Assembly (NCBI GenBank): GCA_019359045.1
Contig: JAHHIA010000019.1
Coordinates: forward strand, 1-64,000
Source: Scytolyngbya sp. HA4215-MV1
GTDB lineage: Bacteria; Cyanobacteriota; Cyanobacteriia; Leptolyngbyales; Leptolyngbyaceae
DNA: 64,000 nt
Direction: 5' to 3'
The notes under the pieces were generated by a model, which did not search any database, had not been told where the DNA came from, and saw nothing but the letters and a program-made list of their open reading frames with translations. Of the stretch, positions 1 to 64,000 are shown piece after piece (position 1 is the stretch's first letter; every line of letters begins with the position of its first letter). Position numbers and translations under genes: made by a program.

Positions 1-64
1 CGGTTCTACCTCGTCTCCAATCGGGAATCGTTTTGAGTTGTTCGATCAATGCCTCTACACTCAT
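1..64 (-). CDS. ISAs1-family transposase, N-terminal 21 codons only (runs off the window)
   Basis: Reading the minus strand from the ATG at 64-62 gives 21 codons, still open at the window edge. The peptide contains LIEQLKTIPDWRRGR. This matches the pattern at the start of the complete neighbouring transposase (LIEQLQQFPDYRKSKGKR) and the usual N-terminus of ISAs1-type DDE transposases, where a short helical leader precedes a hydrophobic stretch. A purine-rich stretch, read from about 76 to 68 on the minus strand, lies upstream. It is a different copy from the element at 178-1372, because the sequences diverge. Whether it is intact cannot be judged from 64 bases. Confidence 0.6.
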   Translation of the reverse strand, partial: MSVEALIEQLKTIPDWRRGRT

Positions 65-154
65 TGTCCTACCCAGTTGTCGTCCCCTTTAGCTTGCATT
101 CCTCCTGCTAAAGAATCAACCCTACCTTAAAAAGGGGGGAATTAGCCTCGAAGT

Positions 155-171
155 CCCCCTTTTGAAGGGGG
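155..171. repeat. C/G-run hairpin of a cyanobacterial interspersed repeat
   Basis: CCCCCTT and AAGGGGG pair around a 3-base loop. The surrounding sequence (about 117-180) has further C/G runs and TTAAAAAGGGGG-type words typical of small palindromic repeats scattered through cyanobacterial genomes. It abuts the left end of the insertion sequence at 178, so it may be a pre-existing repeat used as a target, or part of the element's flank. Confidence 0.5.
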
Positions 172-187
172 ATTTAGCAGGGTAGTT

Positions 188-1311
188 TCATTTAAGTACA
201 GGAAAGCCCTGGGTTAAGATCGCATAGACTTGCCGGAGTTGATTGGTCAGGGCACGCACGCCCTGAGGAATCGTGCGGTAAGCCAGTTGACGCACAATGG
301 TAATCAAAAAGCAATTCAAAATTGCCCAAATCACTGGAGCCGTGCCGCCCGGACGAGCTACATCTTCGGCAAACCTGACATCTCTAACCCAGTGCAAACG
401 ATTTTCAATGCTCCAATGCTGCTGAATATGCTCAAGGAATTCGGCAGCACTCAAGTCCAGGTCGCTGATATACCCAACGTTTTCCTCAAAGGCTTGTCCA
501 TCTCGGATGCCCCAACGCTCCACCCAAATCAAGCACTTGAGTCCCCTCCATAGACCACTCAACTGAGTGGGTGCTGCATACACACTCACCCGTCGATGCA
601 CTTGACGATTGTGAGAGTGATCAACGCTTTGAGCCTGACTTAAGCAAGCTTCGCTTTGATGCAACTGCTGTAGAGTGCCATAGAGGGTGGGTTGATTCGC
701 TTTGAGCGCAATCAAATAATGTTGCTGTTGTTGGACAATTTGTTCGACTGTTTTTTTTGACAATGCAAAGCATCGAGGGTGAATATAACAGGTTGTCCGG
801 CTAGAGCACCAATCAATTGACGTACCACTTCGATTTCGCTGGTTTGTTTGTTGTCCATCACCTCTAAGCGCAGCACCACTCCAGTTTGATGGGTGAATGC
901 CGATACAGTACAGACAAAACGTTGGTACGATTCGCTGTAGTCACTGAGCGTACTTTTGATACTTTTGCCATCGAGGGCGACCCAGGTTGGTGCCATCAAG
1001 TGGACAAGCCTTTGACTCCAGTCGTTAAACACAGCTAAGAGGGGGTCAAAGTCAATTCGCTGCAAAACCCGACCGAAGGTGGAATAAGACGGAATTCGAG
1101 TATTCTCAGGTAACTCCAACAGTTCGCACACCGTATCCCAATGTTGTTGGCTGAAATCAGCTAAGGGGCGATAGCCGCGATACCCGCATAACGTTCCTAA
1201 CAGCACGAGCATCATCACCAGCCAGAGGGCATGCCGTTTACCTTTGCTCTTACGGTAGTCTGGAAATTGTTGCAACTGTTCGATGAGATCGAGGGTCTGA
1301 GATTGAGTCAT
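188..1311 (-). CDS. ISAs1-family DDE transposase, expressed by or broken by a -1 frameshift
   Basis: Two overlapping minus-strand reading frames together make one ISAs1 transposase. The first runs from 1311 and holds the hydrophobic leader, the first acidic residue in WVALDGKSIKS and the second in IFTLDALHCQK. The second ends at 188 and holds TVEQIVQ, LIALKANQPTLY and the last acidic residue in the HWSIENRLHWVRDV region. They join at a run of eight A on the coding strand (758-751). Reading the last A twice gives LDALHCQKK-TVEQIV and a 374-residue product, the normal family length. The A run is a slippery sequence, so this may be programmed -1 frameshifting. A one-base loss in the run of a dead copy is equally possible. 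No other lesion is seen. Confidence 0.85.
751..758 (-). other. A8 slippery run at the transposase frame junction
   Basis: Eight consecutive A on the minus strand are read in the zero frame as CAA AAA AAA CAG. Slipping back one base gives AAA AAA ACA GTC, which restores the family consensus. The heptamer A-AAA-AAA is a classical slippery sequence. No obvious strong downstream stem was identified by eye. Confidence 0.6.
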
Positions 1312-1463
1312 CTTTAAAAGGGAAGGTACTCAATCTATCTTTGTTTTTATCCCTATAAATGAAACCACCCTGCCCTTGCACAAAGTGTTTAGGGCTTGCC
1401 TCTTGCTTAACATGTTCGTAGGGCGTATAACACTTCTATGCCGATTCTTTTGGGTCTGTTGCT

Positions 1464-2078
1464 ATGCTTTCGCAGATTGTCCGCCCGATGGTTCGCACCC
1501 AGATCCGACTCCTGGCAAGTTGTCAGGCAACCCGGACAACTTTAATTTCTACGGTTGCCCAGTGGCTTGGCTTTCTCGGTGTGGAGGCTCAAGTCACTCA
1601 ACTCGATGCCAGTGGCGGCAGAATCAGCATTTCCCTCACGGTGGATAAGCCGGAAGCTTGCGACACGCACGACTGGAATCAGATTTTGCACAATTTGGAG
1701 CAGGGTAAATCAGTCCGGCTGAGCACGTTACAAAATCAGCTCCCGATTACACCGCAACAACAGACTAAACTGCAACGGTTGCTGGCGTACCTGATTCAGG
1801 TGGGTGATCCCAGCACGCCGGCTAATTGGGATGAACTCTATCCTCAGTTGCAAATGCTGGGGTTAGATGAGTCGATGTTACTCGGCATCCGATCGGCACT
1901 CAAGGTTCCCCAATCCCTCGATCGTCTGTTAGAAGGGCTCGATCCTGATGTGGCGGCGATCGCCTTGCCTAAAGCGGTGAGTATTGCGCTGCTCGATCGC
2001 CACGTTAATTCCTCCGAAGACCATGCCCTCACTGCCTTGCTCAAAGCCATGAAACAAACCGCTCAGGTGGGCAATTAG
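1464..2078 (+). CDS. conserved hypothetical protein, 204 aa
   Basis: No family is recognised. The product is soluble, helical and rich in Gln and Leu, without membrane segments or cysteine clusters. The first 40 residues contain hydrophobic stretches (TTLISTVAQWLGFLGVEAQV) followed by a short beta-rich part. The rest looks like an alpha-helical bundle (residues about 75-200). The start is the ATG at 1464, 92 bases beyond the right end of the insertion sequence, so the element may have separated the gene from its upstream region. It converges on the LysR gene, leaving only 7 bases between the stops. Codon use and HIP1-like GCGATCGC words match the chromosome, so it is probably resident. Confidence 0.6.
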   Translation: MLSQIVRPMVRTQIRLLASCQATRTTLISTVAQWLGFLGVEAQVTQLDASGGRISISLTVDKPEACDTHDWNQILHNLEQGKSVRLSTLQNQLPITPQQQTKLQRLLAYLIQVGDPSTPANWDELYPQLQMLGLDESMLLGIRSALKVPQSLDRLLEGLDPDVAAIALPKAVSIALLDRHVNSSEDHALTALLKAMKQTAQVGN

Positions 2079-2085
2079 CAGGCGA

Positions 2086-3009
2086 CTAAACTGTTCGACT
2101 GATTTCTAGAAGGGTCGATCGCAACCATTGACATGCAGGGGATGCCTGAGTGCTCTGGTGCCAGCGCATCCAGACCGCAAATCCTGTCAGATCGATCGGC
2201 AAGGGCAACAGTTTTAAGGGTTGATGCTGCGAACAAGATTGGGCGATACGAGTTGCCAAGGTCGCAATTAAATCCGTCTGAGCTAAAATTGTGGGTGCAA
2301 CTAAAAAATGCGGGACAGACAGTGCAACCTGTCGTTTGAGGTTTTGCTTGGCTAGCAGGTAATCTACTCGTCCAATCCGATCTTCTTTCACCGAAATGAG
2401 CAGATGGGGAGTGCTGAGGTACTCGTTTAATGAGAGGGACTCGCCAATGTGGGGATGATCTTGACGGCACACACACACATAGGTTTCCTGAAACAGAAGC
2501 TGTTCCTGGTGCCACGCGACGGGTTCAGGAAAGATACCACAAGCCAGATCAATCTCGCCACTGTCCAGTAGGGAAAACAGTTTTTGCCGATCGCCCGATC
2601 GAATTTGCAGACTGACTCCAGGGGCGATCGTCTGGAGTGCTTGCATCAATTGGGGCAACAGCGTGAACTCTACGTAATCTGACATGCCAATCGCAAATAC
2701 GCGATCGCTGGTTTGTGGGTCAAAGATCGGCTCTTCTAATAGAGCTGCTTGAATTTGCTGCAACGCTGGGCGTAACTGTTGTGCCAGGGCGATCGCTCTA
2801 GGGGTGGGGCGCAATCCCGCTGCTGTTCTGACAAACAAATCATCGGCTGCCAAACTTCGTAGCCGTGACAGGGCATTACTCGTAGCAGGCTGGCTCAGCC
2901 CGACTCGTTCCCCTGCACGTGTCACCTGTTGCTCGGTCATCAACGCATCAAAAACTACCAGCAGATTCAAATCAATCCCCGCCAGATTGATATGGTGAAT
3001 ATTACTCAT
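2086..3009 (-). CDS. LysR-family transcriptional regulator
   Basis: The 307-residue product has the LysR layout. An N-terminal winged helix-turn-helix (residues about 8-65) includes QQVTRAGERVGLSQPATSNALSRLR, and a periplasmic-binding-protein-like effector domain spans about 95-305. The open frame extends upstream to 3084, but the ATG at 3009 begins MSNIHHINLAGIDLNLLVVFDAL, the normal family N-terminus, so that start is used. It is transcribed away from the PfpI-like gene, with 81 bases between the starts. LysR proteins usually autoregulate and control the divergent gene, so the DJ-1/PfpI and NADP oxidoreductase genes are the likely targets. The effector is unknown. Confidence 0.9.
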   Translation of the reverse strand: MSNIHHINLAGIDLNLLVVFDALMTEQQVTRAGERVGLSQPATSNALSRLRSLAADDLFVRTAAGLRPTPRAIALAQQLRPALQQIQAALLEEPIFDPQTSDRVFAIGMSDYVEFTLLPQLMQALQTIAPGVSLQIRSGDRQKLFSLLDSGEIDLACGIFPEPVAWHQEQLLFQETYVCVCRQDHPHIGESLSLNEYLSTPHLLISVKEDRIGRVDYLLAKQNLKRQVALSVPHFLVAPTILAQTDLIATLATRIAQSCSQHQPLKLLPLPIDLTGFAVWMRWHQSTQASPACQWLRSTLLEISRTV

Positions 3010-3090
3010 ACAAATTATCCATTGGACAAATCTATGATGCCTGATCCAGGATAAAGCATCCGCGCTTTTAGCAATTAGCCCCACAATGCC
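3010..3090. promoter_or_regulatory. divergent control region between LysR gene and PfpI-like gene
   Basis: These 81 bases separate two divergent starts. They contain an interrupted inverted repeat with arms GATGC and GCATC around a CTG-AT-CCAG core (about 3036-3060), compatible with a LysR-type T-N11-A site. No strong sigma-70 -35/-10 pair stands out. Assignment as an operator rests on gene arrangement. Confidence 0.4.
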
Positions 3091-3861
3091 ATGAGCCTAA
3101 AAAATGTAAATTCAGTGAACCTGCACCATCCCAAGCGGGTTGCCATCGTCATTGCTAATCCAGCCCTGTCTACCACGACTGGCTGGGCGGTTGGCTTCTG
3201 GTGGAGTGAACTTACCCACCCTTACTATGAACTGACTGAAGCAGGCTATGAGGTGGAAGTATTCAGTCCGGAAGGGGGCAAGTGTGAACCTGATGCTATG
3301 TCCGATCCCCGCGATCCGTCTGGTTATTCTGCCTCTGATCTGATCAGTATGGGCTTTATTACCACTCCAAAGCTGGCTAGTCTCATCACTCAGACTCGTC
3401 CGGTGGCAGAGATGGCGGTTGACTCCTTCGATGCAATCATCGTCGCAGGAGGACAAGCGCCCATGTTTACCTTCGATCGGGCAACCGACCTGCACACCAA
3501 GTTTGTCCAATTTTACGAAGCGGGCAAGATTGCCAGCGCGCTCTGTCATGGGGTGGCAATTCTGCGCTACGCTAAACTTTCCAATGGAGAATACTTGGCG
3601 AAAGGAAAGACTATCACTGGGTTTGCCAATGTCGAAGAAGAGTTTGCCGATCGGGCAGTGTGGGACATGAACTTGCTGCCGCGTGATAGCCACATTATGC
3701 CCTGGCGCATCGAAGATGAAATGAAGCAGTTGGGTGCAAACTATGTCCAGGCTGGTCTGTGGAAAGGCTTTGCCATTCGAGATGGCAATCTGATTACTGG
3801 ACAACAAAATTTCTCGGGTGCCGAGACTGCCAAACTGGTGATTGAAGCCTTAGGACGTTGA
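3091..3861 (+). CDS. DJ-1/PfpI-family protein (class I glutamine amidotransferase-like, Hsp31-type)
   Basis: The 256-residue protein has the DJ-1/PfpI alpha/beta fold. The nucleophile elbow ASALCHGVAIL carries the catalytic Cys152 followed by His153. An acidic residue expected to pair with the cysteine lies in the N-terminal region rich in Glu and Asp (WWSELTHPYYELTEAGYEVEVFSPEGG). Length and the GFWWSEL and PWRIEDE segments resemble Hsp31-like members, which act as chaperones, glyoxalase III or deglycase-like stress proteins. The ATG at 3091 is used. The next gene follows after 58 bases in the same direction, so the two may be co-transcribed under the divergent LysR regulator. The exact substrate is unknown. 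Confidence 0.88.
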   Translation: MSLKNVNSVNLHHPKRVAIVIANPALSTTTGWAVGFWWSELTHPYYELTEAGYEVEVFSPEGGKCEPDAMSDPRDPSGYSASDLISMGFITTPKLASLITQTRPVAEMAVDSFDAIIVAGGQAPMFTFDRATDLHTKFVQFYEAGKIASALCHGVAILRYAKLSNGEYLAKGKTITGFANVEEEFADRAVWDMNLLPRDSHIMPWRIEDEMKQLGANYVQAGLWKGFAIRDGNLITGQQNFSGAETAKLVIEALGR

Positions 3862-3919
3862 CGCAAAAACGTCTGGGGCACATACGAATTTAAACTTTAC
3901 GGGTTAGGGCAATAAGCAC

Positions 3920-4561
3920 ATGAAGATTGCATTCATTGGAGTCGGGAATGTTGGAGCACCGCTAGCAGATCATCTGCAACAGCTAGGACATGAGGTAACG
4001 ATCGCCGCCCGTGATACCAATTCTCAGTCCGTTCAGGCAGCGCTCCAGCGCAATCCTCAACTGCAAGTTCAATCTCCAACTGTGGCAGTTCAATCTGCCG
4101 AAGTGGTGTTTCTCGCTACGCCCTTTGCTGCTAATCAAGCAGCCCTGGCAGAAGCGGGAGATTTATCTGGCAAAATTTTGGTGGATTGTACCAATCCAGT
4201 GGGGGCAAATCTTAGCCATGGACTCCAGAGCGAACGATCAGGGGCTGAGTTTGTTCAAAGCCTGGTGCCCCAAGCCAGAGTCGTCAAAGCCTTCACGATT
4301 TATGGGTTTGAGAACTTTGAAGACAATGCCTATCCGGGCTATGGCGATCTCAAACCTGCCATGCTGATTGCGGGCAATGATGCCGATGCAAAACAGGTGA
4401 TTTCTACCCTTTGTCAGGCACTGGGTTGGGAACCTGTGGATACAGGCACCCTTGCCATGAGCCTCCATCTGGAACACATGACTCTGCTTTGGATTCAGAT
4501 GGCAAGGGTGCAGCGAAGGGGGGCAGGGTTTGTCTGGGCAATGCTGCAAAAACCGCAGTAA
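3920..4561 (+). CDS. NADP oxidoreductase, F420-dependent-oxidoreductase-like Rossmann protein
   Basis: The 213-residue protein begins MKIAFIGVGNVGAPLADHL, a glycine-rich dinucleotide-binding loop at residues 7-12. AAR after the second strand suggests NADP preference. Later segments VVFLATPF, ILVDCTNPVG and VVKAFTIYGFENFED match the small NADP/F420-dependent oxidoreductase family (Pfam NAD-binding F420 type). Many members act on unknown carbonyl or flavin substrates, so the reaction cannot be stated. It follows the PfpI-like gene by 58 bases on the same strand. The pair may form a carbonyl or oxidative stress unit controlled by the LysR protein. Confidence 0.85.
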   Translation: MKIAFIGVGNVGAPLADHLQQLGHEVTIAARDTNSQSVQAALQRNPQLQVQSPTVAVQSAEVVFLATPFAANQAALAEAGDLSGKILVDCTNPVGANLSHGLQSERSGAEFVQSLVPQARVVKAFTIYGFENFEDNAYPGYGDLKPAMLIAGNDADAKQVISTLCQALGWEPVDTGTLAMSLHLEHMTLLWIQMARVQRRGAGFVWAMLQKPQ

Positions 4562-4654
4562 GGACATCCGAGGATTTCTTGCCAACCCATTATCCGCTGG
4601 CTTCGATTCCGCTCAGCCACCATGCAAGATCTTTGGTTACCAGGTTGATTCGCA

Positions 4655-4786
4655 AAAATCCAAAATCTAAAAAGGAGGGAGCCAGAAGTCAGGAGGCAAC
4701 ACTTCTGATTTCACTAGCGAAGCAGGAATTAGAACCGTTGAAAGGAGTCAAAATCCAAAATCGTAAATCCAAAATCCAAAATCGCG
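4655..4786. repeat. degenerate short repeats of AAAATCC/AAAATC type
   Basis: Words such as AAATCCAAAATC recur at about 4655-4668 and 4749-4785, and a GTCAGGAGGC word lies at about 4689. Similar words appear near 9425 (GTCAGGAGCC) and in the rpoC1-rpoC2 gap. These are typical short tandemly repeated repetitive sequences of cyanobacterial intergenic DNA. They lie between convergent genes and show no coding potential. Confidence 0.6.
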
Positions 4787-6976
4787 TTATTTGAAATAAA
4801 TCAGCAGATTCAGCCCTGGAATCGTGCGCGACAAAGTCCACAGCATCAGCGCAATGTAGAGAATGCCCAGACTCCACTGATACCAGGCAAGCGTGCTAAC
4901 CAGCCCAGGCAGGTGTTGATCGCGCAAGCGGATATCGTTGAAGCCAAACTTGAGCAGATTGTTGAAGCTGAAATCGTAGTAGTTGAGCCAGTTCCAGCGG
5001 CGATCCCAGAGCAGGGGCATGTAGCGTTCGCGGAACATGGGATAGCGAGGCAAGATGGGTAAGCGTCCAATCACGATGCGCAACTGACGTAGGGTGCCTT
5101 CTTCTTCAAAGTAGCTGACATCCATCAGGTCATGGTAGCGTCCCTGTTTGAATAGGAAAAAGAGTAATAGCGCTGGGATTGGGATGTTGACGATCGCCAA
5201 ACAGGCGATCGTCAGCCAGGGTTCGTCAGAGGTGCGAAAGATTGCCGCGAACCCTGTCAGCATTAGGATGCTAAAACTGCTAGTCACCCAGATTGTCTCA
5301 GACAAGTTCGGCAAAATGGGTTTGGGAATGCGGCGGCGCCAACGATCGACCAACCAGAATAAACCACCAAAGTAGGCGATGGTGACCAACCCCACACCAA
5401 AGGTGAGCCAGAAGTTGGTGCCATCGCGCGTCAGCAGCAACACCAGAGTCAACCCCAGACAATGCAAGGCATCCAGTACCCAACTCACAGGAGACGCAGG
5501 TTCGGTGGCAGTTACCCGATCTCGCACGTTAATATACGTTGCCAGATCGACCCCTTCCAGGTTGAGCAGTTCAGCGATCGAGCGAAACGCCGTTTGAGTC
5601 CGCCGCTGGACGATCGCGGCCGCCTGCCGATTGGAAAATCCCAACTGTACCAATCGCGCCTCGGATGCGGTGTTGAGATTGATGCCAAACAAGGCTTGCC
5701 GCAGTTCGCGTAAGCGCAACCGTTCAGCGGTGTATTCGACCTGGTTAGCGTCAGGAATTTGTTCGAGTAGGCGAAAATTTCGCACCAGGTTGCGGAGCAA
5801 GTTCTCATTGCCCTGGAGCGTGGGAACAGACAGTACCCGCCCAATCTGCCCCGGATTCCCTAAAATTTTGGCGCGATCGGGATCGAACTTGAGTCCTGCC
5901 ACATTCAGATAAGCGCCTCTGGCAAATCCGGCGTAACCAAAATCGGCTCGACTCAGAATGCTGACCCCCCGCAGGTTAACTGGACGATTGAACTGAGCCT
6001 CGCGAAACGTAGCGGCTTGCTCAAACGTGGCATCGGTCAGAAATAACAACTGGCTGAATAAATCTTTGGTAAATATTGCTTGATCCAGCCAGTGCGCCTG
6101 AGCGAAATCGGCGTTGCCTTGCCATTGTACCCGGGTAAAATTGGCAGTTTTTTGGAACAACGCCTGGTTAAACGTAGCAGTTGTTTGAAACTCGCTGCCC
6201 TGAAAGGTGGCATCTGCCTGAAAATCACTCTGCCCAAACTCAGCTTTGGCAAAAAAGATACTGTTGCGAAACCGGACCTCGCGACTAAAACTGGCTCCGG
6301 CAAAACTCACGGGCTGCCCAAACCGGGTTTGTGACCATTCAGCGGTTTGGGCAAAAATTGCGCCTTGTGCTTCCAGGCGATCGAGAAAAAACGTATTGGC
6401 AAACTCAGCGATGCCGTTGAAGCGAGTTTGCACCAATTTCAGCGGTCCCCGCAGCACGGTAATTTGTAGGGGCGCTGCCTGGGAACCCAGATTGGGAGCC
6501 ACCAGCAGAGATTGAGAGAGCTTGCTGAGCTGGGACAAACGACGGCGATCGCGTTGTAATTGCGCTAATTCTAAGGGACTGAAAATGGGCGACAATGCCT
6601 GTCCATAGAGCGGTGTACGCAACCCCAATTTGCTGATGGCAAAATCTCCCTGAATTAGAGAATAACTCAAATCCAGGCTGAGTGGCGATCCAGGCTTCTG
6701 CAATTGGGTCTGCAACAAACCGTAGAACTGATCGCGAAAGCTTGCATTTTCAGGACGCAGATCGATCACCATCCGGCGCAAGTCGATCGTCCGCACCCCT
6801 TCGCTTTGAGTGGGCGTTTTGACCCGTGCTTGCAACAAATCTAATGTCAGTGGCACCCGATCGGATTGGGCGATCGCTGCCCAAGCTGGTTGTGGTAAAA
6901 CCACCCAAAACAACGCCCACAAAGCGATTAACAACGTAACAACCGTTTTCACCGATCCAATATCCGAGATGGGCAC
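4787..6976 (-). CDS. pentapeptide-repeat membrane protein with a ComEA-like helix-hairpin-helix segment
   Basis: The 729-residue product starts with a signal peptide (residues 1-33, ending in PAWA). About 185-370 is a run of pentapeptide repeats of the A-x-F type (AEFGQSD, ATFQGSEF, ANFTRVQ, ADFAQAHW), which fold as a right-handed beta helix. Residues about 435-495 contain INLNTASEARLVQLGFSNRQ, a ComEA-like helix-hairpin-helix pattern normally seen in DNA-binding or protein-binding domains. The C-terminal third has about five hydrophobic segments (VSWVLDALHCLGLTLVLLLT to WYQWSLGILYIALMLWTL). This suggests an envelope or thylakoid protein with its repeat domain on the lumenal or periplasmic side. 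Function is unknown. The rarD-like gene is divergent. Confidence 0.8.
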   Translation of the reverse strand: MPISDIGSVKTVVTLLIALWALFWVVLPQPAWAAIAQSDRVPLTLDLLQARVKTPTQSEGVRTIDLRRMVIDLRPENASFRDQFYGLLQTQLQKPGSPLSLDLSYSLIQGDFAISKLGLRTPLYGQALSPIFSPLELAQLQRDRRRLSQLSKLSQSLLVAPNLGSQAAPLQITVLRGPLKLVQTRFNGIAEFANTFFLDRLEAQGAIFAQTAEWSQTRFGQPVSFAGASFSREVRFRNSIFFAKAEFGQSDFQADATFQGSEFQTTATFNQALFQKTANFTRVQWQGNADFAQAHWLDQAIFTKDLFSQLLFLTDATFEQAATFREAQFNRPVNLRGVSILSRADFGYAGFARGAYLNVAGLKFDPDRAKILGNPGQIGRVLSVPTLQGNENLLRNLVRNFRLLEQIPDANQVEYTAERLRLRELRQALFGINLNTASEARLVQLGFSNRQAAAIVQRRTQTAFRSIAELLNLEGVDLATYINVRDRVTATEPASPVSWVLDALHCLGLTLVLLLTRDGTNFWLTFGVGLVTIAYFGGLFWLVDRWRRRIPKPILPNLSETIWVTSSFSILMLTGFAAIFRTSDEPWLTIACLAIVNIPIPALLLFFLFKQGRYHDLMDVSYFEEEGTLRQLRIVIGRLPILPRYPMFRERYMPLLWDRRWNWLNYYDFSFNNLLKFGFNDIRLRDQHLPGLVSTLAWYQWSLGILYIALMLWTLSRTIPGLNLLIYFK

Positions 6977-7125
6977 AACTGCAAGTACTGAGACTTACTG
7001 TATAGCAGGGAAGGACCCGTTTGATAGACAAAAAGGGATACGGAGGCGCGAAGACAAATCCTCTTCCCCATTACCCTTCTGCTCGGCTCGCTAGAATAAG
7101 AACCTCACGCGCAAGGATCAGGGTT

Positions 7126-8031
7126 TTGCCGAACAAACTGCCTCTCAAAACGGGTTCCTCAACCTATCAAAGTGGTTTTATTTATGCTCTTCTCGCTTAT
7201 GCTTCTTGGGGATTGTTACCGATTTACTGGAAATTGTTTGGGCAAGTGCCTGCGATCGAAGTCTTGAGTCATCGGGTCATCTGGTCCATGCTTTTTCTGA
7301 TGGCGGTGTTGACCTGGCAACAGAGAGGGGCAGAATTGAGTCAACTCTGGCGCACGCCCAACAAGATGCTTCTGCTTTTGCTGACAGCGCTGCTACTGAC
7401 CTGTAATTGGGGGCTTTATATCTATGGCGTCAACACTGATCGAGTCGTAGAAACCAGCCTTGGCTACTTCATCAATCCCTTAGTGAACGTTTTGCTAGGA
7501 TTTATTGTCCTAAAAGAACGGTTGCATTGGGGACAGAAACTGGCAGTTTTGCTAGCGGGAATCGGTGTCCTCAACTTCATTTGGCAACTGGGAACCGTTC
7601 CCTGGATTGCCTTAGGGTTGGCAGTTTCCTTTGCCTTTTATGGGCTGATCCGTAAATTGGTTGCAGTGTTGCCCATGGTCGGGCTAGCCATGGAGACGCT
7701 CTTGATGACACCGATCGCGTTGGTGGCGATCGCCTACGGAACTGCTACCGGAACAGAGCATTTCAGTACTAATATTGGGTTCGTCGGGTTGTTTGTAGGA
7801 GCAGGTATTGTTACCTCCTTTCCGTTACTGTGGTTCAACAATGCAGCAAGGCGGCTGCGTTTATCGACCCTGGGGTTCTTTCAATACTTTGCTCCCAGTT
7901 TGCAATTGCTGTTGGGTGTTTTCTTATATCACGAACCCTTTTCTCGCACTCATGCCATCACATTTGGTTGCATCTGGTTGGCACTCTTGACCTACTCCAC
8001 TACCTCATTTTTTCAACTCAAGCAAATTTGA
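7126..8031 (+). CDS. rarD: RarD-type EamA permease
   Basis: The product has about ten hydrophobic helices and the RarD signatures GFIYALLAYASWGLLPIYWK, SHRVIWS, NWGLYIYGVN, SLGYFINPLVNVLLG and QYFAPSLQLLLGV. These define the RarD branch of the drug/metabolite transporter superfamily. The frame is open upstream to 7021, but that N-terminus is basic and unlike the family. The TTG at 7126 is preceded by AAGGA with 8 bases of spacing and gives 301 residues, the normal size, so this start is chosen. Known relatives are annotated as chloramphenicol-sensitivity proteins, but the true substrate is unclear. It is divergent from the pentapeptide protein. Confidence 0.88.
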   Translation: MPNKLPLKTGSSTYQSGFIYALLAYASWGLLPIYWKLFGQVPAIEVLSHRVIWSMLFLMAVLTWQQRGAELSQLWRTPNKMLLLLLTALLLTCNWGLYIYGVNTDRVVETSLGYFINPLVNVLLGFIVLKERLHWGQKLAVLLAGIGVLNFIWQLGTVPWIALGLAVSFAFYGLIRKLVAVLPMVGLAMETLLMTPIALVAIAYGTATGTEHFSTNIGFVGLFVGAGIVTSFPLLWFNNAARRLRLSTLGFFQYFAPSLQLLLGVFLYHEPFSRTHAITFGCIWLALLTYSTTSFFQLKQI

Positions 8032-8227
8032 ATCAACCAGAATGAGGGATTAGAAAACAAATTGCCAACGAATCAGCATTCACAACAATTTGGCACAATG
8101 TATGTAAATTTATTGGATGATAGTTTTGCGAACGATCAATTTGTAACCCATATCATCGTTGCAAATTTTTAATGACTTTCAGCACAGATTGCACTCAGCA
8201 TTCTGGAAAATCTTGGTTGAGTTGATT

Positions 8228-9415
8228 ATGGCATTCTCTCAACGCAACCCTTCTCCCCTCTGGATTGGAGTTGCGATCGCCTTCTATGCATTCATTGCGA
8301 TTGGCATTATCGAAGCTGGGTTGGGTGTACTGCTGCCTTCGATTCTCATTACCTACCATCTCACCCCAGCCACTGTAACCCTGTTATTTATCAGTCAAAT
8401 CAGCGGTTATATGATTGCTGCCTTCACCAGCAGCCTGGTCAGTCGCCGTTTTGGGTTGGCACGCATGTTATTCGTCGCTGCCAGCACTTTGACCCTGGCA
8501 CTCGTAATCTATGCCCTGTCTCCCAACTGGTTGATCATGGTTACCACCGGAGCTTTTCTGGGCTTGGGCATAGGGTTGATTGATGCAGGCATTAATACCT
8601 ATATTGTGCAAGAGGGGCGTAATGCCCATTTAATTGGGTTGCTCCATGCATTTTATGGTGTCGGGGCATTCTCAGGTCCCCTGCTTGCCACAACGCTGCT
8701 CGCTTTGGGGATGGACTGGCGACAGGTGTATGGAGGATTGGCAGTCATTGTCAGCCTGTTGATCGTCGCTGTGCTGGGAATTATAGTTTGCCGTTATCCA
8801 CTGATGACTGTCCGCACTGCTGCCCCCAGTACGTCTGCGATCTCACATTTGTGGCAATCGCTCCAAACTCCCGCAGTGCTAATCACTGGACTGTTGCTAC
8901 TGGTTTATGTTGGCACCGAAGCATCGATCGGCAACTGGGCATATTCAGTACAGTCGATCGCCCGCCAAACTCCTGCCTTGATTGCCGGGTACAGCGTCAG
9001 CGCCTATTGGCTAGGGTTAACGGTAGGACGGTTTAGTCTGGGTTTCTTTTTGCAACGGTTGGGAGGCATCCGCACCATTACCCTATCACTGAGTTTGTTA
9101 ATGATCAGCTTGCTTAGCTGGTGGTTACTTCCTGAACAAGTCATCAGCCTACCGCTAATGGGGTTTGCCCTAGCAGCTATTTTTCCTACCACCCTTTGGC
9201 TAATTCCCCAACGAGTTCCCGAAGCGTTGGTTCCGGCTGCGATCGGTTTTGCTACTAGTACCGCCAGCTTTGGCGCAGCGATCGTCCCCACCAGTTTGGG
9301 TTGGATTGCCAGTTGGGCAGGGTTAGAAATCATTCCTGCATTGACCCTTCCCCTAGCACTTTTGATGGCAGGATTGCATTGTTCACTTACCCAACCTTGG
9401 CAGCCGAGAGGCTAG
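8228..9415 (+). CDS. major facilitator superfamily transporter
   Basis: The 395-residue integral membrane protein has twelve predicted hydrophobic helices, with a loop LVSRRFGLARML between helices 2 and 3 resembling the MFS A-motif. The segment GLGIGLIDAGINTYIVQ followed by GLLHAFYGVGAFSGPLL resembles the sugar-transporter-like FucP/YfkF group. The ATG at 8228 gives MAFSQRNPSPLWIG and is preferred over an upstream TTG at 8159, which would add a non-typical 23-residue leader. It is transcribed in the same direction as the rarD-like gene, 196 bases downstream, and converges on the kinase-like gene. Substrate is unknown. Confidence 0.85.
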   Translation: MAFSQRNPSPLWIGVAIAFYAFIAIGIIEAGLGVLLPSILITYHLTPATVTLLFISQISGYMIAAFTSSLVSRRFGLARMLFVAASTLTLALVIYALSPNWLIMVTTGAFLGLGIGLIDAGINTYIVQEGRNAHLIGLLHAFYGVGAFSGPLLATTLLALGMDWRQVYGGLAVIVSLLIVAVLGIIVCRYPLMTVRTAAPSTSAISHLWQSLQTPAVLITGLLLLVYVGTEASIGNWAYSVQSIARQTPALIAGYSVSAYWLGLTVGRFSLGFFLQRLGGIRTITLSLSLLMISLLSWWLLPEQVISLPLMGFALAAIFPTTLWLIPQRVPEALVPAAIGFATSTASFGAAIVPTSLGWIASWAGLEIIPALTLPLALLMAGLHCSLTQPWQPRG

Positions 9416-9497
9416 AAAGAGAATTCAGGAGTCAGCAGTCAGGAGCCAACATTACAAACTCTATCTACGGGTTTGACCACCGAATACGCCTTAATCT

Positions 9498-10565
9498 TTA
9501 ATCTTCTTTACTCGCAGGTAAGAAGAAACTGGCAAAGCTAGTAGTCACAGCTTGAATCGACTGCACACAATCTGCAACGGTCTTTGCACTGTGATGGAAT
9601 AAATAGCCAAAAACATCCAGAGATGCATCGGCCTCAGTGATTACTGATTGTCTAGATGGAGGATGCTGAATCACACTGAGTTGGTGCAAAATTTCTTCGG
9701 CTTTGAGAAACCGATTGATCAACGCAGCTGACAGCATCTTGTCTAAAATTTGACAAAAAGAATCACTAATCGTGCGATCGCGCAGATAATCTCTGTAGTG
9801 CCAATTTTTGCCACACTGATCGACTAAGTGAATCGGTTCAATTCCCGTCAAAGCTTGCAAGCAAACCACACCCAAACTATACAAATCACTGGCAGGAACT
9901 GATCGCCCTTTCATTTGTTCGGGTGCCGAGTACATCGGATCGGCGATCGCATATTCACCTAGGTTTGGAATTTCTTTATACAACGCTTCTACAATTAGCT
10001 GAGTTAACCCAAAATTAGCCAGAGTAAACTTTCCAGTATGAGCAGCATAGAAGATGTTGTCCGGGCAAATGGCTCGATGAATCAATGAGTGGCGATGTAA
10101 TTCATCTAATGTTGGTAATAAGTCACTCAAGATTTGGTGGACATGCTCTTCTGAAAGATAGGGAAGATTTTCTAAAATTTCGCTCAGGGTTTCGCCGATG
10201 AGTGGTTCTTCAATCCAATAAATTCCCTGTCCCGAAACAACATACTCTAAGGGACGCTGTAGATTTTCAGCCTCTGCTAAACGAGATAATTTTTCGCTTG
10301 TTTCATGAAGAACCTCGATCGCGATTTTGCGCTGACTCACTGCTCGCAAAAGCGGATACGGCAACAAGATTTGTTTGATCACGAGAGGATGATTTTTAGC
10401 TTGTATATCGATTCCTTGAAATAAATGAAGGAATTGTCCCTTCGCGATCGGGCGAATGGCACGATAGCGAACTTTTAATAGCAGCTTACTTCCGCAACCT
10501 CGACAAATCTTCTGGTCTTCGGGATTAAAAGGCGCACAACAATCGGGATGCAAGCAATAGCTCAT
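9498..10565 (-). CDS. zinc-ribbon serine/threonine kinase-like protein, predicted pseudokinase
   Basis: The 355-residue product opens with a cysteine cluster (Cys4, Cys9, Cys10, Cys21, Cys24) resembling a small zinc ribbon. A Hanks-type kinase fold follows at residues about 35-300. The ATP-anchoring lysine is probably Lys64 (LVIKQ), and the APE (214-216) and SDLYSLGV (226-233) landmarks of the C-lobe are kept. The catalytic loop reads LIHRAICPDN, so the HRD aspartate is Ala165. The metal-binding DFG is NFG (Asn184). Loss of both aspartates makes phosphotransfer unlikely. A scaffold or regulatory role is inferred. The glycine-rich loop is weak. It converges on the MFS gene and is followed upstream by a long gap. 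Confidence 0.85.
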   Translation of the reverse strand: MSYCLHPDCCAPFNPEDQKICRGCGSKLLLKVRYRAIRPIAKGQFLHLFQGIDIQAKNHPLVIKQILLPYPLLRAVSQRKIAIEVLHETSEKLSRLAEAENLQRPLEYVVSGQGIYWIEEPLIGETLSEILENLPYLSEEHVHQILSDLLPTLDELHRHSLIHRAICPDNIFYAAHTGKFTLANFGLTQLIVEALYKEIPNLGEYAIADPMYSAPEQMKGRSVPASDLYSLGVVCLQALTGIEPIHLVDQCGKNWHYRDYLRDRTISDSFCQILDKMLSAALINRFLKAEEILHQLSVIQHPPSRQSVITEADASLDVFGYLFHHSAKTVADCVQSIQAVTTSFASFFLPASKED

Positions 10566-11471
10566 GAGCAGTGAACTGAAAATGGGTAGGGCTATCCTCT
10601 AACAAGTTCCTATCCCTCAATCGCTCATCCTGAAACTTTCCTAACTCTTTACAACAAAAAACAACTTTCGTTTGCCAAACGATTCAAATTTTGCTCGGTT
10701 TTCTTGGCAGCAAGATATTTAGCCAACGAGTTGTCGATCAATTTGGTAACTAAAACGTGCAGGCAGACTGTTTTGTTGCTCTGAACGGGTCGAAATTGCG
10801 TAAAACACCGACAACAGCAACTCGATTTTAGGGCTTGGCTCATCGATGCTCTTAAAGTTTAATTTATTTCTTGAGAAATATTTGAGGAATGACGCAGCGA
10901 TAGATTTGTCCGTCGCATGGGGTTAGAAATCCTGCGCGAAATATGATCAATCCAGATTCAAATGCCGACGCTATGGAGATCGGAGGCTGGGAACTAACCT
11001 TTCAACCCCTCTGTCATTGACCAATCTACTGCCAGTAAAATATTTCTCCGGATCAATGGTTAAGTGGGCTGAATTTTTTATAGTTAGCTCAAGGAAACCG
11101 TGATTGCCAAGGACATTATCAGGAAATGAATATAAATCCTTCGTAAAAACTCTGTTTTTTCATTTAGCAAGTCGTTTAGGTAAAACTCAGACAGAGTACA
11201 TTGGAAGTAGATCCTATTACCCACCAGAACTTAGACTTCAGTATATCTACAGGTTTTAGGCGTCTACCACCCTGCATTCTGCCTGACCACTTTAAGAAAC
11301 GAGGTTACGCTTTTCTCCTGTGTGCTCACAGCGTTCTCGTAAAACTTTAACTCGTCACTCCTGAAAGTCTTTTCATAGGTGCACTAGGAACTCATTTCCC
11401 AATGCCCCCAACTTAATCGTTAGAATCTTTTGCAAGCACTCGTCTGCTTATACCTTTAGCCACGGTTGTCG
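10566..11471. other. 906-base gap without a recognised gene
   Basis: Only one short minus-strand frame (10843-10649, 64 codons, cysteine-rich N-terminus) is open, and it lacks a convincing ribosome site or family pattern. No tRNA cloverleaf, terminator or known non-coding RNA was recognised by eye. The region presumably contains the promoters of the divergent kinase-like and J-domain genes. Confidence 0.5.
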
Positions 11472-12416
11472 ATGTCCCCAGGTACTCTTCCTCAAGACTG
11501 GTTAACTAAGTTTACCGATCCCTATGCCTTGCTGGGGGTTTCTGTTGCTGCTGACGATCGCCGAATTTTGAAGCGTTATCGAAATATTGCCAAACTACTC
11601 CACCCCGATAGCTACGTTGCTTCAGATGCAGCGCTAGGAGAATTTGCTAGCACTTCAGAGACATCGCTGGGAGAATTTGCCAGCCAGCTGTTTGCTCGAT
11701 TGGTCAACCCTGCCTATCAAAAAATTAAGCAAGAAAAAGGAAGGGCTGAAACCTCAGCGATTTTACGCCATCAGGTACGGCGGCTGAATCGGGACACTCG
11801 CATGGTTCCCACCACTGAAATTGCCCGCAAACTTTTGCAAGAGCAGGGCAAAGCGGATGTGTTCTACGAACAAGCAGTTTCTGATCTTGCAGAATCCCAA
11901 TATCAACCGCTAGAGCAGTTTGAAATTGTGACTCAGCAGCTCTGTGAGTTAAATTTGGTCTACCTCCAGCTGAAAATGGGGGATATTTTCATTCGAGAGA
12001 AACGAACTGGTTTGGTGTCGGCAGAGGAGGCAAAACCCATTCAGTTCACGCCGGTTAAGAAGAATCCAGATCAACAAGTCGAAAACTACGCCCAACGTCA
12101 CTATAATCGGGCACAAGAATATATGAAAAAGGCAAACTGGCAGCAGGCAATTCAAGAACTGCGGGATGCCATCAAAATTGAAGCAGATAAAAGCGAATAC
12201 CATGCCATGTTAGGGCTAGTTTATTATGCTCAAAGCATGAAAGGGATGGCAACGGTCTATTTTCGGCAAGCATTAAAACTCAATCCCAAGGAACCGTTAG
12301 CTTGTAAATATGCGAAGGAATTAGGATTACAAACAGACGCAACGGACGATCGTTCCAAAAAGCCTGAACCTAAACGCAGTGGTCTTTTTGGTTTGTTTGG
12401 CACCAAGCAAAAATAA
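11472..12416 (+). CDS. J-domain protein with tetratricopeptide repeats
   Basis: The 314-residue product has an N-terminal J domain (about residues 15-60), with YALLGVSVAADDRRILKRYR and the HPD tripeptide at 44-46 that stimulates Hsp70 ATPase. A helical middle follows. About 195-265 are TPR-like helices (YNRAQEYMKKANWQQAIQELRDAI, SEYHAMLGLVYYAQSMKGMATVYFRQAL). The tail is basic and ends GLFGLFGTKQK. LGEFAS occurs twice within 15 residues near 57-75, a short internal duplication. The ATG at 11472 is chosen over the TTG two codons upstream. Such proteins act as DnaK co-chaperones, and the client is unknown. Confidence 0.88.
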   Translation: MSPGTLPQDWLTKFTDPYALLGVSVAADDRRILKRYRNIAKLLHPDSYVASDAALGEFASTSETSLGEFASQLFARLVNPAYQKIKQEKGRAETSAILRHQVRRLNRDTRMVPTTEIARKLLQEQGKADVFYEQAVSDLAESQYQPLEQFEIVTQQLCELNLVYLQLKMGDIFIREKRTGLVSAEEAKPIQFTPVKKNPDQQVENYAQRHYNRAQEYMKKANWQQAIQELRDAIKIEADKSEYHAMLGLVYYAQSMKGMATVYFRQALKLNPKEPLACKYAKELGLQTDATDDRSKKPEPKRSGLFGLFGTKQK

Positions 12417-12460
12417 TGTTTGCTAGGATTCTTGCCGGGAGCGCGCCGACTCAGGGGTTT

Positions 12461-15400
12461 CTAAGGGGGCGGGTTCTGTGCGGCAAAACTGTAGTTGACG
12501 GTATAACCAATATCATCTAAAACCGCAATGTCCAGCACTGTCGGCAAATTGCGTTTGCCAGTACCCAAAAACGGACTCATCAAAGTCTGCCCCGTATTGC
12601 CAAATTGGTAGCCATCCCGAATATGAGAGGGGCTGCCTGACTCTAAGGGCAATGCAATGCCTCCATTACGCGCTCTGGTATTGGTTCCGTTGAAACTATT
12701 GTTGACTCGTAAAGCATCAAAAGCATTAATGCCAGCCGAAAACCCTAGTACATGACCCATTTCATGAGTTGCAACGGAAATAAAATCGTAGCTATTGGCA
12801 GGAATGTCGAAGGATGTATCAGGGGTTGTATCAAAGAACCAGTTGGTTGAACGATCGAAGGTAATTGAGCCAATCCACGGTTCAAAGTCTGACCCTGTGT
12901 ATCGTGAATTGTTCACAAAGAAGCCAGAAGAACCCCCTTGAGCTAGTGTTCCTGCCCCGAGGTTAGCTGACCCTACAAAAATCAGCAAATCATCAATGGG
13001 CACATCTGTGACGAAAATATCGTTGTTGCCGATCGTATTACTCGTCTGTGGATCTGTAACAAAGGGTGTTTGGGTGCCGATCGGAGTATCTGCAAATTCA
13101 TCCAATAGAATGCGCTCCCATGCGAGAGCTGCACTCTCTAATGCAGCCCGACGTTGCGGGGTAAACCATCCAAATGTGTCAAATCGATAGTCAAACTGAA
13201 TATTAAAAGGGCTAACATCATTATCTGTAATGCTCACCGTGCCAGTAGTAGTACTGCCCAGAATATAAGCACTGTTAGCAGTCAAAGTGAGTTCAACCGT
13301 TTCAGCCAATTCAACGATCGTGTCATCTAGTACCGTAATGGGAATGGCAACACTGGTTTGCCCTGCGGGGATAATTGCGCTTCCCGTTAAAGTGCTGTAG
13401 TCAGCCCCATTGGTCGCACTACCCCCAACCGCATAGTTGACTGTCAAGGCTCGACTGCTGCTACCGACACGAGTCACCACAACAAGGGCAGAATCATTGG
13501 GTTCTGCGGCAACATCATCAATGATGCTCAGACTTACGGTCGGCGTGGGGAGGGGCACTGTAATAAATACATCATCCCAATCGATCCCGTTGCTCTGACT
13601 GGCATTATTGCCCTCGTTGCTTTCTGCAACCGCATTCAGTGAATCAACCACCATCCCAATGTAGTAGGTCTGGCTACCAGTCCAAACGGTGGCAAATTCA
13701 TCGGGTAACCGCAAAGTTGTACTCAGAATCCCCGTATTGGCATTAGCAGGGAGAGAAATAACGTCGTAGAAACTGAGAAAGCGATCGCTGGTGGTAATGG
13801 TGCTATCAGTGGAGAGATAGAACCCCACCCGAAAAGACCCTGTGCTCCCTGTGCCCGTATTCTTGACCTGGAAATTGACGTTAAAGTTATCATTGGCGGT
13901 CAATGGCTCTTGCACTACATCCAGGAAACTCCCTGATAGGTCAGATAAAACGCTCACAGTCGGTGAGAGGCTGAGCCGATAGGGACTCGATGCCTGGTTT
14001 GCCGATCGCACCTCAATATAGTAAGTGCCCGCTACCAGGGCGCGGCTGATCGTTTCCGCTGCATTTCCAGCAGTTGCTGAGCTTTGCAACAGTGAACGAT
14101 TGCTGTCATATAAGTAGACATCCACATTGTCACTGATCCCATCTACCAGCAAATTGAAGCTGCTGCTATTCGTTGGCAATGTAAATTGATACGTATCACT
14201 CCAATCAGTGGCACTGACAAAGTCTCGGAAGAATCCACCGCTGTCTAAAGTCCCGATATTAAATTCTGTACCTGGTCCATTCCCATCAATATCGAGCCTG
14301 GGAGGGGAGGTAAAACGCGTACGAACACTATCAATGTGCCAATTGGGGTCATTCACTGCAACGGGAAACAGCACGGTGGAAATGGGGGTTGTGCCATTCA
14401 TTGTCCAGAGAGCGGTGCGCCCGTTAGGAGGAACGATCGCGCTATAGTTGCGCCAGAGCAAATCAGTCTGGTTATCCCCATTAAAATCTCCAACCGCGTC
14501 GATCCGCCAATTAGGGTCATCCACAGGCGGAGCATTGAGAGGAATGGTGGCAATGGGATTCACTCCATCCATCGCCCAAATCACGGTTCTGCCCCCTGGT
14601 GGGACGATCGCCCCTTGATAACGCCACACAATATCGGGCTTGCCATCGTTGGTAAAATCCCCAACGCCCACAATCTGCCAGTTGGAGTCAGCCACCAGCA
14701 CAGGCATAACCAGCGTTGAAACCGGGGTCGTGCCATTCATCGTCCAGATTACCGTTCGACCAACTTCCGATCCGGTGGTGCCGTAGTAACGCCATACCAA
14801 ATCTGCTTGTCCATCACGATTAAAGTCTCCAACCCCCTCAATTCGCCAGTTGGGGTCATCTACGGGAGGGGTGTTCAGTGGAACGGTACTGGTTGGTGTT
14901 TCCCCCTGCATCGTCCAAATGACGGTTCTGCCACCCGGCGGTACGGTTGCCCCCTGATTGCGCCATACCAGATCCGCTTCGCCATCCTGGTTAAAGTCGC
15001 CTGTGCCCACTACAGACCAATCGTTATTTGGGCTGACTGGAAAGTTAATCGTGTTGGTAGGGGTCACCCCGTTCATTGTCCAGAGAGCGGTCAACCCGCT
15101 GATTCCTGGTGTCCCATAATTACGCCAAACAATATCAGAGGAAGCGGTGCCTGTGAGACCTGATAGACTCAAGCTGTAACTGGCAGGAGTATTGCTGGTG
15201 GTGTAAACCCGCAGGTAGTAAATCCCTGTTCCCTGATCAAATCGATTGATCGTCTCTGCTAAACTGCCACTGTTGTCCGATCGTTGCAAGACTTGAGTTC
15301 CATTTCCAGCCAGCAGTTCAAAATTGACATCAGCATTGCTAGTCAGGCTATTGAGGGTAAAGTTGAGACTACTACGTCCACTTAGACGAAAGGTATAAAA

Positions 15401-15517
15401 ATCTGAGGTGCTGGCACTAACATTGACCAAACTGCCTGAAATTTGCAGGGGATTAGCTGCTAGGCTCAAGTTAACCGCAGTGGTGAGCGTATTGCCCGTA
15501 TTTGTATTCATGCTCAC
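12461..15517 (-). CDS. large secreted multidomain metalloprotease with FG-GAP repeats
   Basis: The 1018-residue product has several exported-protein modules in order. A pre-peptidase C-terminal-like beta domain lies at about 10-120. Five FG-GAP/VCBS-type repeats with the core GDFNxDGxxDLVWR lie at about 128-400. A second pre-peptidase domain is at about 425-530, a CARDB-like domain at about 535-655 and a Calx-beta domain at about 665-770. The C-terminal catalytic domain has the zinc motif HEMGHVLGFS (His918, Glu919, His922). The third metzincin ligand position (928) is Ala rather than His or Asp, as in the cyanobacterial family to which it seems to belong. No classical signal peptide is seen, so export may be by a type I route. 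Calcium binding by the repeats is inferred from DxDxDG-like loops. Confidence 0.85.
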   Translation of the reverse strand: MSMNTNTGNTLTTAVNLSLAANPLQISGSLVNVSASTSDFYTFRLSGRSSLNFTLNSLTSNADVNFELLAGNGTQVLQRSDNSGSLAETINRFDQGTGIYYLRVYTTSNTPASYSLSLSGLTGTASSDIVWRNYGTPGISGLTALWTMNGVTPTNTINFPVSPNNDWSVVGTGDFNQDGEADLVWRNQGATVPPGGRTVIWTMQGETPTSTVPLNTPPVDDPNWRIEGVGDFNRDGQADLVWRYYGTTGSEVGRTVIWTMNGTTPVSTLVMPVLVADSNWQIVGVGDFTNDGKPDIVWRYQGAIVPPGGRTVIWAMDGVNPIATIPLNAPPVDDPNWRIDAVGDFNGDNQTDLLWRNYSAIVPPNGRTALWTMNGTTPISTVLFPVAVNDPNWHIDSVRTRFTSPPRLDIDGNGPGTEFNIGTLDSGGFFRDFVSATDWSDTYQFTLPTNSSSFNLLVDGISDNVDVYLYDSNRSLLQSSATAGNAAETISRALVAGTYYIEVRSANQASSPYRLSLSPTVSVLSDLSGSFLDVVQEPLTANDNFNVNFQVKNTGTGSTGSFRVGFYLSTDSTITTSDRFLSFYDVISLPANANTGILSTTLRLPDEFATVWTGSQTYYIGMVVDSLNAVAESNEGNNASQSNGIDWDDVFITVPLPTPTVSLSIIDDVAAEPNDSALVVVTRVGSSSRALTVNYAVGGSATNGADYSTLTGSAIIPAGQTSVAIPITVLDDTIVELAETVELTLTANSAYILGSTTTGTVSITDNDVSPFNIQFDYRFDTFGWFTPQRRAALESAALAWERILLDEFADTPIGTQTPFVTDPQTSNTIGNNDIFVTDVPIDDLLIFVGSANLGAGTLAQGGSSGFFVNNSRYTGSDFEPWIGSITFDRSTNWFFDTTPDTSFDIPANSYDFISVATHEMGHVLGFSAGINAFDALRVNNSFNGTNTRARNGGIALPLESGSPSHIRDGYQFGNTGQTLMSPFLGTGKRNLPTVLDIAVLDDIGYTVNYSFAAQNPPP
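14330..15120 (-). repeat. tandem coding repeats (FG-GAP/VCBS units) in the metalloprotease
   Basis: Five units of about 57 residues recur, each with an ALWTMNG/VIWTMNG core, a PxxDDPNWRI segment and GDFNxDG. The DNA repeats are similar enough, for example the GTTCTGCCCCCTGG and GTTCTGCCACCCGG versions near 14584 and 14921, to suggest recent duplication or recombination among units. Confidence 0.8.
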
Positions 15518-15692
15518 TACCTACTCAAATTAAGACACTGATTGGATTGCAAAGGCTTCGCCAAGCTAACCCACTACCGCTCCCTTCAGGTTACCCATTT
15601 GTGGCAGATCCAACCCCGTCCTATATGTTCCAGATTCGATTCAGTAGGTAATACTCAAAGAAGCACTCATTTTAGCGGTCGTTTGTATTCCC

Positions 15693-16079
15693 ATGTTAGG
15701 AACCTTTCAGCAAAGTCACTTAAGGATTGAAGTTAGTGCTCCGGCATCTACTCTAAGGCATAGCTTAACGAAACCCTCTGAGTTTCAGAAATGGCTTTTC
15801 CCCCAACGGTTTTCTTATGGGCTACCAGAAAACCTTCAGGTTGGAGATACCTTCACGAGTTGGATGGGACCGATCGCGATTCAACACACGGTTGAGCAGA
15901 TCCATCCCTATTCCTTGCGCTTTCTACTCAGCGGCGGTGTTGATGGGTTTCACGAATGGTGTTGGGGCGAAGGTTGGGTACAATCTCGCTTGGAAGGAAT
16001 TTCGCTATTGCCACTTAACTTGGGGCAAACGTTTAGTTTACTGAGGTTGCGGCAGTTTTTGACAACGAAATCGAACTGA
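15693..16079 (+). CDS. SRPBCC/Bet v1-like small protein
   Basis: The 128-residue product begins QSHLRIEVSAPASTLRHSLTKPSEFQKWLFPQRFSYGLPENLQVGDTFTSWMGPIAIQHTVEQ, which fits the start of an SRPBCC (START/Bet v1) ligand-binding fold, with a helix after the first strand and a long beta sheet. Aromatic-rich segments (FHEWCWGEGWVQSRLEG) suggest a hydrophobic pocket. It has no signal peptide. It is divergent from the metalloprotease gene and convergent with hisD. Ligand and function are unknown. Confidence 0.65.
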   Translation: MLGTFQQSHLRIEVSAPASTLRHSLTKPSEFQKWLFPQRFSYGLPENLQVGDTFTSWMGPIAIQHTVEQIHPYSLRFLLSGGVDGFHEWCWGEGWVQSRLEGISLLPLNLGQTFSLLRLRQFLTTKSN

Positions 16080-16258
16080 GCGTTTAGTAGGTATCAACAA
16101 GAGTGAGGGGGAACAAGTGTTGAGCCAAGTATCCTCCCTCCTCCTGGGCTACCGCTGAACCTCGAGCAATTTTAGTCGCCTCGTATCCATGAGCATTGGG
16201 CTGTCCTACGAATATTTTACTCTCGATTAAAATATAAAACCGCCCCAATCGCTCTGTT

Positions 16259-17584
16259 CTATAAGTCTTGCGGCTCCGGATTCAACCCGATTCCTCGAAT
16301 TCTTTGTCGGACTGAATCAGCATGAGAAGGCAGACCTTCAGCGGTCGCGAGCGTATCGATCGCATTCCCCATCTTTTGTAAAGCAGCAGGAGAATATTGA
16401 ATCAAACTAGAGTATTTCAAAAATGTTTCTACGCCGAGGGCAGAAGCATATCGGGCAGAACCAGAAGTCGGTAGCGTATGGTTGGGACCCGCTAAATAGT
16501 CGCCCACAGCTTCAGGCGTTGAGCAGCCTAGAAAAATTGCCCCAGCATGACGGATATGTTCCAGGAGTGCCCAGGGATCGTCCACTTCCAATTCCAAGTG
16601 TTCAGGCGCAAATTCGTTGGAAAGCTCAGCTGCCACTTCCAAAGAATCTACGACGACCACAAGTCCATAATGCGCGATCGCCTTTTCCGTCAATAATCGA
16701 CGCGGATGATCAACCAATTGGCGCTGAACTTCATCCACCACTTTGCGTGCCAAAACCGTATCGGGAGTCAGCAAAATCGCAGCAGCTAGCGAATCGTGCT
16801 CTGCTTGTGCCAAAAGGTCTGCGGCAACATGAGAAGGATTGGCAGTCTTATCAGCAATCACCAAAACTTCCGAAGGTCCTGCCAAAGAATCAATCCCAAC
16901 AGTACCGTAGACCAGCTTCTTGGCAAGGGTGACATAGATATTGCCTGGACCCGTGATCACATCTACCTTAGGAATGGTTTCTGTGCCATAAGCCAAGGCA
17001 GCGATCGCTTGTGCGCCACCGATACGATAGATCTCACTAATCCCTGCTTCCTGTGCTGCGACTAAGACCGCCGGATTAATAGCTTTTTCGGCACCAGGCG
17101 GAGTCACCATAACAATGCGGGGCACCCCTGCCACTTTAGCGGGGATCGCATTCATCAAAACCGTACTCGGATAAGCCGCCTGCCCACCGGGCACATAAAG
17201 CCCCGCCCGATCAATCGGAGTGTAACGTTTACCCAAGACCACTTCATCCTCGCCAAAATTGACCCAACTCTTGGGCACCCGTTGACGATGAAAGGCTTCT
17301 ATCTGTTTTCGAGCCAGTTGAATCGCACTCAGTAAATCATTGGAAACTTGCTGGTAAGCCGCATCCAATTCTGAGCCACTGACGCGCAGTTCATCAGGCT
17401 TCAGAGTTTGTCGATCAAACTCTAGAGTGTAATCTAACAAAGCCCGGTCGCCCTGGCGTTTGACTGCCTGAAGCACCTCGCGCACTGTTGCCTCTTTATG
17501 GACAACCTGATCATCGTGAGTGCGATCGCAGATTCGTCGCAATTCAGCTCGTGCCTCAGACCTCTGAGTAATAATTCGCAGCAT
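16259..17584 (-). CDS. hisD: histidinol dehydrogenase
   Basis: The 441-residue enzyme carries out the last two steps of histidine synthesis, oxidising L-histidinol to L-histidine with two NAD. The sequence has family landmarks VPGGQAAYPSTVLMNAIPAKVAGV, GGAQAIAALAYGTETIPKVD, the AGPSEVLVIAD and LLAQAEHDSLAAAIL metal/substrate segments, the catalytic FAPEHLEL, and PTSGSARYASALGVETFLK near the end. Start is the ATG at 17584. It stands alone on the minus strand next to rpsT, as his genes are usually scattered in cyanobacteria. Confidence 0.97.
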   Translation of the reverse strand: MLRIITQRSEARAELRRICDRTHDDQVVHKEATVREVLQAVKRQGDRALLDYTLEFDRQTLKPDELRVSGSELDAAYQQVSNDLLSAIQLARKQIEAFHRQRVPKSWVNFGEDEVVLGKRYTPIDRAGLYVPGGQAAYPSTVLMNAIPAKVAGVPRIVMVTPPGAEKAINPAVLVAAQEAGISEIYRIGGAQAIAALAYGTETIPKVDVITGPGNIYVTLAKKLVYGTVGIDSLAGPSEVLVIADKTANPSHVAADLLAQAEHDSLAAAILLTPDTVLARKVVDEVQRQLVDHPRRLLTEKAIAHYGLVVVVDSLEVAAELSNEFAPEHLELEVDDPWALLEHIRHAGAIFLGCSTPEAVGDYLAGPNHTLPTSGSARYASALGVETFLKYSSLIQYSPAALQKMGNAIDTLATAEGLPSHADSVRQRIRGIGLNPEPQDL

Positions 17585-17732
17585 GGAGTTCGGATGCCAA
17601 CCTCAAGAATTACCCATTGAGAAACAGGTCTTCAAATATCCTAGCGACTTTAACTGCCAGGTAAAACCGTACTCATTCTCCTTTTTAGCTTAACTTGGAT
17701 TTCTTGGGGATTACGTCATGATTCAACGGAGA

Positions 17733-17741
17733 TGCTATAGT
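17733..17741 (+). promoter_or_regulatory. extended -10 promoter element upstream of rpsT
   Basis: TGCTATAGT provides a TGn extension and a TATAGT -10 box, 49 bases before the GTG start of rpsT. A TTACGT-like -35 at 17711-17716 is weakly matched at a 19-base spacing, consistent with an extended -10 promoter. Confidence 0.5.
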
Positions 17742-17790
17742 ATTTTATCTGGCACCCTATAGTACCTGCTTAAAGTTTCTTAGAACTATC

Positions 17791-18099
17791 GTGGCTAACA
17801 TCAAATCCGCCATCAAGCGCGTCGAAATTACTGAACGGAACCGTTTACGCAACAAATCTTACAAATCAGCGGTCAAAACGCTGATGAAGAAGTGCTTTAC
17901 TGCGATTGAAGGGTATGGAAGCAAGCTCGATCCCGAAGCCTTGGAAGCAGCCCAGCAAAGCCTGTCTCTGGCTTATAGCAAGATTGATAAGGCTGTGAAG
18001 CGTGGTGCATTGCATCAAAATAATGGCGCGCATAAAAAATCTCGTTTGGCGAGGGCACTCAAAAAATATCAATCTTCTCCTGAAACTACAGCTTCGTAG
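17791..18099 (+). CDS. rpsT: 30S ribosomal protein S20
   Basis: The 102-residue basic helical protein starts with GTG and has the S20 pattern [34 protein letters not shown], then [33 protein letters not shown]20 binds 16S rRNA early in assembly of the small subunit. Neighbouring tatD on the same strand follows after 101 bases. The rpsT-tatD-rpoB order is common in cyanobacteria. Confidence 0.97.
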
Positions 18100-18200
18100 A
18101 CAGTTGGTTGCTCCGTTAAGAGCTGGTAGCCCTCAAGGCTAAATATCTCTTTCCATCTCTTAATTGCCTGAACTAACCGAAATGAAGCCGTAAATATCAC

Positions 18201-19031
18201 ATGCAGCTGGTTGATACTCACGTTCATATCAACTTTGACAGCTTCCAAGGTGACTTGGATGCTGTCGCTTTGCGCTGGAGACAGGCAGGAGTTGCTTGGT
18301 TGGTTCACTCTTGCGTTGAGCCTTCTGAGTTTTCCCAAATTCAGTCCTTAGCGAATCGATTTTCTGAATTATCTTTTGCGGTTGGGCTACATCCTTTAGA
18401 TGCAGAAAAGTGGACAGAACACTCTGCCAAAGAAATTTTAGCTTTGGCGCAACAAGATCGTCGCATTGTGGCGATCGGAGAAATGGGGCTGGATTTCTAC
18501 AAAGCTTCTAATCGGGAACAACAAGAAGTGGTTTTCAAGGCACAGCTAGAAATTGCCTCCCAGTTAGATCTGCCTGTGATTATCCATTGCCGGGATGCGG
18601 TAGCCCCCATGGTTGAGCTCATGCAAGCTTTTTGGCAGCATCAAGGCTCTGTGCAAGGGGTGATGCATTGTTGGGGCGGGAATCCGGAAGAAACCCAGTT
18701 GTTTCTGGATTTGGGACTATATATCAGCTTTAGTGGTACCGTGACGTTCAAAAATGCGCGGTCAATCCAGGCATCTGCTCAAATGGTGCCCAGCGATCGT
18801 ATCCTTGTCGAGACAGACTGTCCTTTTTTGGCTCCTGTCCCCAAGCGCGGTGAGCGTCGCAATGAACCTGCCTATGTTCGCCATGTTGCGGAGAAAGTTG
18901 CCCAACTTCGCCAGACTTCTTTGGAAACACTGGCTCTTCAGACCACTCAAAATGCTTGTCGATTGTTTAATTTGCCACTACTTGACCAGGGTTTGCCCAT
19001 TTTTTCTGCTGAAAATGCCAGTCTAACTTGA
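18201..19031 (+). CDS. tatD: TatD-family metal-dependent deoxyribonuclease
   Basis: The 276-residue TIM-barrel hydrolase has all metal-ligand motifs: N-terminal DTHVHINF (HxH), GEMGLDFY (Glu), VIIHCRDA (His), MHCWGG (His) and the late [20 protein letters not shown] (Asp). TatD proteins are 3'-5' exonucleases with roles in DNA repair or quality control. It lies between rpsT and rpoB on the same strand. Confidence 0.93.
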
Positions 19032-19211
19032 CAAATCCCTTGCTTTAAGGCTAAAGAAGCCACAAGTTTTAGAGTTGGTACGCCATAATAGTTAGGAGTG
19101 TGAATAATCATGAAATTGTTTTGATTCCCTTACCCGTTATCACCCACACTATTTTTCTTTGAAATTACTTTCCTCCGATTCTTTTAAGCAAAAGAATCGA
19201 GGATCTCTCTG

Positions 19212-19240
19212 TTGACTTATCTACGCAAGTAGTGTACCAT
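19212..19240 (+). promoter_or_regulatory. sigma-70-type promoter for the rpoB operon
   Basis: TTGACT (19212-19217) and TACCAT (19235-19240) are separated by 17 bases and lie about 40 bases before the rpoB ATG. The -35 box matches consensus at five of six positions and the -10 at four of six. A GAGGAG ribosome site lies immediately before the start. Confidence 0.65.
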
Positions 19241-19280
19241 CCTAGACTCGCGCTAGGCGTGACCCTTCCTGAGGAGACGC

Positions 19281-22200
19281 ATGACTGAGCAGACCTATCA
19301 TCCCCCCGTCTTTACCTTACCAGACCTGGTTGAGATTCAGCGGGAGAGCTTCCGCTGGTTTCTTGAAGAAGGATTGATTGAGGAGCTGGATAGCTTTTCT
19401 CCAATTACTGACTATACGGGTAAGCTTGAGCTTCACTTCCTGGGCAAAGACTACAAGCTCAAACGTCCCAAATATGATGTTGATGAAGCTAAGCGGCGGG
19501 ATAGTACCTATGCCGTACAAATGTACGTGCCGACGCGGCTTATAAACAAAGATACTGGAGAGATTAAGGAGCAGGAAGTTTTTATTGGTGATTTACCCCT
19601 GATGACTGATCGGGGAACGTTTATCATCAACGGGGCAGAACGAGTCATCGTGAATCAAATCGTTCGTAGCCCTGGAGTTTACTACAAGTCTGAGACAGAC
19701 AAAAACGGACGACGCACCTATAATGCCAGTCTCATTCCCAACCGGGGCGCCTGGTTGAAGTTTGAAACCGATAAAAATGATTTGGTGTGGGTGCGGATTG
19801 ATAAAACTCGTAAGTTGTCTGCGCAGGTTTTACTGAAGGCATTGGGCTTAACAGATAGCGAAATCTTTGATGCTTTACGGCACCCGGAGTATTTCCAGAA
19901 GACCATTGAAAAAGAAGGGCAATTTGGCGAAGAAGAAGCTTTGATGGAGCTTTATCGTAAGCTGCGTCCAGGGGAGCCGCCTACGATTTCTGGTGGACAA
20001 CAATTGCTAGAATCTCGATTCCTCGATCCCAAACGGTATGATCTGGGTCGAGTGGGCCGCTATAAGCTCAACAAAAAGCTGCGTCTCAATGTGCCGGACA
20101 CGGTGCGAGTGTTGACTCCTCAAGACATTTTGGCGGCGATCGACTACCTGATTAATCTGGAATTTGATATTGGTAGTGTGGATGATATTGACCACCTGGG
20201 GAATCGTCGGGTGCGATCGGTGGGTGAGTTATTGCAAAACCAGGTACGGGTTGGTCTTAATCGTTTGGAGCGTATCATCCGGGAGCGGATGACTGTTTCC
20301 GATGCTGATTCTCTTACGCCTGCTTCGCTGGTCAATCCCAAACCGTTAGTTGCTGCGATTAAGGAGTTCTTTGGCTCCTCCCAGCTTTCCCAGTTTATGG
20401 ATCAAACGAACCCGCTGGCAGAATTGACTCACAAGCGTCGCTTGAGTGCGCTCGGTCCGGGTGGTTTGACTCGCGAACGGGCAGGTTTTGCGGTTCGAGA
20501 TATTCATCCTTCTCATTACGGGCGGATTTGTCCAATTGAAACGCCAGAAGGTCCCAACGCTGGACTCATCGGGTCTTTGGCAACTCATGCCAGGGTGAAC
20601 GCCTACGGTTTTATTGAAACCCCTTTCTATCCGGTCGAAAACGGGCGTATTCGCAAAGATCGTTCACCAGTTTATATGACCGCAGACGAAGAAGATGATC
20701 TGCGCGTTGCTCAAGGGGATATCCCGATCGATGAAGAGGGAAATATCTTGGGTGAACAGGTTCCTGTCCGCTACCGTCAGGACTTTACGACCACCACTCC
20801 CAATGAGGTCGATTATGCGGCGGTTTCCCCTGTACAAATCATCTCGGTTGCGACTTCGCTGATTCCTTTCCTGGAACATGATGACGCCAACCGGGCGCTG
20901 ATGGGTTCCAACATGCAACGTCAGGCAGTGCCTCTGCTTCGTCCAGAGCGTCCTCTAGTGGGAACAGGACTAGAAGCTCAAGCGGCTCGTGACTCTGGCA
21001 TGGTGATTGTCAGTCGAACCGATGGTGAAGTGACCTATGTCTCGGCAGACCGGATTCGGGTCAAGGATTCCAATAATCGGGAAATTGAATATCCGTTGCA
21101 AAAATATCAGCGATCTAACCAGGATACTTGCTTAAACCAACGTCCGATCGTCTTTGCGGGCGACAAGGTGGAAGAAGGACAAATCCTGGCGGATGGTTCT
21201 GCGACTGAGGGGGGAGAACTCGCATTGGGACAAAACATCCTGGTTGTTTATATGCCCTGGGAAGGGTACAACTACGAGGATGCTATCCTGATTAGTGAAC
21301 GCTTGGTCTATGACGATGTCTATACCTCCATCCACATTGAGAAGTATGAAATCGAGGCGCGACAAACTAAGCTAGGTCCTGAAGAAATCACACGCGAAAT
21401 TCCCAACGTCGGTGAAGACGCACTGCGTCAACTCGATGAAACTGGCATTATCCGCATTGGGGCTTGGGTTGAGGCGAGCGATATTTTGGTGGGGAAAGTA
21501 ACTCCGAAGGGGGAATCTGACCAACCACCGGAAGAGAAGTTGCTGCGAGCCATCTTTGGTGAAAAAGCCAGAGATGTGCGGGATAATTCTCTACGAGTTC
21601 CTAACGGTGAGAAAGGTCGCGTTGTGGATGTGCGAGTGTTTACCCGTGAGCAGGGAGATGAGCTACCGCCGGGTGCCAATATGGTTGTGCGGGTCTATGT
21701 TGCCCAGAAGCGCAAAATCCAGGTGGGCGACAAGATGGCAGGTCGTCATGGCAACAAGGGGATTATTTCTCGCATTTTGCCGATCGAAGATATGCCCTAC
21801 TTGCCCGATGGCAGACCTGTCGATATTGTTCTCAACCCCCTCGGTGTGCCAAGCCGGATGAACGTCGGGCAGGTTTATGAATGCTTGCTTGCTTGGGCAG
21901 GAGAAAATCTGGGTGCACGATTTAAAATCACACCCTTTGATGAAATGCACGGTGAGGAAAAATCGCGCGAAACTGTCCATGGCAAACTCCAGGAAGCCCA
22001 GGAAGAAACTGGACAAGATTGGATCTTTGCGGCAGATAACCCTGGCAAAGTGCAAATATTCGATGGTCGTTCTGGTGAACCTTTTGATCGTCCGGTGACA
22101 GTTGGCAAGGCTTATATGCTGAAGCTGGTTCACCTAGTCGATGATAAGATTCATGCTCGTTCGACCGGTCCTTACTCTTTGGTAACGCAGCAACCTTTGG

Positions 22201-22583
22201 GTGGTAAAGCGCAACAAGGCGGACAGCGATTTGGTGAGATGGAAGTTTGGGCGTTGGAAGCCTTTGGTGCGGCTTACACCTTGCAAGAACTGTTGACGGT
22301 GAAATCGGACGATATGCAAGGTCGGAATGAAGCGTTGAATGCGATCGTCAAAGGCAAGGCAATTCCCCGACCCGGCACCCCTGAATCCTTCAAGGTATTG
22401 ATGCGCGAACTGCAATCCCTGTGTTTGGATGTGGCAGTTCATAAGCTAGAAACCAAAGAGGATGGGACGAATCGGGATCTGGAAGTGGATCTGATGGCAG
22501 ATGTTAGCAGCCGTCGCGCACCTTCCCGACCTACGTACGAATCCATCTCCAGAGATGAGATAGACGAAACCGACGAATATTAG
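19281..22583 (+). CDS. rpoB: RNA polymerase beta subunit
   Basis: The 1100-residue subunit has the full cyanobacterial layout without large lineage insertions. The rifampicin region (about 361-400) reads [14 protein letters not shown] and [15 protein letters not shown], keeping the drug-contact Asp, His and Ser equivalents. Further landmarks are [23 protein letters not shown], the catalytic-centre [12 protein letters not shown] and the C-terminal clamp segment [18 protein letters not shown]. The ATG is preceded by GAGGAG. The operon continues with rpoC1 and rpoC2. Confidence 0.98.
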
Positions 22584-22598
22584 CCACCCATAATGGGC

Positions 22599-22641
22599 GA
22601 TTTGCGATCGGGTTAGTCCAAGCTGACTGCGATCGCAAATC
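22599..22641. repeat. 12-bp perfect inverted repeat in the rpoB-rpoC1 gap
   Basis: GATTTGCGATCG (22599-22610) pairs perfectly with CGATCGCAAATC (22630-22641) around a 19-base loop. The right arm contains the HIP1 word GCGATCGC. There is no T run, so it is not a simple terminator. It lies within the 107-base spacer, downstream of the rpoB stop and 49 bases before rpoC1. Confidence 0.8.
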
Positions 22642-22690
22642 CCACAAGATTGTGACCAACTGCCAAAGAGAATAAAGGAAAGCACACACG

Positions 22691-24565
22691 ATGCCAAAGC
22701 TAGAACAGCGGTTTGACTATGTCAAAATTGGTCTGGCATCTCCAGAGCGGATTCGCCAGTGGGGGGAAAGAACTCTGCCAAACGGGCAAGTGGTAGGGGA
22801 AGTAACGAAGCCTGAAACCATCAACTACCGGACACTCAAGCCAGAGATGGATGGGTTGTTTTGTGAGCGCATCTTTGGTCCGGCAAAAGATTGGGAGTGT
22901 CACTGTGGCAAATACAAACGGGTGCGGCATCGGGGGATTGTCTGCGAGCGCTGTGGCGTCGAAGTCACAGAATCTCGTGTTCGTAGACATCGGATGGGCT
23001 ACATCAAATTGGCGGCTCCGGTTGCCCATGTTTGGTATCTCAAGGGAATTCCCAGTTATATGGCAATTCTGCTCGACATGCCTCTACGAGATGTTGAGCA
23101 AATCGTTTATTTCAATGCCTACGTGGTGTTGAATCCAGGTAATGCGGATAATCTGACCTACAAGCAACTCCTGACTGAAGATCAGTGGATTGAGATTGAG
23201 GATCAGCTTTATAGCGAAGATACGCAATTGGCTGAGGTTGAAGTGGGGATTGGTGCAGAAGCCCTGCAAAGGCTACTACAAGACATCAATCTGGAGACGG
23301 AAGCAGAAAAACTGCGGGAAGAAATTGCAACTTCTAAGGGGCAAAAGCGGGCAAAGCTGATCAAGCGACTACGTGTCATTGATAACTTTGTGGCAACGGG
23401 TTCTCAACCCGATTGGATGGTCTTGTCAGTTATCCCTGTGATTCCGCCAGATCTCCGCCCAATGGTGCAATTGGACGGGGGGCGGTTTGCCACCTCTGAC
23501 CTGAACGACCTCTATCGCCGGGTGATTAATCGCAATAACCGCCTGGCTCGATTGCAAGAAATTTTGGCTCCTGAAATCATTGTCCGGAATGAAAAACGGA
23601 TGTTACAGGAGGCAGTGGATGCGCTGATTGACAATGGTCGTCGGGGACGCACGGTCGTGGGAGCTAACAATCGCCCCCTCAAGTCCTTGTCGGACATTAT
23701 TGAGGGGAAACAGGGACGCTTCCGCCAAAACCTCTTAGGGAAACGGGTGGACTATTCGGGACGTTCCGTCATTGTGGTGGGTCCTAAACTCAAAATTCAC
23801 CAGTGTGGGCTGCCGCGGGAGATGGCAATCGAACTCTTCCAGCCCTTTGTGATTCATCGCCTGATTCGCCAGGGATTGGTCAACAACATCAAAGCTGCTA
23901 AAAAGCTAATCCAGCGCAATGATCCAACGGTTTGGGATGTGCTGGAAGAAGTGATTGAGGGGCATCCCGTTATGCTTAACCGGGCACCTACACTGCACCG
24001 TTTGGGCATTCAAGCCTTTGAGCCAATTCTGGTAGAAGGGCGAGCGATTCAATTGCATCCCCTTGTCTGCCCCGCCTTCAATGCGGACTTTGACGGAGAC
24101 CAAATGGCAGTTCATGTGCCCCTTTCTCTGGAGTCTCAAGCAGAAGCCCGTCTGCTGATGCTGGCGTCCAATAATATTTTGTCTCCGGCAACCGGGCGTC
24201 CGATCATCACCCCTAGCCAGGATATGGTGTTGGGTTGCTACTATCTGACCGCAGAAAATCCGGAAGCGCACAAAGGGGCGGGGCGCTATTTTGCGGATCT
24301 GGACGATGCCATTATTGCGTATGAACAGAACGAGGTGGCTCTGCATTCCTATGTTTGGGTGCGCTTCGACGGTGCGGTTGAGACCGATAAGCCTGATGAA
24401 GAAGTGCTGGAAGAAGAGCGATCGCCGGATGGTGCTGTGACCAGACTCTACAAATTCCGCCGTGTGCGTGAAGATGCTGAAGGAAATCTCATCTCCCAAT
24501 ACATCAAAACCACGCCTGGTCGCATTATTTACAACAAGACGATTCAGGATGCCCTGGCAGGGTAA
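22691..24565 (+). CDS. rpoC1: RNA polymerase subunit gamma (N-terminal part of beta-prime)
   Basis: The 624-residue protein corresponds to the N-terminal portion of bacterial beta-prime, as expected for cyanobacteria and plastids. It shows the N-terminal zinc-binding [24 protein letters not shown] at about 72-95, the [16 protein letters not shown] segment, and the active-site [14 protein letters not shown] at about 463 that binds catalytic magnesium. It starts at ATG 22691 after AAAGGAAAG-like purines. Confidence 0.98.
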
Positions 24566-24573
24566 GTCATTGA

Positions 24574-24630
24574 TTTTAGAGTTTGGATTTTAGGCGGGGG
24601 TGAAGTCTCTCTAAAATCCAAACTCTAAAA
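24574..24630. repeat. 20-bp perfect inverted repeat in the rpoC1-rpoC2 gap
   Basis: TTTTAGAGTTTGGATTTTAG (24574-24593) pairs exactly with 24611-24630 around a 17-base loop. The gap also continues with AAATCCAAAATCC words like those at 4749-4785. The arms would form a strong hairpin in the polycistronic RNA. No T run follows. Confidence 0.85.
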
Positions 24631-24672
24631 CCCGAAATCCAAAATCCAGTTCACCGTAGCAGCGGAGAGAAG

Positions 24673-27600
24673 ATGGCAGAGCAAAATAGGCAGCAAATTT
24701 TTCGCAACCGAATTGTTGACAAAGGGCAGTTGAGAAAACTGATCGCCTGGTCATTTACCAATTACGGTACAGCCCGAACTGCACAGGTCGCAGATTTACT
24801 GAAAGATCTCGGCTTTCGTTATGCCACCAAGGCAGGCGTTTCGATCAGTGTTGAAGATTTGCAGGTGCCGCCGACCAAGCGAAAACTGTTGGATGCTGCC
24901 GAAGAAACAATTCGGTTGACGGAGGATCGCTACACACGAGGGGAAATTACTGAAGTTGAACGATTCCAGAAAGTAATTGATACCTGGAACGGTGCTAGTG
25001 AAGAGTTGAAGGACGAAGTTGTTCGTAACTTTAAGGCAAATAACCCGCTGAACTCGGTCTACATGATGGCGTTTTCTGGTGCCCGAGGCAATATTTCTCA
25101 GGTGCGCCAGTTGGTGGGAATGCGCGGACTGATGGCAGACCCGCAAGGGGAAATTATTGACCTCCCCATTAAGACCAATTTTCGGGAAGGATTAACCGTT
25201 ACGGAATATATCATTTCTTCTTACGGTGCTCGTAAAGGTCTGGTAGACACGGCTCTTAGGACGGCGGATTCGGGATATCTGACCCGTCGTCTGGTAGATG
25301 TTTCTCAGGATGTGATTATTCGAGAGATTGATTGCGGTACTCAGAGGGGCATTCCTGTCCGCAGTATGACCGACGGAGATCGGGTGCTGATTCCGCTGAA
25401 AGATCGTCTACTGGGGCGGGTTCTTGCCGCTGAAGTGTTGCATCCTGAAACCGGAGAAGTGATTGCCATCCGCAATCAGGATATTTCTGATGACTTAGCG
25501 CAAGAAATTGGCAGAGCCAAGGTGGAAGAGGTCTACGTCCGATCTCCTCTGACCTGCGAAGCCACCCGTTCCGTTTGTCAGCATTGTTATGGCTGGAGCC
25601 TTGCCCATGCTCATCTGGTGGATATTGGGGAAGCCGTTGGTATTATTGCGGCTCAATCAATTGGAGAACCGGGCACGCAGTTGACCATGCGGACTTTCCA
25701 CACGGGTGGTGTGTTTACTGGGGAAATGGCTCGTCAAGAAAAGGCACCCTTTGATGGGATCGTTCGTTTTCCCAAGCGTTTACGGACTCGTCCTTTCCGC
25801 ACTCGCCATGGCGAAGATGCTCTGGTGGTAGATGCGGCTGATGCCAATACCAAAATTACACTGGAAAGTGGCGATCGCCAGGAATCCTTTTACGTCTTAC
25901 AGGGAACCACGCTGCTGGTGCGCGATGGGGAACGGGTCAAGACGGGAGATATTCTGGCAGAAGTTCCGCTCACAGGGCGTGCCCGTAAGACAACGGAAAA
26001 AGCAACCAAAGACGTGGCTTCCGACTTAGCAGGAGAAGTGAAGTTCTCGGAGCTTGTGCCGGAAGAGAAAAAAGACCGTCAAGGCAATACTACCCGTACG
26101 GCTCAGCGAGGCGGGTTAGTCTGGATTTTATCTGGAGAAGTTTATAATCTGCTTCCTGGGGCTGAACCTACGGTCAAAAATGGTGAGCGCGTAGAAGGCA
26201 ATAGTGTCATTGCTGAAACTAGAACGCTGACTGAATATGGTGGGATTGTGCGCTTACCTCAAGAAGGGGATACCAAAGGGGGGCGTGTAGTCGAAATTAT
26301 CACAGCGTCTGTTTTACTCGATCAGGCAAAGGTGCGGATCGAAAGCCAGCAAGGGCGGGATCATTATCTGATTGAAACCAATAATAATCAGACGTTTTCT
26401 TTGATTGCAACACCTGGTACGAAGGTTGCGAACAATCAGGTCGTTGCCGAACTCAACGATCGCAGCTATCACACTCAAACTGGTGGCATCATTAAGTACT
26501 CTGGAGTGGAAGTTGCCAAACGAGGCAAAGCCAAGCACGGCTATGAGGTGGTGAAAGGCGGTACGTTGCTTTGGATTCCTGAAGAAGCGCATGAAGTCAA
26601 CAAAGATATTTCTCTGCTATTGGTCGAAGATGGTCAGTATGTTGAAGCTGGCACCGAAGTGGTAAAAGATATCTTCTGCCAGAGTAGTGGAGTGATTGAA
26701 GTCACTCAGAAAAATGACATTCTGCGGGAAATTGTGATCAAGCCGGGTGACTTACACTTGGTGGATAATCCCGAAGAAGGCAGTGCTAAGCACGACACCT
26801 TTACTACGCCTGGACAGGATGTGCTGCCTGGCTTGTCCAGTGACGAGTTGCGCTATATCGAATATATTGAGACGCCTGAAGGTCCGGCATTGCTGCTGCG
26901 TCCGGTTCGGGAGTTTGCGATCCCTGATGAGCCGCCAGTGCCTAGCCAAGAATCGACAAATGAATCGGGTCGCTCTATTCGCCTACGTGCCTTGCAAAGA
27001 CTGCCCTTTAAAGATGGGGAGCGAGTCAAGTCCGTTGAGGGCCAAGAACTACTGAAAACCCAATTAGTTCTGGAAATTGATAAAGATACCCCCCAATTAG
27101 CAGCGGATATTGAGTTGCTTCCGGACGAGACCGAAGAAGGCATTATGCGGCTGCAATTGGTGATTCTGGAGTCACTGCCGATCCGACGAGATATTGCGGC
27201 TGACCCGACCCAAGGAAGTACCTACACTCGCTTGCTGGTCAATGATGGGGATCAGATCGCCCCTGGAGCCGTAATTGCTCGAACAGAAATCCTCTGTAAA
27301 GAGACGGGTGAAGTTCGGGGCATTCGCGAAGGAGCGGAAGCGATTCGCCGAATTCTGGTCGTGCGGGATATCGATCGCACCGCTGTATCGTTGCATGGCA
27401 AGCCAACCTCTGTGCAGGCAGGTGATCTATTAGTAGCGGGGAGTGAAATTGCACCTGGATTAATTTTGGAAGACTCCGGGCAAGTTCTGGAAGTAACTGA
27501 TTCAGAGTTGGTTATGCGGATCGCTCGTCCTTATCGAGTGTCTCCAGGAGCTGTGTTACACATTAATGATGGTGACTTAGTCCAACGGGGCGACCACTTG

Positions 27601-28659
27601 GTATTGCTGGTTTTTGAACGTACGAAGACAGGCGACATTATTCAGGGTCTACCCAGGATTGAAGAACTATTGGAAGCCCGTAAGCCGAAGGAGGCTTGTA
27701 TTTTGGCAGAGCGTCCTGGGATTGCTCATGTCTCTTACAGCGATGATGAGATTGTCGAAGTCAAAGTCGTCGATTCGGATGGCGTTGCGATCGAATATGA
27801 CATTGGACCCGGACAAAATGCGATCGTGTCCGATGGTCAAGAAATTAGCACAGCGGAGCGTTTAACCGACGGGCCTGCGAATCCTCACGAAATCCTGGAA
27901 GTTTACTACAAGGTAAACCGGGAAAAAATGGGAGACCATGAGGCAGCTCTGGCTAGTTTGCAAGAAGTGCAAACCTTCCTAGTAAATGAGGTTCAATCTG
28001 TATATCAATCTCAGGGCATTGATATTTCAGATAAGCATATTGAAGTGGTTGTCCGTCAGATGACCTCCAAAGCTCGGATTGATGATGGGGGCGATACCAC
28101 CATGCTACCGGGTGAGTTGGTTGAACTGAATCAGGTCAATCAGGTCAACGAGGCTATGGCAATCACGGGAGGTGCTCCGGCACAGTATACTCCTGTGCTG
28201 TTGGGGATCACCAAAGCCTCGCTCAATACCGACAGCTTTATCTCGGCTGCCAGTTTCCAGGAAACCACGCGGGTTCTCACTGAAGCAGCGATCGAAGGCA
28301 AATCTGATTGGTTGCGGGGTCTCAAAGAAAACGTCATCATTGGTCGTTTGATCCCGGCGGGAACTGGCTTCAACGCTTACGAGGATATCACCAGTCCAGA
28401 TATTGATCTGTCTTACGAAGGCACGGGTCTGTTTGATGATGATGCAGATCTCCGAGATGTTGTGCTCGACGATCGCACGGCTCGTTCTTATGGTCTAGAA
28501 GGGTTTGAAGACCGTCCTAGCTTCAGCTATGACAGTTTTGGCAGAACCGATAGTGGTGATGCCGATGCTTACATGTCGCCGATTCTGGATGACGACGGCT
28601 TAATTGATGATGGCATCGACGATGATGATGATGACGATGATGACGATGATGAGGATTAA
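24673..28659 (+). CDS. rpoC2: RNA polymerase beta-prime subunit (C-terminal part)
   Basis: The 1328-residue subunit has the cyanobacterial RpoC2 layout. The bridge/trigger elements ([27 protein letters not shown]) lie at about 134-160. The zinc ligands in [15 protein letters not shown] and the [25 protein letters not shown] trigger-loop half lie at about 295-350. A long insertion of repeated beta-barrel modules (SI3), about 350-1000, precedes the C-terminal clamp (about 1150-1250). The end is very acidic: after IDDGIDD there is a nearly uninterrupted run of Asp, which is unusual. It ends the rpoBC1C2 operon and is followed by a terminator. Confidence 0.98.
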
Positions 28660-28746
28660 CAAAGCCATTCCCTAGAACTGTATTAGAGCTTTCTCTAGGG
28701 ATAACTTCAGCTCTGCTTCTCTGGGAGCCTAGCTGCTAGCTGCTAG

Positions 28747-28776
28747 AAGAGACACCTGATCGAGGTGTCTCTTTTG
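28747..28776 (+). terminator. intrinsic terminator after rpoC2
   Basis: A perfect 10-bp stem, AGAGACACCT (28748-28757) with AGGTGTCTCT (28763-28772), encloses the 5-base loop GATCG and runs into TTTT at 28772-28775. It is 89 bases past the rpoC2 stop, on the + strand, in the right orientation to end the operon. Confidence 0.92.
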
Positions 28777-28964
28777 TTGGCAGGGTATATTCCTCTCAAT
28801 CCCCTAGCTTTCTTGATCTGGGCTGCTGAATCTGAGCTGCTTTGCCACACTCTCAATAGAATGGCTGTATACAAACTCCATCATTCGTAGTGAGATACTG
28901 TCTGAAGGACTAAAATCTAAATCGCTGAAGCACTCAAATCTAATTGTTGTAGAGAGGGAATTGC

Positions 28965-29354
28965 ATGATTCTGGAATATCCCGATGACTTAAAGTACTTA
29001 GACTCCCATGAATATGTGCGGCTAGAAGGAGAAATTGCCACGATCGGCATTACCGCCTTTGCGATCGATCAATTGGGCGACATTGTGTTTCTAGAATTGC
29101 CTGAAGAAGGGGATGCGATCGAAAAAGGAGAAAGTTTTGGGACGGTTGAATCCGTTAAGGCAGTCGAAGATTTAGTCGCACCCGTTACTGGTACTGTCAT
29201 CGAGACCAATACCGCAATTTTAGATGCTCCAGAACAACTGGCAGAAGACCCTTATGGCGAAGCCTGGCTGATGAAGGTACGGATAGAAGATCCAACCGAA
29301 TTGGATGATGCCCTCTCAGCAAGCGAGTATCAAGAGCAGGTTGAAGGAGTTTAA
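28965..29354 (+). CDS. gcvH: glycine cleavage system H protein
   Basis: The 129-residue protein is the lipoyl carrier that shuttles the aminomethyl group in glycine decarboxylation. The lipoate attachment lysine is Lys65 in [17 protein letters not shown]. The family end [14 protein letters not shown] is present. It starts at ATG 28965, after GAGAGGGAATTGC. gcvP and gcvT are not in the window, so it stands alone. In cyanobacteria the system serves photorespiration and one-carbon supply. Confidence 0.95.
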
Positions 29355-29670
29355 CTCACTTCATTTTGCCTTCATATCCCTTGCGAATCTTTTGATTTAT
29401 TGCAGAATAGTCCTTAGTATTTTGTTTACTCATCTAAGTTAGGGGAAGGATCGTACCCCGTCTGCAAAACAAAAGTACGATCTCCCCAACGCTCAGCTTA
29501 CAGACCAGACCCCAGGATCTTCATCCAGTCATTATCAGTCCGTTTTCTTTCAGCCCTAGTTGTGGCGTTACTCAGATTATACGGAATATCCTCTAGTGTG
29601 ACCCACGGTGCTGTATCCAGGAAAACTTTTGGGATCACAGGATCATTCTTCTGGCCATTCTGACAAATTT
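29355..29670. other. gap before the DUF815-like gene with a weak hairpin
   Basis: An inverted repeat, GATCGTAC (29449-29456) and GTACGATC (29475-29482), could form a small stem with an 18-base loop. No T run follows. No tRNA or gene was recognised. The rest presumably holds the promoter of the ATPase gene. Confidence 0.4.
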
Positions 29671-30969
29671 ATGCATACGTCGAAGCTTTCTGCCCAATTT
29701 CTTCAACATCAGGCAGCGTCGCTATTACTTTATCAAGCGGTTTTGGCGAACCCGATCGGGGTGGCTTTTTTAGAATTGTTGCAGGCAATTCGTCACGCTG
29801 AGCGCAATCCGGCGATCGAAGGGGTGGAATGCTTGCAGGCGTATGGACGTTGGTTTCAGGCATTGGCAACGCGAAACCAGAGTTGGCAAGCCTATTTGCT
29901 CGAACAAATTTTGTTAGCAGAAAATCCTTTTTCGCAACAGGCACAACAAGTACCGTTTTCCCAGTTACCTGTGCCACTGGTTAAAGCAGTAAGGCATGAT
30001 TTGCAGATTTTACAACAGCTATATCACTGTCAGCCGCAACAGATTAGCGAGTGGGTGCAGACAGCGGCTCATGCATCGATCTCGCCGATCGCCTGGGAAC
30101 CTTCCCCTATGCCCCATCCTCCCAACCTTGCCCTACCCAATTTTGAGCACTGGGCAGATGCCGCCGCCGATCTGGCAGCCCACTATCAAACTTTTGGCGC
30201 AGGGTTATTGGCTCAATATCGGGCACTACGCTGGCAAGCGGGCACATTGATTGGCATTCCCTTTGCCGATCCTGTACAGGTTGCCCATCTGGTAGGCTAC
30301 GAAACCCAAAAAGAAGCCCTGCTGAAGAATACCGAGTTTTTGTTGACAGGCTATCCGGCGCTGCATGTGTTGTTGTATGGCAGTCGCGGCTCAGGCAAAT
30401 CGTCTTTAGTCAAAGGGTTGCTTAACCACTATGCCGATCGCCCCTTGCGCCTGGTGGAAGTTGCCAAATCAGATTTGTGTGAGCTGTCTACCATTGCCGA
30501 TCGCTTGCGAGATCATCCCCAAAAATTTATTCTCTTTGTCGATGATCTATCCTTTGAAGAAGACGAAGACGCCTTTAAAGCGCTGAAGGTCGTTTTGGAA
30601 GGCAGCTTAACCGCTCGTCCGTCCAATTTGGTGGTCTATGCCACCACCAATCGTCGGCATTTGATTCGCGAGTTTTTTGGCGATCGTCCCCGCCCCAGAG
30701 ATGGCGATGAAGTCCATGCCTGGGATACGGTGCAGGAAAAGCTTTCGTTTAGCGATCGATTTGGGTTGACACTGACCTTTGAACCCGCTGACCAAAAGAC
30801 CTATCTACAAATCGTTCATCACCTGGCAGTGCAGGCAGGCATTGCTCTCAGTCCAGAAGATCTGGAGTTTCGGGCGTTGCAATGGGCAACTCGACACAAT
30901 GGGCGATCGGGCAGAACCGCACGACAATTTATTGACTTTTTGCAAGCTGAGCTAGCAATGGGCAAGTAA
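29671..30969 (+). CDS. DUF815-type P-loop ATPase
   Basis: The 432-residue protein is helical for its first ~200 residues (FLQHQAASLLLYQAVL). A P-loop ATPase domain follows, with Walker A GSRGSGKSSLVKG at about 237, Walker B KFILFVDDLSFEEDED at about 287, sensor-like ATTNRRHL, and SDRFGLTLTF, where an arginine finger may act. This is the DUF815 arrangement (AAA-like, uncharacterised). The frame reads upstream to a GTG at 29608, but the ATG at 29671 gives a better N-terminus. It lies 229 bases before the BrxD-like ATPase on the same strand. Role unknown; links to the baseplate genes are inferred from position only. Confidence 0.85.
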   Translation: MHTSKLSAQFLQHQAASLLLYQAVLANPIGVAFLELLQAIRHAERNPAIEGVECLQAYGRWFQALATRNQSWQAYLLEQILLAENPFSQQAQQVPFSQLPVPLVKAVRHDLQILQQLYHCQPQQISEWVQTAAHASISPIAWEPSPMPHPPNLALPNFEHWADAAADLAAHYQTFGAGLLAQYRALRWQAGTLIGIPFADPVQVAHLVGYETQKEALLKNTEFLLTGYPALHVLLYGSRGSGKSSLVKGLLNHYADRPLRLVEVAKSDLCELSTIADRLRDHPQKFILFVDDLSFEEDEDAFKALKVVLEGSLTARPSNLVVYATTNRRHLIREFFGDRPRPRDGDEVHAWDTVQEKLSFSDRFGLTLTFEPADQKTYLQIVHHLAVQAGIALSPEDLEFRALQWATRHNGRSGRTARQFIDFLQAELAMGK

Positions 30970-31198
30970 CCAATTTAGATTTAGACTCACAAACGTTGAG
31001 ATAACAGAGAGCAAGATGACGAGGAGCACCCGTCAAAATCCTCGTGCCCTTGTGTCCCCACGTCCCCCTGTCTCCGCGTTCATGCAAGATCTGGGGCTCT
31101 CACTTCGCACCAGGAGGAATTTATAAATTTGCCCGATCGTCAACCCAATGACCCATTCCTGCGTACAATAGAACATCAGTTCGCGCAAACATTTCCCC

Positions 31199-32527
31199 AT
31201 GGCAGCTAAAATTCCCAAACGAGTTTCGACCGCCCTGATCAACGCCTTGGGGGCGGGTGTTGTGCCTAGAATTGGGCTAGATCACATCGCCGTAGGGCGC
31301 GAGCGCGAGATTCAGTCGCTGTTGCAAGATCTAGAAAACATTGCTGGCGGCGGAGCTGCCTTTCGGCTAGTGGTGGGGCGCTATGGGGCAGGCAAAAGTT
31401 TTACCCTGCAACTGATCCGAAACCATGCCATGGAAAAAGGATTTGTGGTCGCTGATGCCGACATTACGCCCGATCGTCGCCTTTCTGGGTCTGGTGGAGT
31501 TGCGGTTGCCACTTATCGTGAGCTGATGCGCAACCTGGCGACTAAGAGCCGTCCCGATGGGGGTTCTCTGGCACCTATCTTGGAACGCTGGATTGCAGGC
31601 ATCCAGACCCAGGTTGCTCAAGAGACCAACACCAAGCCCAATGATGCTGGGTTTGACGAGCATGTGGAAGCCAAAATTCGAGAAGTGACCAAAGATGTTG
31701 CCGATCTGGTGAATGGCTTCGAGTTTGCCAATGTGATCATTGCTTATTGGAATGGCTATCGAGCCGATGACGATACCAAAAAAGAATCGGCGTTGCGCTG
31801 GCTCCGGGGGGAATTTGCCACCAAAACCGAAGCGAAAGCGGCGTTGGGTGTGCGCGTCATCATTGATGACGACAATTGGTACGACTACATCAAACTCCTT
31901 GCCAAGTTTGTGTCCGACATTGGCTACAAAGGACTTCTGATCTTTTTGGATGAAGTGGTGCATCTCTATAAGATCACCACAACGGTTTCTCGCCAAAACA
32001 ACTATGACAAGCTGTTGGCGATGTTCAATGATGCGATGCAGGGACGGGTTGGGTATCTGGGTATTTTGGTGGGTGGCACGCCGCAGTTTTTAGAAGATAA
32101 TCGACGTGGGTTGTATAGCGACCCTGCCTGGCAGCGCCGCACCTCACAAAGTCGCTTTATCAGCAAAGCCGGAATTCAGGATGCGATCGGTCCGGTGATT
32201 CGGCTAGAACCGCTGAGTCAGGAAGAAATCTTGCAACTGCTGCAACGATTGGCAGAGGTGCATTCCATTCACTATGCTTACAAAAAGAGTTTGAGTGCTG
32301 CCGAGTTACAACAGTTTTTGGGGGCGATCGTGGGTCGGATGGGAGCCGATGCGCTGTTGACGCCTGGCGAAATTGTGCGCGATTTCATCAGTGTGTTGAA
32401 TGTACTGCAACAAAACCCCAAATTGACTTTGGATCAGTTGTTACGCAGTTCCAATTTCCAACCCACGCCAGCACATCAAAATGCTCAAGTGGATGAGAAT
32501 AGCGAATTTGCAGAGTTTACAGTCTAA
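31199..32527 (+). CDS. DUF2791/BrxD-like P-loop ATPase
   Basis: The 442-residue protein matches the DUF2791 family pattern (BREX-type BrxD-like ATP-binding proteins). It opens RVSTALINALGAGVVPRIGLDHIAVGR, with Walker A GRYGAGKSFTLQLI (residues about 62-75), then RRLSGSGGVAVATYRELMRNL, IIAYWNGY, Walker B GLLIFLDEVVHLYKI (about 243-257), and GGTPQFLEDNRRGLYSDPAWQRR. The DE of Walker B is intact, so it is probably an active ATPase. No BREX methylase, helicase or phosphatase gene is in the window. It sits between another ATPase and the baseplate operon. Function in this context is unknown. Confidence 0.85.
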   Translation: MAAKIPKRVSTALINALGAGVVPRIGLDHIAVGREREIQSLLQDLENIAGGGAAFRLVVGRYGAGKSFTLQLIRNHAMEKGFVVADADITPDRRLSGSGGVAVATYRELMRNLATKSRPDGGSLAPILERWIAGIQTQVAQETNTKPNDAGFDEHVEAKIREVTKDVADLVNGFEFANVIIAYWNGYRADDDTKKESALRWLRGEFATKTEAKAALGVRVIIDDDNWYDYIKLLAKFVSDIGYKGLLIFLDEVVHLYKITTTVSRQNNYDKLLAMFNDAMQGRVGYLGILVGGTPQFLEDNRRGLYSDPAWQRRTSQSRFISKAGIQDAIGPVIRLEPLSQEEILQLLQRLAEVHSIHYAYKKSLSAAELQQFLGAIVGRMGADALLTPGEIVRDFISVLNVLQQNPKLTLDQLLRSSNFQPTPAHQNAQVDENSEFAEFTV

Positions 32528-32826
32528 CCTGCTGGTTCTGCTGAAAATGTCCACCAGTGGCACTGCCTTCATCATGCCCAATCAAGAAGCAGTGTCTCGA
32601 AGCGAGTGTGAGAATGGACTTAATATTGTCTTGGCATATCGATCGAGCGTTTGGAACCATCACGCTCGACTTCAATCAATATTCACCCAGGTGTAGATTA
32701 CACTCCTGTTCGATCTTCATCTTTGCCATTGATTTAGTCAATGTAACCTTTCATATCACTTACAGTCTTTTTTGATCGGCATCAATCACAAATTGTTGCC
32801 TGGATATGGTCGAGTGCAATCGACCC

Positions 32827-33618
32827 TCAATGACTTGAGCGGCTGGGTTTGTGAGCAACCAAAGCAGCCCTGGCGGGCGGTAGCTCGTATTGCCCATAGT
32901 GACGCGAAATCTGTACCTGAAAGCCGATCGACGCCAATTCGGTGGCCAGTTCTGAGGCAAAGTAAAGTCGCTGTCGATGCACTTCATCCGATCGTCGATA
33001 GTAGTCATCGATTTGGCGAAAGGTAATAATCCGACGGGTCAAGATTCGCTGCTCTGGATCTTCGGACTTTTCGACCAGCACAAACCAATCCTTGCCTTCA
33101 GTAAAGTTCCGGCTGGAGATATGGGGAGTAATTTGTCCGGGTTCAACGATGTCAAAGATTAACAGACCGTCCTCCACCAGTGCCGTATAAATCCGCTGAA
33201 ACAGAGGCATCAGTGAAGAACGATCGCCTGTCGAATCTACATCGGATACAGCATCAAACAAGTAATTGAAACACTCCCCGATCGCTACCACTACCTGACA
33301 GGGAGGAATTTCTGTTTGAAAGAGCGACGCTACCCGAAACTGGGCAGTCGGCACTCTGGCTTGGGCGATCGCAATCATCGCTGCCGAAATATCCACCCCT
33401 AGCACGTCATAGCCTGCTTGAGCAAAAGCTTGGGTAGACAACCCACTGCCACAACCCAGTTCTACCACCAAACCGTGCTGAATCCCTTGCTGTGCCAAGC
33501 TTGCCAGAATACTGGAATTGGCTTGCAGCGCATAGTCGCAAAAGCCTACATCGTGGATATAAGCCAGATCTTCGTTGTACCAGCTAGACACGGGATGACC
33601 TCCATACCCCTGTTGCAT
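32827..33618 (-). CDS. SAM-dependent methyltransferase
   Basis: The 263-residue product has the class I methyltransferase core, with motif I VVELGCGSGLSTQAFAQ followed by GVDISAAMIAIAQARV and a later acidic motif in GLLIFDIVEPGQI. The frame is open up to 33678, but the ATG at 33618 gives MQQGYGGHPVSSWYNEDLAYIHDVGFCDYA, a start seen in related enzymes, and is chosen. The substrate is unknown. It is divergent from the gp25-like gene, whose start lies 102 bases away, and convergent with the BrxD-like ATPase gene. Its placement inside the module may be incidental. Confidence 0.85.
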   Translation of the reverse strand: MQQGYGGHPVSSWYNEDLAYIHDVGFCDYALQANSSILASLAQQGIQHGLVVELGCGSGLSTQAFAQAGYDVLGVDISAAMIAIAQARVPTAQFRVASLFQTEIPPCQVVVAIGECFNYLFDAVSDVDSTGDRSSLMPLFQRIYTALVEDGLLIFDIVEPGQITPHISSRNFTEGKDWFVLVEKSEDPEQRILTRRIITFRQIDDYYRRSDEVHRQRLYFASELATELASIGFQVQISRHYGQYELPPARAALVAHKPSRSSH

Positions 33619-33719
33619 GTTTCCATTTCGATGCCAATCCCTAACTTTCGTCAAATACCCCCCAGGGAGGTGGCTCAATACATTAAAGGTACTCTCATCA
33701 CCGATCGGAGTGCCACAGC

Positions 33720-34118
33720 ATGGAATCTTACATTGGGCAGGGCATCAGCTTCCCACTCAAGACCAGCGTGCAGGGTAGCTTGCAGCTCAGCGCCGAAAGG
33801 CAAAACCTGGAAGAATCGATTCATCTGATTCTCCGTACTAGCCTGGGTGAACGGGTTTACCGTCCCGATTTTGGTTCGCGTTTGTCCGAATTGGTGTTTG
33901 CCCCTTTGAACACCCAAACCTTGCTGTTGCTAAGACTCTATGTCGAAGAAGCACTGGAAGCCTGGGAACCTCGCATTGAATTGGAAGCCGTCTTGACTGA
34001 TCCTGATCCGGTGCGGGGGCGAGTAGACATCACAATCAAATACCACCCCACCAACAGCTACGACTCGCGCAGTTTAGTCTATCCCTTCTATCTTTTACCC
34101 GCAGATACGCTTGAATAA
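33720..34118 (+). CDS. gp25/GPW-like baseplate wedge protein
   Basis: The 132-residue protein has the GPW/gp25 pattern: GQGISFPLKTSVQGSLQLSAERQNLEESIHLILRTSLGERVYRPDFGSRLSELVFAP, then LLLRLYVEEALEAWEPRIELEAV. In T4, P2 and extracellular contractile injection systems this protein joins the inner baseplate to the sheath end. It starts at ATG 33720. It opens a run of same-strand genes that continues with gpJ- and gpI-like proteins, an order normal for contractile tails. No sheath, tube or spike gene precedes it in the window. Confidence 0.93.
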   Translation: MESYIGQGISFPLKTSVQGSLQLSAERQNLEESIHLILRTSLGERVYRPDFGSRLSELVFAPLNTQTLLLLRLYVEEALEAWEPRIELEAVLTDPDPVRGRVDITIKYHPTNSYDSRSLVYPFYLLPADTLE

Positions 34119-34165
34119 GCGCGCGCGCCACCGCATCCTGCTGACATCTCTTACTGGTAAATACC

Positions 34166-36460
34166 GTGGATTTTGATTTTCTCACCCAGTTACCGAAATC
34201 TGATCTCGACGATCGCACCTTCAAAGATTTGGTGGATGAATGTCTGCTGCGGATTCCCCGCTATTGCCCGGAATGGACACACTACAATCCCTCAGACCCC
34301 GGTGTGACGCTGATCGAGTTGTTTGCCTGGTTAACCGATCAGATGTTATTGCGCTTCAATCAGGTGCCGCGTCGCAACTATGTGGCGTTTCTAGAAATGT
34401 TGGGAGTGCGGTTACAACCGCCTGCCCCCGCCCACACCGTCCTCTCTTTTTATCTCACCCGCCCACAAGATGCTCAGCGATCGATTCCTTCGATTCCGAT
34501 CGGCGCAGAAGTGGCAACTGAACGCACCGAAACCGATCCAGCGATCATTTTCAGCACCAATCAAGAACTGCGCCTGGGCTATCCCCTGATCCGTTATTTC
34601 TTAACAGAAGAGGCTGCTCGAGATCAGCCCCAACAGGTGCGTGATCGCCTCGCCAACCAGTGGTCGCGGGATGGTGCTGGACGCTGGACTGGGCGGCAAC
34701 AGACCGTCTTTCAAACCATGCCCCAGGCAGGCGACTGCTTTTATCTGGTGTTTGACGCGATCGAACCCCTAGACGGCAATGTACTGGTACTCACCATTGA
34801 AGGCGAACCCGCAGGTTCCACGGGTATCAACCCCAACCGCCCACCTCGTCAGTGGGAAGCCTGGGATGGTCTACAATGGCAACCCGTCTTGCTAAAAGAA
34901 GCAGATGACGGTACCAAGGGCTTTAGCTTCGATGATGTGGAACGGCGAGGACTGGCAGGGCTAAGCGAGGCAGAAGTGATCTTGCACATGCCCCTGACCT
35001 GGGTGGCAACCACCTTTGCGGGCTACTACGGACGCTGGCTGCGATGCCGTTGTCAGCAATTACAGAACGAGCGCTTTAGCCGATCGCCCCAGTTGACCAC
35101 GCTGTTTGCCCAGACGATCGGGGGACGCACCCGTGCCAGCGAATGTACCCGCATTCTGAACGAACTGGTTGGCGAAAGCGACGGCACCCCCGGACAGACC
35201 TTTTACCTGCAATCTCAGAGTATTTTGGAACGGCAACCGGGCGAATACTTGCAGGTCACACCGCCGGGAGAACCGCCCCAACAGTGGCAGGAGGTGGAAA
35301 ACTTTGCTGATTCGGGCCCAAGCGATCGCCACTACACACTCGACGCGCGCACCGGACGCATCCAGTTTGGTCCCCTGATCCGGGAACCCAAGCATTTGCA
35401 AGAAGAAGTGCAATTGCGTCGCCAGGTCCAATGGCAGGGTACCTCAGTCAGTCAGGCAAATCTGGAACGGGTTGAAACCCTGGAGCGGCAGTATGGTGCA
35501 GTGCCCGGACGAGGAGCACTGTTGCACATGATCTCTTACCGCACTGGGGGAGGCGATCGCGGCAATGTGCCCAAGTATTCGCTCCAAACTCTCAAAACTG
35601 CCTTGCCCTATGTCAAACAAGTCACCAACCATGAACCTGCACGCGATGGTGCCAACGAAGAAAATCTGGAAGAAGCAGTGCTGCGTGTGCCCCGGTTATT
35701 GCGGACTCGCAATCGGGCAGTTACCCCCGAAGACTATGAGACCCTAACGCTACAAGCCAGCCGTGCGGTAGGGCGTGCCTACTGCCCGCGTCAGCAACCA
35801 GGTAATTTGCCCGGTGTGGTAACCGTGTATGTGGTGCCCCGCGTCTCGATTCCCGATTGGGAGCAGGGCATCCCGCCGGAAGGCTTTAACCTCAGTGCGC
35901 CTTTGCGAGATGAAGTCGAGCGTTTTTTGGGCGATCGCTGCTTACTGGGGACACAGGTGCGGTTGCTGGAACCCGCTTATGTTGGGGTTTCAGTGCAGGC
36001 AGTGCTGGGGGTGGAGCCGGACTACCAACTGGGCACAGCCAGAGAAGGCTTACGGCAGCAGTTGACCCAGGCACTCTATCAGTTGCTCAATCCCCTGACG
36101 GGTGGACGCCAGGGCAACGGCTGGGGCATGGGTGTACCGCTTTATCAGTCCGATCTGGTGCGGCTGTTCCAAAATACATCAGGAGTCAAGTATCTGGATG
36201 CCATTCAGCTTTACGAACTGCGCCAGGAAAATGATTGGCAGCGACAATCGGTGACCAATGGCGTGATCGATCCGGGTGCTAATGGCGTGATCTGTTCTTG
36301 GGCAGATGTAGATCGACGGATCTGGGCAGAGCGCATTGTCGAACCGGGGCAGCCGGGGATCATCCCTGAACAGACTGCCGTGATTCGTGCGTCAACTGGC
36401 GAACAGCGCCAATCTGCTCATCGGATTCAAATTTTGGGTGGGGAGGCTGAACTGTTATGA
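34166..36460 (+). CDS. baseplate J/gp6-like assembly protein
   Basis: The 764-residue protein is a baseplate wedge component of the TIGR02243-like class. It begins at GTG 34166 with the family leader DFLTQLPKSDLDDRTFKDLVDECLLRIPRYCPEWTHYNPSDPGVTLIELFAWLTD. The middle has MLHISYRTGGGDRGN-like residues (LLHMISYRTGGGDRGNVP). The gpJ domain follows at about 500-700 (VPRLLRTRNRAVTPEDYETLTLQASRAVGRAYC and LEPAYVGVSVQAVL). It is longer than P2 gpJ, as usual in extracellular contractile systems. It overlaps the next gene by 4 bases (ATGA), implying translational coupling. Confidence 0.93.
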   Translation: MDFDFLTQLPKSDLDDRTFKDLVDECLLRIPRYCPEWTHYNPSDPGVTLIELFAWLTDQMLLRFNQVPRRNYVAFLEMLGVRLQPPAPAHTVLSFYLTRPQDAQRSIPSIPIGAEVATERTETDPAIIFSTNQELRLGYPLIRYFLTEEAARDQPQQVRDRLANQWSRDGAGRWTGRQQTVFQTMPQAGDCFYLVFDAIEPLDGNVLVLTIEGEPAGSTGINPNRPPRQWEAWDGLQWQPVLLKEADDGTKGFSFDDVERRGLAGLSEAEVILHMPLTWVATTFAGYYGRWLRCRCQQLQNERFSRSPQLTTLFAQTIGGRTRASECTRILNELVGESDGTPGQTFYLQSQSILERQPGEYLQVTPPGEPPQQWQEVENFADSGPSDRHYTLDARTGRIQFGPLIREPKHLQEEVQLRRQVQWQGTSVSQANLERVETLERQYGAVPGRGALLHMISYRTGGGDRGNVPKYSLQTLKTALPYVKQVTNHEPARDGANEENLEEAVLRVPRLLRTRNRAVTPEDYETLTLQASRAVGRAYCPRQQPGNLPGVVTVYVVPRVSIPDWEQGIPPEGFNLSAPLRDEVERFLGDRCLLGTQVRLLEPAYVGVSVQAVLGVEPDYQLGTAREGLRQQLTQALYQLLNPLTGGRQGNGWGMGVPLYQSDLVRLFQNTSGVKYLDAIQLYELRQENDWQRQSVTNGVIDPGANGVICSWADVDRRIWAERIVEPGQPGIIPEQTAVIRASTGEQRQSAHRIQILGGEAELL

Positions 36461-37515
36461 GCCAGCGCGCCGATCGTCGCACGCTCAGCTTGGAACTGGT
36501 TCCCATGTCTGTGGCAGATCCTCCCCCTGTGGCGGAAGCCTCTCCTTCTCTTGCGACTTGGGGTGCTCTGGCAGATACGGAAGTTTCAATTTTTCCCAGT
36601 TTGTGTTTGTGTCCAGGAGAAGTGAGCGAAATGCTGGTCCGACTGGAGCACCGCAGCGATACGCCCCTGTCCTATCATCTCCAGGTCAACAGCACCATTC
36701 CCGAAACCTGGTATAGTCTGCATACCGAAGGGGCAGAGTTGCCTCCTGGTCGCACCACTGAAGCTGTTGTGCGCTTCCATCCAGATCTCGACTTTTTCGA
36801 GGAGCGGCAGATACTCCAGCCCGAACAAGCCCTCAACCTCAGCTATCCAGGCGAGGTCAGAGTCTATGGCTCTTCCCCAGAGGGCGATCCCACCGATTTA
36901 ATGGCAAGTGAATCCTTTCGCCTCTTTCTGCGACCGCGCAGTTTGTATCCTCAGTTCTTGCCTGCGGTTTATCGCGAAGTCGATTTCATCGGACGTTTCC
37001 TGAAGATTTTTGAGCAATCATTCGAGCCTGCGGTCAATACCTTCCAAACCCTCTGGGCATATTTAGATCCTTTAACCGCACCTGAAGCGCTGCTCCCGTT
37101 TCTGGCACAATGGGTGGGCTGGCACAATGAAACCAATTGGAGCCTAGAGCGACAGCGATCGCTGATTCGACGGGCAATGGAAATCTACCAGTGGCGTGGC
37201 ACCCGGCGGGGTTTGCAACTCTACCTCCACCTTTATACGGGTTTACCGATGCACAATCCCACACGTCCACCCGAACAGCAGCCGATTCAAATTCATGCCG
37301 CTTTCAGTCGTGGGTTTGTCTTGGGAGAGACCGATCTCGGGCCCACTGCCACTCTGGGCGGTGGCAGACCTTTTCACTTTAGTGTCAAGCTATGTCCCCC
37401 TGTCGAACAAGTCCTGGATGAATCCCTGGTGCGTACCATCATTGAGCAGGAAAAACCTGCTGTTTGCACGTATGACTTAGAGATTGCCCCGATCGAGGAG
37501 ACTGTCCATGTCTGA
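36457..37515 (+). CDS. gpI-like phage tail protein with an extra N-terminal beta domain
   Basis: The C-terminal part (about 170-350) matches TIGR02242-type tail proteins: LYPQFLPAVYREVDFIGRFLKIFEQSFEPAVNTFQTLWAYLDPLTAPEALLPFLAQWVGWHNE, then RSLIRRAMEIYQWRGTRRGLQLYLHLYTG. Residues about 1-165 form an added domain of beta strands (VSEMLVRLEHRSDTPLSYHLQVNSTIPETWYSLHTEGAELPPG) similar in pattern to the N-terminal modules of the two membrane proteins downstream. It begins within the previous gene and itself overlaps the next start by 8 bases. It would sit at the baseplate next to gpJ. Confidence 0.9.
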   Translation: MSQRADRRTLSLELVPMSVADPPPVAEASPSLATWGALADTEVSIFPSLCLCPGEVSEMLVRLEHRSDTPLSYHLQVNSTIPETWYSLHTEGAELPPGRTTEAVVRFHPDLDFFEERQILQPEQALNLSYPGEVRVYGSSPEGDPTDLMASESFRLFLRPRSLYPQFLPAVYREVDFIGRFLKIFEQSFEPAVNTFQTLWAYLDPLTAPEALLPFLAQWVGWHNETNWSLERQRSLIRRAMEIYQWRGTRRGLQLYLHLYTGLPMHNPTRPPEQQPIQIHAAFSRGFVLGETDLGPTATLGGGRPFHFSVKLCPPVEQVLDESLVRTIIEQEKPAVCTYDLEIAPIEETVHV

Positions 37516-38881
37516 TTTCCGCCCCTATCCTCGCTTGGAAGCGTTTGAGCGGTTACACATTAGTGACGGACTGACCATCAATGCAGAGCGATGGCAACAG
37601 GCGCACGGATATCACCGCCAACGACAAAATTTTCAATACCAGGCACTACACGAAGCTGGGATCATCTACGGCTTGGGGGTGGCGATCGTACCAGAGCAAC
37701 CCGATGGTCGGTTGCTTCAGATTCAACCGGGGGTCGCGATCGATATTGAAGGCAACCCTATTATTGTTCGCCAACCCGAAGAATTTCGGATTATGTCCGA
37801 GCCGCCAGAAGGGCAAATCCTGGTTGTCCACCTGGCAGTCAATTATGTTGATCCTGATGCCTTGCGTCTGAATCCGTCCACTCGTGTGTTGCAAGAAAGC
37901 TTTCGCATTGTCGAGAAAGTGCAGCTTGATCCGCGTGATGTTGAGCTTTGCCGCATCCATCTCCGGTCTGGGGCAACCCAACTCCAAACCCCAACCGATG
38001 TCTTTGCTCCCAGCGACAACCAGCTCGATTTTCGCGGACGTTGCCATCCTCAGCCCTATCCTCAGTTGTGGGTGAGGGTGGGGCAAGTGACCACTGATCG
38101 TGCCAGCGATCTCATCACCCAGCAAGGGTTTACCGAGTTATTGAGATCGCTCACGGGGTTATATCCTGCTTTGCGCGGCACACCGCCCCAAAATTTCTCT
38201 GCCAAATTTCTGGGGCGCGCTTCAGTGCTCGACTGCGAGTTGCTAGCGATCGCGCAGGATGTTCTAATGGCACTGTCCACCCCCGCTTTACAAAGTCTGA
38301 GTGCCTATCTGACACAAGGGGGGGTGCTCCTGGTGGTCAATGACTTTAGCGAGATTGATCTCCTGGATCTGCTCGATATCGGCAAAGAACTGCAACTGGG
38401 GCTAACCGAAGCAAAGCGAGATCCTGATCTGTTTCGTCAAACAGGTACTGCCCTGAAGAACGAAATTGAATCCAACCAAGCCGCGATCGCTCAGCGATTG
38501 CAAGAGATCGAACAGCAACTGGCGACGATCGCGCCCCGACTCGGCATTTCTCTGTCGGGGTCTGGCGATTTGGGGGATGACCATCCTCTCGTCTGGCAGC
38601 CCTTCTTATTCAGTCAACTGCCCCAGGTACTCGGTCATGCCATTCACGTCAAAAATTGGGGTGGGTTGGTGTGGATGGTAGGCGACCTGAGCCAGAGTTG
38701 GGGACGCAACCCCACGCTGACGCTCCCGCGCGAAATGTTACGTTCTGCTCAGGAATGGGGCATCAACCTCTTGCATTTTGCTGCCCAACGGCGGCAATGG
38801 ATACAAGCCATGCAACCGCTACCCATCGAAACGAGTACGCCTACCGACAGCCTTCAGCGCCGCACTCAACCGTCTGGATAA
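37508..38881 (+). CDS. baseplate-operon protein with a DUF4159-like C-terminal part
   Basis: The 457-residue protein starts MSDFRPYPRLEAFERLHISDGLTINAERWQQAHGYHRQRQNFQYQALHEAGIIYGLGV, an N-terminus resembling proteins found near tail-like operons, with a strand-rich domain to about 150. From about 240 it has a fold-like segment (LSAYLTQGGVLLVVNDFSE), then HPLVWQPFLF and GGLVWMVGDLSQSWGRNP, similar to DUF4159 proteins of the amidotransferase-like superfamily. No catalytic triad was identified. It overlaps gpI by 8 bases and precedes the membrane proteins. Function unknown; a structural or assembly role in the tail-like complex is inferred. Confidence 0.65.
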   Translation: MSDFRPYPRLEAFERLHISDGLTINAERWQQAHGYHRQRQNFQYQALHEAGIIYGLGVAIVPEQPDGRLLQIQPGVAIDIEGNPIIVRQPEEFRIMSEPPEGQILVVHLAVNYVDPDALRLNPSTRVLQESFRIVEKVQLDPRDVELCRIHLRSGATQLQTPTDVFAPSDNQLDFRGRCHPQPYPQLWVRVGQVTTDRASDLITQQGFTELLRSLTGLYPALRGTPPQNFSAKFLGRASVLDCELLAIAQDVLMALSTPALQSLSAYLTQGGVLLVVNDFSEIDLLDLLDIGKELQLGLTEAKRDPDLFRQTGTALKNEIESNQAAIAQRLQEIEQQLATIAPRLGISLSGSGDLGDDHPLVWQPFLFSQLPQVLGHAIHVKNWGGLVWMVGDLSQSWGRNPTLTLPREMLRSAQEWGINLLHFAAQRRQWIQAMQPLPIETSTPTDSLQRRTQPSG

Positions 38882-38936
38882 TTCACACGCTATCTTCCAT
38901 CCTTTTTCCCCAAGCCCCATTAAGGAGTCCGAGGCA

Positions 38937-41174
38937 ATGGTCGAACCTGCCACTACTAAAAAGCAGATCACGACTGAGTTATCCCATCGGCAGGTGACGC
39001 TGAGTGCTGGACAGGCAACCGCAGTCTTCTATGCCACGGTGTACAACGACAGTTCGCGCTTTGCCTCGTTCCAGTTGAGACTCCTGGCAGCCGGTGCGCT
39101 GCTCAATACCCCCAAGTCCTGGTATCGTCTGACCCCTGCCATTTCTACCAAGATCCCTGCTGGGGATTGTACCCGCTTCCAGATTGAGATTTTTGACCTG
39201 CCGCCGATCGCCCAACAATTTCAGGGGGCGATCGATCTCACGGTCGAAGTCACCTCGCGTGAACTCGAGAACCAATACGATCGACAACTGTTGCGACTGG
39301 TCGCCGAGGGACTTCAGGGACAGCCGCCCGACTTATCTTTGCTGGTGCCGAACCAGGAAGCGCGTCCCAATGAGCGCGTGACCATTTTGGGGCAGATTCA
39401 AAACCCTACCAGCGTGCCGATGGAAGCTACCCTGCGGTTGGATGGCTTGCCCGATCGCTGGTTTCCTGCTGGCATTCAACAAATCGTCTCCCTGCCCGCG
39501 GGCAAAAGCCAGAAGGTGGTGTTTGAGTGCGAAATTCCATCGCCGGAACAAGCCTTCAGTCAAATCTATCCACTCCGGCTGGAGGCAACGGGTCGGTTTC
39601 CCAGCGTCACAGCAGCTGGCTCGTTCTATATCCTACCTGCAGGCACCCTCCAGTTTGCCTGTAGTCCATTGGAATGCGCAATCCCAGAAGTACTGGGACG
39701 TTGGCAAAATCCACCTCAGGGCACAGCTAAATTTTCTCTCCAGTTTCGTAATCAGAGTAACCTGGCACCCGGTGTCCAAGTTGCCGTGCAGGCATTAAAA
39801 CCCCAACGTCGTTGGTTTGGAGCCAAGGCAACACCTCCCCCTGCCGTTGTTGATCCCCTAGTTTTGCCGCCCGGGGTTTCGCTGGGTTCGTTGCCCGTAG
39901 CACTGCCGACTGGAAACAGTACGCTCCCACTTTATATTCAGCAACGATTGCCCTGGTTGGGGTGGGCACGATCGAAACGGTTTGAAGTCAAAGCGGCAGC
40001 GATCGACTGCCACATTCCGCTTCAAGATGAAACTCAAACGCTGGAAGTCAATTTGTTTCCCGTGATCCCCTTGTGGCAACAGTTGTTGGGGGTGCTGCTG
40101 GTACTGGGTTTAGGGGCACTCACCTGGTCACTCTTGCGCGATCCAGGACATCAAGCTGCTGTCAATTCGGTGCAATTTAATGGGCAAGGCACTGAAGTCC
40201 TGAGTGGATCGAGCGATCAGAGCATTCGGCGCTGGAAGATTCTCGAACAACATCTGTATACGCAGAGCCGCATGGGCAATCTTACCAAAGCAGTACGGGT
40301 TGCCCGTTACCGCCCTGTCAACAACGATCAGGTAGCACTGGGGCTGGAAAATGGGGAAATTCAACTTGCCAATCTCTTGACGGGCGAACGATCGCGCCTG
40401 ACGCCAGACAAAGACGATCGCGTGTTTGGGTTAGTCTTTAGTCGCGATGCCCGCACTCTCTATAGCGGGCATGGCAGTGGACTGGTGCTGCAATGGGATA
40501 TTCGCAACTTTCATCCCACGCAAAATAAACCCCAGCTTGCCTATGATACGCAATTTGCCATTCAAGCGATGACGCTGGTCGGCAATACTGACGAGTATCT
40601 GGCGATCGGGGGACGCTTCAACCGCTTTTTGTTGATGCAAGTGCTAACCGACAGCCACCAAAAACCCAAAACCACCCAATTCTTCGACCTGCCTTATCCG
40701 TCCGGTGGCTCCACCGACTACATCACCAGTCTTAGTGCCGCCACTGAACAACCTAACTTGCTGGCGATCTCCGATACCCAGGGACGCATCAGCTTATGGG
40801 ATACCGATACGTGTGTGCAAAACCGGGGCAACTGCGCCGCGATCGACAAAGCCTGGTTGGGGCATGAGGGCAGTCCAGTGCGGGCGATTGCCCTCAGTAG
40901 CAACGGCTGTTTTCTGGCAAGCGGCGGTGATGATGGGCGGGTCAAGCTCTGGTCGCTGGATGGACAAGGATTGCGGCGATCGAGCGAACTGTCTGGGCGC
41001 GTGCTGGATCAAACAAAACACCCGCTGAATGCAGTCGATGTGATTCAGACCCGTGACAGTGTCTGGGTCACGAGTGGTGGTGCAGACAAACAAGTGAGAC
41101 TGTATCGGGTCTCGCTCAGCAGTAACCAGCTAGAGGGCAACCGCTGTCCTGTCCTGGCAGGAGGAAAATCATGA
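38937..41174 (+). CDS. single-pass membrane protein: beta-sandwich modules, TM helix, WD40 domain
   Basis: The 745-residue protein starts at ATG 38937 with AAGGAG 9 bases ahead. Residues about 1-375 are beta-sandwich modules of the CARDB/NEW3 kind (AVFYATVYNDSSRFASFQLRLL, RVTILGQIQNPTSVPMEATLRLDGL, AKFSLQFRNQSNLAPGVQVAV). One hydrophobic helix (LWQQLLGVLLVLGLGALTWSLL) lies at about 378-400. From about 403 a WD40 propeller has blades ending IRRWKI, VLQWDI, ISLWDTD, VKLWSL and VRLYRV. It overlaps the next gene by 4 bases. It could bridge a membrane and the baseplate, with the propeller as a docking or sensing platform; this is inference. Confidence 0.8.
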   Translation: MVEPATTKKQITTELSHRQVTLSAGQATAVFYATVYNDSSRFASFQLRLLAAGALLNTPKSWYRLTPAISTKIPAGDCTRFQIEIFDLPPIAQQFQGAIDLTVEVTSRELENQYDRQLLRLVAEGLQGQPPDLSLLVPNQEARPNERVTILGQIQNPTSVPMEATLRLDGLPDRWFPAGIQQIVSLPAGKSQKVVFECEIPSPEQAFSQIYPLRLEATGRFPSVTAAGSFYILPAGTLQFACSPLECAIPEVLGRWQNPPQGTAKFSLQFRNQSNLAPGVQVAVQALKPQRRWFGAKATPPPAVVDPLVLPPGVSLGSLPVALPTGNSTLPLYIQQRLPWLGWARSKRFEVKAAAIDCHIPLQDETQTLEVNLFPVIPLWQQLLGVLLVLGLGALTWSLLRDPGHQAAVNSVQFNGQGTEVLSGSSDQSIRRWKILEQHLYTQSRMGNLTKAVRVARYRPVNNDQVALGLENGEIQLANLLTGERSRLTPDKDDRVFGLVFSRDARTLYSGHGSGLVLQWDIRNFHPTQNKPQLAYDTQFAIQAMTLVGNTDEYLAIGGRFNRFLLMQVLTDSHQKPKTTQFFDLPYPSGGSTDYITSLSAATEQPNLLAISDTQGRISLWDTDTCVQNRGNCAAIDKAWLGHEGSPVRAIALSSNGCFLASGGDDGRVKLWSLDGQGLRRSSELSGRVLDQTKHPLNAVDVIQTRDSVWVTSGGADKQVRLYRVSLSSNQLEGNRCPVLAGGKS

Positions 41175-43687
41175 ATGCAAACTCACTCACCGAGACAGGC
41201 AAGCCCACGCATACACCACTGAGTGTAATCGTTTCTGCCTGGGATCGCTATCGAGTGACGCCCGATTCCCATCATTATCTCGGCGTGACGATTACAAATC
41301 GGGGCGATCAGGATGCCGTGGTGCAGGTGCGGCTGGAATCGCCGTCTGAACTCTTGTCGCAATGGTGTAACCAGCCCGAACAATGGTTAGCACTGTCGGG
41401 AAATAAAAGTGGCGAACTCACCTTTTGTATTGAAGTACCGGGGGAAGCGCTCCCCCAGTGGTTTGATTATGAAGTGGTGGTGCGTCCCCAAGGAGCCTAC
41501 GCCGACGACTACCTACCCCCTACCCGCTGTCGGTTGCAAATTCTGGCACCGGAGACCAGCGAAACTACCCAAGATCCCACCTTTACCATCAGCCCGATCA
41601 CCACGCCCGATCGCCCAGTAATCGTGCAACCGGGCATTCCTGTGGCGGTAGAACTGTTAATCGAGAACCGTTCCGAACGGGTCGATCGCTTTCGGCTGGA
41701 ATGTACGGGTTTACCAGAGGATTGGCATGTTCAGATAGAATATCCCCGCGACTTTACTGGCTTGGGGTTGGTGCGCATCGACGAGAGTGTGGGGATCAAT
41801 CCGGGCGATCGTGGCACCATTCGGGCTTACATCCATGCTCCCAACTTGCCATTAGCGGGTCACTACCTACCCACCTTTCGCCTCGCTTCAGAAAATGATG
41901 CCACGTTGGGCTTACTGGCGCTGGTGTATTTACGCGTAGAACCCACCTACCAACTCCAGGCGCAATTACAGACCCTGCAAGACCAGGTCCGCGATCGTCC
42001 GGCTCAGTTTTCGCTTCAGTTTGCCAACCTGGGCAATACTGCGCGTCAGGTGCAATTTGCCCTGACCTCACTTTCGCCTCCTGATACTTGCACCTACACC
42101 TTACCTACCGACACCGTCACGCTGGCACCCCAGACCACTACTCAGGTTCTGGTCGAGGGTCGCCCTCAACACTGGTGGACTCGTCCCTGGTTTGGCATCG
42201 GCAAGTCTTACCCCTTTCGCATTGATCTAAAAGCGCCCGATCATCGCCCGATCTCACCCGAAACCCTTCAGGGAACGCTGACCTGGGTACCCCGTCCCTG
42301 GTGGCAACTGTTGCTGGTGGTGCTTGCCGGATTGGGCGTGCTCGGCACGCTAATTTTTCTGATCTGGTGGTTCTTTTTGCGTCCACCCACTCCACCCAAC
42401 GTGCTTGAGTTTGCAGCTGAAGATAGCCGCTATGCCGAAGCCAATGGGGATATGGCACGGGTGCGCTGGCAAATCGAGCATCCCAATCGCATCCAAACCC
42501 TGAAGTTGACGGGTTACAGTGCTGATGGTGCTGTGTTGAGTGGTCCGCTAATTTATGAATTCACTGGCAACTCGTTACCCGCTGCCTTGCGCCCTTTCTG
42601 TACCCAACAAAAAGTATTGCTGGTCTGCAACCAGATCCGCACCGATGCCTTTCAGCCAGGCAAGTATGTGTTTGAGTTGACGCTGACCCCCAAAGGGCGA
42701 CAGAAAAAGCCGATCGTCCTTAAAACCAGTCCTGTCGAAATTGCTGCCAAACCTTTCCCGACGGTCACCGTCTTGACTCCCAAAGCTTTGATTTACCGTG
42801 AAGCGGCGGCAGGTAATCCCACTCCGGCTGAACGGGCAATTCCCATGGTCGATCAGGCTGGCGTGCGGTTGGGTTGGGTGGTGACCATGGCACAAGACCT
42901 CACGGCACTGCATCTGGTCGGGCGCGATAAAGAAAACAAAATGGTGGGCGAAATTTGGTTTCAGTTTTCTACGCCAGGAGAACTGCCGGATGCCTTACGA
43001 CCCTTTTGCACGCTGGGAGACGTGTTGATTTGTCGAGATGTTCCTACCGGACTCAATACCGTGGGTGAATATCGCCTAGAGTTACAGGCGATCGGGCTAA
43101 AAAAGCCCACCTCCGAAAACGGGGCAGACAATGCCACCGCTGCTGCTGCCAGCGAACCAAAACCGAAGTCTACCGAGGTGATTAAAATCCAGCCTCAAAT
43201 CCCCCAGATTCTTCGCTTTCAAATCAACGGCAAGGAAGCCCCCGCCAAGCTATTAGTGCCTATCATTCCTGGCACAGCACCCCCTGTGATTCAAGTCAGT
43301 TGGCAGGTTCAGGCAGGCTCGACCACGCAAGTGGAATTGACCCCCGCTCCCGGTAGCGTCCCTCTCATGGGCAAAATCAGCCTGCCCCTCAGCCCCCAGG
43401 GCAGCAATACGATCGCCCTCCAGGTCAAAACGGCTACAGGAGAAATCATCACCCGGGCTGTAACGATCGAAACTTACGATCCCAGCCAAAAAGATGCCGC
43501 TGCCAAAGCTGCTGGCGGCGGCGCCGCGCCCGGTACGCCCGGTAGCTCCGCTGGCGGTGGTGCAAATGCGCCCGGTGCGCCCGGTGCGGCTGGTGCCGGT
43601 ACGCCCACGCCCTTTGGTACGCCCGCTCCCGCTACCAACGATCAGGTCTCTCCCGCCGAACAACCGCCCCAGTTCAATCGCAATTGA
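41171..43687 (+). CDS. single-pass membrane protein, paralogue of the WD40 protein in its N-terminal half
   Basis: The 838-residue protein has the same layout in its first 400 residues: beta-sandwich modules (YLGVTITNRGDQDAVVQVRLES, PVAVELLIENRSERVDRFRLECTGL, PAQFSLQFANLGNTARQVQFALTSL), then a helix (WWQLLLVVLAGLGVLGTLIFL) at about 377-402, almost the same position as in the upstream protein. The C-terminal half differs. It has two copies of a domain with RWQIEHPN.../GWVVTMAQ..., LPxALRPFC and a second Cys (about 425-520 and 560-660), then a Pro/Gly/Ala tail (about 780-825). It has no recognised enzymatic motif. It starts 4 bases inside the previous gene and is followed by the TPR gene. Confidence 0.75.
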   Translation: MNANSLTETGKPTHTPLSVIVSAWDRYRVTPDSHHYLGVTITNRGDQDAVVQVRLESPSELLSQWCNQPEQWLALSGNKSGELTFCIEVPGEALPQWFDYEVVVRPQGAYADDYLPPTRCRLQILAPETSETTQDPTFTISPITTPDRPVIVQPGIPVAVELLIENRSERVDRFRLECTGLPEDWHVQIEYPRDFTGLGLVRIDESVGINPGDRGTIRAYIHAPNLPLAGHYLPTFRLASENDATLGLLALVYLRVEPTYQLQAQLQTLQDQVRDRPAQFSLQFANLGNTARQVQFALTSLSPPDTCTYTLPTDTVTLAPQTTTQVLVEGRPQHWWTRPWFGIGKSYPFRIDLKAPDHRPISPETLQGTLTWVPRPWWQLLLVVLAGLGVLGTLIFLIWWFFLRPPTPPNVLEFAAEDSRYAEANGDMARVRWQIEHPNRIQTLKLTGYSADGAVLSGPLIYEFTGNSLPAALRPFCTQQKVLLVCNQIRTDAFQPGKYVFELTLTPKGRQKKPIVLKTSPVEIAAKPFPTVTVLTPKALIYREAAAGNPTPAERAIPMVDQAGVRLGWVVTMAQDLTALHLVGRDKENKMVGEIWFQFSTPGELPDALRPFCTLGDVLICRDVPTGLNTVGEYRLELQAIGLKKPTSENGADNATAAAASEPKPKSTEVIKIQPQIPQILRFQINGKEAPAKLLVPIIPGTAPPVIQVSWQVQAGSTTQVELTPAPGSVPLMGKISLPLSPQGSNTIALQVKTATGEIITRAVTIETYDPSQKDAAAKAAGGGAAPGTPGSSAGGGANAPGAPGAAGAGTPTPFGTPAPATNDQVSPAEQPPQFNRN

Positions 43688-43696
43688 GGCAAATCC

Positions 43697-45409
43697 ATGA
43701 ACCGCCGGATCAAACGTAGAAATGGGGTCGACGAGCGGATGGGTAGAAGAGACCGTCACCGCTCCAGCCACCCAGCCACCCAGCCCTTCCTCCCCCTCCT
43801 TTTCCTCATCGCCCTCACCCTCCTCCCCTTGCCGACCCTGGCGCGAGAAAGCCTGGAAAACCTGAAAGATCCAAACTATTGGAGTCAGCTTTGCACCCTA
43901 CTTTCGACCACCAAACCCGAAGAAGCCCTAACTGCCTGTGAACGGGCGATCGAACTGCGTCAGGGCGACCCGCAACTGTGGGCGCGCTACGGGCAACTGC
44001 AAGTCAAGTTGAAAAAGTATCCAGAAGCACTGGCTTCGTTGACCCAGGCAGTGAAACGGCAATCCAAGTATGCTCAAGCGCTGACCGATCAATGCGTTGC
44101 CTGGATAGCGCTGAAACAAAAAGATGCGGCAATTCTCGCCTGCGAACAAGCGCTGAAGATCAATCGGTATTGGGGCAATCGATCGCCCGTGATTGCTCAG
44201 CATTATCGCAGTGTGGCGATCGATCAGCCAGAGGTTTATCAACAAGCGGTGCAATTCTATGACCAGGCGCTGACCGAGAAACCCAATGACTCGCTGACAC
44301 TGTTCTATCGAGCGGAGGCGTTGGAGAAGATCGGCAAGGATGCGGCAGCGATCGAGTCCAGTGAATTGGCACTCAAAGGCAATGGCAATTGGGACCCGGA
44401 AACGCCCATGCGCGCCTGGTATGTACGGGGGCTGGCTCATCGCAATTTGAGCCAACTTGAATTCGCTGCCCAGGCGTTTGATCAAGCCATTCATCTGGAA
44501 CCCAATGACGGCGACAGTTGGTTTCAATTAGGGCAAACCTTGCGGCAATTGAAACGTCCGACTGAGGCGCTGGTAGCACTCAATCGCGCTGTGGAACTAC
44601 AGCCCAAAGCTGCCCAGGTGTTGCTTGCCCAATGTATTGTGCTAAACCAATTGCAACAGGCAGAAGCCGCCTTGGCGGCTTGCCAAAAGGCGATTCAAGG
44701 CGATAGCAACTGGCAACCTGCCGATATTGCTCAGGCATGGAATCAACAGAGTCAGGCATTAACGGTGTTGGGTAAGTTGGAGGAAGCGCTCGCAGCCGCC
44801 AATCGGGCAGTGGGGATGCGTCCCGATTGGGCAGAAGCCTGGAGCGATCGCTCTGTCGTGCTCTGGTATCTCCAAAAGTATGATGAAGCGCTGGCATCCG
44901 TGCAAAAATCGCTGGAACTCAACTCCCAGGATGCGCGTGCCTGGGCAAATCAGGGGCGAATTTTGCGATCGCTGAACCAACCCGAAAACGCCCTGGCAGC
45001 CTATGCCGAATCGCTGAAACGCGATCCCCAGGATGCAGGCACCTGGGCAAATCAGAGTGTGGTGCAATGGTCGCTGGGTGACTATCCGGCAGCGCTCGAT
45101 TCTGCCAATCAAGCCATTACTGCCAATCCCAAACTGGCGCAAGGTTGGCAAAATCGCGCCGTGGCACTGGTGGCGTTGGAAAATTATCCCGAAGCGCAAG
45201 CCAGTTATGAGCAGGCAGTATCGCTGGATGCCAAAAATGCAGACGCCTGGACGGGTTTGGGGCTGGTGTTGGCGCAACAGAAACAATATGAGGCGGCGAT
45301 GGAGTCGCTACAAACTGCACTCAATCTGAATCCTAACAATCTGGTAGCGCAACAGGCGCTCAAAGCAATTACAGAAGCTCAACAGCAATCTTCACTGACC
45401 AAACCGTAA
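43697..45409 (+). CDS. exported or lumenal TPR-repeat protein
   Basis: The 570-residue protein has a long basic leader (RRIKRRNGVDERMGRRDRHRS) and a hydrophobic stretch (FLPLLFLIALTLLPLPTLARES) that reads as a signal peptide, cleaved near residue 50. The remainder is a superhelix of more than ten tetratricopeptide repeats, each with the W/Y..G/A..A pattern (WARYGQLQVKLKKYPEALASLTQAV, AWANQGRILRSLNQPENALAAYAESL). No other domain is seen. It follows the membrane protein by 9 bases and is the last gene of the baseplate operon. It could scaffold partners on the lumenal or periplasmic side, which is inference. Confidence 0.88.
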   Translation: MNRRIKRRNGVDERMGRRDRHRSSHPATQPFLPLLFLIALTLLPLPTLARESLENLKDPNYWSQLCTLLSTTKPEEALTACERAIELRQGDPQLWARYGQLQVKLKKYPEALASLTQAVKRQSKYAQALTDQCVAWIALKQKDAAILACEQALKINRYWGNRSPVIAQHYRSVAIDQPEVYQQAVQFYDQALTEKPNDSLTLFYRAEALEKIGKDAAAIESSELALKGNGNWDPETPMRAWYVRGLAHRNLSQLEFAAQAFDQAIHLEPNDGDSWFQLGQTLRQLKRPTEALVALNRAVELQPKAAQVLLAQCIVLNQLQQAEAALAACQKAIQGDSNWQPADIAQAWNQQSQALTVLGKLEEALAAANRAVGMRPDWAEAWSDRSVVLWYLQKYDEALASVQKSLELNSQDARAWANQGRILRSLNQPENALAAYAESLKRDPQDAGTWANQSVVQWSLGDYPAALDSANQAITANPKLAQGWQNRAVALVALENYPEAQASYEQAVSLDAKNADAWTGLGLVLAQQKQYEAAMESLQTALNLNPNNLVAQQALKAITEAQQQSSLTKP

Positions 45410-45612
45410 GGGTCTGTTCGTATGCAGTGCTCTCGCGATATTAGAAAGTTTGATCACGATGTTGGAGAGTTTGATCGCGACGTTACAGAGTTATCACTTC
45501 GACTACCCAAACTTAGGGCGATCGTCCAATCTTTGGGAAAATATGTTGGGCAACAGTCAGAAGCTTTGGTGCATTTTCCTTACAAAAATATTCCCCCATC
45601 AGCTCTACGATC

Positions 45613-46068
45613 TCACCAACGACGAAGAGACTGGCAAGATTGCCCGATTGCACTTGCTTCTAATAAAAATCCTGAAGAGTCATTCGCAATCTTTTGTTGA
45701 AGTTCTTGCCAAGTGTATCTTCTCTGAAATTCTTCAATTTGACATTTGCAAATAATGTAAGTCCCCCCTGATGCTACGCATTCTTCTGTAACTTGCTGCA
45801 CAAAATTGGAGGGATAAAGAGTGGATTGATAACGAGCGGTGTCGGAAGGATGGGGAGCTGGCTCTGATGGCGTACGAACCCCAGCCACCGAACTCGATGG
45901 ATCGATCCACTCTATCCATTCTCTGATTTCTTTCAACAAATCTGGCGCAACATTAATGAAAGCAACCGGTATACCAATCAGTGCTACCACTACGCCCAAT
46001 AGTGCCGCAGCAGTTCCGTGAAAAAAGCCACTAAAAATTGTTGTATTTTCCTTATCTCTGCTAGCCAT
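45613..46068 (-). CDS. small membrane protein, uncharacterised
   Basis: The 151-residue protein starts at ATG 46068, preceded by an AGGGA ribosome site. It has one transmembrane helix (FHGTAAALLGVVVALIGIPVAFINV) near residues 14-40, a proline/serine-rich linker, and a C-terminal part with four cysteines (VTEECVASGGTYIICKCQIEEFQRRY and SAIGQSCQSL). The frame reads upstream to 46098 but that start lacks a site. It is antisense to a weaker frame at 45450-45755. It is transcribed toward the TPR gene, leaving a 203-base gap between the two stop codons. Function unknown. Confidence 0.55.
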   Translation of the reverse strand: MASRDKENTTIFSGFFHGTAAALLGVVVALIGIPVAFINVAPDLLKEIREWIEWIDPSSSVAGVRTPSEPAPHPSDTARYQSTLYPSNFVQQVTEECVASGGTYIICKCQIEEFQRRYTWQELQQKIANDSSGFLLEASAIGQSCQSLRRW

Positions 46069-46651
46069 CGAATCCCTCCAAGCAGAACATCCGATCATCT
46101 CTTCGCTAAATCTGGCGCTACGCCACGACTAAAAACAGAGGCGCTAGCACTTAGGTTTCTAATGTTTATGAACAGATTTTTGACTACGCAAGTATAGTCA
46201 AAAATCTTTTGTCAGGCAGGTACAAATAGAAATACTATTTAGTGAGAATCTTTTCCGGAAATTTATTGAACGTGTGGCCTAACGATTTCAAAGCCTTCAA
46301 ATGACTCAAATTCAATGGGGCTGTGCGAAGGGCATCACCTGTGCCATCAACCCGCCCTGAACCCGTTTTTTCCCACTTTAGATAGGGAGACAGCCGATTG
46401 CACCGAAGTTCGCGCCAGCGGTTCCGCGCATTACGGAAAAGCCCTGAGTGGGAATGTTACGACAAAGTCTTGGGTTATCCACACCAGAGTTCTTCAGAGA
46501 AGTTTGCGAAGATGATCTTGTGTTCAGAGCGCAGTCAATCAAAACTCAGCGACTCCTTAAACAACTTCAACCTCGTGAGTCAAGTGAGTCAGCTAAAACA
46601 CGGTTCGCTCGATCGTCTGACCAAGTCGTACCTCTGAGGGAGGGTTTAGGG
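46069..46651. other. 583-base gap with a strong hairpin
   Basis: No gene is convincing here. A frame open from 46448 into the next gene shows no ribosome site before 46652. A 13-bp perfect stem sits at 46174-46207. The rest is low in coding signal. Confidence 0.5.
46174..46210 (+). terminator. terminator-like hairpin
   Basis: AGATTTTTGACTA (46174-46186) pairs perfectly with TAGTCAAAAATCT (46195-46207) around 8 bases and runs into TTTT at 46207-46210. It is the right shape to end + strand transcription. The nearest + gene (the TPR gene) ends 765 bases before, so a long 3' tail or another transcript may be involved. It could also be an operator upstream of the minus-strand gene. Confidence 0.65.
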
Positions 46652-47428
46652 ATGTTAGAGTCTATGAAAAATCGGGTTACATCCGAAGTGGACAAAGTAA
46701 AAGCCACGGGTGGAACACGAGTCGCGCGAATTCGCGACATTGTGAAAGAGGCAACGGCTCAGGTTGTCGCTGAGTTCAAAGAAGGCAAAGGTGAAATTGA
46801 GGCCCTTTCCAAAACAGCATTCTCAACGGTAATTCAGGAATTAGACGAGGCAAATCCGTCCACGATCGCAAAACCCGTTGAAGTGATTGCCCCATCCATT
46901 GAATCGCCACTCCAAACAACCGAATCGGTCATTCCACCAACCAATTTCTCCAGTCAAAATCCTGAAGTACGCCATGATTTTGCTGATGAAAAAGTGGAGG
47001 AAGTCACATCTGGAATGGCGGATACACCCAGTTGGCAGGCGTTACTCACAAGCGCTTTTTATGTAGTGAAGCAACGGTTGCTTAGCCAGTTTCACCAGAA
47101 ATCTGGAACATGGAAAGAACAGGTACAAAATGGATTGCAAAATGAATACGTTGATTTAAAAAATCGCGTTATTCATCTAGATGGAAACCTGACCGATCGC
47201 TATGGCGATCGGTATGCCACTGCCAAACAACGGCTGAGTAAAGTTGCCAGTTGGTATGAAACCGCGCAAGCACAGCAGACTGAAGTTCAAGGCTCTACCG
47301 TAGTGCAACAACAGCAAACCGTCTTTGAAAGCAAAGCAGCGGAAGTTGGCGCAACGGTTGCTCAAAAGGAACAGCAACTTCGCCAGCGACTCAAAACTTT
47401 TCTGACCACAGCAGCTGCCAAACTTTAG
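46652..47428 (+). CDS. helical protein, uncharacterised
   Basis: The 258-residue protein starts at ATG 46652, with GGGAGGG about 10 bases ahead. Its N-terminal 70 residues are charged amphipathic helix (MLESMKNRVTSEVDKVKATGGTRVARIRDIVKEATAQVVAEFKEGKGEIEAL), a pattern seen in cyanobacterial and stress-related helical proteins. The middle is low-complexity and acidic. The C-terminus is again helical and Gln/Lys-rich (YATAKQRLSKVASWYETAQAQ), suggesting coiled coil or membrane-surface binding. There are no cysteines beyond one and no membrane span. It precedes two small membrane genes on the same strand. Confidence 0.6.
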   Translation: MLESMKNRVTSEVDKVKATGGTRVARIRDIVKEATAQVVAEFKEGKGEIEALSKTAFSTVIQELDEANPSTIAKPVEVIAPSIESPLQTTESVIPPTNFSSQNPEVRHDFADEKVEEVTSGMADTPSWQALLTSAFYVVKQRLLSQFHQKSGTWKEQVQNGLQNEYVDLKNRVIHLDGNLTDRYGDRYATAKQRLSKVASWYETAQAQQTEVQGSTVVQQQQTVFESKAAEVGATVAQKEQQLRQRLKTFLTTAAAKL

Positions 47429-47574
47429 CGCTCGATTCAGTGACAGTCGTTCTCAACAGGGTGATATCTGGCAAACAGTCAGGGCAAAAAGCCTCGATTC
47501 CCCCCCACTCCTATCTTGGGAACGCTCAATTGCTCAAATTCACTCTTTTATCATTCCATCCTGGAGGTTTTGTG

Positions 47575-47766
47575 ATGAAATTTGTTCGCATTCTGTTTGG
47601 AATTTTACTGCCCCCTGTTGGCGTTTTCCTGACCTATGGCTTGAGTGTTACCTTAGTAATTAACATTCTGTTGACTTTGCTGGGTTGGGTTCCCGGTATC
47701 ATCCATGCCATCTGGGCGATCGCAAAGTATGAAGAAAAAGCCAGTCAGACAAGCGGCACTGTCTAA
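47575..47766 (+). CDS. Pmp3/YqaE-family small membrane protein
   Basis: The 63-residue protein is two hydrophobic helices joined by a short turn (ILFGILLPPVGVFLTYG and LVINILLTLLGWVPGIIHAIWAIAKY), the UPF0057/Pmp3 signature. The ATG at 47575 follows GGAGG at 8 bases. Members in yeast and bacteria affect membrane potential and salt or pH stress. It lies between the helical protein and the holin-like gene. Confidence 0.92.
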   Translation: MKFVRILFGILLPPVGVFLTYGLSVTLVINILLTLLGWVPGIIHAIWAIAKYEEKASQTSGTV

Positions 47767-47919
47767 TCTTCAGTTGTGCAAGTGAGTATTTTTTGGAAAG
47801 CATGATCCAGTTCCAAAAAATACTCTAGAAACAATCTTTTCTTCAATAATTTGTCGCCTAGACAGTTGGCAAACTTAATTGATTCAACATCCATTCATCT
47901 AAAAAAGAGGAGAACCCGA

Positions 47920-48330
47920 ATGTTAGGATTTTTGATGACGACTTTAGTCAGCGCCCTGAGCTTATTAGTCGTTGATCTCGTGATTCCCGGTGTCGATATT
48001 GCGACATTTCCAGCAGCGATTTTGGCAGCGATCGCCATTGGCTTTGTCAATGGCTCCATCAAACCTGTGCTATCTTTTTTGTCACTCCCGATTAACTTTC
48101 TGACGTTGGGACTCTTCTCCCTGGTCGTGAATGGTGTGTGTTTCTGGCTAGCGTCTTTAGTCGTGCCAGGGTTTGCAGTTCACGGTTTATTGGCAGTCCT
48201 GCTAGCTCCAGTTGTGCTCTCTCTCTCCAGCACCTTTCTCAATCAATATTTTGCAGAGAAGGGGGTTGGTCAATCGATCGCGGCAGCAGACTCCCCTTCA
48301 ACCCTCAAAGCAGGAACTGAAAAAAATTGA
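47920..48330 (+). CDS. YvlD/holin-superfamily membrane protein
   Basis: The 136-residue product has four hydrophobic helices (LGFLMTTLVSALSLLVVDLVIPGVDI, FPAAILAAIAIGFVNGSIKPVL, FLTLGLFSLVVNGVCFWLASLVVPGF, GLLAVLLAPVVLSLSSTFL). The FVNGSIKPVLSFLSLPINFLTLG segment matches the phage-holin-like Mycobacterium 4 TM / YvlD family. The start is ATG 47920 after GAGGAG. Members are usually cell-envelope stress proteins rather than true lysis holins. The tail is hydrophilic. Confidence 0.85.
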   Translation: MLGFLMTTLVSALSLLVVDLVIPGVDIATFPAAILAAIAIGFVNGSIKPVLSFLSLPINFLTLGLFSLVVNGVCFWLASLVVPGFAVHGLLAVLLAPVVLSLSSTFLNQYFAEKGVGQSIAAADSPSTLKAGTEKN

Positions 48331-48447
48331 TGCAGAAATGGGGGGTGCCTAATAGCAGCGTGAATTGGAGCAAAGTTTCAATTCATCTAACACCAAATTT
48401 ATACCCAGAATCAGCAACGCCCGTAGAAAATTAAGGGTTCGTAATAG

Positions 48448-48483
48448 GAGCCAGGGGTCAGAGACACATCTGCCCCCTGGCTC
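48448..48483. repeat. inverted repeat between convergent genes
   Basis: GAGCCAGGGG (48448-48457) and CCCCTGGCTC (48474-48483) form a perfect 10-bp stem around 16 bases. It sits in the spacer between the holin-like gene and the convergent glycosyltransferase gene and may end transcription from both sides. No T run is adjacent. Confidence 0.5.
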
Positions 48484-48564
48484 TGTCAATTTACGACAAC
48501 GCCTTCGGACTGAATTCAAAGTTCCAAATTGGAAGACCGTTCAGCCGCTCAGACGAGGTTGGGA

Positions 48565-51510
48565 CTACGAGAGCTTAGCGACAAAGTCTTGAAGGAGGTC
48601 GGAAGCTTTGATTTCAATTCGAGGTAATGCCAATCGTGCATCCCGAAAATGGCTCCGCTCTGGACGATGGGTGAGTCCAAAGGTATAGCCGCACGCTCCA
48701 ATCAAATGCTGCACCACTGGGTCATAATCCCCATCGGGATAGGCAAACGATCGCACAGAGGTTCCTAATTCGCGAGCCAGAATCGTCCGCGATCGTGCAG
48801 CTTCTTGCACCACCTCGGTTACGGATAATCCGGTCAGAGGGCGATGACTGAGGGAACGCGAACCAAATTCAATTCCACTTGCCTGAAGTTGCCGAATCTG
48901 TTGCCAGTTCATGTAGGTGCTTGTTTTACGCTCGTTTGGGCAATCGTTAGACTGCTCTATACGATCGATAGCTAGAAAAACCGTTGCCGAAAAACCGTAT
49001 TTTTCCAGCAAGGGAAAGGCTTCTGTATAAAAAGCCAGAGACTCATCATCAAAGGTAATTAAGATAGCTCGACCGGGTAAAGCTTGACGATTCGTCATTG
49101 CCTGGTGCCAGGTCTGCAAATTGACGCTATAGTAACCAGCCTCTTGCAAATAACGCAACTGTTCTGCCAATGTCTGAGGAGTCATTCGCCAGCCGTTGGC
49201 TTGTGACCTGTCAACCACAATTGGATGATATTTCAGAATTGCCAGTTGTTGCGTCACCATTAGATCGACTAAGTGCGACTTAAGGCGTTTTTGTTGACTC
49301 GGTAGTGGTACTTGCGCTGAAGAGGGTGGATGGGGTGATTCCGGATGCAGTTGCTCAAGTGTCGTCACTGCGTTCCTCCAGAACCGTCGAAGCCAAGAAC
49401 GCGCTGGCAGCGCTGCCTCTGCATCATACATCTGGTTGAATTTCGCTGATTCAACCTGGGGTTTAGCTTCAAATCGAGTGGGCTGATAGGGAGAAGCTGA
49501 CAAAATAACATCGGGTGCATAGAGAACCTGGCTGGGAATGCAGCCTTTGGTAGGCAATTGCAGTAGAGGTTCATGGGTTGCGATCGCCGATTCTAATAAT
49601 GCAGCAGCGGTCGCAGCAGGCAACCTTGCCCAACGAGAATCACTAGTTCCGATATCGCCCGATCGCCGACCCAACACTAACATTGACTTGCCCTGATCTG
49701 AGGCAGTGTCCCTTGCCGATCGCTGCCACATCGGAATATGGTTGGACTTCTGCTGAGCGGCTTCAGACAAGCGGTTTCGTAAGCTCGTAGGGTCTGACAG
49801 CGATCTCCCCAGCAACCCCTCCCGCACGACTGCACAACATAATTCTGCCCCGGCGCCCAGCAATAGCGCCACCCGCAACGCCTGAGCAGTCACCACTTCC
49901 TTTTCCACTGGGACGGTAATGAACCCTAAGGCGCTGCCTCCTACAGTCAACAATACAGTCAGTTCCGAGGCGCTAACAGACACATTGGGCAGTGCTTCAC
50001 TGATCTCAAGGGTGAGTTCATTGTGTTCAATCTGTTGTGTGAGTGTGGAGACCTCTCGAATAAGATGCGGATTGTAAAAATCTGCATTTGACCAGTCAGG
50101 GCAATTCCAAAGCTGTTGCAAAAAGATCAGCCAACCCTGTTCATCATGGAATGATTGAAAGTTGTCGGCAGTGGTGATTTTGGCGTAGAGAGTCTGTTCA
50201 AAAAACCGTCCCAAAATTTGCCAGGCAAAGTTCGCCGCGATCGCATCCGCCATTACTACAGCCGACAAAACCCCATCACATACAGGTAACTCCAGCGTTC
50301 CCAGCGGTGAGCCTGCCGCTTCAACCAGACAGTAAGCGCGCTCTACAGCAACGGGAGGATACAGATCGCGAAGTGGCTCTGTGACTTCTACTCGAATAGC
50401 ATAGGTTTTTCCTAGGGCCAGAGGCAAGGGCGCTTCTGCCTGTTGCAAAATCAACCGATCGAGAATCACACGCACGCGATCGGTGAGCAGCGGTGCTTGC
50501 GACTTCGTTTCCATCGCAAACAAAAAATCATTCACACAGGGTTCCACCTCTGACCACCGTTCCCATAAAATGCCAGGAGACTCGGTTGTAGGCACGGGCA
50601 GCGATTCTAAAAGGCAGAGGGCAATGGAGAGTGGATCAAGATCTGGAATCGGTTCCGCCTCCAGCAGATCGAGTAAATAGCGGGCATCTTTGCCCACACC
50701 CAGAACGGTACCCGCACACCAGGTGGCCAACAGCAATTTCAAGCCTGGAAGTCGTTCCGCTGGCATTCCATTGACATGAGCAGGATGAGGATTGGGTACA
50801 CGCGGATCAGGCGAATGCCCCTGGATTAGGGTTCGGAGTCCATAGGTAAAGCGTTTGGTGCTATCACTGGAATGAGAGTTGTGCCGCATGCGGTAAAAGG
50901 CAAGCACTTCAGGAACTGCAACAAATCGGGCACCGGTGCGCGCGATCCGTTGCCAGAGATCCCAATCTTGATTGTTATAGAAAAATGGATCAAAGCCACC
51001 TAAAGCAAGCACCAGGGCTTTCCGAACAATGCAAGCATTGATCGAAAACGGACAGTAGCGCGCTAGTTCAGCAAATAAATCGCTTGCCAAAGGAACCTGT
51101 TTTCTACCATAGCAAGTGCCATTAGCGGCGACTCGTACCGAGCTACAATGTACGACATCAAAATCTGGATGGGTTGCCAGTTGACCTAACATCTTTTCTA
51201 GATAAGTCGGTGCAATCCAATCATCAGCATCGAGAAAGAGGAGCCAATCAAATTTAGCCAGATGGATGCCTTCGTTGCGAGCGATACTGACACCCCGATG
51301 AGGCTGATTGATGAAGCGGATGCGTGCATCTTGTTGGACGAAGCGACTAACAATCGTTGCCGTTTCATCAGTAGAACCGTCATTGACTACGATCGCTTCC
51401 CAGTGAGGAAGCGTTTGAGCTTGGAGTGATTCAATCGTTTGGGTAATGGTTTCTGCTGAGTTATAAGCGGGTATAACCACAGATAAATTCATAGGTAATT
51501 CAGCGCTCAT
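48565..51510 (-). CDS. glycosyltransferase-deacetylase fusion with a degenerate deacetylase site
   Basis: The 981-residue protein starts with a GT2 domain (about 1-230: LSVVIPAYNSAETITQTIESLQAQ, DGSTDET, LDADDW). A long middle follows, then a CE4/NodB polysaccharide-deacetylase-like region from about 758. It is a paralogue of the 1162-residue fusion at 54318-57806 but lacks its central methyltransferase. The deacetylase motif TFDD is followed by Glu (TFDDE). The zinc motif reads GSRSLSH instead of GSHTATH, so the first of two zinc-binding histidines (near residue 882) is Arg. Deacetylase activity is therefore doubtful. A duplicated start sits just upstream. Confidence 0.88.
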   Translation of the reverse strand: MSAELPMNLSVVIPAYNSAETITQTIESLQAQTLPHWEAIVVNDGSTDETATIVSRFVQQDARIRFINQPHRGVSIARNEGIHLAKFDWLLFLDADDWIAPTYLEKMLGQLATHPDFDVVHCSSVRVAANGTCYGRKQVPLASDLFAELARYCPFSINACIVRKALVLALGGFDPFFYNNQDWDLWQRIARTGARFVAVPEVLAFYRMRHNSHSSDSTKRFTYGLRTLIQGHSPDPRVPNPHPAHVNGMPAERLPGLKLLLATWCAGTVLGVGKDARYLLDLLEAEPIPDLDPLSIALCLLESLPVPTTESPGILWERWSEVEPCVNDFLFAMETKSQAPLLTDRVRVILDRLILQQAEAPLPLALGKTYAIRVEVTEPLRDLYPPVAVERAYCLVEAAGSPLGTLELPVCDGVLSAVVMADAIAANFAWQILGRFFEQTLYAKITTADNFQSFHDEQGWLIFLQQLWNCPDWSNADFYNPHLIREVSTLTQQIEHNELTLEISEALPNVSVSASELTVLLTVGGSALGFITVPVEKEVVTAQALRVALLLGAGAELCCAVVREGLLGRSLSDPTSLRNRLSEAAQQKSNHIPMWQRSARDTASDQGKSMLVLGRRSGDIGTSDSRWARLPAATAAALLESAIATHEPLLQLPTKGCIPSQVLYAPDVILSASPYQPTRFEAKPQVESAKFNQMYDAEAALPARSWLRRFWRNAVTTLEQLHPESPHPPSSAQVPLPSQQKRLKSHLVDLMVTQQLAILKYHPIVVDRSQANGWRMTPQTLAEQLRYLQEAGYYSVNLQTWHQAMTNRQALPGRAILITFDDESLAFYTEAFPLLEKYGFSATVFLAIDRIEQSNDCPNERKTSTYMNWQQIRQLQASGIEFGSRSLSHRPLTGLSVTEVVQEAARSRTILARELGTSVRSFAYPDGDYDPVVQHLIGACGYTFGLTHRPERSHFRDARLALPRIEIKASDLLQDFVAKLS

Positions 51511-51531
51511 TTAAGGTAGTTCAGCACTCAT
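51511..51531 (-). promoter_or_regulatory. upstream mini-ORF that repeats the first six codons of the glycosyltransferase gene
   Basis: ATG AGT GCT GAA CTA CCT TAA encodes MSAELP and stops directly before the gene ATG, which begins MSAELPMNL. The two copies are an 18-base tandem repeat with three mismatches, one stop codon apart. Translation of the mini-ORF could reinitiate at the gene start. Confidence 0.7.
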
Positions 51532-51545
51532 AAATTCGATGCTAT

Positions 51546-51571
51546 GAGGTTGGTCACGGTTGACCAACCTC
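51546..51571. repeat. 11-bp perfect inverted repeat upstream of the fusion gene
   Basis: GAGGTTGGTCA (51546-51556) and TGACCAACCTC (51561-51571) pair around 4 bases, 15 bases upstream of the mini-ORF start. Neither strand has a T run after it, so it looks more like an operator or RNA hairpin than a terminator. Confidence 0.7.
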
Positions 51572-52005
51572 ACTCAGAACCAACGATCATGTGCTCTTTT
51601 GTTAATAGTATGGAACGTAGTAAAATATCTTAACAAATGCTGGTCTGAGTTGAGATTTATTGAATATGAAAAGGCAAATTCAGCTTTGGATTCAGTAATA
51701 TTCAGCATTCTGGCAGAAGTATTTCGAGAGTAACTGAAAAGAATAATTCCTTTTTAGTTAAAAATACTATCTTTATGGCATCTTTACGCTTGAGGCTTTT
51801 ATCTTCTGGTTTTGGCGGTTGCTTTTAGGGTAGAACGCATAAGTTTGATTCAATAAATTGAATGCCTGAAGTTTCCTTGTCCAGAAGATTTTCAGGAGAA
51901 CGGGCTAGTTTTGTGATTCACGATCGACTTTAAAGAAGCCTTTGAGGAGGTAAAGCTCTGCACCCTTACATCGCAATCGTTTTTGAGGAGCCGAAGCATT
52001 CTGGG

Positions 52006-54321
52006 TCAGCGAATTCGGTAAAGAATAAACCGATCGTCTTCATACTCCACAACATATCGGTTTGTGATGGTAGAGGGTTGGACGATCGCCAATTCCTTTA
52101 GGGCACCGCTATTAAGTTCTTTCTTATCAATCAAAATGTGGGAAATCCTCAATTTCCCTAAGGTTTGGAATGCTTTTTGTTCCTGTCCGATGGACGCACC
52201 CCAAATGGCTGGATGGGCAATCGTGGCATCGCTCCAAATTCGTTCTCGATCGGCATAAAAATGGTCGCCACTGCTAAAGCTGAGAACGCGGGCATTGGTC
52301 GGTAAATGGGTATTAATATAACGCCATGCCCGATAAGAGGGCACCGCATGCTGCAAATAATCGGTTTGAGATTGCCGTCCAACTACGACCGCGAAAGGGA
52401 TTTGGTGCATGGCATGGTTGAGCCACCCCTCCCATTGCACGCGATCGCCTTCATGAAACTGGATGAACGGCGGTAAATTCAGTGGCAGCAAAACTGCTAA
52501 ACCAGCGAAAAGAAACGATTTACCTCGATGTGTCAAAGAACGCAGGATAGAGGCTAAAGGAGTCGCGGCTTCAGCCGCCAAAACTGCAAGTAAAGGAGTA
52601 ATGGGAATCAGAAAGCGCATCTGAAAGCTACTGAAGGGAGATGCCCATAGCGCCAAAAACAGCCCGACAAAAGCCAATAACCAGATTGTGGCTGGAGTAA
52701 AGCGTCGTCGGATCAGTAATGCAGGGAGCAACAACAGAAATAAGGGACCTAATGCTCCATCATAGTGAGCTGCGTGAACGGTCATATCCCAGGGAAGTGT
52801 CAGCAAGTTAGGGAGGGTACGAGGACGACCAAAATGTCCCAAAAATTTGCCTAATCCACTTTCAGTCAAGCTATTCCAGCGATCGGGGGGTGCACCAAAG
52901 ATCTCAAATAGTTCTGGAAAAACGGGATTGCCCGAAGCAAGCCAACTGCGAAGATACCAGGGCAAGGGGAAAAGCAAGCTGAATCCACAGAACACTAAAA
53001 CGGGGAAAAGCAGAGGTCGCCAACTCCGTTCCTGCAACCAGAGTTTGAGTACCAGACCGATCGCCGTTAATGCCAGAACAAACAGGGCTAAATGTTTGGT
53101 TGCCAGTGCGAGCCCCAGATTCAAAGCTGCCAGCAATAACCACTGCCAGCAGCGGTTTTCGTAGCGCAGCAGAGCATAAATCACTAACCCCACATGCAAT
53201 GCCAGTGCCAGGTCAATGTAGGCAGTAGTCGACTCCCAGAGCACAATGGGAATGGTGACAAATAACGCTACGGCGAGCCAGGGGGAAGCGCGCGGCATAA
53301 AACGGCTAGCCAATTGATAAACCAGTAAGCCAGTGAGGGGTAAACAGGCAAAATGCAGCAGTTTTGCGCCAATTTGTCCCCCCACTGCTAACCCTGCCCC
53401 AAAGATCAGTTCCCAAGTCATGGGATAGAGCGAGATGAAATCGGCAGGCAGATCCACCAGAAAACCTTGCTGTAACCAGAGTTTTGGCAGTCCCAAATGA
53501 TACCAGAGGGCATCATATTCTTGTTCTGGCGCCAGTGCGCCGATCAGGGCAATGGCAGTTGCCAGTAGGACGATCGCCTGCCAGAGACGATCGCCCGATC
53601 GGCGACGAATGGGTGCAATCACTGGCTTAACGAAGTCGGGCTGCTGCCGACCGTTTCTTGTCCAATGCCAACCCCAACTGCACGCTCCCCCCAACACAAT
53701 GATTGCAATCAGGATTTGCACACTGCTGATGTAGTAGAGCCGCAAGCCAGCTAAGCCTGCCGAGAGATAGGCAATACAGCCCAGCCCCGTTGAGATCTGG
53801 TAAAGCAATGCCTCCCGTCTGCCATCAAATTGCCAGCGCAGCCAGTGAAACAACCCCATCCCCAAAAACTGTGCCGCTAGCAATACCCACCCTGCTCCCA
53901 AGATACCCTGTACTGCGCGTAGGGTGGCTTCTTGAAAAGCAGGCAAAAAGTATGCAACAGGACTGATTGTGAATAGATAGCCCAGCAAAACGACTGAACT
54001 GGAGAAGATGCCAAAGCCCAGCAAAATCTGCGATCGCTGCCATTGTTCCCGTCTTGCTGGCGATCGTTGAAGTAGCCAAATGGTTGCCCCCAAAAACAAT
54101 CCCATGCTTGCGGCAGCAAATCCAGCATCTAAAAAGACATTCACGACAGACACCCCATCAGGGTTAGGGACTTTACCCGTTGCGGTATACCCAAATTGTC
54201 GGTAGTAAACCGTCAACAATCCGATCGCCCACACCAGCCAGAGCAGTGCCCAGCCCCGTTGTTGCCAGATACGATTTCCCCCAATTTTTGGGTCTAAGAA
54301 TAACTGCACAAAATTCTTCAT
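52006..54321 (-). CDS. GT-C type membrane glycosyltransferase (family 39-like)
   Basis: The 771-residue protein is mostly hydrophobic helices from residue 20 to about 630, then a soluble C-terminal domain. The segment LAPEQEYDALWYHLGLPKLWLQQG, with an acidic motif, followed by the loop region up to GGQIGAKLLHFACLPL, fits GT-C-fold enzymes (family 39/PMT-like) that take sugars from lipid-phosphate donors. It overlaps the preceding trimodular gene by 4 bases (ATGA), so the two are probably translated together. Donor and acceptor are unknown. Confidence 0.8.
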   Translation of the reverse strand: MKNFVQLFLDPKIGGNRIWQQRGWALLWLVWAIGLLTVYYRQFGYTATGKVPNPDGVSVVNVFLDAGFAAASMGLFLGATIWLLQRSPARREQWQRSQILLGFGIFSSSVVLLGYLFTISPVAYFLPAFQEATLRAVQGILGAGWVLLAAQFLGMGLFHWLRWQFDGRREALLYQISTGLGCIAYLSAGLAGLRLYYISSVQILIAIIVLGGACSWGWHWTRNGRQQPDFVKPVIAPIRRRSGDRLWQAIVLLATAIALIGALAPEQEYDALWYHLGLPKLWLQQGFLVDLPADFISLYPMTWELIFGAGLAVGGQIGAKLLHFACLPLTGLLVYQLASRFMPRASPWLAVALFVTIPIVLWESTTAYIDLALALHVGLVIYALLRYENRCWQWLLLAALNLGLALATKHLALFVLALTAIGLVLKLWLQERSWRPLLFPVLVFCGFSLLFPLPWYLRSWLASGNPVFPELFEIFGAPPDRWNSLTESGLGKFLGHFGRPRTLPNLLTLPWDMTVHAAHYDGALGPLFLLLLPALLIRRRFTPATIWLLAFVGLFLALWASPFSSFQMRFLIPITPLLAVLAAEAATPLASILRSLTHRGKSFLFAGLAVLLPLNLPPFIQFHEGDRVQWEGWLNHAMHQIPFAVVVGRQSQTDYLQHAVPSYRAWRYINTHLPTNARVLSFSSGDHFYADRERIWSDATIAHPAIWGASIGQEQKAFQTLGKLRISHILIDKKELNSGALKELAIVQPSTITNRYVVEYEDDRFILYRIR

Positions 54322-57300
54322 GAACCCAGTTTCGCGACAAACGCCTTGAGGCTATCAGAACCTTCGATCTCGATCCGGGGCAGCGAGAGTAACGCATCCC
54401 GAAAACCACTCCGACCAGAACGACAAGACAATCCTACGGTATAGCCGCAAGCGCCGATTAGATGTTGCACAACTGCGTTGTGATCCCCGTAGGGATAGGC
54501 GATCGTCCGAATGGGAACTCCCAATTCTCGCTCTAAAATGGCTCGCGATCGGGTTGCTTCTTTGACAATCTCCACAGGCGATAAAGCCGTTAACAGAGGA
54601 TGAGTCGCAGTATGAGAACCGAATTCGATCCCTTCTGTTTGGAGTTGTCGAATGGTGTGCCAGTTCATCAGAGGAATTTCTTCCTGATACGCTTGATCCC
54701 ATACATTCGCCCCCCCCACTTGGTTGGCAACCAGAAAAACTGTGGCAGAGAACCCGTATTGTTTTAACAAGGGTGCAGCATAGTCAAGAAAGTCTTGATA
54801 TCCATCATCAAAGGTGAGAGCGATCGCCCGACCAGGAAGAGGACGACGATTCACCATTGCTTCGCGCCATTGCTCCCAAAGCACACTGTAATACCCAGCA
54901 TCCCGCAAATATTGCAACTGTTGCTCAAAAGCTTGAGGGGTGACCCGGTAACGACTTAAGCGGTCAGTGCCAGCAGGCGCGACCCGATGGTACATCAGAA
55001 TGGGTAGACGATCGGTGACAACGGGCACTTCTTCATAGTCTCTGGGGGTCCCCCCCTGCCACAACACATGCGCTTCAACATCGGGCGGCAAAGGGGTGGG
55101 TTGTTGAGCCAGGCGGATCAACTTTGGGATCGATCGCTGCCAGGGCAACTGCACAGGAGGGCGGCGTTGAAAAAGTTGGATGCGATAGAGCGGTGTCCAA
55201 ATTTCTTTTGCGAGGCTGAGGTCAGGAACCTCGCAAAATACATCACTAATCCCTTTGGCGCCAAAGGGTACATTGTTCCAGCCAAACCCCGATTGATCAG
55301 GCTCATCCACGACTGCGTGAGCATGTGCCATGAGCAAATAGCCGCCTGGTTCCAATGCCTGAGTTATTTTGTGAGCAACTTCTACCAACTGATCTTTGCC
55401 GCCGACATAATAAAGCACCTCACTGCACACGATCAGGTTAAAGCGTCCTGGGATGGTATCCTTCACTAGGTCTAGGCGTTGGAAATCCAGATGCTGAAAT
55501 TGCTGGCAACGATCGGCTGTGCGATCGAGGGCAATCTGCGAAATGTCCGTCACCGTGAGATGTTTCACTTTGGCAGCCAGTTGCACAGTAAAGTGTCCCT
55601 CGGCACAGGCAAGCTCCAAGGCTTTGTTGACCTTTCCATGCGGTAAGAGCGAAAGCGTTTGCTCGTACTTGGTTTGCTCATAGGGACTGGTATATTTCCA
55701 AGGATCAGGCTGGGTCGCAAACAAAGTCTCAAATTCGCTGCGATCGTTCCGTCTCGCTGAAGCCATTGGGGTCTGATCGGCAGGAATGAGCGGATACCGT
55801 TGATAGGGATGCTGAATCAGGTCTGGTGCATAAATCACCCACTTGAGAGCTTGACCGGGTGCTGGAGTTTGAATAATTGGTTCGTGAGCTGCGATCGCAG
55901 CCTGCAACATATCGGGCGCAGCCGCAGCAGGCAACATTGCCTGACGAGAATCACTCGTCCCAATGGCACCATACCGCCGACCGAATACCAGGGCATTTTT
56001 GAGCAGTTCTGGATTGTAGGAACAAGCCAATTGCATCGTCTCAGTTTGGTATGAACGTTTCTGCTGTGCGGATGCAGCCAACCGTTCCCGCAAAGGTGTT
56101 GGATCGGTCAGGCTTCTCCCTAACAGCCCCTCTCGCACCACCGCACAACATAACTCAAAATGGCTTTCTAGCAATACGGCGACGCGCACAGCCTGGGCAG
56201 TCACAAAGTTATTCTTCACGGGCACTGTAATGCATCCCAGTGCGGCTCCCGCAACGGTGGGTAATACGGTGAGTTCTAAAGCATTGACTTCAATATCCGG
56301 AAATTCTTCACTGATTTCGATCGTTAGCCAATCTTGCTCTAAGGGTTGCCGGGTTGCTGTAGGGTCGATCTCTGTCGCATCATAGAATTGCTCGTCGGAC
56401 CAGTCTGGACGATTCCAGAGTTGTTGTAACAATACTCGCCAGCCAATCTCGTCATGCAGCAACTGGATTTCCTCATGAGTTGCTGGAGGATAGATCGTAT
56501 GTTCAAAGAACCGACCCAAAATCTTCCAGGCAAAGGTCGCTGCGATCGTATCTGCCAACACAACACTTGCCACCACACCATTGCAGATTGGCAATTCTAT
56601 CGTTCCTAGCGGCTCGCCTGCCACAGTCACCCAACCGTACAGCGATTCTGCCTGCTCAGGGGAATACACATCCACGAGCGGCTGGGTGATGTCTACCTGA
56701 ATTGCATGGATCGTTGCCAATGTCATTGGCTGGGTCAGATGTGTCTCCTGTAGCACTAATCGGGCTAAGAGAACCAAAGTTCGATGTGCAAAGCCAGAGG
56801 CTGGTAATTTCTCTTCCAATGCTTGAAGAAACTTGAGAATCGGCGCTTCCAGTAATTGCCAGCGGTCTATCCAAACCGAGGGCGCTTGGCAGGCTGGAAT
56901 TAAAATCGATTCAAATAGATTGTCGGCAACCCAGGCAGGTTCTAGCTCCAATGTAGGAACTGTGGAGCTTAAATCAAGCAGATGATGGGCATCTTTGCCT
57001 TGCCCCAAAAACAATCCTGCGATCCAGGTGGTCATCAACATCTGTGCTTTTGCCAACGCTTCGATGGGTTGCCCCTTCGTATACGCTGGCTTGGCAAGGG
57101 GCACCCGTGGATCAGTCGCATGACCTTGGGCAATCACCCGCATAGCATCTGTCAAGTATTGATTAGCATTTCGGGAGAGGGAGTCGGGGCGCATCCGGTA
57201 GAAGGCTAAGACTTCTGGCACCAACCCGAACTTTGCTCCCATCCGAGCAATTCGTTGCCAGAGATCCCAATCTTCACAGGTTTTGAGTGTACGATCGAAG

Positions 57301-57806
57301 CCTCCCACATGCTCTACCAAACTTTTTCGCACAAGACAGGTATGAATTGCAAAGGTGCAACAACGGGTCAAGACGGGGAAGAGATCGGACTCTGACTTAC
57401 CGTACCGGGCATTGCTCACTTGCCCATCGGGGGTTACGTTGCTCCAGCCACAATGCACAGCATCCCAATCTGGGTGGATAGAAAGTTGGGTAAACAGAGT
57501 CTCCAGATGCGTCGGTGCCAGCCAATCGTCCGCATCGAGAAAGAGTAACCAATCAAACCGGGCGCGTTGAATGCCAGCATTCCGAGCAACGCAAACCCCA
57601 ACCTGTGACTGATTGAGGATAATGATGCGACGATCTTGACGGGCAAACCGAGCAGCGACCTCTGCGGTGTCATCACTCGAACCATTATTGATCACGATCG
57701 CTTCCCAATCGGGAAAGGTTTGAGCGTAAACAGAGGTCAGGGTATCTGATAGGGTTGCCGCTGCATTATGGGCTGGAATGATGATAGAAACGCCTGGATG
57801 CTGCAT
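54318..57806 (-). CDS. trimodular glycosyltransferase-methyltransferase-polysaccharide deacetylase
   Basis: The 1162-residue protein combines three enzymes. A GT2 domain (about 1-230) has VSIIIPAHNAAATLSDTLTSVYAQ and LDADDWL. A linker domain of about 450 residues follows. The NodS-like SAM methyltransferase (about 690-860) contains LELACAEGHFTVQLAA and SEVLYYVGG. A CE4 deacetylase (about 935-1162) has MYHRVAP, the catalytic TFDDG, zinc histidines in SHTATH and AYPYGDHN. Deacetylase residues are intact. Such fusions may assemble, methylate and deacetylate one sugar chain. It is followed in the same direction, overlapping 4 bases, by the GT-C gene. Confidence 0.93.
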   Translation of the reverse strand: MQHPGVSIIIPAHNAAATLSDTLTSVYAQTFPDWEAIVINNGSSDDTAEVAARFARQDRRIIILNQSQVGVCVARNAGIQRARFDWLLFLDADDWLAPTHLETLFTQLSIHPDWDAVHCGWSNVTPDGQVSNARYGKSESDLFPVLTRCCTFAIHTCLVRKSLVEHVGGFDRTLKTCEDWDLWQRIARMGAKFGLVPEVLAFYRMRPDSLSRNANQYLTDAMRVIAQGHATDPRVPLAKPAYTKGQPIEALAKAQMLMTTWIAGLFLGQGKDAHHLLDLSSTVPTLELEPAWVADNLFESILIPACQAPSVWIDRWQLLEAPILKFLQALEEKLPASGFAHRTLVLLARLVLQETHLTQPMTLATIHAIQVDITQPLVDVYSPEQAESLYGWVTVAGEPLGTIELPICNGVVASVVLADTIAATFAWKILGRFFEHTIYPPATHEEIQLLHDEIGWRVLLQQLWNRPDWSDEQFYDATEIDPTATRQPLEQDWLTIEISEEFPDIEVNALELTVLPTVAGAALGCITVPVKNNFVTAQAVRVAVLLESHFELCCAVVREGLLGRSLTDPTPLRERLAASAQQKRSYQTETMQLACSYNPELLKNALVFGRRYGAIGTSDSRQAMLPAAAAPDMLQAAIAAHEPIIQTPAPGQALKWVIYAPDLIQHPYQRYPLIPADQTPMASARRNDRSEFETLFATQPDPWKYTSPYEQTKYEQTLSLLPHGKVNKALELACAEGHFTVQLAAKVKHLTVTDISQIALDRTADRCQQFQHLDFQRLDLVKDTIPGRFNLIVCSEVLYYVGGKDQLVEVAHKITQALEPGGYLLMAHAHAVVDEPDQSGFGWNNVPFGAKGISDVFCEVPDLSLAKEIWTPLYRIQLFQRRPPVQLPWQRSIPKLIRLAQQPTPLPPDVEAHVLWQGGTPRDYEEVPVVTDRLPILMYHRVAPAGTDRLSRYRVTPQAFEQQLQYLRDAGYYSVLWEQWREAMVNRRPLPGRAIALTFDDGYQDFLDYAAPLLKQYGFSATVFLVANQVGGANVWDQAYQEEIPLMNWHTIRQLQTEGIEFGSHTATHPLLTALSPVEIVKEATRSRAILERELGVPIRTIAYPYGDHNAVVQHLIGACGYTVGLSCRSGRSGFRDALLSLPRIEIEGSDSLKAFVAKLGS

Positions 57807-58225
57807 AAGAATTTTGAGTGCAAGTGGGCATGATGGATATCACCCTAAAATCTGGTATCAATGGGTATAACGTTGGTCAGGATAGGAAAGATAAAAAACA
57901 TTACTTCAACAAAAACAAGCCTCAATTTCAACAAACAGTTTTTTTATTCCCAATCGCGCATGGTGACATGCGGGAAACATGAACATGTTATCTGCGACCA
58001 ATCGGCAGATGAAATCAAATATGGGAGGGAATGCAGACCGCTTGCCCCTGTCGTGAGCGAACGCGCATACCCCGAGATCCAAAATGATTTCGCCCCACTC
58101 CTGACTAAAAATCGATCACACAATCGACTTCAGGAATAACAGCTCAGCAGGATTCAAAACATTCGTGATGGCAACATATGCTATATGAACGGGTAATCGA
58201 TAGGGAGTTGATTCTAAATGAATGA
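57807..58225. other. 419-base gap without a recognised gene
   Basis: No gene, tRNA or clear repeat is seen between the ABC-transporter operon and the trimodular glycosyltransferase gene. It has a poly-T tract near 57931-57937. It probably carries the promoter of the trimodular gene. Confidence 0.5.
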
Positions 58226-59479
58226 CTAATAGTGTTTACTTATAAGATCAGAAGTCACTTTGCTAACTTCCCAGCGATGGGGCGGACAAAGGCTCCCTTG
58301 AGTCTGAATTGAAGATTTCACAGCAAATGGGTAGGTATGCCAGTGATAGTCGTAAGCATATTTCCAATCCTGTTCATAAACTCCCACATCTGCAAAGTAA
58401 TCGCCCGTATTCAGATCTAATCGATCGATTTGTAAACTGATCTGTCCATGCCCCTGAATGCTAGATAGGGGGATACTCATGGTTGCAGTTGTGGTATCAA
58501 GACAGACCAATCCATCTTTGTGACTGATGCTGACTCCAAAAATGGGAGCGGCGATCGGCCGTTCTGCCAAATACTCGATATCAATGCGGAGTGCTCCTCC
58601 GCTTTTGATCTCCGTTGCCGGAGTCAGGCGTACATCCAGAATCTCAACTTCAAGCGACCCAAACCGATTGTCATTCACCCGCAACTCAACCCCCGATCGA
58701 GTCATTTGGGGAGGACGCACAGGTGTTCGTTTTCGGGTTTCTGAGCGCATTTCAGCCACATACTGTCCAGCCACTACCTCCGGCTCACCATAGGCAAAAA
58801 TTTGTCCAGCTTTGAGCCACATTGCCCGATCACACAGTTGTTCAATCTGCTCTGCACTATGGGAGATCAAGATAATGGCACATCCCTCTTTCTTCAACCG
58901 AGTAATTCGCTCCAAACACTTTGCCTGAAAGGCAATATCGCCGACTGACAAAAACTCATCCACCAGCAACACTTGCGGATCGGTATGAATTGCTGTTGAA
59001 AAAGCCAGCCGCATTTGCATCCCACTGCTGTAGGTGCGGAGTGGATTATCTATAAACGATTCCAGTTCAGCAAAGGCAAGAATTTCATCAAACCGACGGG
59101 CAACTTCCCGCCGAGTCAATCCTGCTACCACGCCACTCACGAATACATTTTCTCGCCCGGTTAAATCCGAGTGAAATCCGGCTCCCAGATCCAGCAAGGC
59201 ACCAATCTGCCCATTCACCTTGACTTTGCCCTCATCGGCTCGTCCAACCCCTCCCACCAGTTGCAATAGGGTCGATTTGCCTGCACCATTCTGCCCCAAA
59301 ATGCCTAACATTTCTCCGGGAAACACCGTGAAGCTGACATCTCGCAATGCCCAAAATTCTTCGACTGGGGTCATGCGGCGTAATCCCGCCACCACTGCTT
59401 CCTGGAAGGTTAGGGGACGATCGCCATGAAACCGACGAAACCGCTTACCCAACCCCTCAACCTTGACGGCATAACGCAT
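58226..59479 (-). CDS. polysaccharide ABC exporter ATP-binding protein (Wzt-like)
   Basis: The 417-residue protein has a Walker A GQNGAGKSTLLQLVGG (about 61-76), the family signature YSSGMQMRLAFSTAI, Walker B VLLVDEFLSVGD and an H-loop in LISHSAEQIEQL. This signature is typical of ABC-2 exporters of surface polysaccharides. The extra C-terminal domain (about 260-417), beta-rich, corresponds to the Wzt carbohydrate-binding part that recognises the chain end. The start ATG immediately follows the stop of the permease (TAAATG), so the pair is coupled. Confidence 0.92.
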   Translation of the reverse strand: MRYAVKVEGLGKRFRRFHGDRPLTFQEAVVAGLRRMTPVEEFWALRDVSFTVFPGEMLGILGQNGAGKSTLLQLVGGVGRADEGKVKVNGQIGALLDLGAGFHSDLTGRENVFVSGVVAGLTRREVARRFDEILAFAELESFIDNPLRTYSSGMQMRLAFSTAIHTDPQVLLVDEFLSVGDIAFQAKCLERITRLKKEGCAIILISHSAEQIEQLCDRAMWLKAGQIFAYGEPEVVAGQYVAEMRSETRKRTPVRPPQMTRSGVELRVNDNRFGSLEVEILDVRLTPATEIKSGGALRIDIEYLAERPIAAPIFGVSISHKDGLVCLDTTTATMSIPLSSIQGHGQISLQIDRLDLNTGDYFADVGVYEQDWKYAYDYHWHTYPFAVKSSIQTQGSLCPPHRWEVSKVTSDLISKHY

Positions 59480-60271
59480 TTACAATTCCTCCACAAAGCG
59501 ATTGCTCTGTCGCTTAAAAATCCGATGCCCGATCGGCAAAATTGCCAAAGAAACAAGACTGAGAATTCCTAAAACTGACCAGTTCGGGGGCATCCCATGA
59601 ATCATAATTTGACGATAGGATTCCACCAAAATCACCATCGGATTCAAGTAATAGACGGATTGTAAGCGATCGGGCACATGGCTAATATCGTAGAAAAGGG
59701 GGGTGAGATAAAACAGCAGTTGCAGTAACACGCCTAGAATGTGCTGGGTGTCTCGAAAACTCACGTTAACGGCTGCTAGCGGGTAGGTGAGACTCACCGT
59801 CAGCACAAACTGAAGCAGCAACAGGACGGGTAAATACATGAGTGCAGGCGTAATTGCAATGCCATCGATCGCGATAAAGATGATTAAAATCGGCAATGCT
59901 AGACAAAAGTGAATCAACCCCGTCATCACCGTCACCACCGGCAAAATAGAAACCGGGAACCCAGGTTGCCGAATTAAAGGACGATTGTTCGTAATCACCC
60001 CCGTTGCCTGAAAAAGAGATGACTGAAACCAGTTCCAGACTAGTAATCCGCTGAATACGAAAGACGAATATCGGGGAATATTAACGGGTAAGACTATCTG
60101 AAAAATAAAAGCAAACACCGCTAGTTGGAGCAGAGGATTGATTAACGTCCAAGCAATTCCCATCATGGAGCGCTTATAGAGAATTTTCATGTCACGGCTG
60201 ACCAGTTCGTGCAAAAGGTCAATCTGCTGGGACAGACGACCTTTTGCGAACCAACCGCTCAAGCTTTTCAT
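59480..60271 (-). CDS. ABC-2 polysaccharide exporter permease (Wzm-like)
   Basis: The 263-residue permease has six hydrophobic segments and the ABC-2 landmark RDMKILYKRSMMGIAWTLINPLLQLAVFAFIF near the N-terminus. It also has PLFYDISHVPDRLQSVYYLNPMVILVESYRQIMIHG, typical of Wzm/TagG-type exporters. It is followed directly by the ATPase. It overlaps the preceding glycosyltransferase by 4 bases (ATGA), so the order glycosyltransferases-Wzm-Wzt forms one transcription unit. Its substrate is probably the glycan made by the neighbouring enzymes. Confidence 0.92.
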   Translation of the reverse strand: MKSLSGWFAKGRLSQQIDLLHELVSRDMKILYKRSMMGIAWTLINPLLQLAVFAFIFQIVLPVNIPRYSSFVFSGLLVWNWFQSSLFQATGVITNNRPLIRQPGFPVSILPVVTVMTGLIHFCLALPILIIFIAIDGIAITPALMYLPVLLLLQFVLTVSLTYPLAAVNVSFRDTQHILGVLLQLLFYLTPLFYDISHVPDRLQSVYYLNPMVILVESYRQIMIHGMPPNWSVLGILSLVSLAILPIGHRIFKRQSNRFVEEL

Positions 60272-61542
60272 GATGTTGCCTCCTGGGTTGAAGCAGAATC
60301 TGCTTCAGACAGGTGCAGTTCCAAGCTCTCCACTTTGCGAGCTTGGAAGTGTCCTGTAACGTAAACAAAAGGACTCATAAGCATTCCCAACAGCTCAAAT
60401 AAAATCAACGAACGGGGCACTTTACCGGGTCGGCGAAGGCGACGGACAATTTGCTCAATCAACCAGAAGCGAACAAAAAAGCGTCCCAAGGAGAGCCAAC
60501 CGACTCGTCCACTGATAGCACAGGTTAGTAAAAAAGCCCCCAATCCACAATTTTTGTGATACAGGGTTTGCCATAAGGTAGACATCGGTGGTTGAGTCGT
60601 ATGCCAAACCACCATTGCCGGTTCATAAGCCAGAGTATGACCTTGGGTCACCAGACGATGCAACAGTTCAACTTCGCTACCATAGTGGCTGGAAATGTCC
60701 ATGCCCAAGGCATGACTAAACCCACCGATTTTCGAGAAAACACTGCGACGGAACGCCACATTGGTTTCTACCACCTGTTTGTGGATATGGAGCAAATCTT
60801 TTTCTGGAACGGGTTGCCAGTGAGCCAATCGATCGATGGCTAAAAAGTCTTTACGAATCTTTTGTCGATGCATTTTTTGCACCATGCCACCATAAAAAAA
60901 TTCATAGAGATATTGAGCATCTGTAACAAGTTGTCCGGGAGCAGACAGCCCCGTGACTGCCATCACCTCTGGGTCAGCGAATGCCTGCGCAATCGCCCGT
61001 AACCAGAGGCGATCGGCAACCATATCATCATCAATAAAAGCGACGATGTCGTAGCGAGCTTCTGCAATACCGCGATTGCGCGCACAGCCCAAACCAGGGT
61101 TTTCTTCGTAAATGTAACGGATAGACCACTGATTTTTCCATTGAGCCGCCTTTTCGGTTGGAGAAGTGTTGTCTACAACAATCACTTCAAAATTGGGATA
61201 ATCAATTTGTAAGAGCGATGCTAAACAACGTTGCAATTGAGCACTGGGATAACGCACACAGACGATCACACTAATCGGTGGAGCAGGCTGATCTGCTGGC
61301 TCAAGATGCCCCAACATTTCATATTCGAGTGTTGCCCGCGCAATTTCCCAACCCAGTTGTTCGTTAATTGACTGTTGTAATTGCTCTGCGGAAAGACCTG
61401 CCGAATGATTGTGAGACAAATAAACCCAACCTAACGGTTGATGATGATGACGCACTAAAATCTGGAGATCGTTGTACGCTTCCAATTCCCAGATTGAGGG
61501 AATGGGCTGTGTAATTTCTAAATCCAGGACTTTAGTTGACAT
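60268..61542 (-). CDS. family 2 glycosyltransferase
   Basis: The 424-residue protein has a preceding N-terminal domain (about 1-75) and a GT2 core: ISVIVCVRYPSAQL, EVIVVDNTSPT, GCARNRGIAEA and AFIDDDMVAD (DDD at about 187-189). The C-terminus holds hydrophobic helices (LSLGRFFVRFWLIEQIVRRL and ILFELLGMLMSPFVYVTG) for membrane attachment. The frame is open to 61611, but ATG 61542 has GGAGG 6 bases ahead and is chosen, leaving an 11-base overlap with the preceding gene. It overlaps the permease start by 4 bases. Confidence 0.9.
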   Translation of the reverse strand: MSTKVLDLEITQPIPSIWELEAYNDLQILVRHHHQPLGWVYLSHNHSAGLSAEQLQQSINEQLGWEIARATLEYEMLGHLEPADQPAPPISVIVCVRYPSAQLQRCLASLLQIDYPNFEVIVVDNTSPTEKAAQWKNQWSIRYIYEENPGLGCARNRGIAEARYDIVAFIDDDMVADRLWLRAIAQAFADPEVMAVTGLSAPGQLVTDAQYLYEFFYGGMVQKMHRQKIRKDFLAIDRLAHWQPVPEKDLLHIHKQVVETNVAFRRSVFSKIGGFSHALGMDISSHYGSEVELLHRLVTQGHTLAYEPAMVVWHTTQPPMSTLWQTLYHKNCGLGAFLLTCAISGRVGWLSLGRFFVRFWLIEQIVRRLRRPGKVPRSLILFELLGMLMSPFVYVTGHFQARKVESLELHLSEADSASTQEATS

Positions 61543-62827
61543 GAATAACCTCCAGTGGTTGAGGATGGCAATTGGCAGATTGCAAAGGAGTGCTGACTTG
61601 AGACCAGCCACGCTCCAACATCATCCTTGACAAACAAGATTTCGCCAAACCTTTGGTCAGTTCAGCGCGCAAGTGGATGCCCCGTAACCGCTCGACCCCT
61701 ATTTTAGGCGGAATCCGACCGACAATTTGCGAACCATAGCGTAACCGAATCGCCGTAGGTCTTGCCTGATCAACTTGTTGCTCAGCTTGGTCAAACCCGT
61801 CTGCCAGATCGATTTCTATCTCTAAACTGGGCAGATTGGACAAACTGCTCGTATCAGCCTGCAAAAAACTTTGTAATGCTTGTTGTAGGCTAGATGCTTT
61901 GGCAATCCCCCGCAGATACCAATAGCCCAGCAGACGATCGAGAAGCGATCGCCAATAATGACGCAACCGTAACCCCTCCAAAACATCGAGAATTTGACGG
62001 GCACAACCTGCTAGAAAATCGCCGAGAATTGGCAGTTTGAAAATCAAAAGAATAATCATCCGATCGAGCAGCGAGCACTGCGCCAATAATCGGCAGACTA
62101 GCAGTGTGGATTTTAGTTCGGGGTGTTTTTGTCCAAGTTGTACATCGGCAATCCCTTCCTGGAACTTGCGGTTGAGCGATCGATTGATATCGGTCAATTC
62201 GTGATGGTAGCCCATGGCATCGGGCGCAAAACCAAAATCGGCTCCTGCCTTCAACAATCGCAAACCAAGTTCGTAATCTTCGTGGCAGCGAAAGTTGGCA
62301 TCAAATCCATCGATCGCATTAAATAGCTGGGTGGGGACAGAAAAGTTACCACTTAGCAGATCCGTATAGGCGAAGCGGTGATCGACCTCTCGCATTTGTT
62401 GAAACATCGCTTCCCACCAACCACGCAAAGTGATGCGAAAAAAACCGGTCTGGGTTGCCAAAATCGTGGGCAGATAACCGATGACTACGCGATTGGGGTG
62501 ATCTTCATGCGCCCGTACATGAGCTGCCACAAATTGAGTCGTCACTTCAATATCGTCATCGACAAAAATCAGCAACGGAGCCGTGGCTTTGGCAGCCCCT
62601 TGATTTCTGGCGACGGCAGGTCCTTGACCCGGTTGATCAATCACCTGCAAGGCAAACGGTGCTTGGTAGCGATGCAGCATTTCGACGGTGTCATCACTAC
62701 AGCCATCCGCGACGATAACGACCTCCATTTGCTCGATCGGATAGGTTTGTTGACTCAGCGCAGTTAGAGTTCGAGCGAGGGCAGCACTGCGGTTATGCGT
62801 GGGAATAATAATACTGACAGTAGGCAT
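61532..62827 (-). CDS. family 2 glycosyltransferase
   Basis: The 431-residue protein has a GT2 core at its N-terminus: VSIIIPTHNRSAALARTLTALSQQ, VIVADGCSDDTVEML, AVARNQGAAKA and IFVDDDIEV (DDD). A further ED-containing segment CHEDYELGLRLLKAGADFGF fits the catalytic base region. The C-terminal third is helical and partly hydrophobic (LLDRMIILLIFKLPILGDFLAG). A TTG-initiated frame adds four residues upstream, but ATG 62827 begins MPTVSIIIPTHN and is preferred. It lies 8 bases after the preceding gene stop. Confidence 0.9.
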   Translation of the reverse strand: MPTVSIIIPTHNRSAALARTLTALSQQTYPIEQMEVVIVADGCSDDTVEMLHRYQAPFALQVIDQPGQGPAVARNQGAAKATAPLLIFVDDDIEVTTQFVAAHVRAHEDHPNRVVIGYLPTILATQTGFFRITLRGWWEAMFQQMREVDHRFAYTDLLSGNFSVPTQLFNAIDGFDANFRCHEDYELGLRLLKAGADFGFAPDAMGYHHELTDINRSLNRKFQEGIADVQLGQKHPELKSTLLVCRLLAQCSLLDRMIILLIFKLPILGDFLAGCARQILDVLEGLRLRHYWRSLLDRLLGYWYLRGIAKASSLQQALQSFLQADTSSLSNLPSLEIEIDLADGFDQAEQQVDQARPTAIRLRYGSQIVGRIPPKIGVERLRGIHLRAELTKGLAKSCLSRMMLERGWSQVSTPLQSANCHPQPLEVIHVN

Positions 62828-62835
62828 GACCAGAC

Positions 62836-64000
62836 TCAACTTTTAGAAGGGGCTAAGGCAGCCTTGCGGCGAGCTTTAAGATAGGCAGAGGTGCCAACCA
62901 AACATCCCTGCAACTCGGCAGCAATCAAGTTAAAGGGAAGGCTACCCGGTTGACGCAGCAACGAGCGCACAAAATTAGGAAATTGATCGTGCAGAAACCA
63001 GGCAACGGCTGGTTGTAGCATTGCCCATTCTCGTTCAATCAACAATGTTCGGGTCCAGAACGCATACACCCCGACCCCATAACCATAGAGCGCCCGCCGC
63101 AATTCTTCCATAGTGCGGCGATGCCGATGCCAACTCAAAGCTGCTGGGTCATAAACAATGCGATAGCCTGCCAGCAATATCCGGGCAAACATTTCGTGAT
63201 CTCCTCCAGAACAGGTGGCAGTGCCTGCATCCAGGCATTCATCAAATAGCCCCACCTGATTGATGAGGCTTTTTCGGACTGCCATATTTGCCCCAGCCCC
63301 CACTCTACCAGTCGCTAGAGGATTTTGTCGGGCACTATCAAACACCCTACGCTGAAAGCCTTTTCCAAAGGGACTGTAGCTTTCAAACCATTCTTGCGCT
63401 TCGGTTTCCAGTTCTAAAGGCATCGTCAACCCCGTGGCACAAATCACGAGAGGATCGCCAAAATTCCGCAGCAAGGCACGCAACCAGTTGGGTTCAGGGA
63501 CGGCATCGTCATCGGTAAAGGCAATCACTTCGTGAGAGGCTTCGTGCAAGGCGCGATTGCGGGCATTATTCAACCCTGGTTTGTCTTCGCGCACATATCG
63601 CACCCGATCGTAGCGCTCAACAATGCGCTGGGTGGCATCTGTCGCCGGAGCATTATCAATCACCAAGAGTTCTTGCCCATCGTCAGGCATTGCCATCAAG
63701 CCATCAAGGCAGCGTTGCAGGTCATCTGGACGATCGCGCGTACAAATTGCCACCGTTGCTTTGGGTGGGGTAAAACCAACAATTGTGGTTTCATCCCAAC
63801 TGAGTTTGTCTCTCAACCATTGCAACCAGACCTCTTCGCCAATTACTTCCGTTAAACAGTGACGAATCTCTGCTCCACTAATACATCCATCAAAGACTCT
63901 TGCTACAGTTTTGCCGATCGGGCGTTGATTTAACCGAATCAAGATAAATGCTTTATCGTATGCTTCTAATCCAGTAATCAGGGGAGGCACTGACTGCAAA
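62836..64000 (-). CDS. family 2 glycosyltransferase, 5' end outside the window
   Basis: At least 387 residues are visible. The N-terminal domain (YDKAFILIRLNQRPIGKTVARVFDGCISGAEI) resembles the one in the glycosyltransferase at 60268-61542 and is missing perhaps 15-20 residues beyond the window edge. A GT2 core follows, with VAICTRDRPDDLQRCLDGLMA, LLVIDNAPATDATQRI, ARNRALHEAS and AFTDDDAVPEP. The end is a hydrophobic/basic tail (MLQPAVAWFLHDQFPNFVRS). No start codon in the window is trusted; a TTG at 63999 lies in the body of the N-terminal domain. Confidence 0.88.
   Translation of the reverse strand, partial: LQSVPPLITGLEAYDKAFILIRLNQRPIGKTVARVFDGCISGAEIRHCLTEVIGEEVWLQWLRDKLSWDETTIVGFTPPKATVAICTRDRPDDLQRCLDGLMAMPDDGQELLVIDNAPATDATQRIVERYDRVRYVREDKPGLNNARNRALHEASHEVIAFTDDDAVPEPNWLRALLRNFGDPLVICATGLTMPLELETEAQEWFESYSPFGKGFQRRVFDSARQNPLATGRVGAGANMAVRKSLINQVGLFDECLDAGTATCSGGDHEMFARILLAGYRIVYDPAALSWHRHRRTMEELRRALYGYGVGVYAFWTRTLLIEREWAMLQPAVAWFLHDQFPNFVRSLLRQPGSLPFNLIAAELQGCLVGTSAYLKARRKAALAPSKS

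Follow-up and report, generated by a model that had tools for sequence, protein, structure and literature searches.

A Scytolyngbya glycosyltransferase paralogue that lacks the methyltransferase and has lost a metal ligand of its CE4-like domain

The window, a 64,000-nucleotide stretch of contig JAHHIA010000019.1 from Scytolyngbya sp. HA4215-MV1, carries two paralogous open reading frames, both at the coordinates given in the earlier note and on the minus strand, which encode proteins of 981 residues (P0001, 48565..51510) and 1162 residues (P0002, 54318..57806). P0001 consists of a GT2 glycosyltransferase domain (residues 9-215, 50866..51486), the middle modules MIDa and MIDb with the GTS motif (residues 363-676, 49483..50424, no Pfam match), a linker at the methyltransferase position (residues 677-752, 49255..49482), and a CE4-like (NodB2) domain (residues 753-980, 48571..49254). 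The trifunctional P0002 contains a GT2 domain (residues 1-215, 57162..57806), the middle modules (residues 356-675, 55782..56741), a NodS-like SAM methyltransferase domain (residues 691-895, 55122..55736), and a CE4 domain with intact motifs (residues 931-1162, 54321..55016). A 771-residue PMT-type membrane glycosyltransferase (PF02366, 52006..54321) is encoded between both paralogues. Near them in the window, Pfam identified a Wzt-type ABC ATPase with a C-terminal Wzt_C domain upstream of P0002 (58226..59479) and a Wzm-type ABC-2 permease (59480..60271), which lie next to a GT2 protein whose N-terminus weakly matches the MID profile (60268..61611). All of these genes lie on the minus strand, and kinase and Kdo-transferase families are absent from the Pfam matches.

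The two paralogues share 49% pairwise identity, and PF00535 (GT2) and PF01522 (Polysacc_deac_1) match both. P0002 unites GT2, NodS-like methyltransferase, and CE4 in one chain, as proposed earlier, while the NodS family PF05401 is matched in P0002 alone (residues 700-830), so that P0001 is indeed the paralogue without a methyltransferase. The P0002 match passes the Pfam cut-off for NodS (73.7 vs 24), and its score against the NCBIfam NodS model NF041650 (88.7 bits) falls below the cut-off of 300 bits, for which reason we call this domain NodS-like only. The earlier description of matching ends was right for the ends and too narrow for the rest, since the entire middle (P0002 residues ~213-675) aligns as well, with 54% identity in the MID part. 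Conserved GT2 columns are kept at 64/70 in P0001 and 66/70 in P0002. By eye, the linker, which the earlier note called unrelated, holds no clear remnant of the methyltransferase; one stretch faintly resembling the start of the methyltransferase domain was too weak to count. For the middle region, a profile search against PDB sequences returned nothing up to E 10. Foldseek likewise found no counterpart of the predicted model within its E limit of 0.001, and the highest Z from VIA-align 2 was 7.0, for a designed helical repeat, short of the threshold of 8. Because the modelled middle comprises 478 residues in several parts, these missing structural matches do not show a new fold.

The metal site of the P0001 CE4-like domain differs from that of P0002 in both motifs singled out in the earlier note, with TFDDG changed to TFDDE and GSHTATH to GSRSLSH. 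In P0002, the five key residues His940, Asp1000, Asp1001, His1065, and His1069 are intact, including the Asp-His-His triad (Asp1001, His1065, His1069). The corresponding residues of P0001 are Asp822, Arg885, and His889; Arg885 (codon CGT, 48856..48858) stands at the position of His1065, and the first zinc histidine is thus lost. With this triad incomplete, P0001 is classed as CE4-like and not as an active CE4 enzyme. The second motif-1 aspartate Asp822, encoded together with Glu823 at 49042..49047, and the second zinc histidine His889 (48844..48846) are retained. A histidine aligned elsewhere in place of His1065 was looked for, and the alignment shows none in P0001. A single-base error is an unlikely source of Arg885, since the entire CE4 domain of P0001 has diverged. 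The CE4 site is intact in all 21 methyltransferase-bearing proteins examined (20 loci and P0002). Of the two marks of a CE4 pseudoenzyme, the loss of catalytic or metal residues on a CE4 fold and the absence of activity, the sequence of P0001 shows the first.

Beyond these motifs, the departures of P0001 and P0002 from the family consensus are 23 and 17 columns in GT2, 14 and 19 in MID, and 49 and 11 in CE4, respectively, as compared with 14 of the 20 trifunctional loci (the near-copies L055, L083, L088, L092, and L094 and the truncated L077 were left out). In P0001, only the CE4 region is thus unusually diverged, and well beyond the two motifs; dS between the paralogues is saturated. Its predicted fold appears undisturbed. 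The AlphaFold model of the CE4-like domain (45 aligned sequences) has a mean pLDDT of 86 and superposes on the deacetylase PplD with a Z of 29.0 (219 aligned residues, 2.1 Å), which, together with the PF01522 match of both proteins, indicates that the NodB fold of P0001 is predicted to be intact.

Using a profile of the middle region, we found 49 related loci; a search with P0001 alone found no relatives. Among these loci, a group from Microcoleus-type cyanobacteria carries the same middle region behind a sulfotransferase head, with no methyltransferase and with a CE4-like tail that lacks the metal site. The tails have Asp replaced by Gly in 31/31 readable rows and His replaced by Met or Leu in 29/29 readable rows, and the proteins form one clade in the middle-region tree (support 99/96). 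Five pairs among the 32 sulfotransferase-headed rows have identical middles, and, given this and their shared ancestry, neither rows nor pairs are independent events. Median dN/dS values for the CE4-like part, the sulfotransferase, and MID are 0.22, 0.23, and 0.34, respectively (221 of 253 pairs, those with dS outside 0.1-1.2 being left out; 23 rows, without the truncated L084, L089, L100, and L101 and without L047-L052). The metal-less CE4 tail of these proteins is under purifying selection and is constrained like the sulfotransferase. P0001 and this clade have lost different site residues, so that, judging from the residues, metal-less CE4 tails arose at least twice. Furthermore, Wzt carries its own fused sulfotransferase in 24/24 sulfotransferase-headed loci with Wzt in view. 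A Wzt with Wzt_C is in view in 24/26 loci with the sulfotransferase head and in 7/23 loci without it; the exporter link is therefore not general.

A first alternative is that the CE4 part of P0001 is a relic that has been decaying since the duplication and has no role, only GT2 and the middle being of importance. The strong CE4-specific excess of changes (49 vs 11) would fit decay as well as new use. Conserved motif and non-motif columns were lost at similar rates, P0001 keeping 17/24 and 60/74, respectively (columns defined from 15 of the 20 trifunctional loci, five near-copies left out; residue counts from all 21 proteins), and so small a gap does not prove that selection preferred keeping the fold to keeping the site. 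No second protein of the P0001 type (GT2 head, no methyltransferase, broken CE4) was found in 41 further genomes from this order (the best 20 or fewer candidates per genome in most), in the 386-genome phylum samples (the best two, then the best six candidates per genome), among the 49 loci (scanned with two short peptide patterns), or in the plasmids searched, where the best match of P0001 was a trifunctional Gloeothece protein with 44% identity. A Mesorhizobium plasmid with separate glycosyltransferase, deacetylase, methyltransferase, and ABC genes was considered as carrying split parts and rejected, as its methyltransferase misses the methyltransferase profile and its CE4 match is weak and in two pieces. 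A second Nodosilinea copy (L068:12609-14469) was likewise rejected as an orthologue, its best matches being the two Nostoc proteins L054 and L055; P0001 ranked third for either part. Against decay, the reading frame of P0001 is open to its end, the predicted fold is confident, and constraint acts on the tails that lost their metal site in parallel in the sulfotransferase-headed clade. We regard the relic as a possible but doubtful explanation.

A second alternative holds that P0001 is an altered yet working deacetylase, in which Asp822 and His889 bind the metal jointly with a new ligand, for example His948 or Glu823; the metal or the substrate might then differ too. P0001 retains Asp821, Asp822, His889, and His762, that is, four of the five key residues, and also Arg964. 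His948 (48667..48669) occupies a column that is Cys in 19/21 trifunctional proteins and lies two residues beyond a strand of the CE4 model; it may be close to the pocket and might contribute to the metal site as a candidate substitute ligand. The position of Glu823 is Gly in 19/21 trifunctional proteins. Against this reading, His1065 has no aligned counterpart, and two further changes alter motifs: Glu823 takes the place of a Gly next to the metal Asp, and Asp926 that of the Tyr in AYPYG. The domain as a whole has also diverged. A working enzyme of this kind seems improbable to us.

Concerning origin, P0001 and P0002 are sisters in the middle-region tree (support 99/89), as expected from the duplication that had been proposed. 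The tree includes 53 of 58 rows (the truncated or split L065, L084, L089, L100, and L101 were left out). The sisters sit among proteins nearly all of which bear the methyltransferase (20/23 loci without a sulfotransferase head), which favours its loss from P0001; with the tree unrooted and 10/45 inner branches open, this polarity is a parsimony argument. The opposite course, an ancestral bifunctional form with the methyltransferase gained by P0002, is very improbable, for although three more GT2-headed relatives (L060, L065, and L087) and the sulfotransferase-headed clade lack the methyltransferase, the domain occurs at the same place in those 20 loci across eight phyla, and both paralogues are placed within them. 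L060, L065, and L087 have an intact CE4 site and contradict the idea that methyltransferase loss always brings CE4 loss (the residue counts hold no CE4 row for L060, L065, or L101, whose matched open reading frames contain none).

Collectively, P0001 most likely acts as a glycosyltransferase whose CE4 tail is non-catalytic. We assign a probability of about 0.58 to the full reading, in which a duplicated trifunctional enzyme was turned into such a protein within a Wzm/Wzt pathway. P0001 would have arisen by duplication of a GT2-MT-CE4 enzyme, retaining its sugar-transferring domain and the middle; the methyltransferase would have been lost, as the tree suggests, and the sequence shows that the deacetylase part has lost its first metal ligand. 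Gene order suggests that P0001 now transfers sugars in a glycan pathway served by a Wzm/Wzt ABC exporter. P0002, by analogy with NodB followed by NodS, may add a sugar, de-N-acetylate it, and methylate the freed amine. Because purifying selection maintains the CE4 tail of the sulfotransferase-headed relatives even though its metal site is gone, the tail of P0001 is probably a non-catalytic, folded module with a structural or glycan-contacting role.

A broader and rather unlikely proposal is that the MID modules and CE4 form an export-linked chain-end platform, on which the chemistry is swapped and the CE4 fold stays as a reader of the chain end. Trifunctional enzymes would then make a de-N-acetylated, N-methylated terminal sugar. 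The Microcoleus types would have lost the methyltransferase, switched off CE4, exchanged the GT2 head for a sulfotransferase, and placed a second one on Wzt, so that the exporting complex makes a sulfated end; in P0001, the CE4 catalyst would have become a non-catalytic module a second time and independently.

Within one family there is a natural series that starts from a deacetylase with its site intact and includes two forms damaged independently of each other, of which one is maintained by selection; this series allows the role of the CE4 fold without its metal to be tested. The fusion of Wzt to a sulfotransferase, adjoining the sulfotransferase-headed form, suggests that sulfation and ABC glycan export are physically linked in cyanobacteria.

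In comparison with known systems, P0002 is not new in kind, as NCBI already uses the product name "trifunctional glycosyltransferase/class I SAM-dependent methyltransferase/polysaccharide deacetylase" for WP_013334356.1 of Gloeothece verrucosa and WP_243254667.1 of Sulfitobacter indolifex. P0002 and the Gloeothece protein agree in domain content and order, and both have intact CE4 motifs; the Sulfitobacter protein matches MID only weakly and GTS not at all. Unlike these proteins, P0001 has no methyltransferase, and its first zinc His is missing. In open-licence PubMed Central, we found no paper on a fusion of polysaccharide deacetylase, glycosyltransferase, and NodS methyltransferase, and none linking a Microcoleus sulfotransferase domain, an ABC transporter ATPase, and a polysaccharide deacetylase.

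The P0001 domain shares its predicted fold with the CE4/NodB2 deacetylases PplD of S. pyogenes (6dq3), PgaB (3vus, 4f9d), and IcaB (4wcj), and the motif order, motif 5 followed by TFDD, the two-His motif, and AYPxG, is common to all (PMC10967932, excerpt). Unlike in them, Arg stands at the first zinc His position of P0001 and Glu at that of the motif-1 Gly, and its CE4 domain is fused behind GT2. The CE4 fold with lost or silent activity has been described for BA3943 (7bkf, by title), BA0150 (4m1b), and E. cuniculi 2VYO (excerpts of PMC10967932 and PMC6115787); these excerpts describe no fusion to GT2 or a sulfotransferase, in contrast to the relatives here. BA0330 and BA0331, likewise with no such fusion described, keep the Asp-His-His site, and activity was not detected, so that the CE4 family offers a precedent for members that have a role although inactive (PMC4505593, excerpt); a motif reading hence settles activity in neither direction.

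In rhizobia, N-methylation by NodS requires earlier deacetylation by NodB (PMC5080398, excerpt). The methyltransferase of P0002 matches NodS, and P0002 would unite on one polypeptide what NodB and NodS do separately; the P0001 CE4 domain, unlike that pair, is closest in predicted fold to the PplD and PgaB types. For sulfation, a separate 216-residue sulfotransferase-domain ORF adjoins Wzt in an excerpt of PMC4483657. Parts of a 2015 review (PMC4390846) name sulfotransferases among glycan genes and state that sulfate groups are common in cyanobacterial exopolysaccharides, with few experimental studies on biosynthesis and export. The terminators WbdD, WbbB, and K. pneumoniae O7 ORF6 differ from P0001 and P0002, which have no kinase or Kdo-transferase Pfam match. 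Like P0001 and P0002, these terminators are large multidomain enzymes encoded with Wzm/Wzt, and the C-terminal binding module of Wzt in WbdD/WbbB-type systems (PMC11231755, excerpt) has its counterpart in the Wzt_C domain of the window.

The earlier note placed two open reading frames in this region, and both were confirmed on the minus strand at window positions 48565-51510 and 54318-57806, encoding proteins of 981 (P0001) and 1162 residues (P0002) with an overall identity of 49%. Pfam identifies GT2 and polysaccharide deacetylase (CE4) domains in P0001 and P0002 alike, and the NodS-like methyltransferase claimed for the longer protein only is indeed matched in P0002 and not in P0001. A middle region of some 450 residues is common to both; besides a GTS motif, it contains a helical segment and a pair of modules related to each other (MIDa and MIDb). 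It has no Pfam match, its AlphaFold model has a mean pLDDT of 85, and sequence-profile and model searches against solved structures gave no convincing match. Elsewhere in these gene clusters, the MID module weakly matches stretches that precede GT2 domains, as in the protein at window 60268-61611, and no Pfam family was found in these stretches. A PMT-type gene (window 52006-54321) is located between the two genes, overlapping the end of the P0002 gene by 4 bases. A tblastn search of plasmids recovered two more trifunctional proteins, both named 'trifunctional glycosyltransferase/class I SAM-dependent methyltransferase/polysaccharide deacetylase' by NCBI; therefore, P0002 belongs to an already annotated kind of protein.

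The CE4 metal site of P0001 is altered in one ligand. The alignment reproduced the motif changes previously described for the shorter protein: Arg885 replaces the first zinc histidine, and Glu823 replaces the motif-1 glycine. In addition, Asp926 stands in place of Tyr, giving AYPDG. Asp821 (catalytic base), Asp822 (metal), His889 (second zinc histidine) and His762 (motif 5) are kept. In the residue roles set out in PMC4505593, the first Asp is the base, the second Asp and two His bind the metal, and the motif-5 His is the acid; the portion of PMC10967932 describing the NodB2 motif order seen here, unlike PMC4505593, assigns the metal to the first Asp. Since P0001 keeps both Asp residues, the case does not depend on which of them binds the metal. 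At the position of the lost histidine, the alignment offers no alternative His. The strongest remaining doubt comes from His948, two residues past a strand of the model, which may be a candidate metal ligand judging from its position; the equivalent P0002 residue 1128 (window 54423-54425), near the strand end, is Cys, as in 19 of the 21 trifunctional proteins. Among four sulfotransferase-headed relatives, which have a sulfotransferase rather than GT2 at the head, this column is Tyr in L061, L062 and L075 and Cys in L053. Further caution in predicting activity from residues comes from PMC4505593, where BA0330 and BA0331 showed no activity although their Asp-His-His site is preserved.

The order to which the window belongs is represented by 42 genomes, and among the matches listed for them a whole-length one occurs only in the window's own genome; another genome of the order (G032) carries GT2 and the middle without CE4. 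At that locus, L010:814-3372 from the window's family, the GT2 part of the protein is flanked, as judged by eye, by MID-like modules, and CE4 is absent. A middle-region profile run against the named genome collection yielded 49 loci, which were then sorted by domain. The GT2-MID-methyltransferase-CE4 order occurs in 20 of them, from Cyanobacteriota, Bacteroidota, Planctomycetota, Chloroflexota, Verrucomicrobiota, Acidobacteriota, Gemmatimonadota and Ignavibacteriota, and 26 have a sulfotransferase head. The other three are GT2-MID-CE4 in Scalindua (L087), GT2-MID with CE4 in a separate frame after it (L060), and a locus split over frames with CE4 in its own frame (L065). The separate CE4 frame of this methyltransferase-less locus (L065:11106-12017) starts, by eye, like the post-methyltransferase linker of the trifunctional proteins, as if the methyltransferase had been lost recently. 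In Nodosilinea, the trifunctional gene is followed downstream by another copy of GT2-MID (L068:12609-14469), which is broken into two overlapping frames and has neither methyltransferase nor CE4.

None of the 21 methyltransferase-bearing proteins (20 loci and P0002) shows a change at either Asp, either zinc His or the His of motif 5, and the CE4 site is also intact in the methyltransferase-less L087, L060 and L065. The sulfotransferase-headed relatives were counted over 32 rows, seven of them L047-L053, with five pairs having identical middles. Gly takes the place of the second motif-1 Asp in 31/31 readable rows, and Met or Leu that of the first His in 29/29. At the second His, 18/29 have Tyr and 11/29 keep His, and at the motif-5 His 30/32 have another residue. 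Of L047-L053 and the 26 loci between L059 and L102, every member with a readable tail has a metal-less CE4-like one. Among the proteins compared, no methyltransferase was seen beside a broken CE4 domain, whereas CE4 without methyltransferase does occur, a pattern over few independent events that would follow if the amine had to be freed before methylation. For Rhizobium sp. IRBG74, PMC5080398 describes N-methylation by NodS only after deacetylation by NodB.

In the middle-region tree, which is unrooted and has 10 of 45 inner branches open, P0001 and P0002 are sisters (99/89), in agreement with the proposed duplication, and the rows with a sulfotransferase head group into a single clade (99/96); therefore, the two losses of the CE4 site are separate. 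In a comparison with 14 trifunctional relatives, P0001 and P0002 differ from consensus to a similar extent in GT2 (23 and 17 columns, respectively) and MID (14 and 19), whereas in CE4 the counts are 49 versus 11. P0002 keeps 73 of 74 conserved non-motif and 24 of 24 motif CE4 columns, P0001 60 and 17, and four sulfotransferase-headed rows 56 to 64 and 16 to 18. The model of the P0001 CE4 domain has a mean pLDDT of 86 and matches PplD (Z 29.0, 219 residues, 2.1 Å). Within the sulfotransferase-headed clade, the CE4-like domain has a median dN/dS (221 of 253 pairs) of 0.22, close to that of the sulfotransferase (0.23) and below that of MID (0.34), indicating that in these proteins the domain cannot drift freely despite lacking the metal site. 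No P0001 orthologue was found among the genomes and loci searched, among the matches listed, so selection cannot distinguish use from decay of its CE4 domain.

The observation holds, and the enzyme was read correctly as a duplicate whose methyltransferase is lost and whose deacetylase site is damaged. The domain make-up, the residue loss, the separate origins, the domain-specific divergence and, for the sulfotransferase-headed clade, the constraint on its metal-less tails are established here. It is doubtful that the P0001 CE4 part is merely decaying after duplication with no role, but its motif and non-motif columns were lost at similar rates, which slightly raises our confidence in such decay and lowers that in the best explanation. 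We consider P0001, with a probability of about 0.58, to be a duplicated glycosyltransferase that lost its methyltransferase and has a probably non-catalytic CE4 tail. Its GT2 domain would transfer sugar, the protein would no longer deacetylate, and the CE4 fold may be used structurally or to hold the glycan.

P0001 alone is a modest new variant; the more interesting result lies in the sulfotransferase-headed clade, with its CE4 tails that stay constrained without the metal site and the adjoining fusion of Wzt, the ABC exporter ATPase, to a sulfotransferase. A Wzm-Wzt (permease-ATPase) pair precedes P0002, and its ATPase has a Wzt_C domain (Pfam). A Wzt with both domains in view occurs in 7 of the 23 loci without a sulfotransferase head, none matching a sulfotransferase, and in L055, L057 and L068 of this group Wzt lies at most 231 bases from the gene. 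For the sulfotransferase-headed loci the count is 24 of 26, the other two showing at most 140 bases upstream. All 24 of these Wzt frames are longer (641-701 residues, the shortest starting at the locus edge), and their C-terminal stretch matches a further sulfotransferase domain; PF00685 was found in this stretch in both frames checked (L061 and L075). The fusion, exemplified by L061:5863-7932, lies 57 to 574 bases upstream of the sulfotransferase-MID-CE4-like gene over the 24 loci, the others being L059, L062-L064, L066, L067, L070, L072-L076, L078-L080, L082, L084-L086, L091 and L100-L102. In the Wzt systems covered in PMC11231755, the C-terminal module reads a modified chain end before export, and the likeness of the present loci to those systems leads us to guess that the chain end may be modified here as well.
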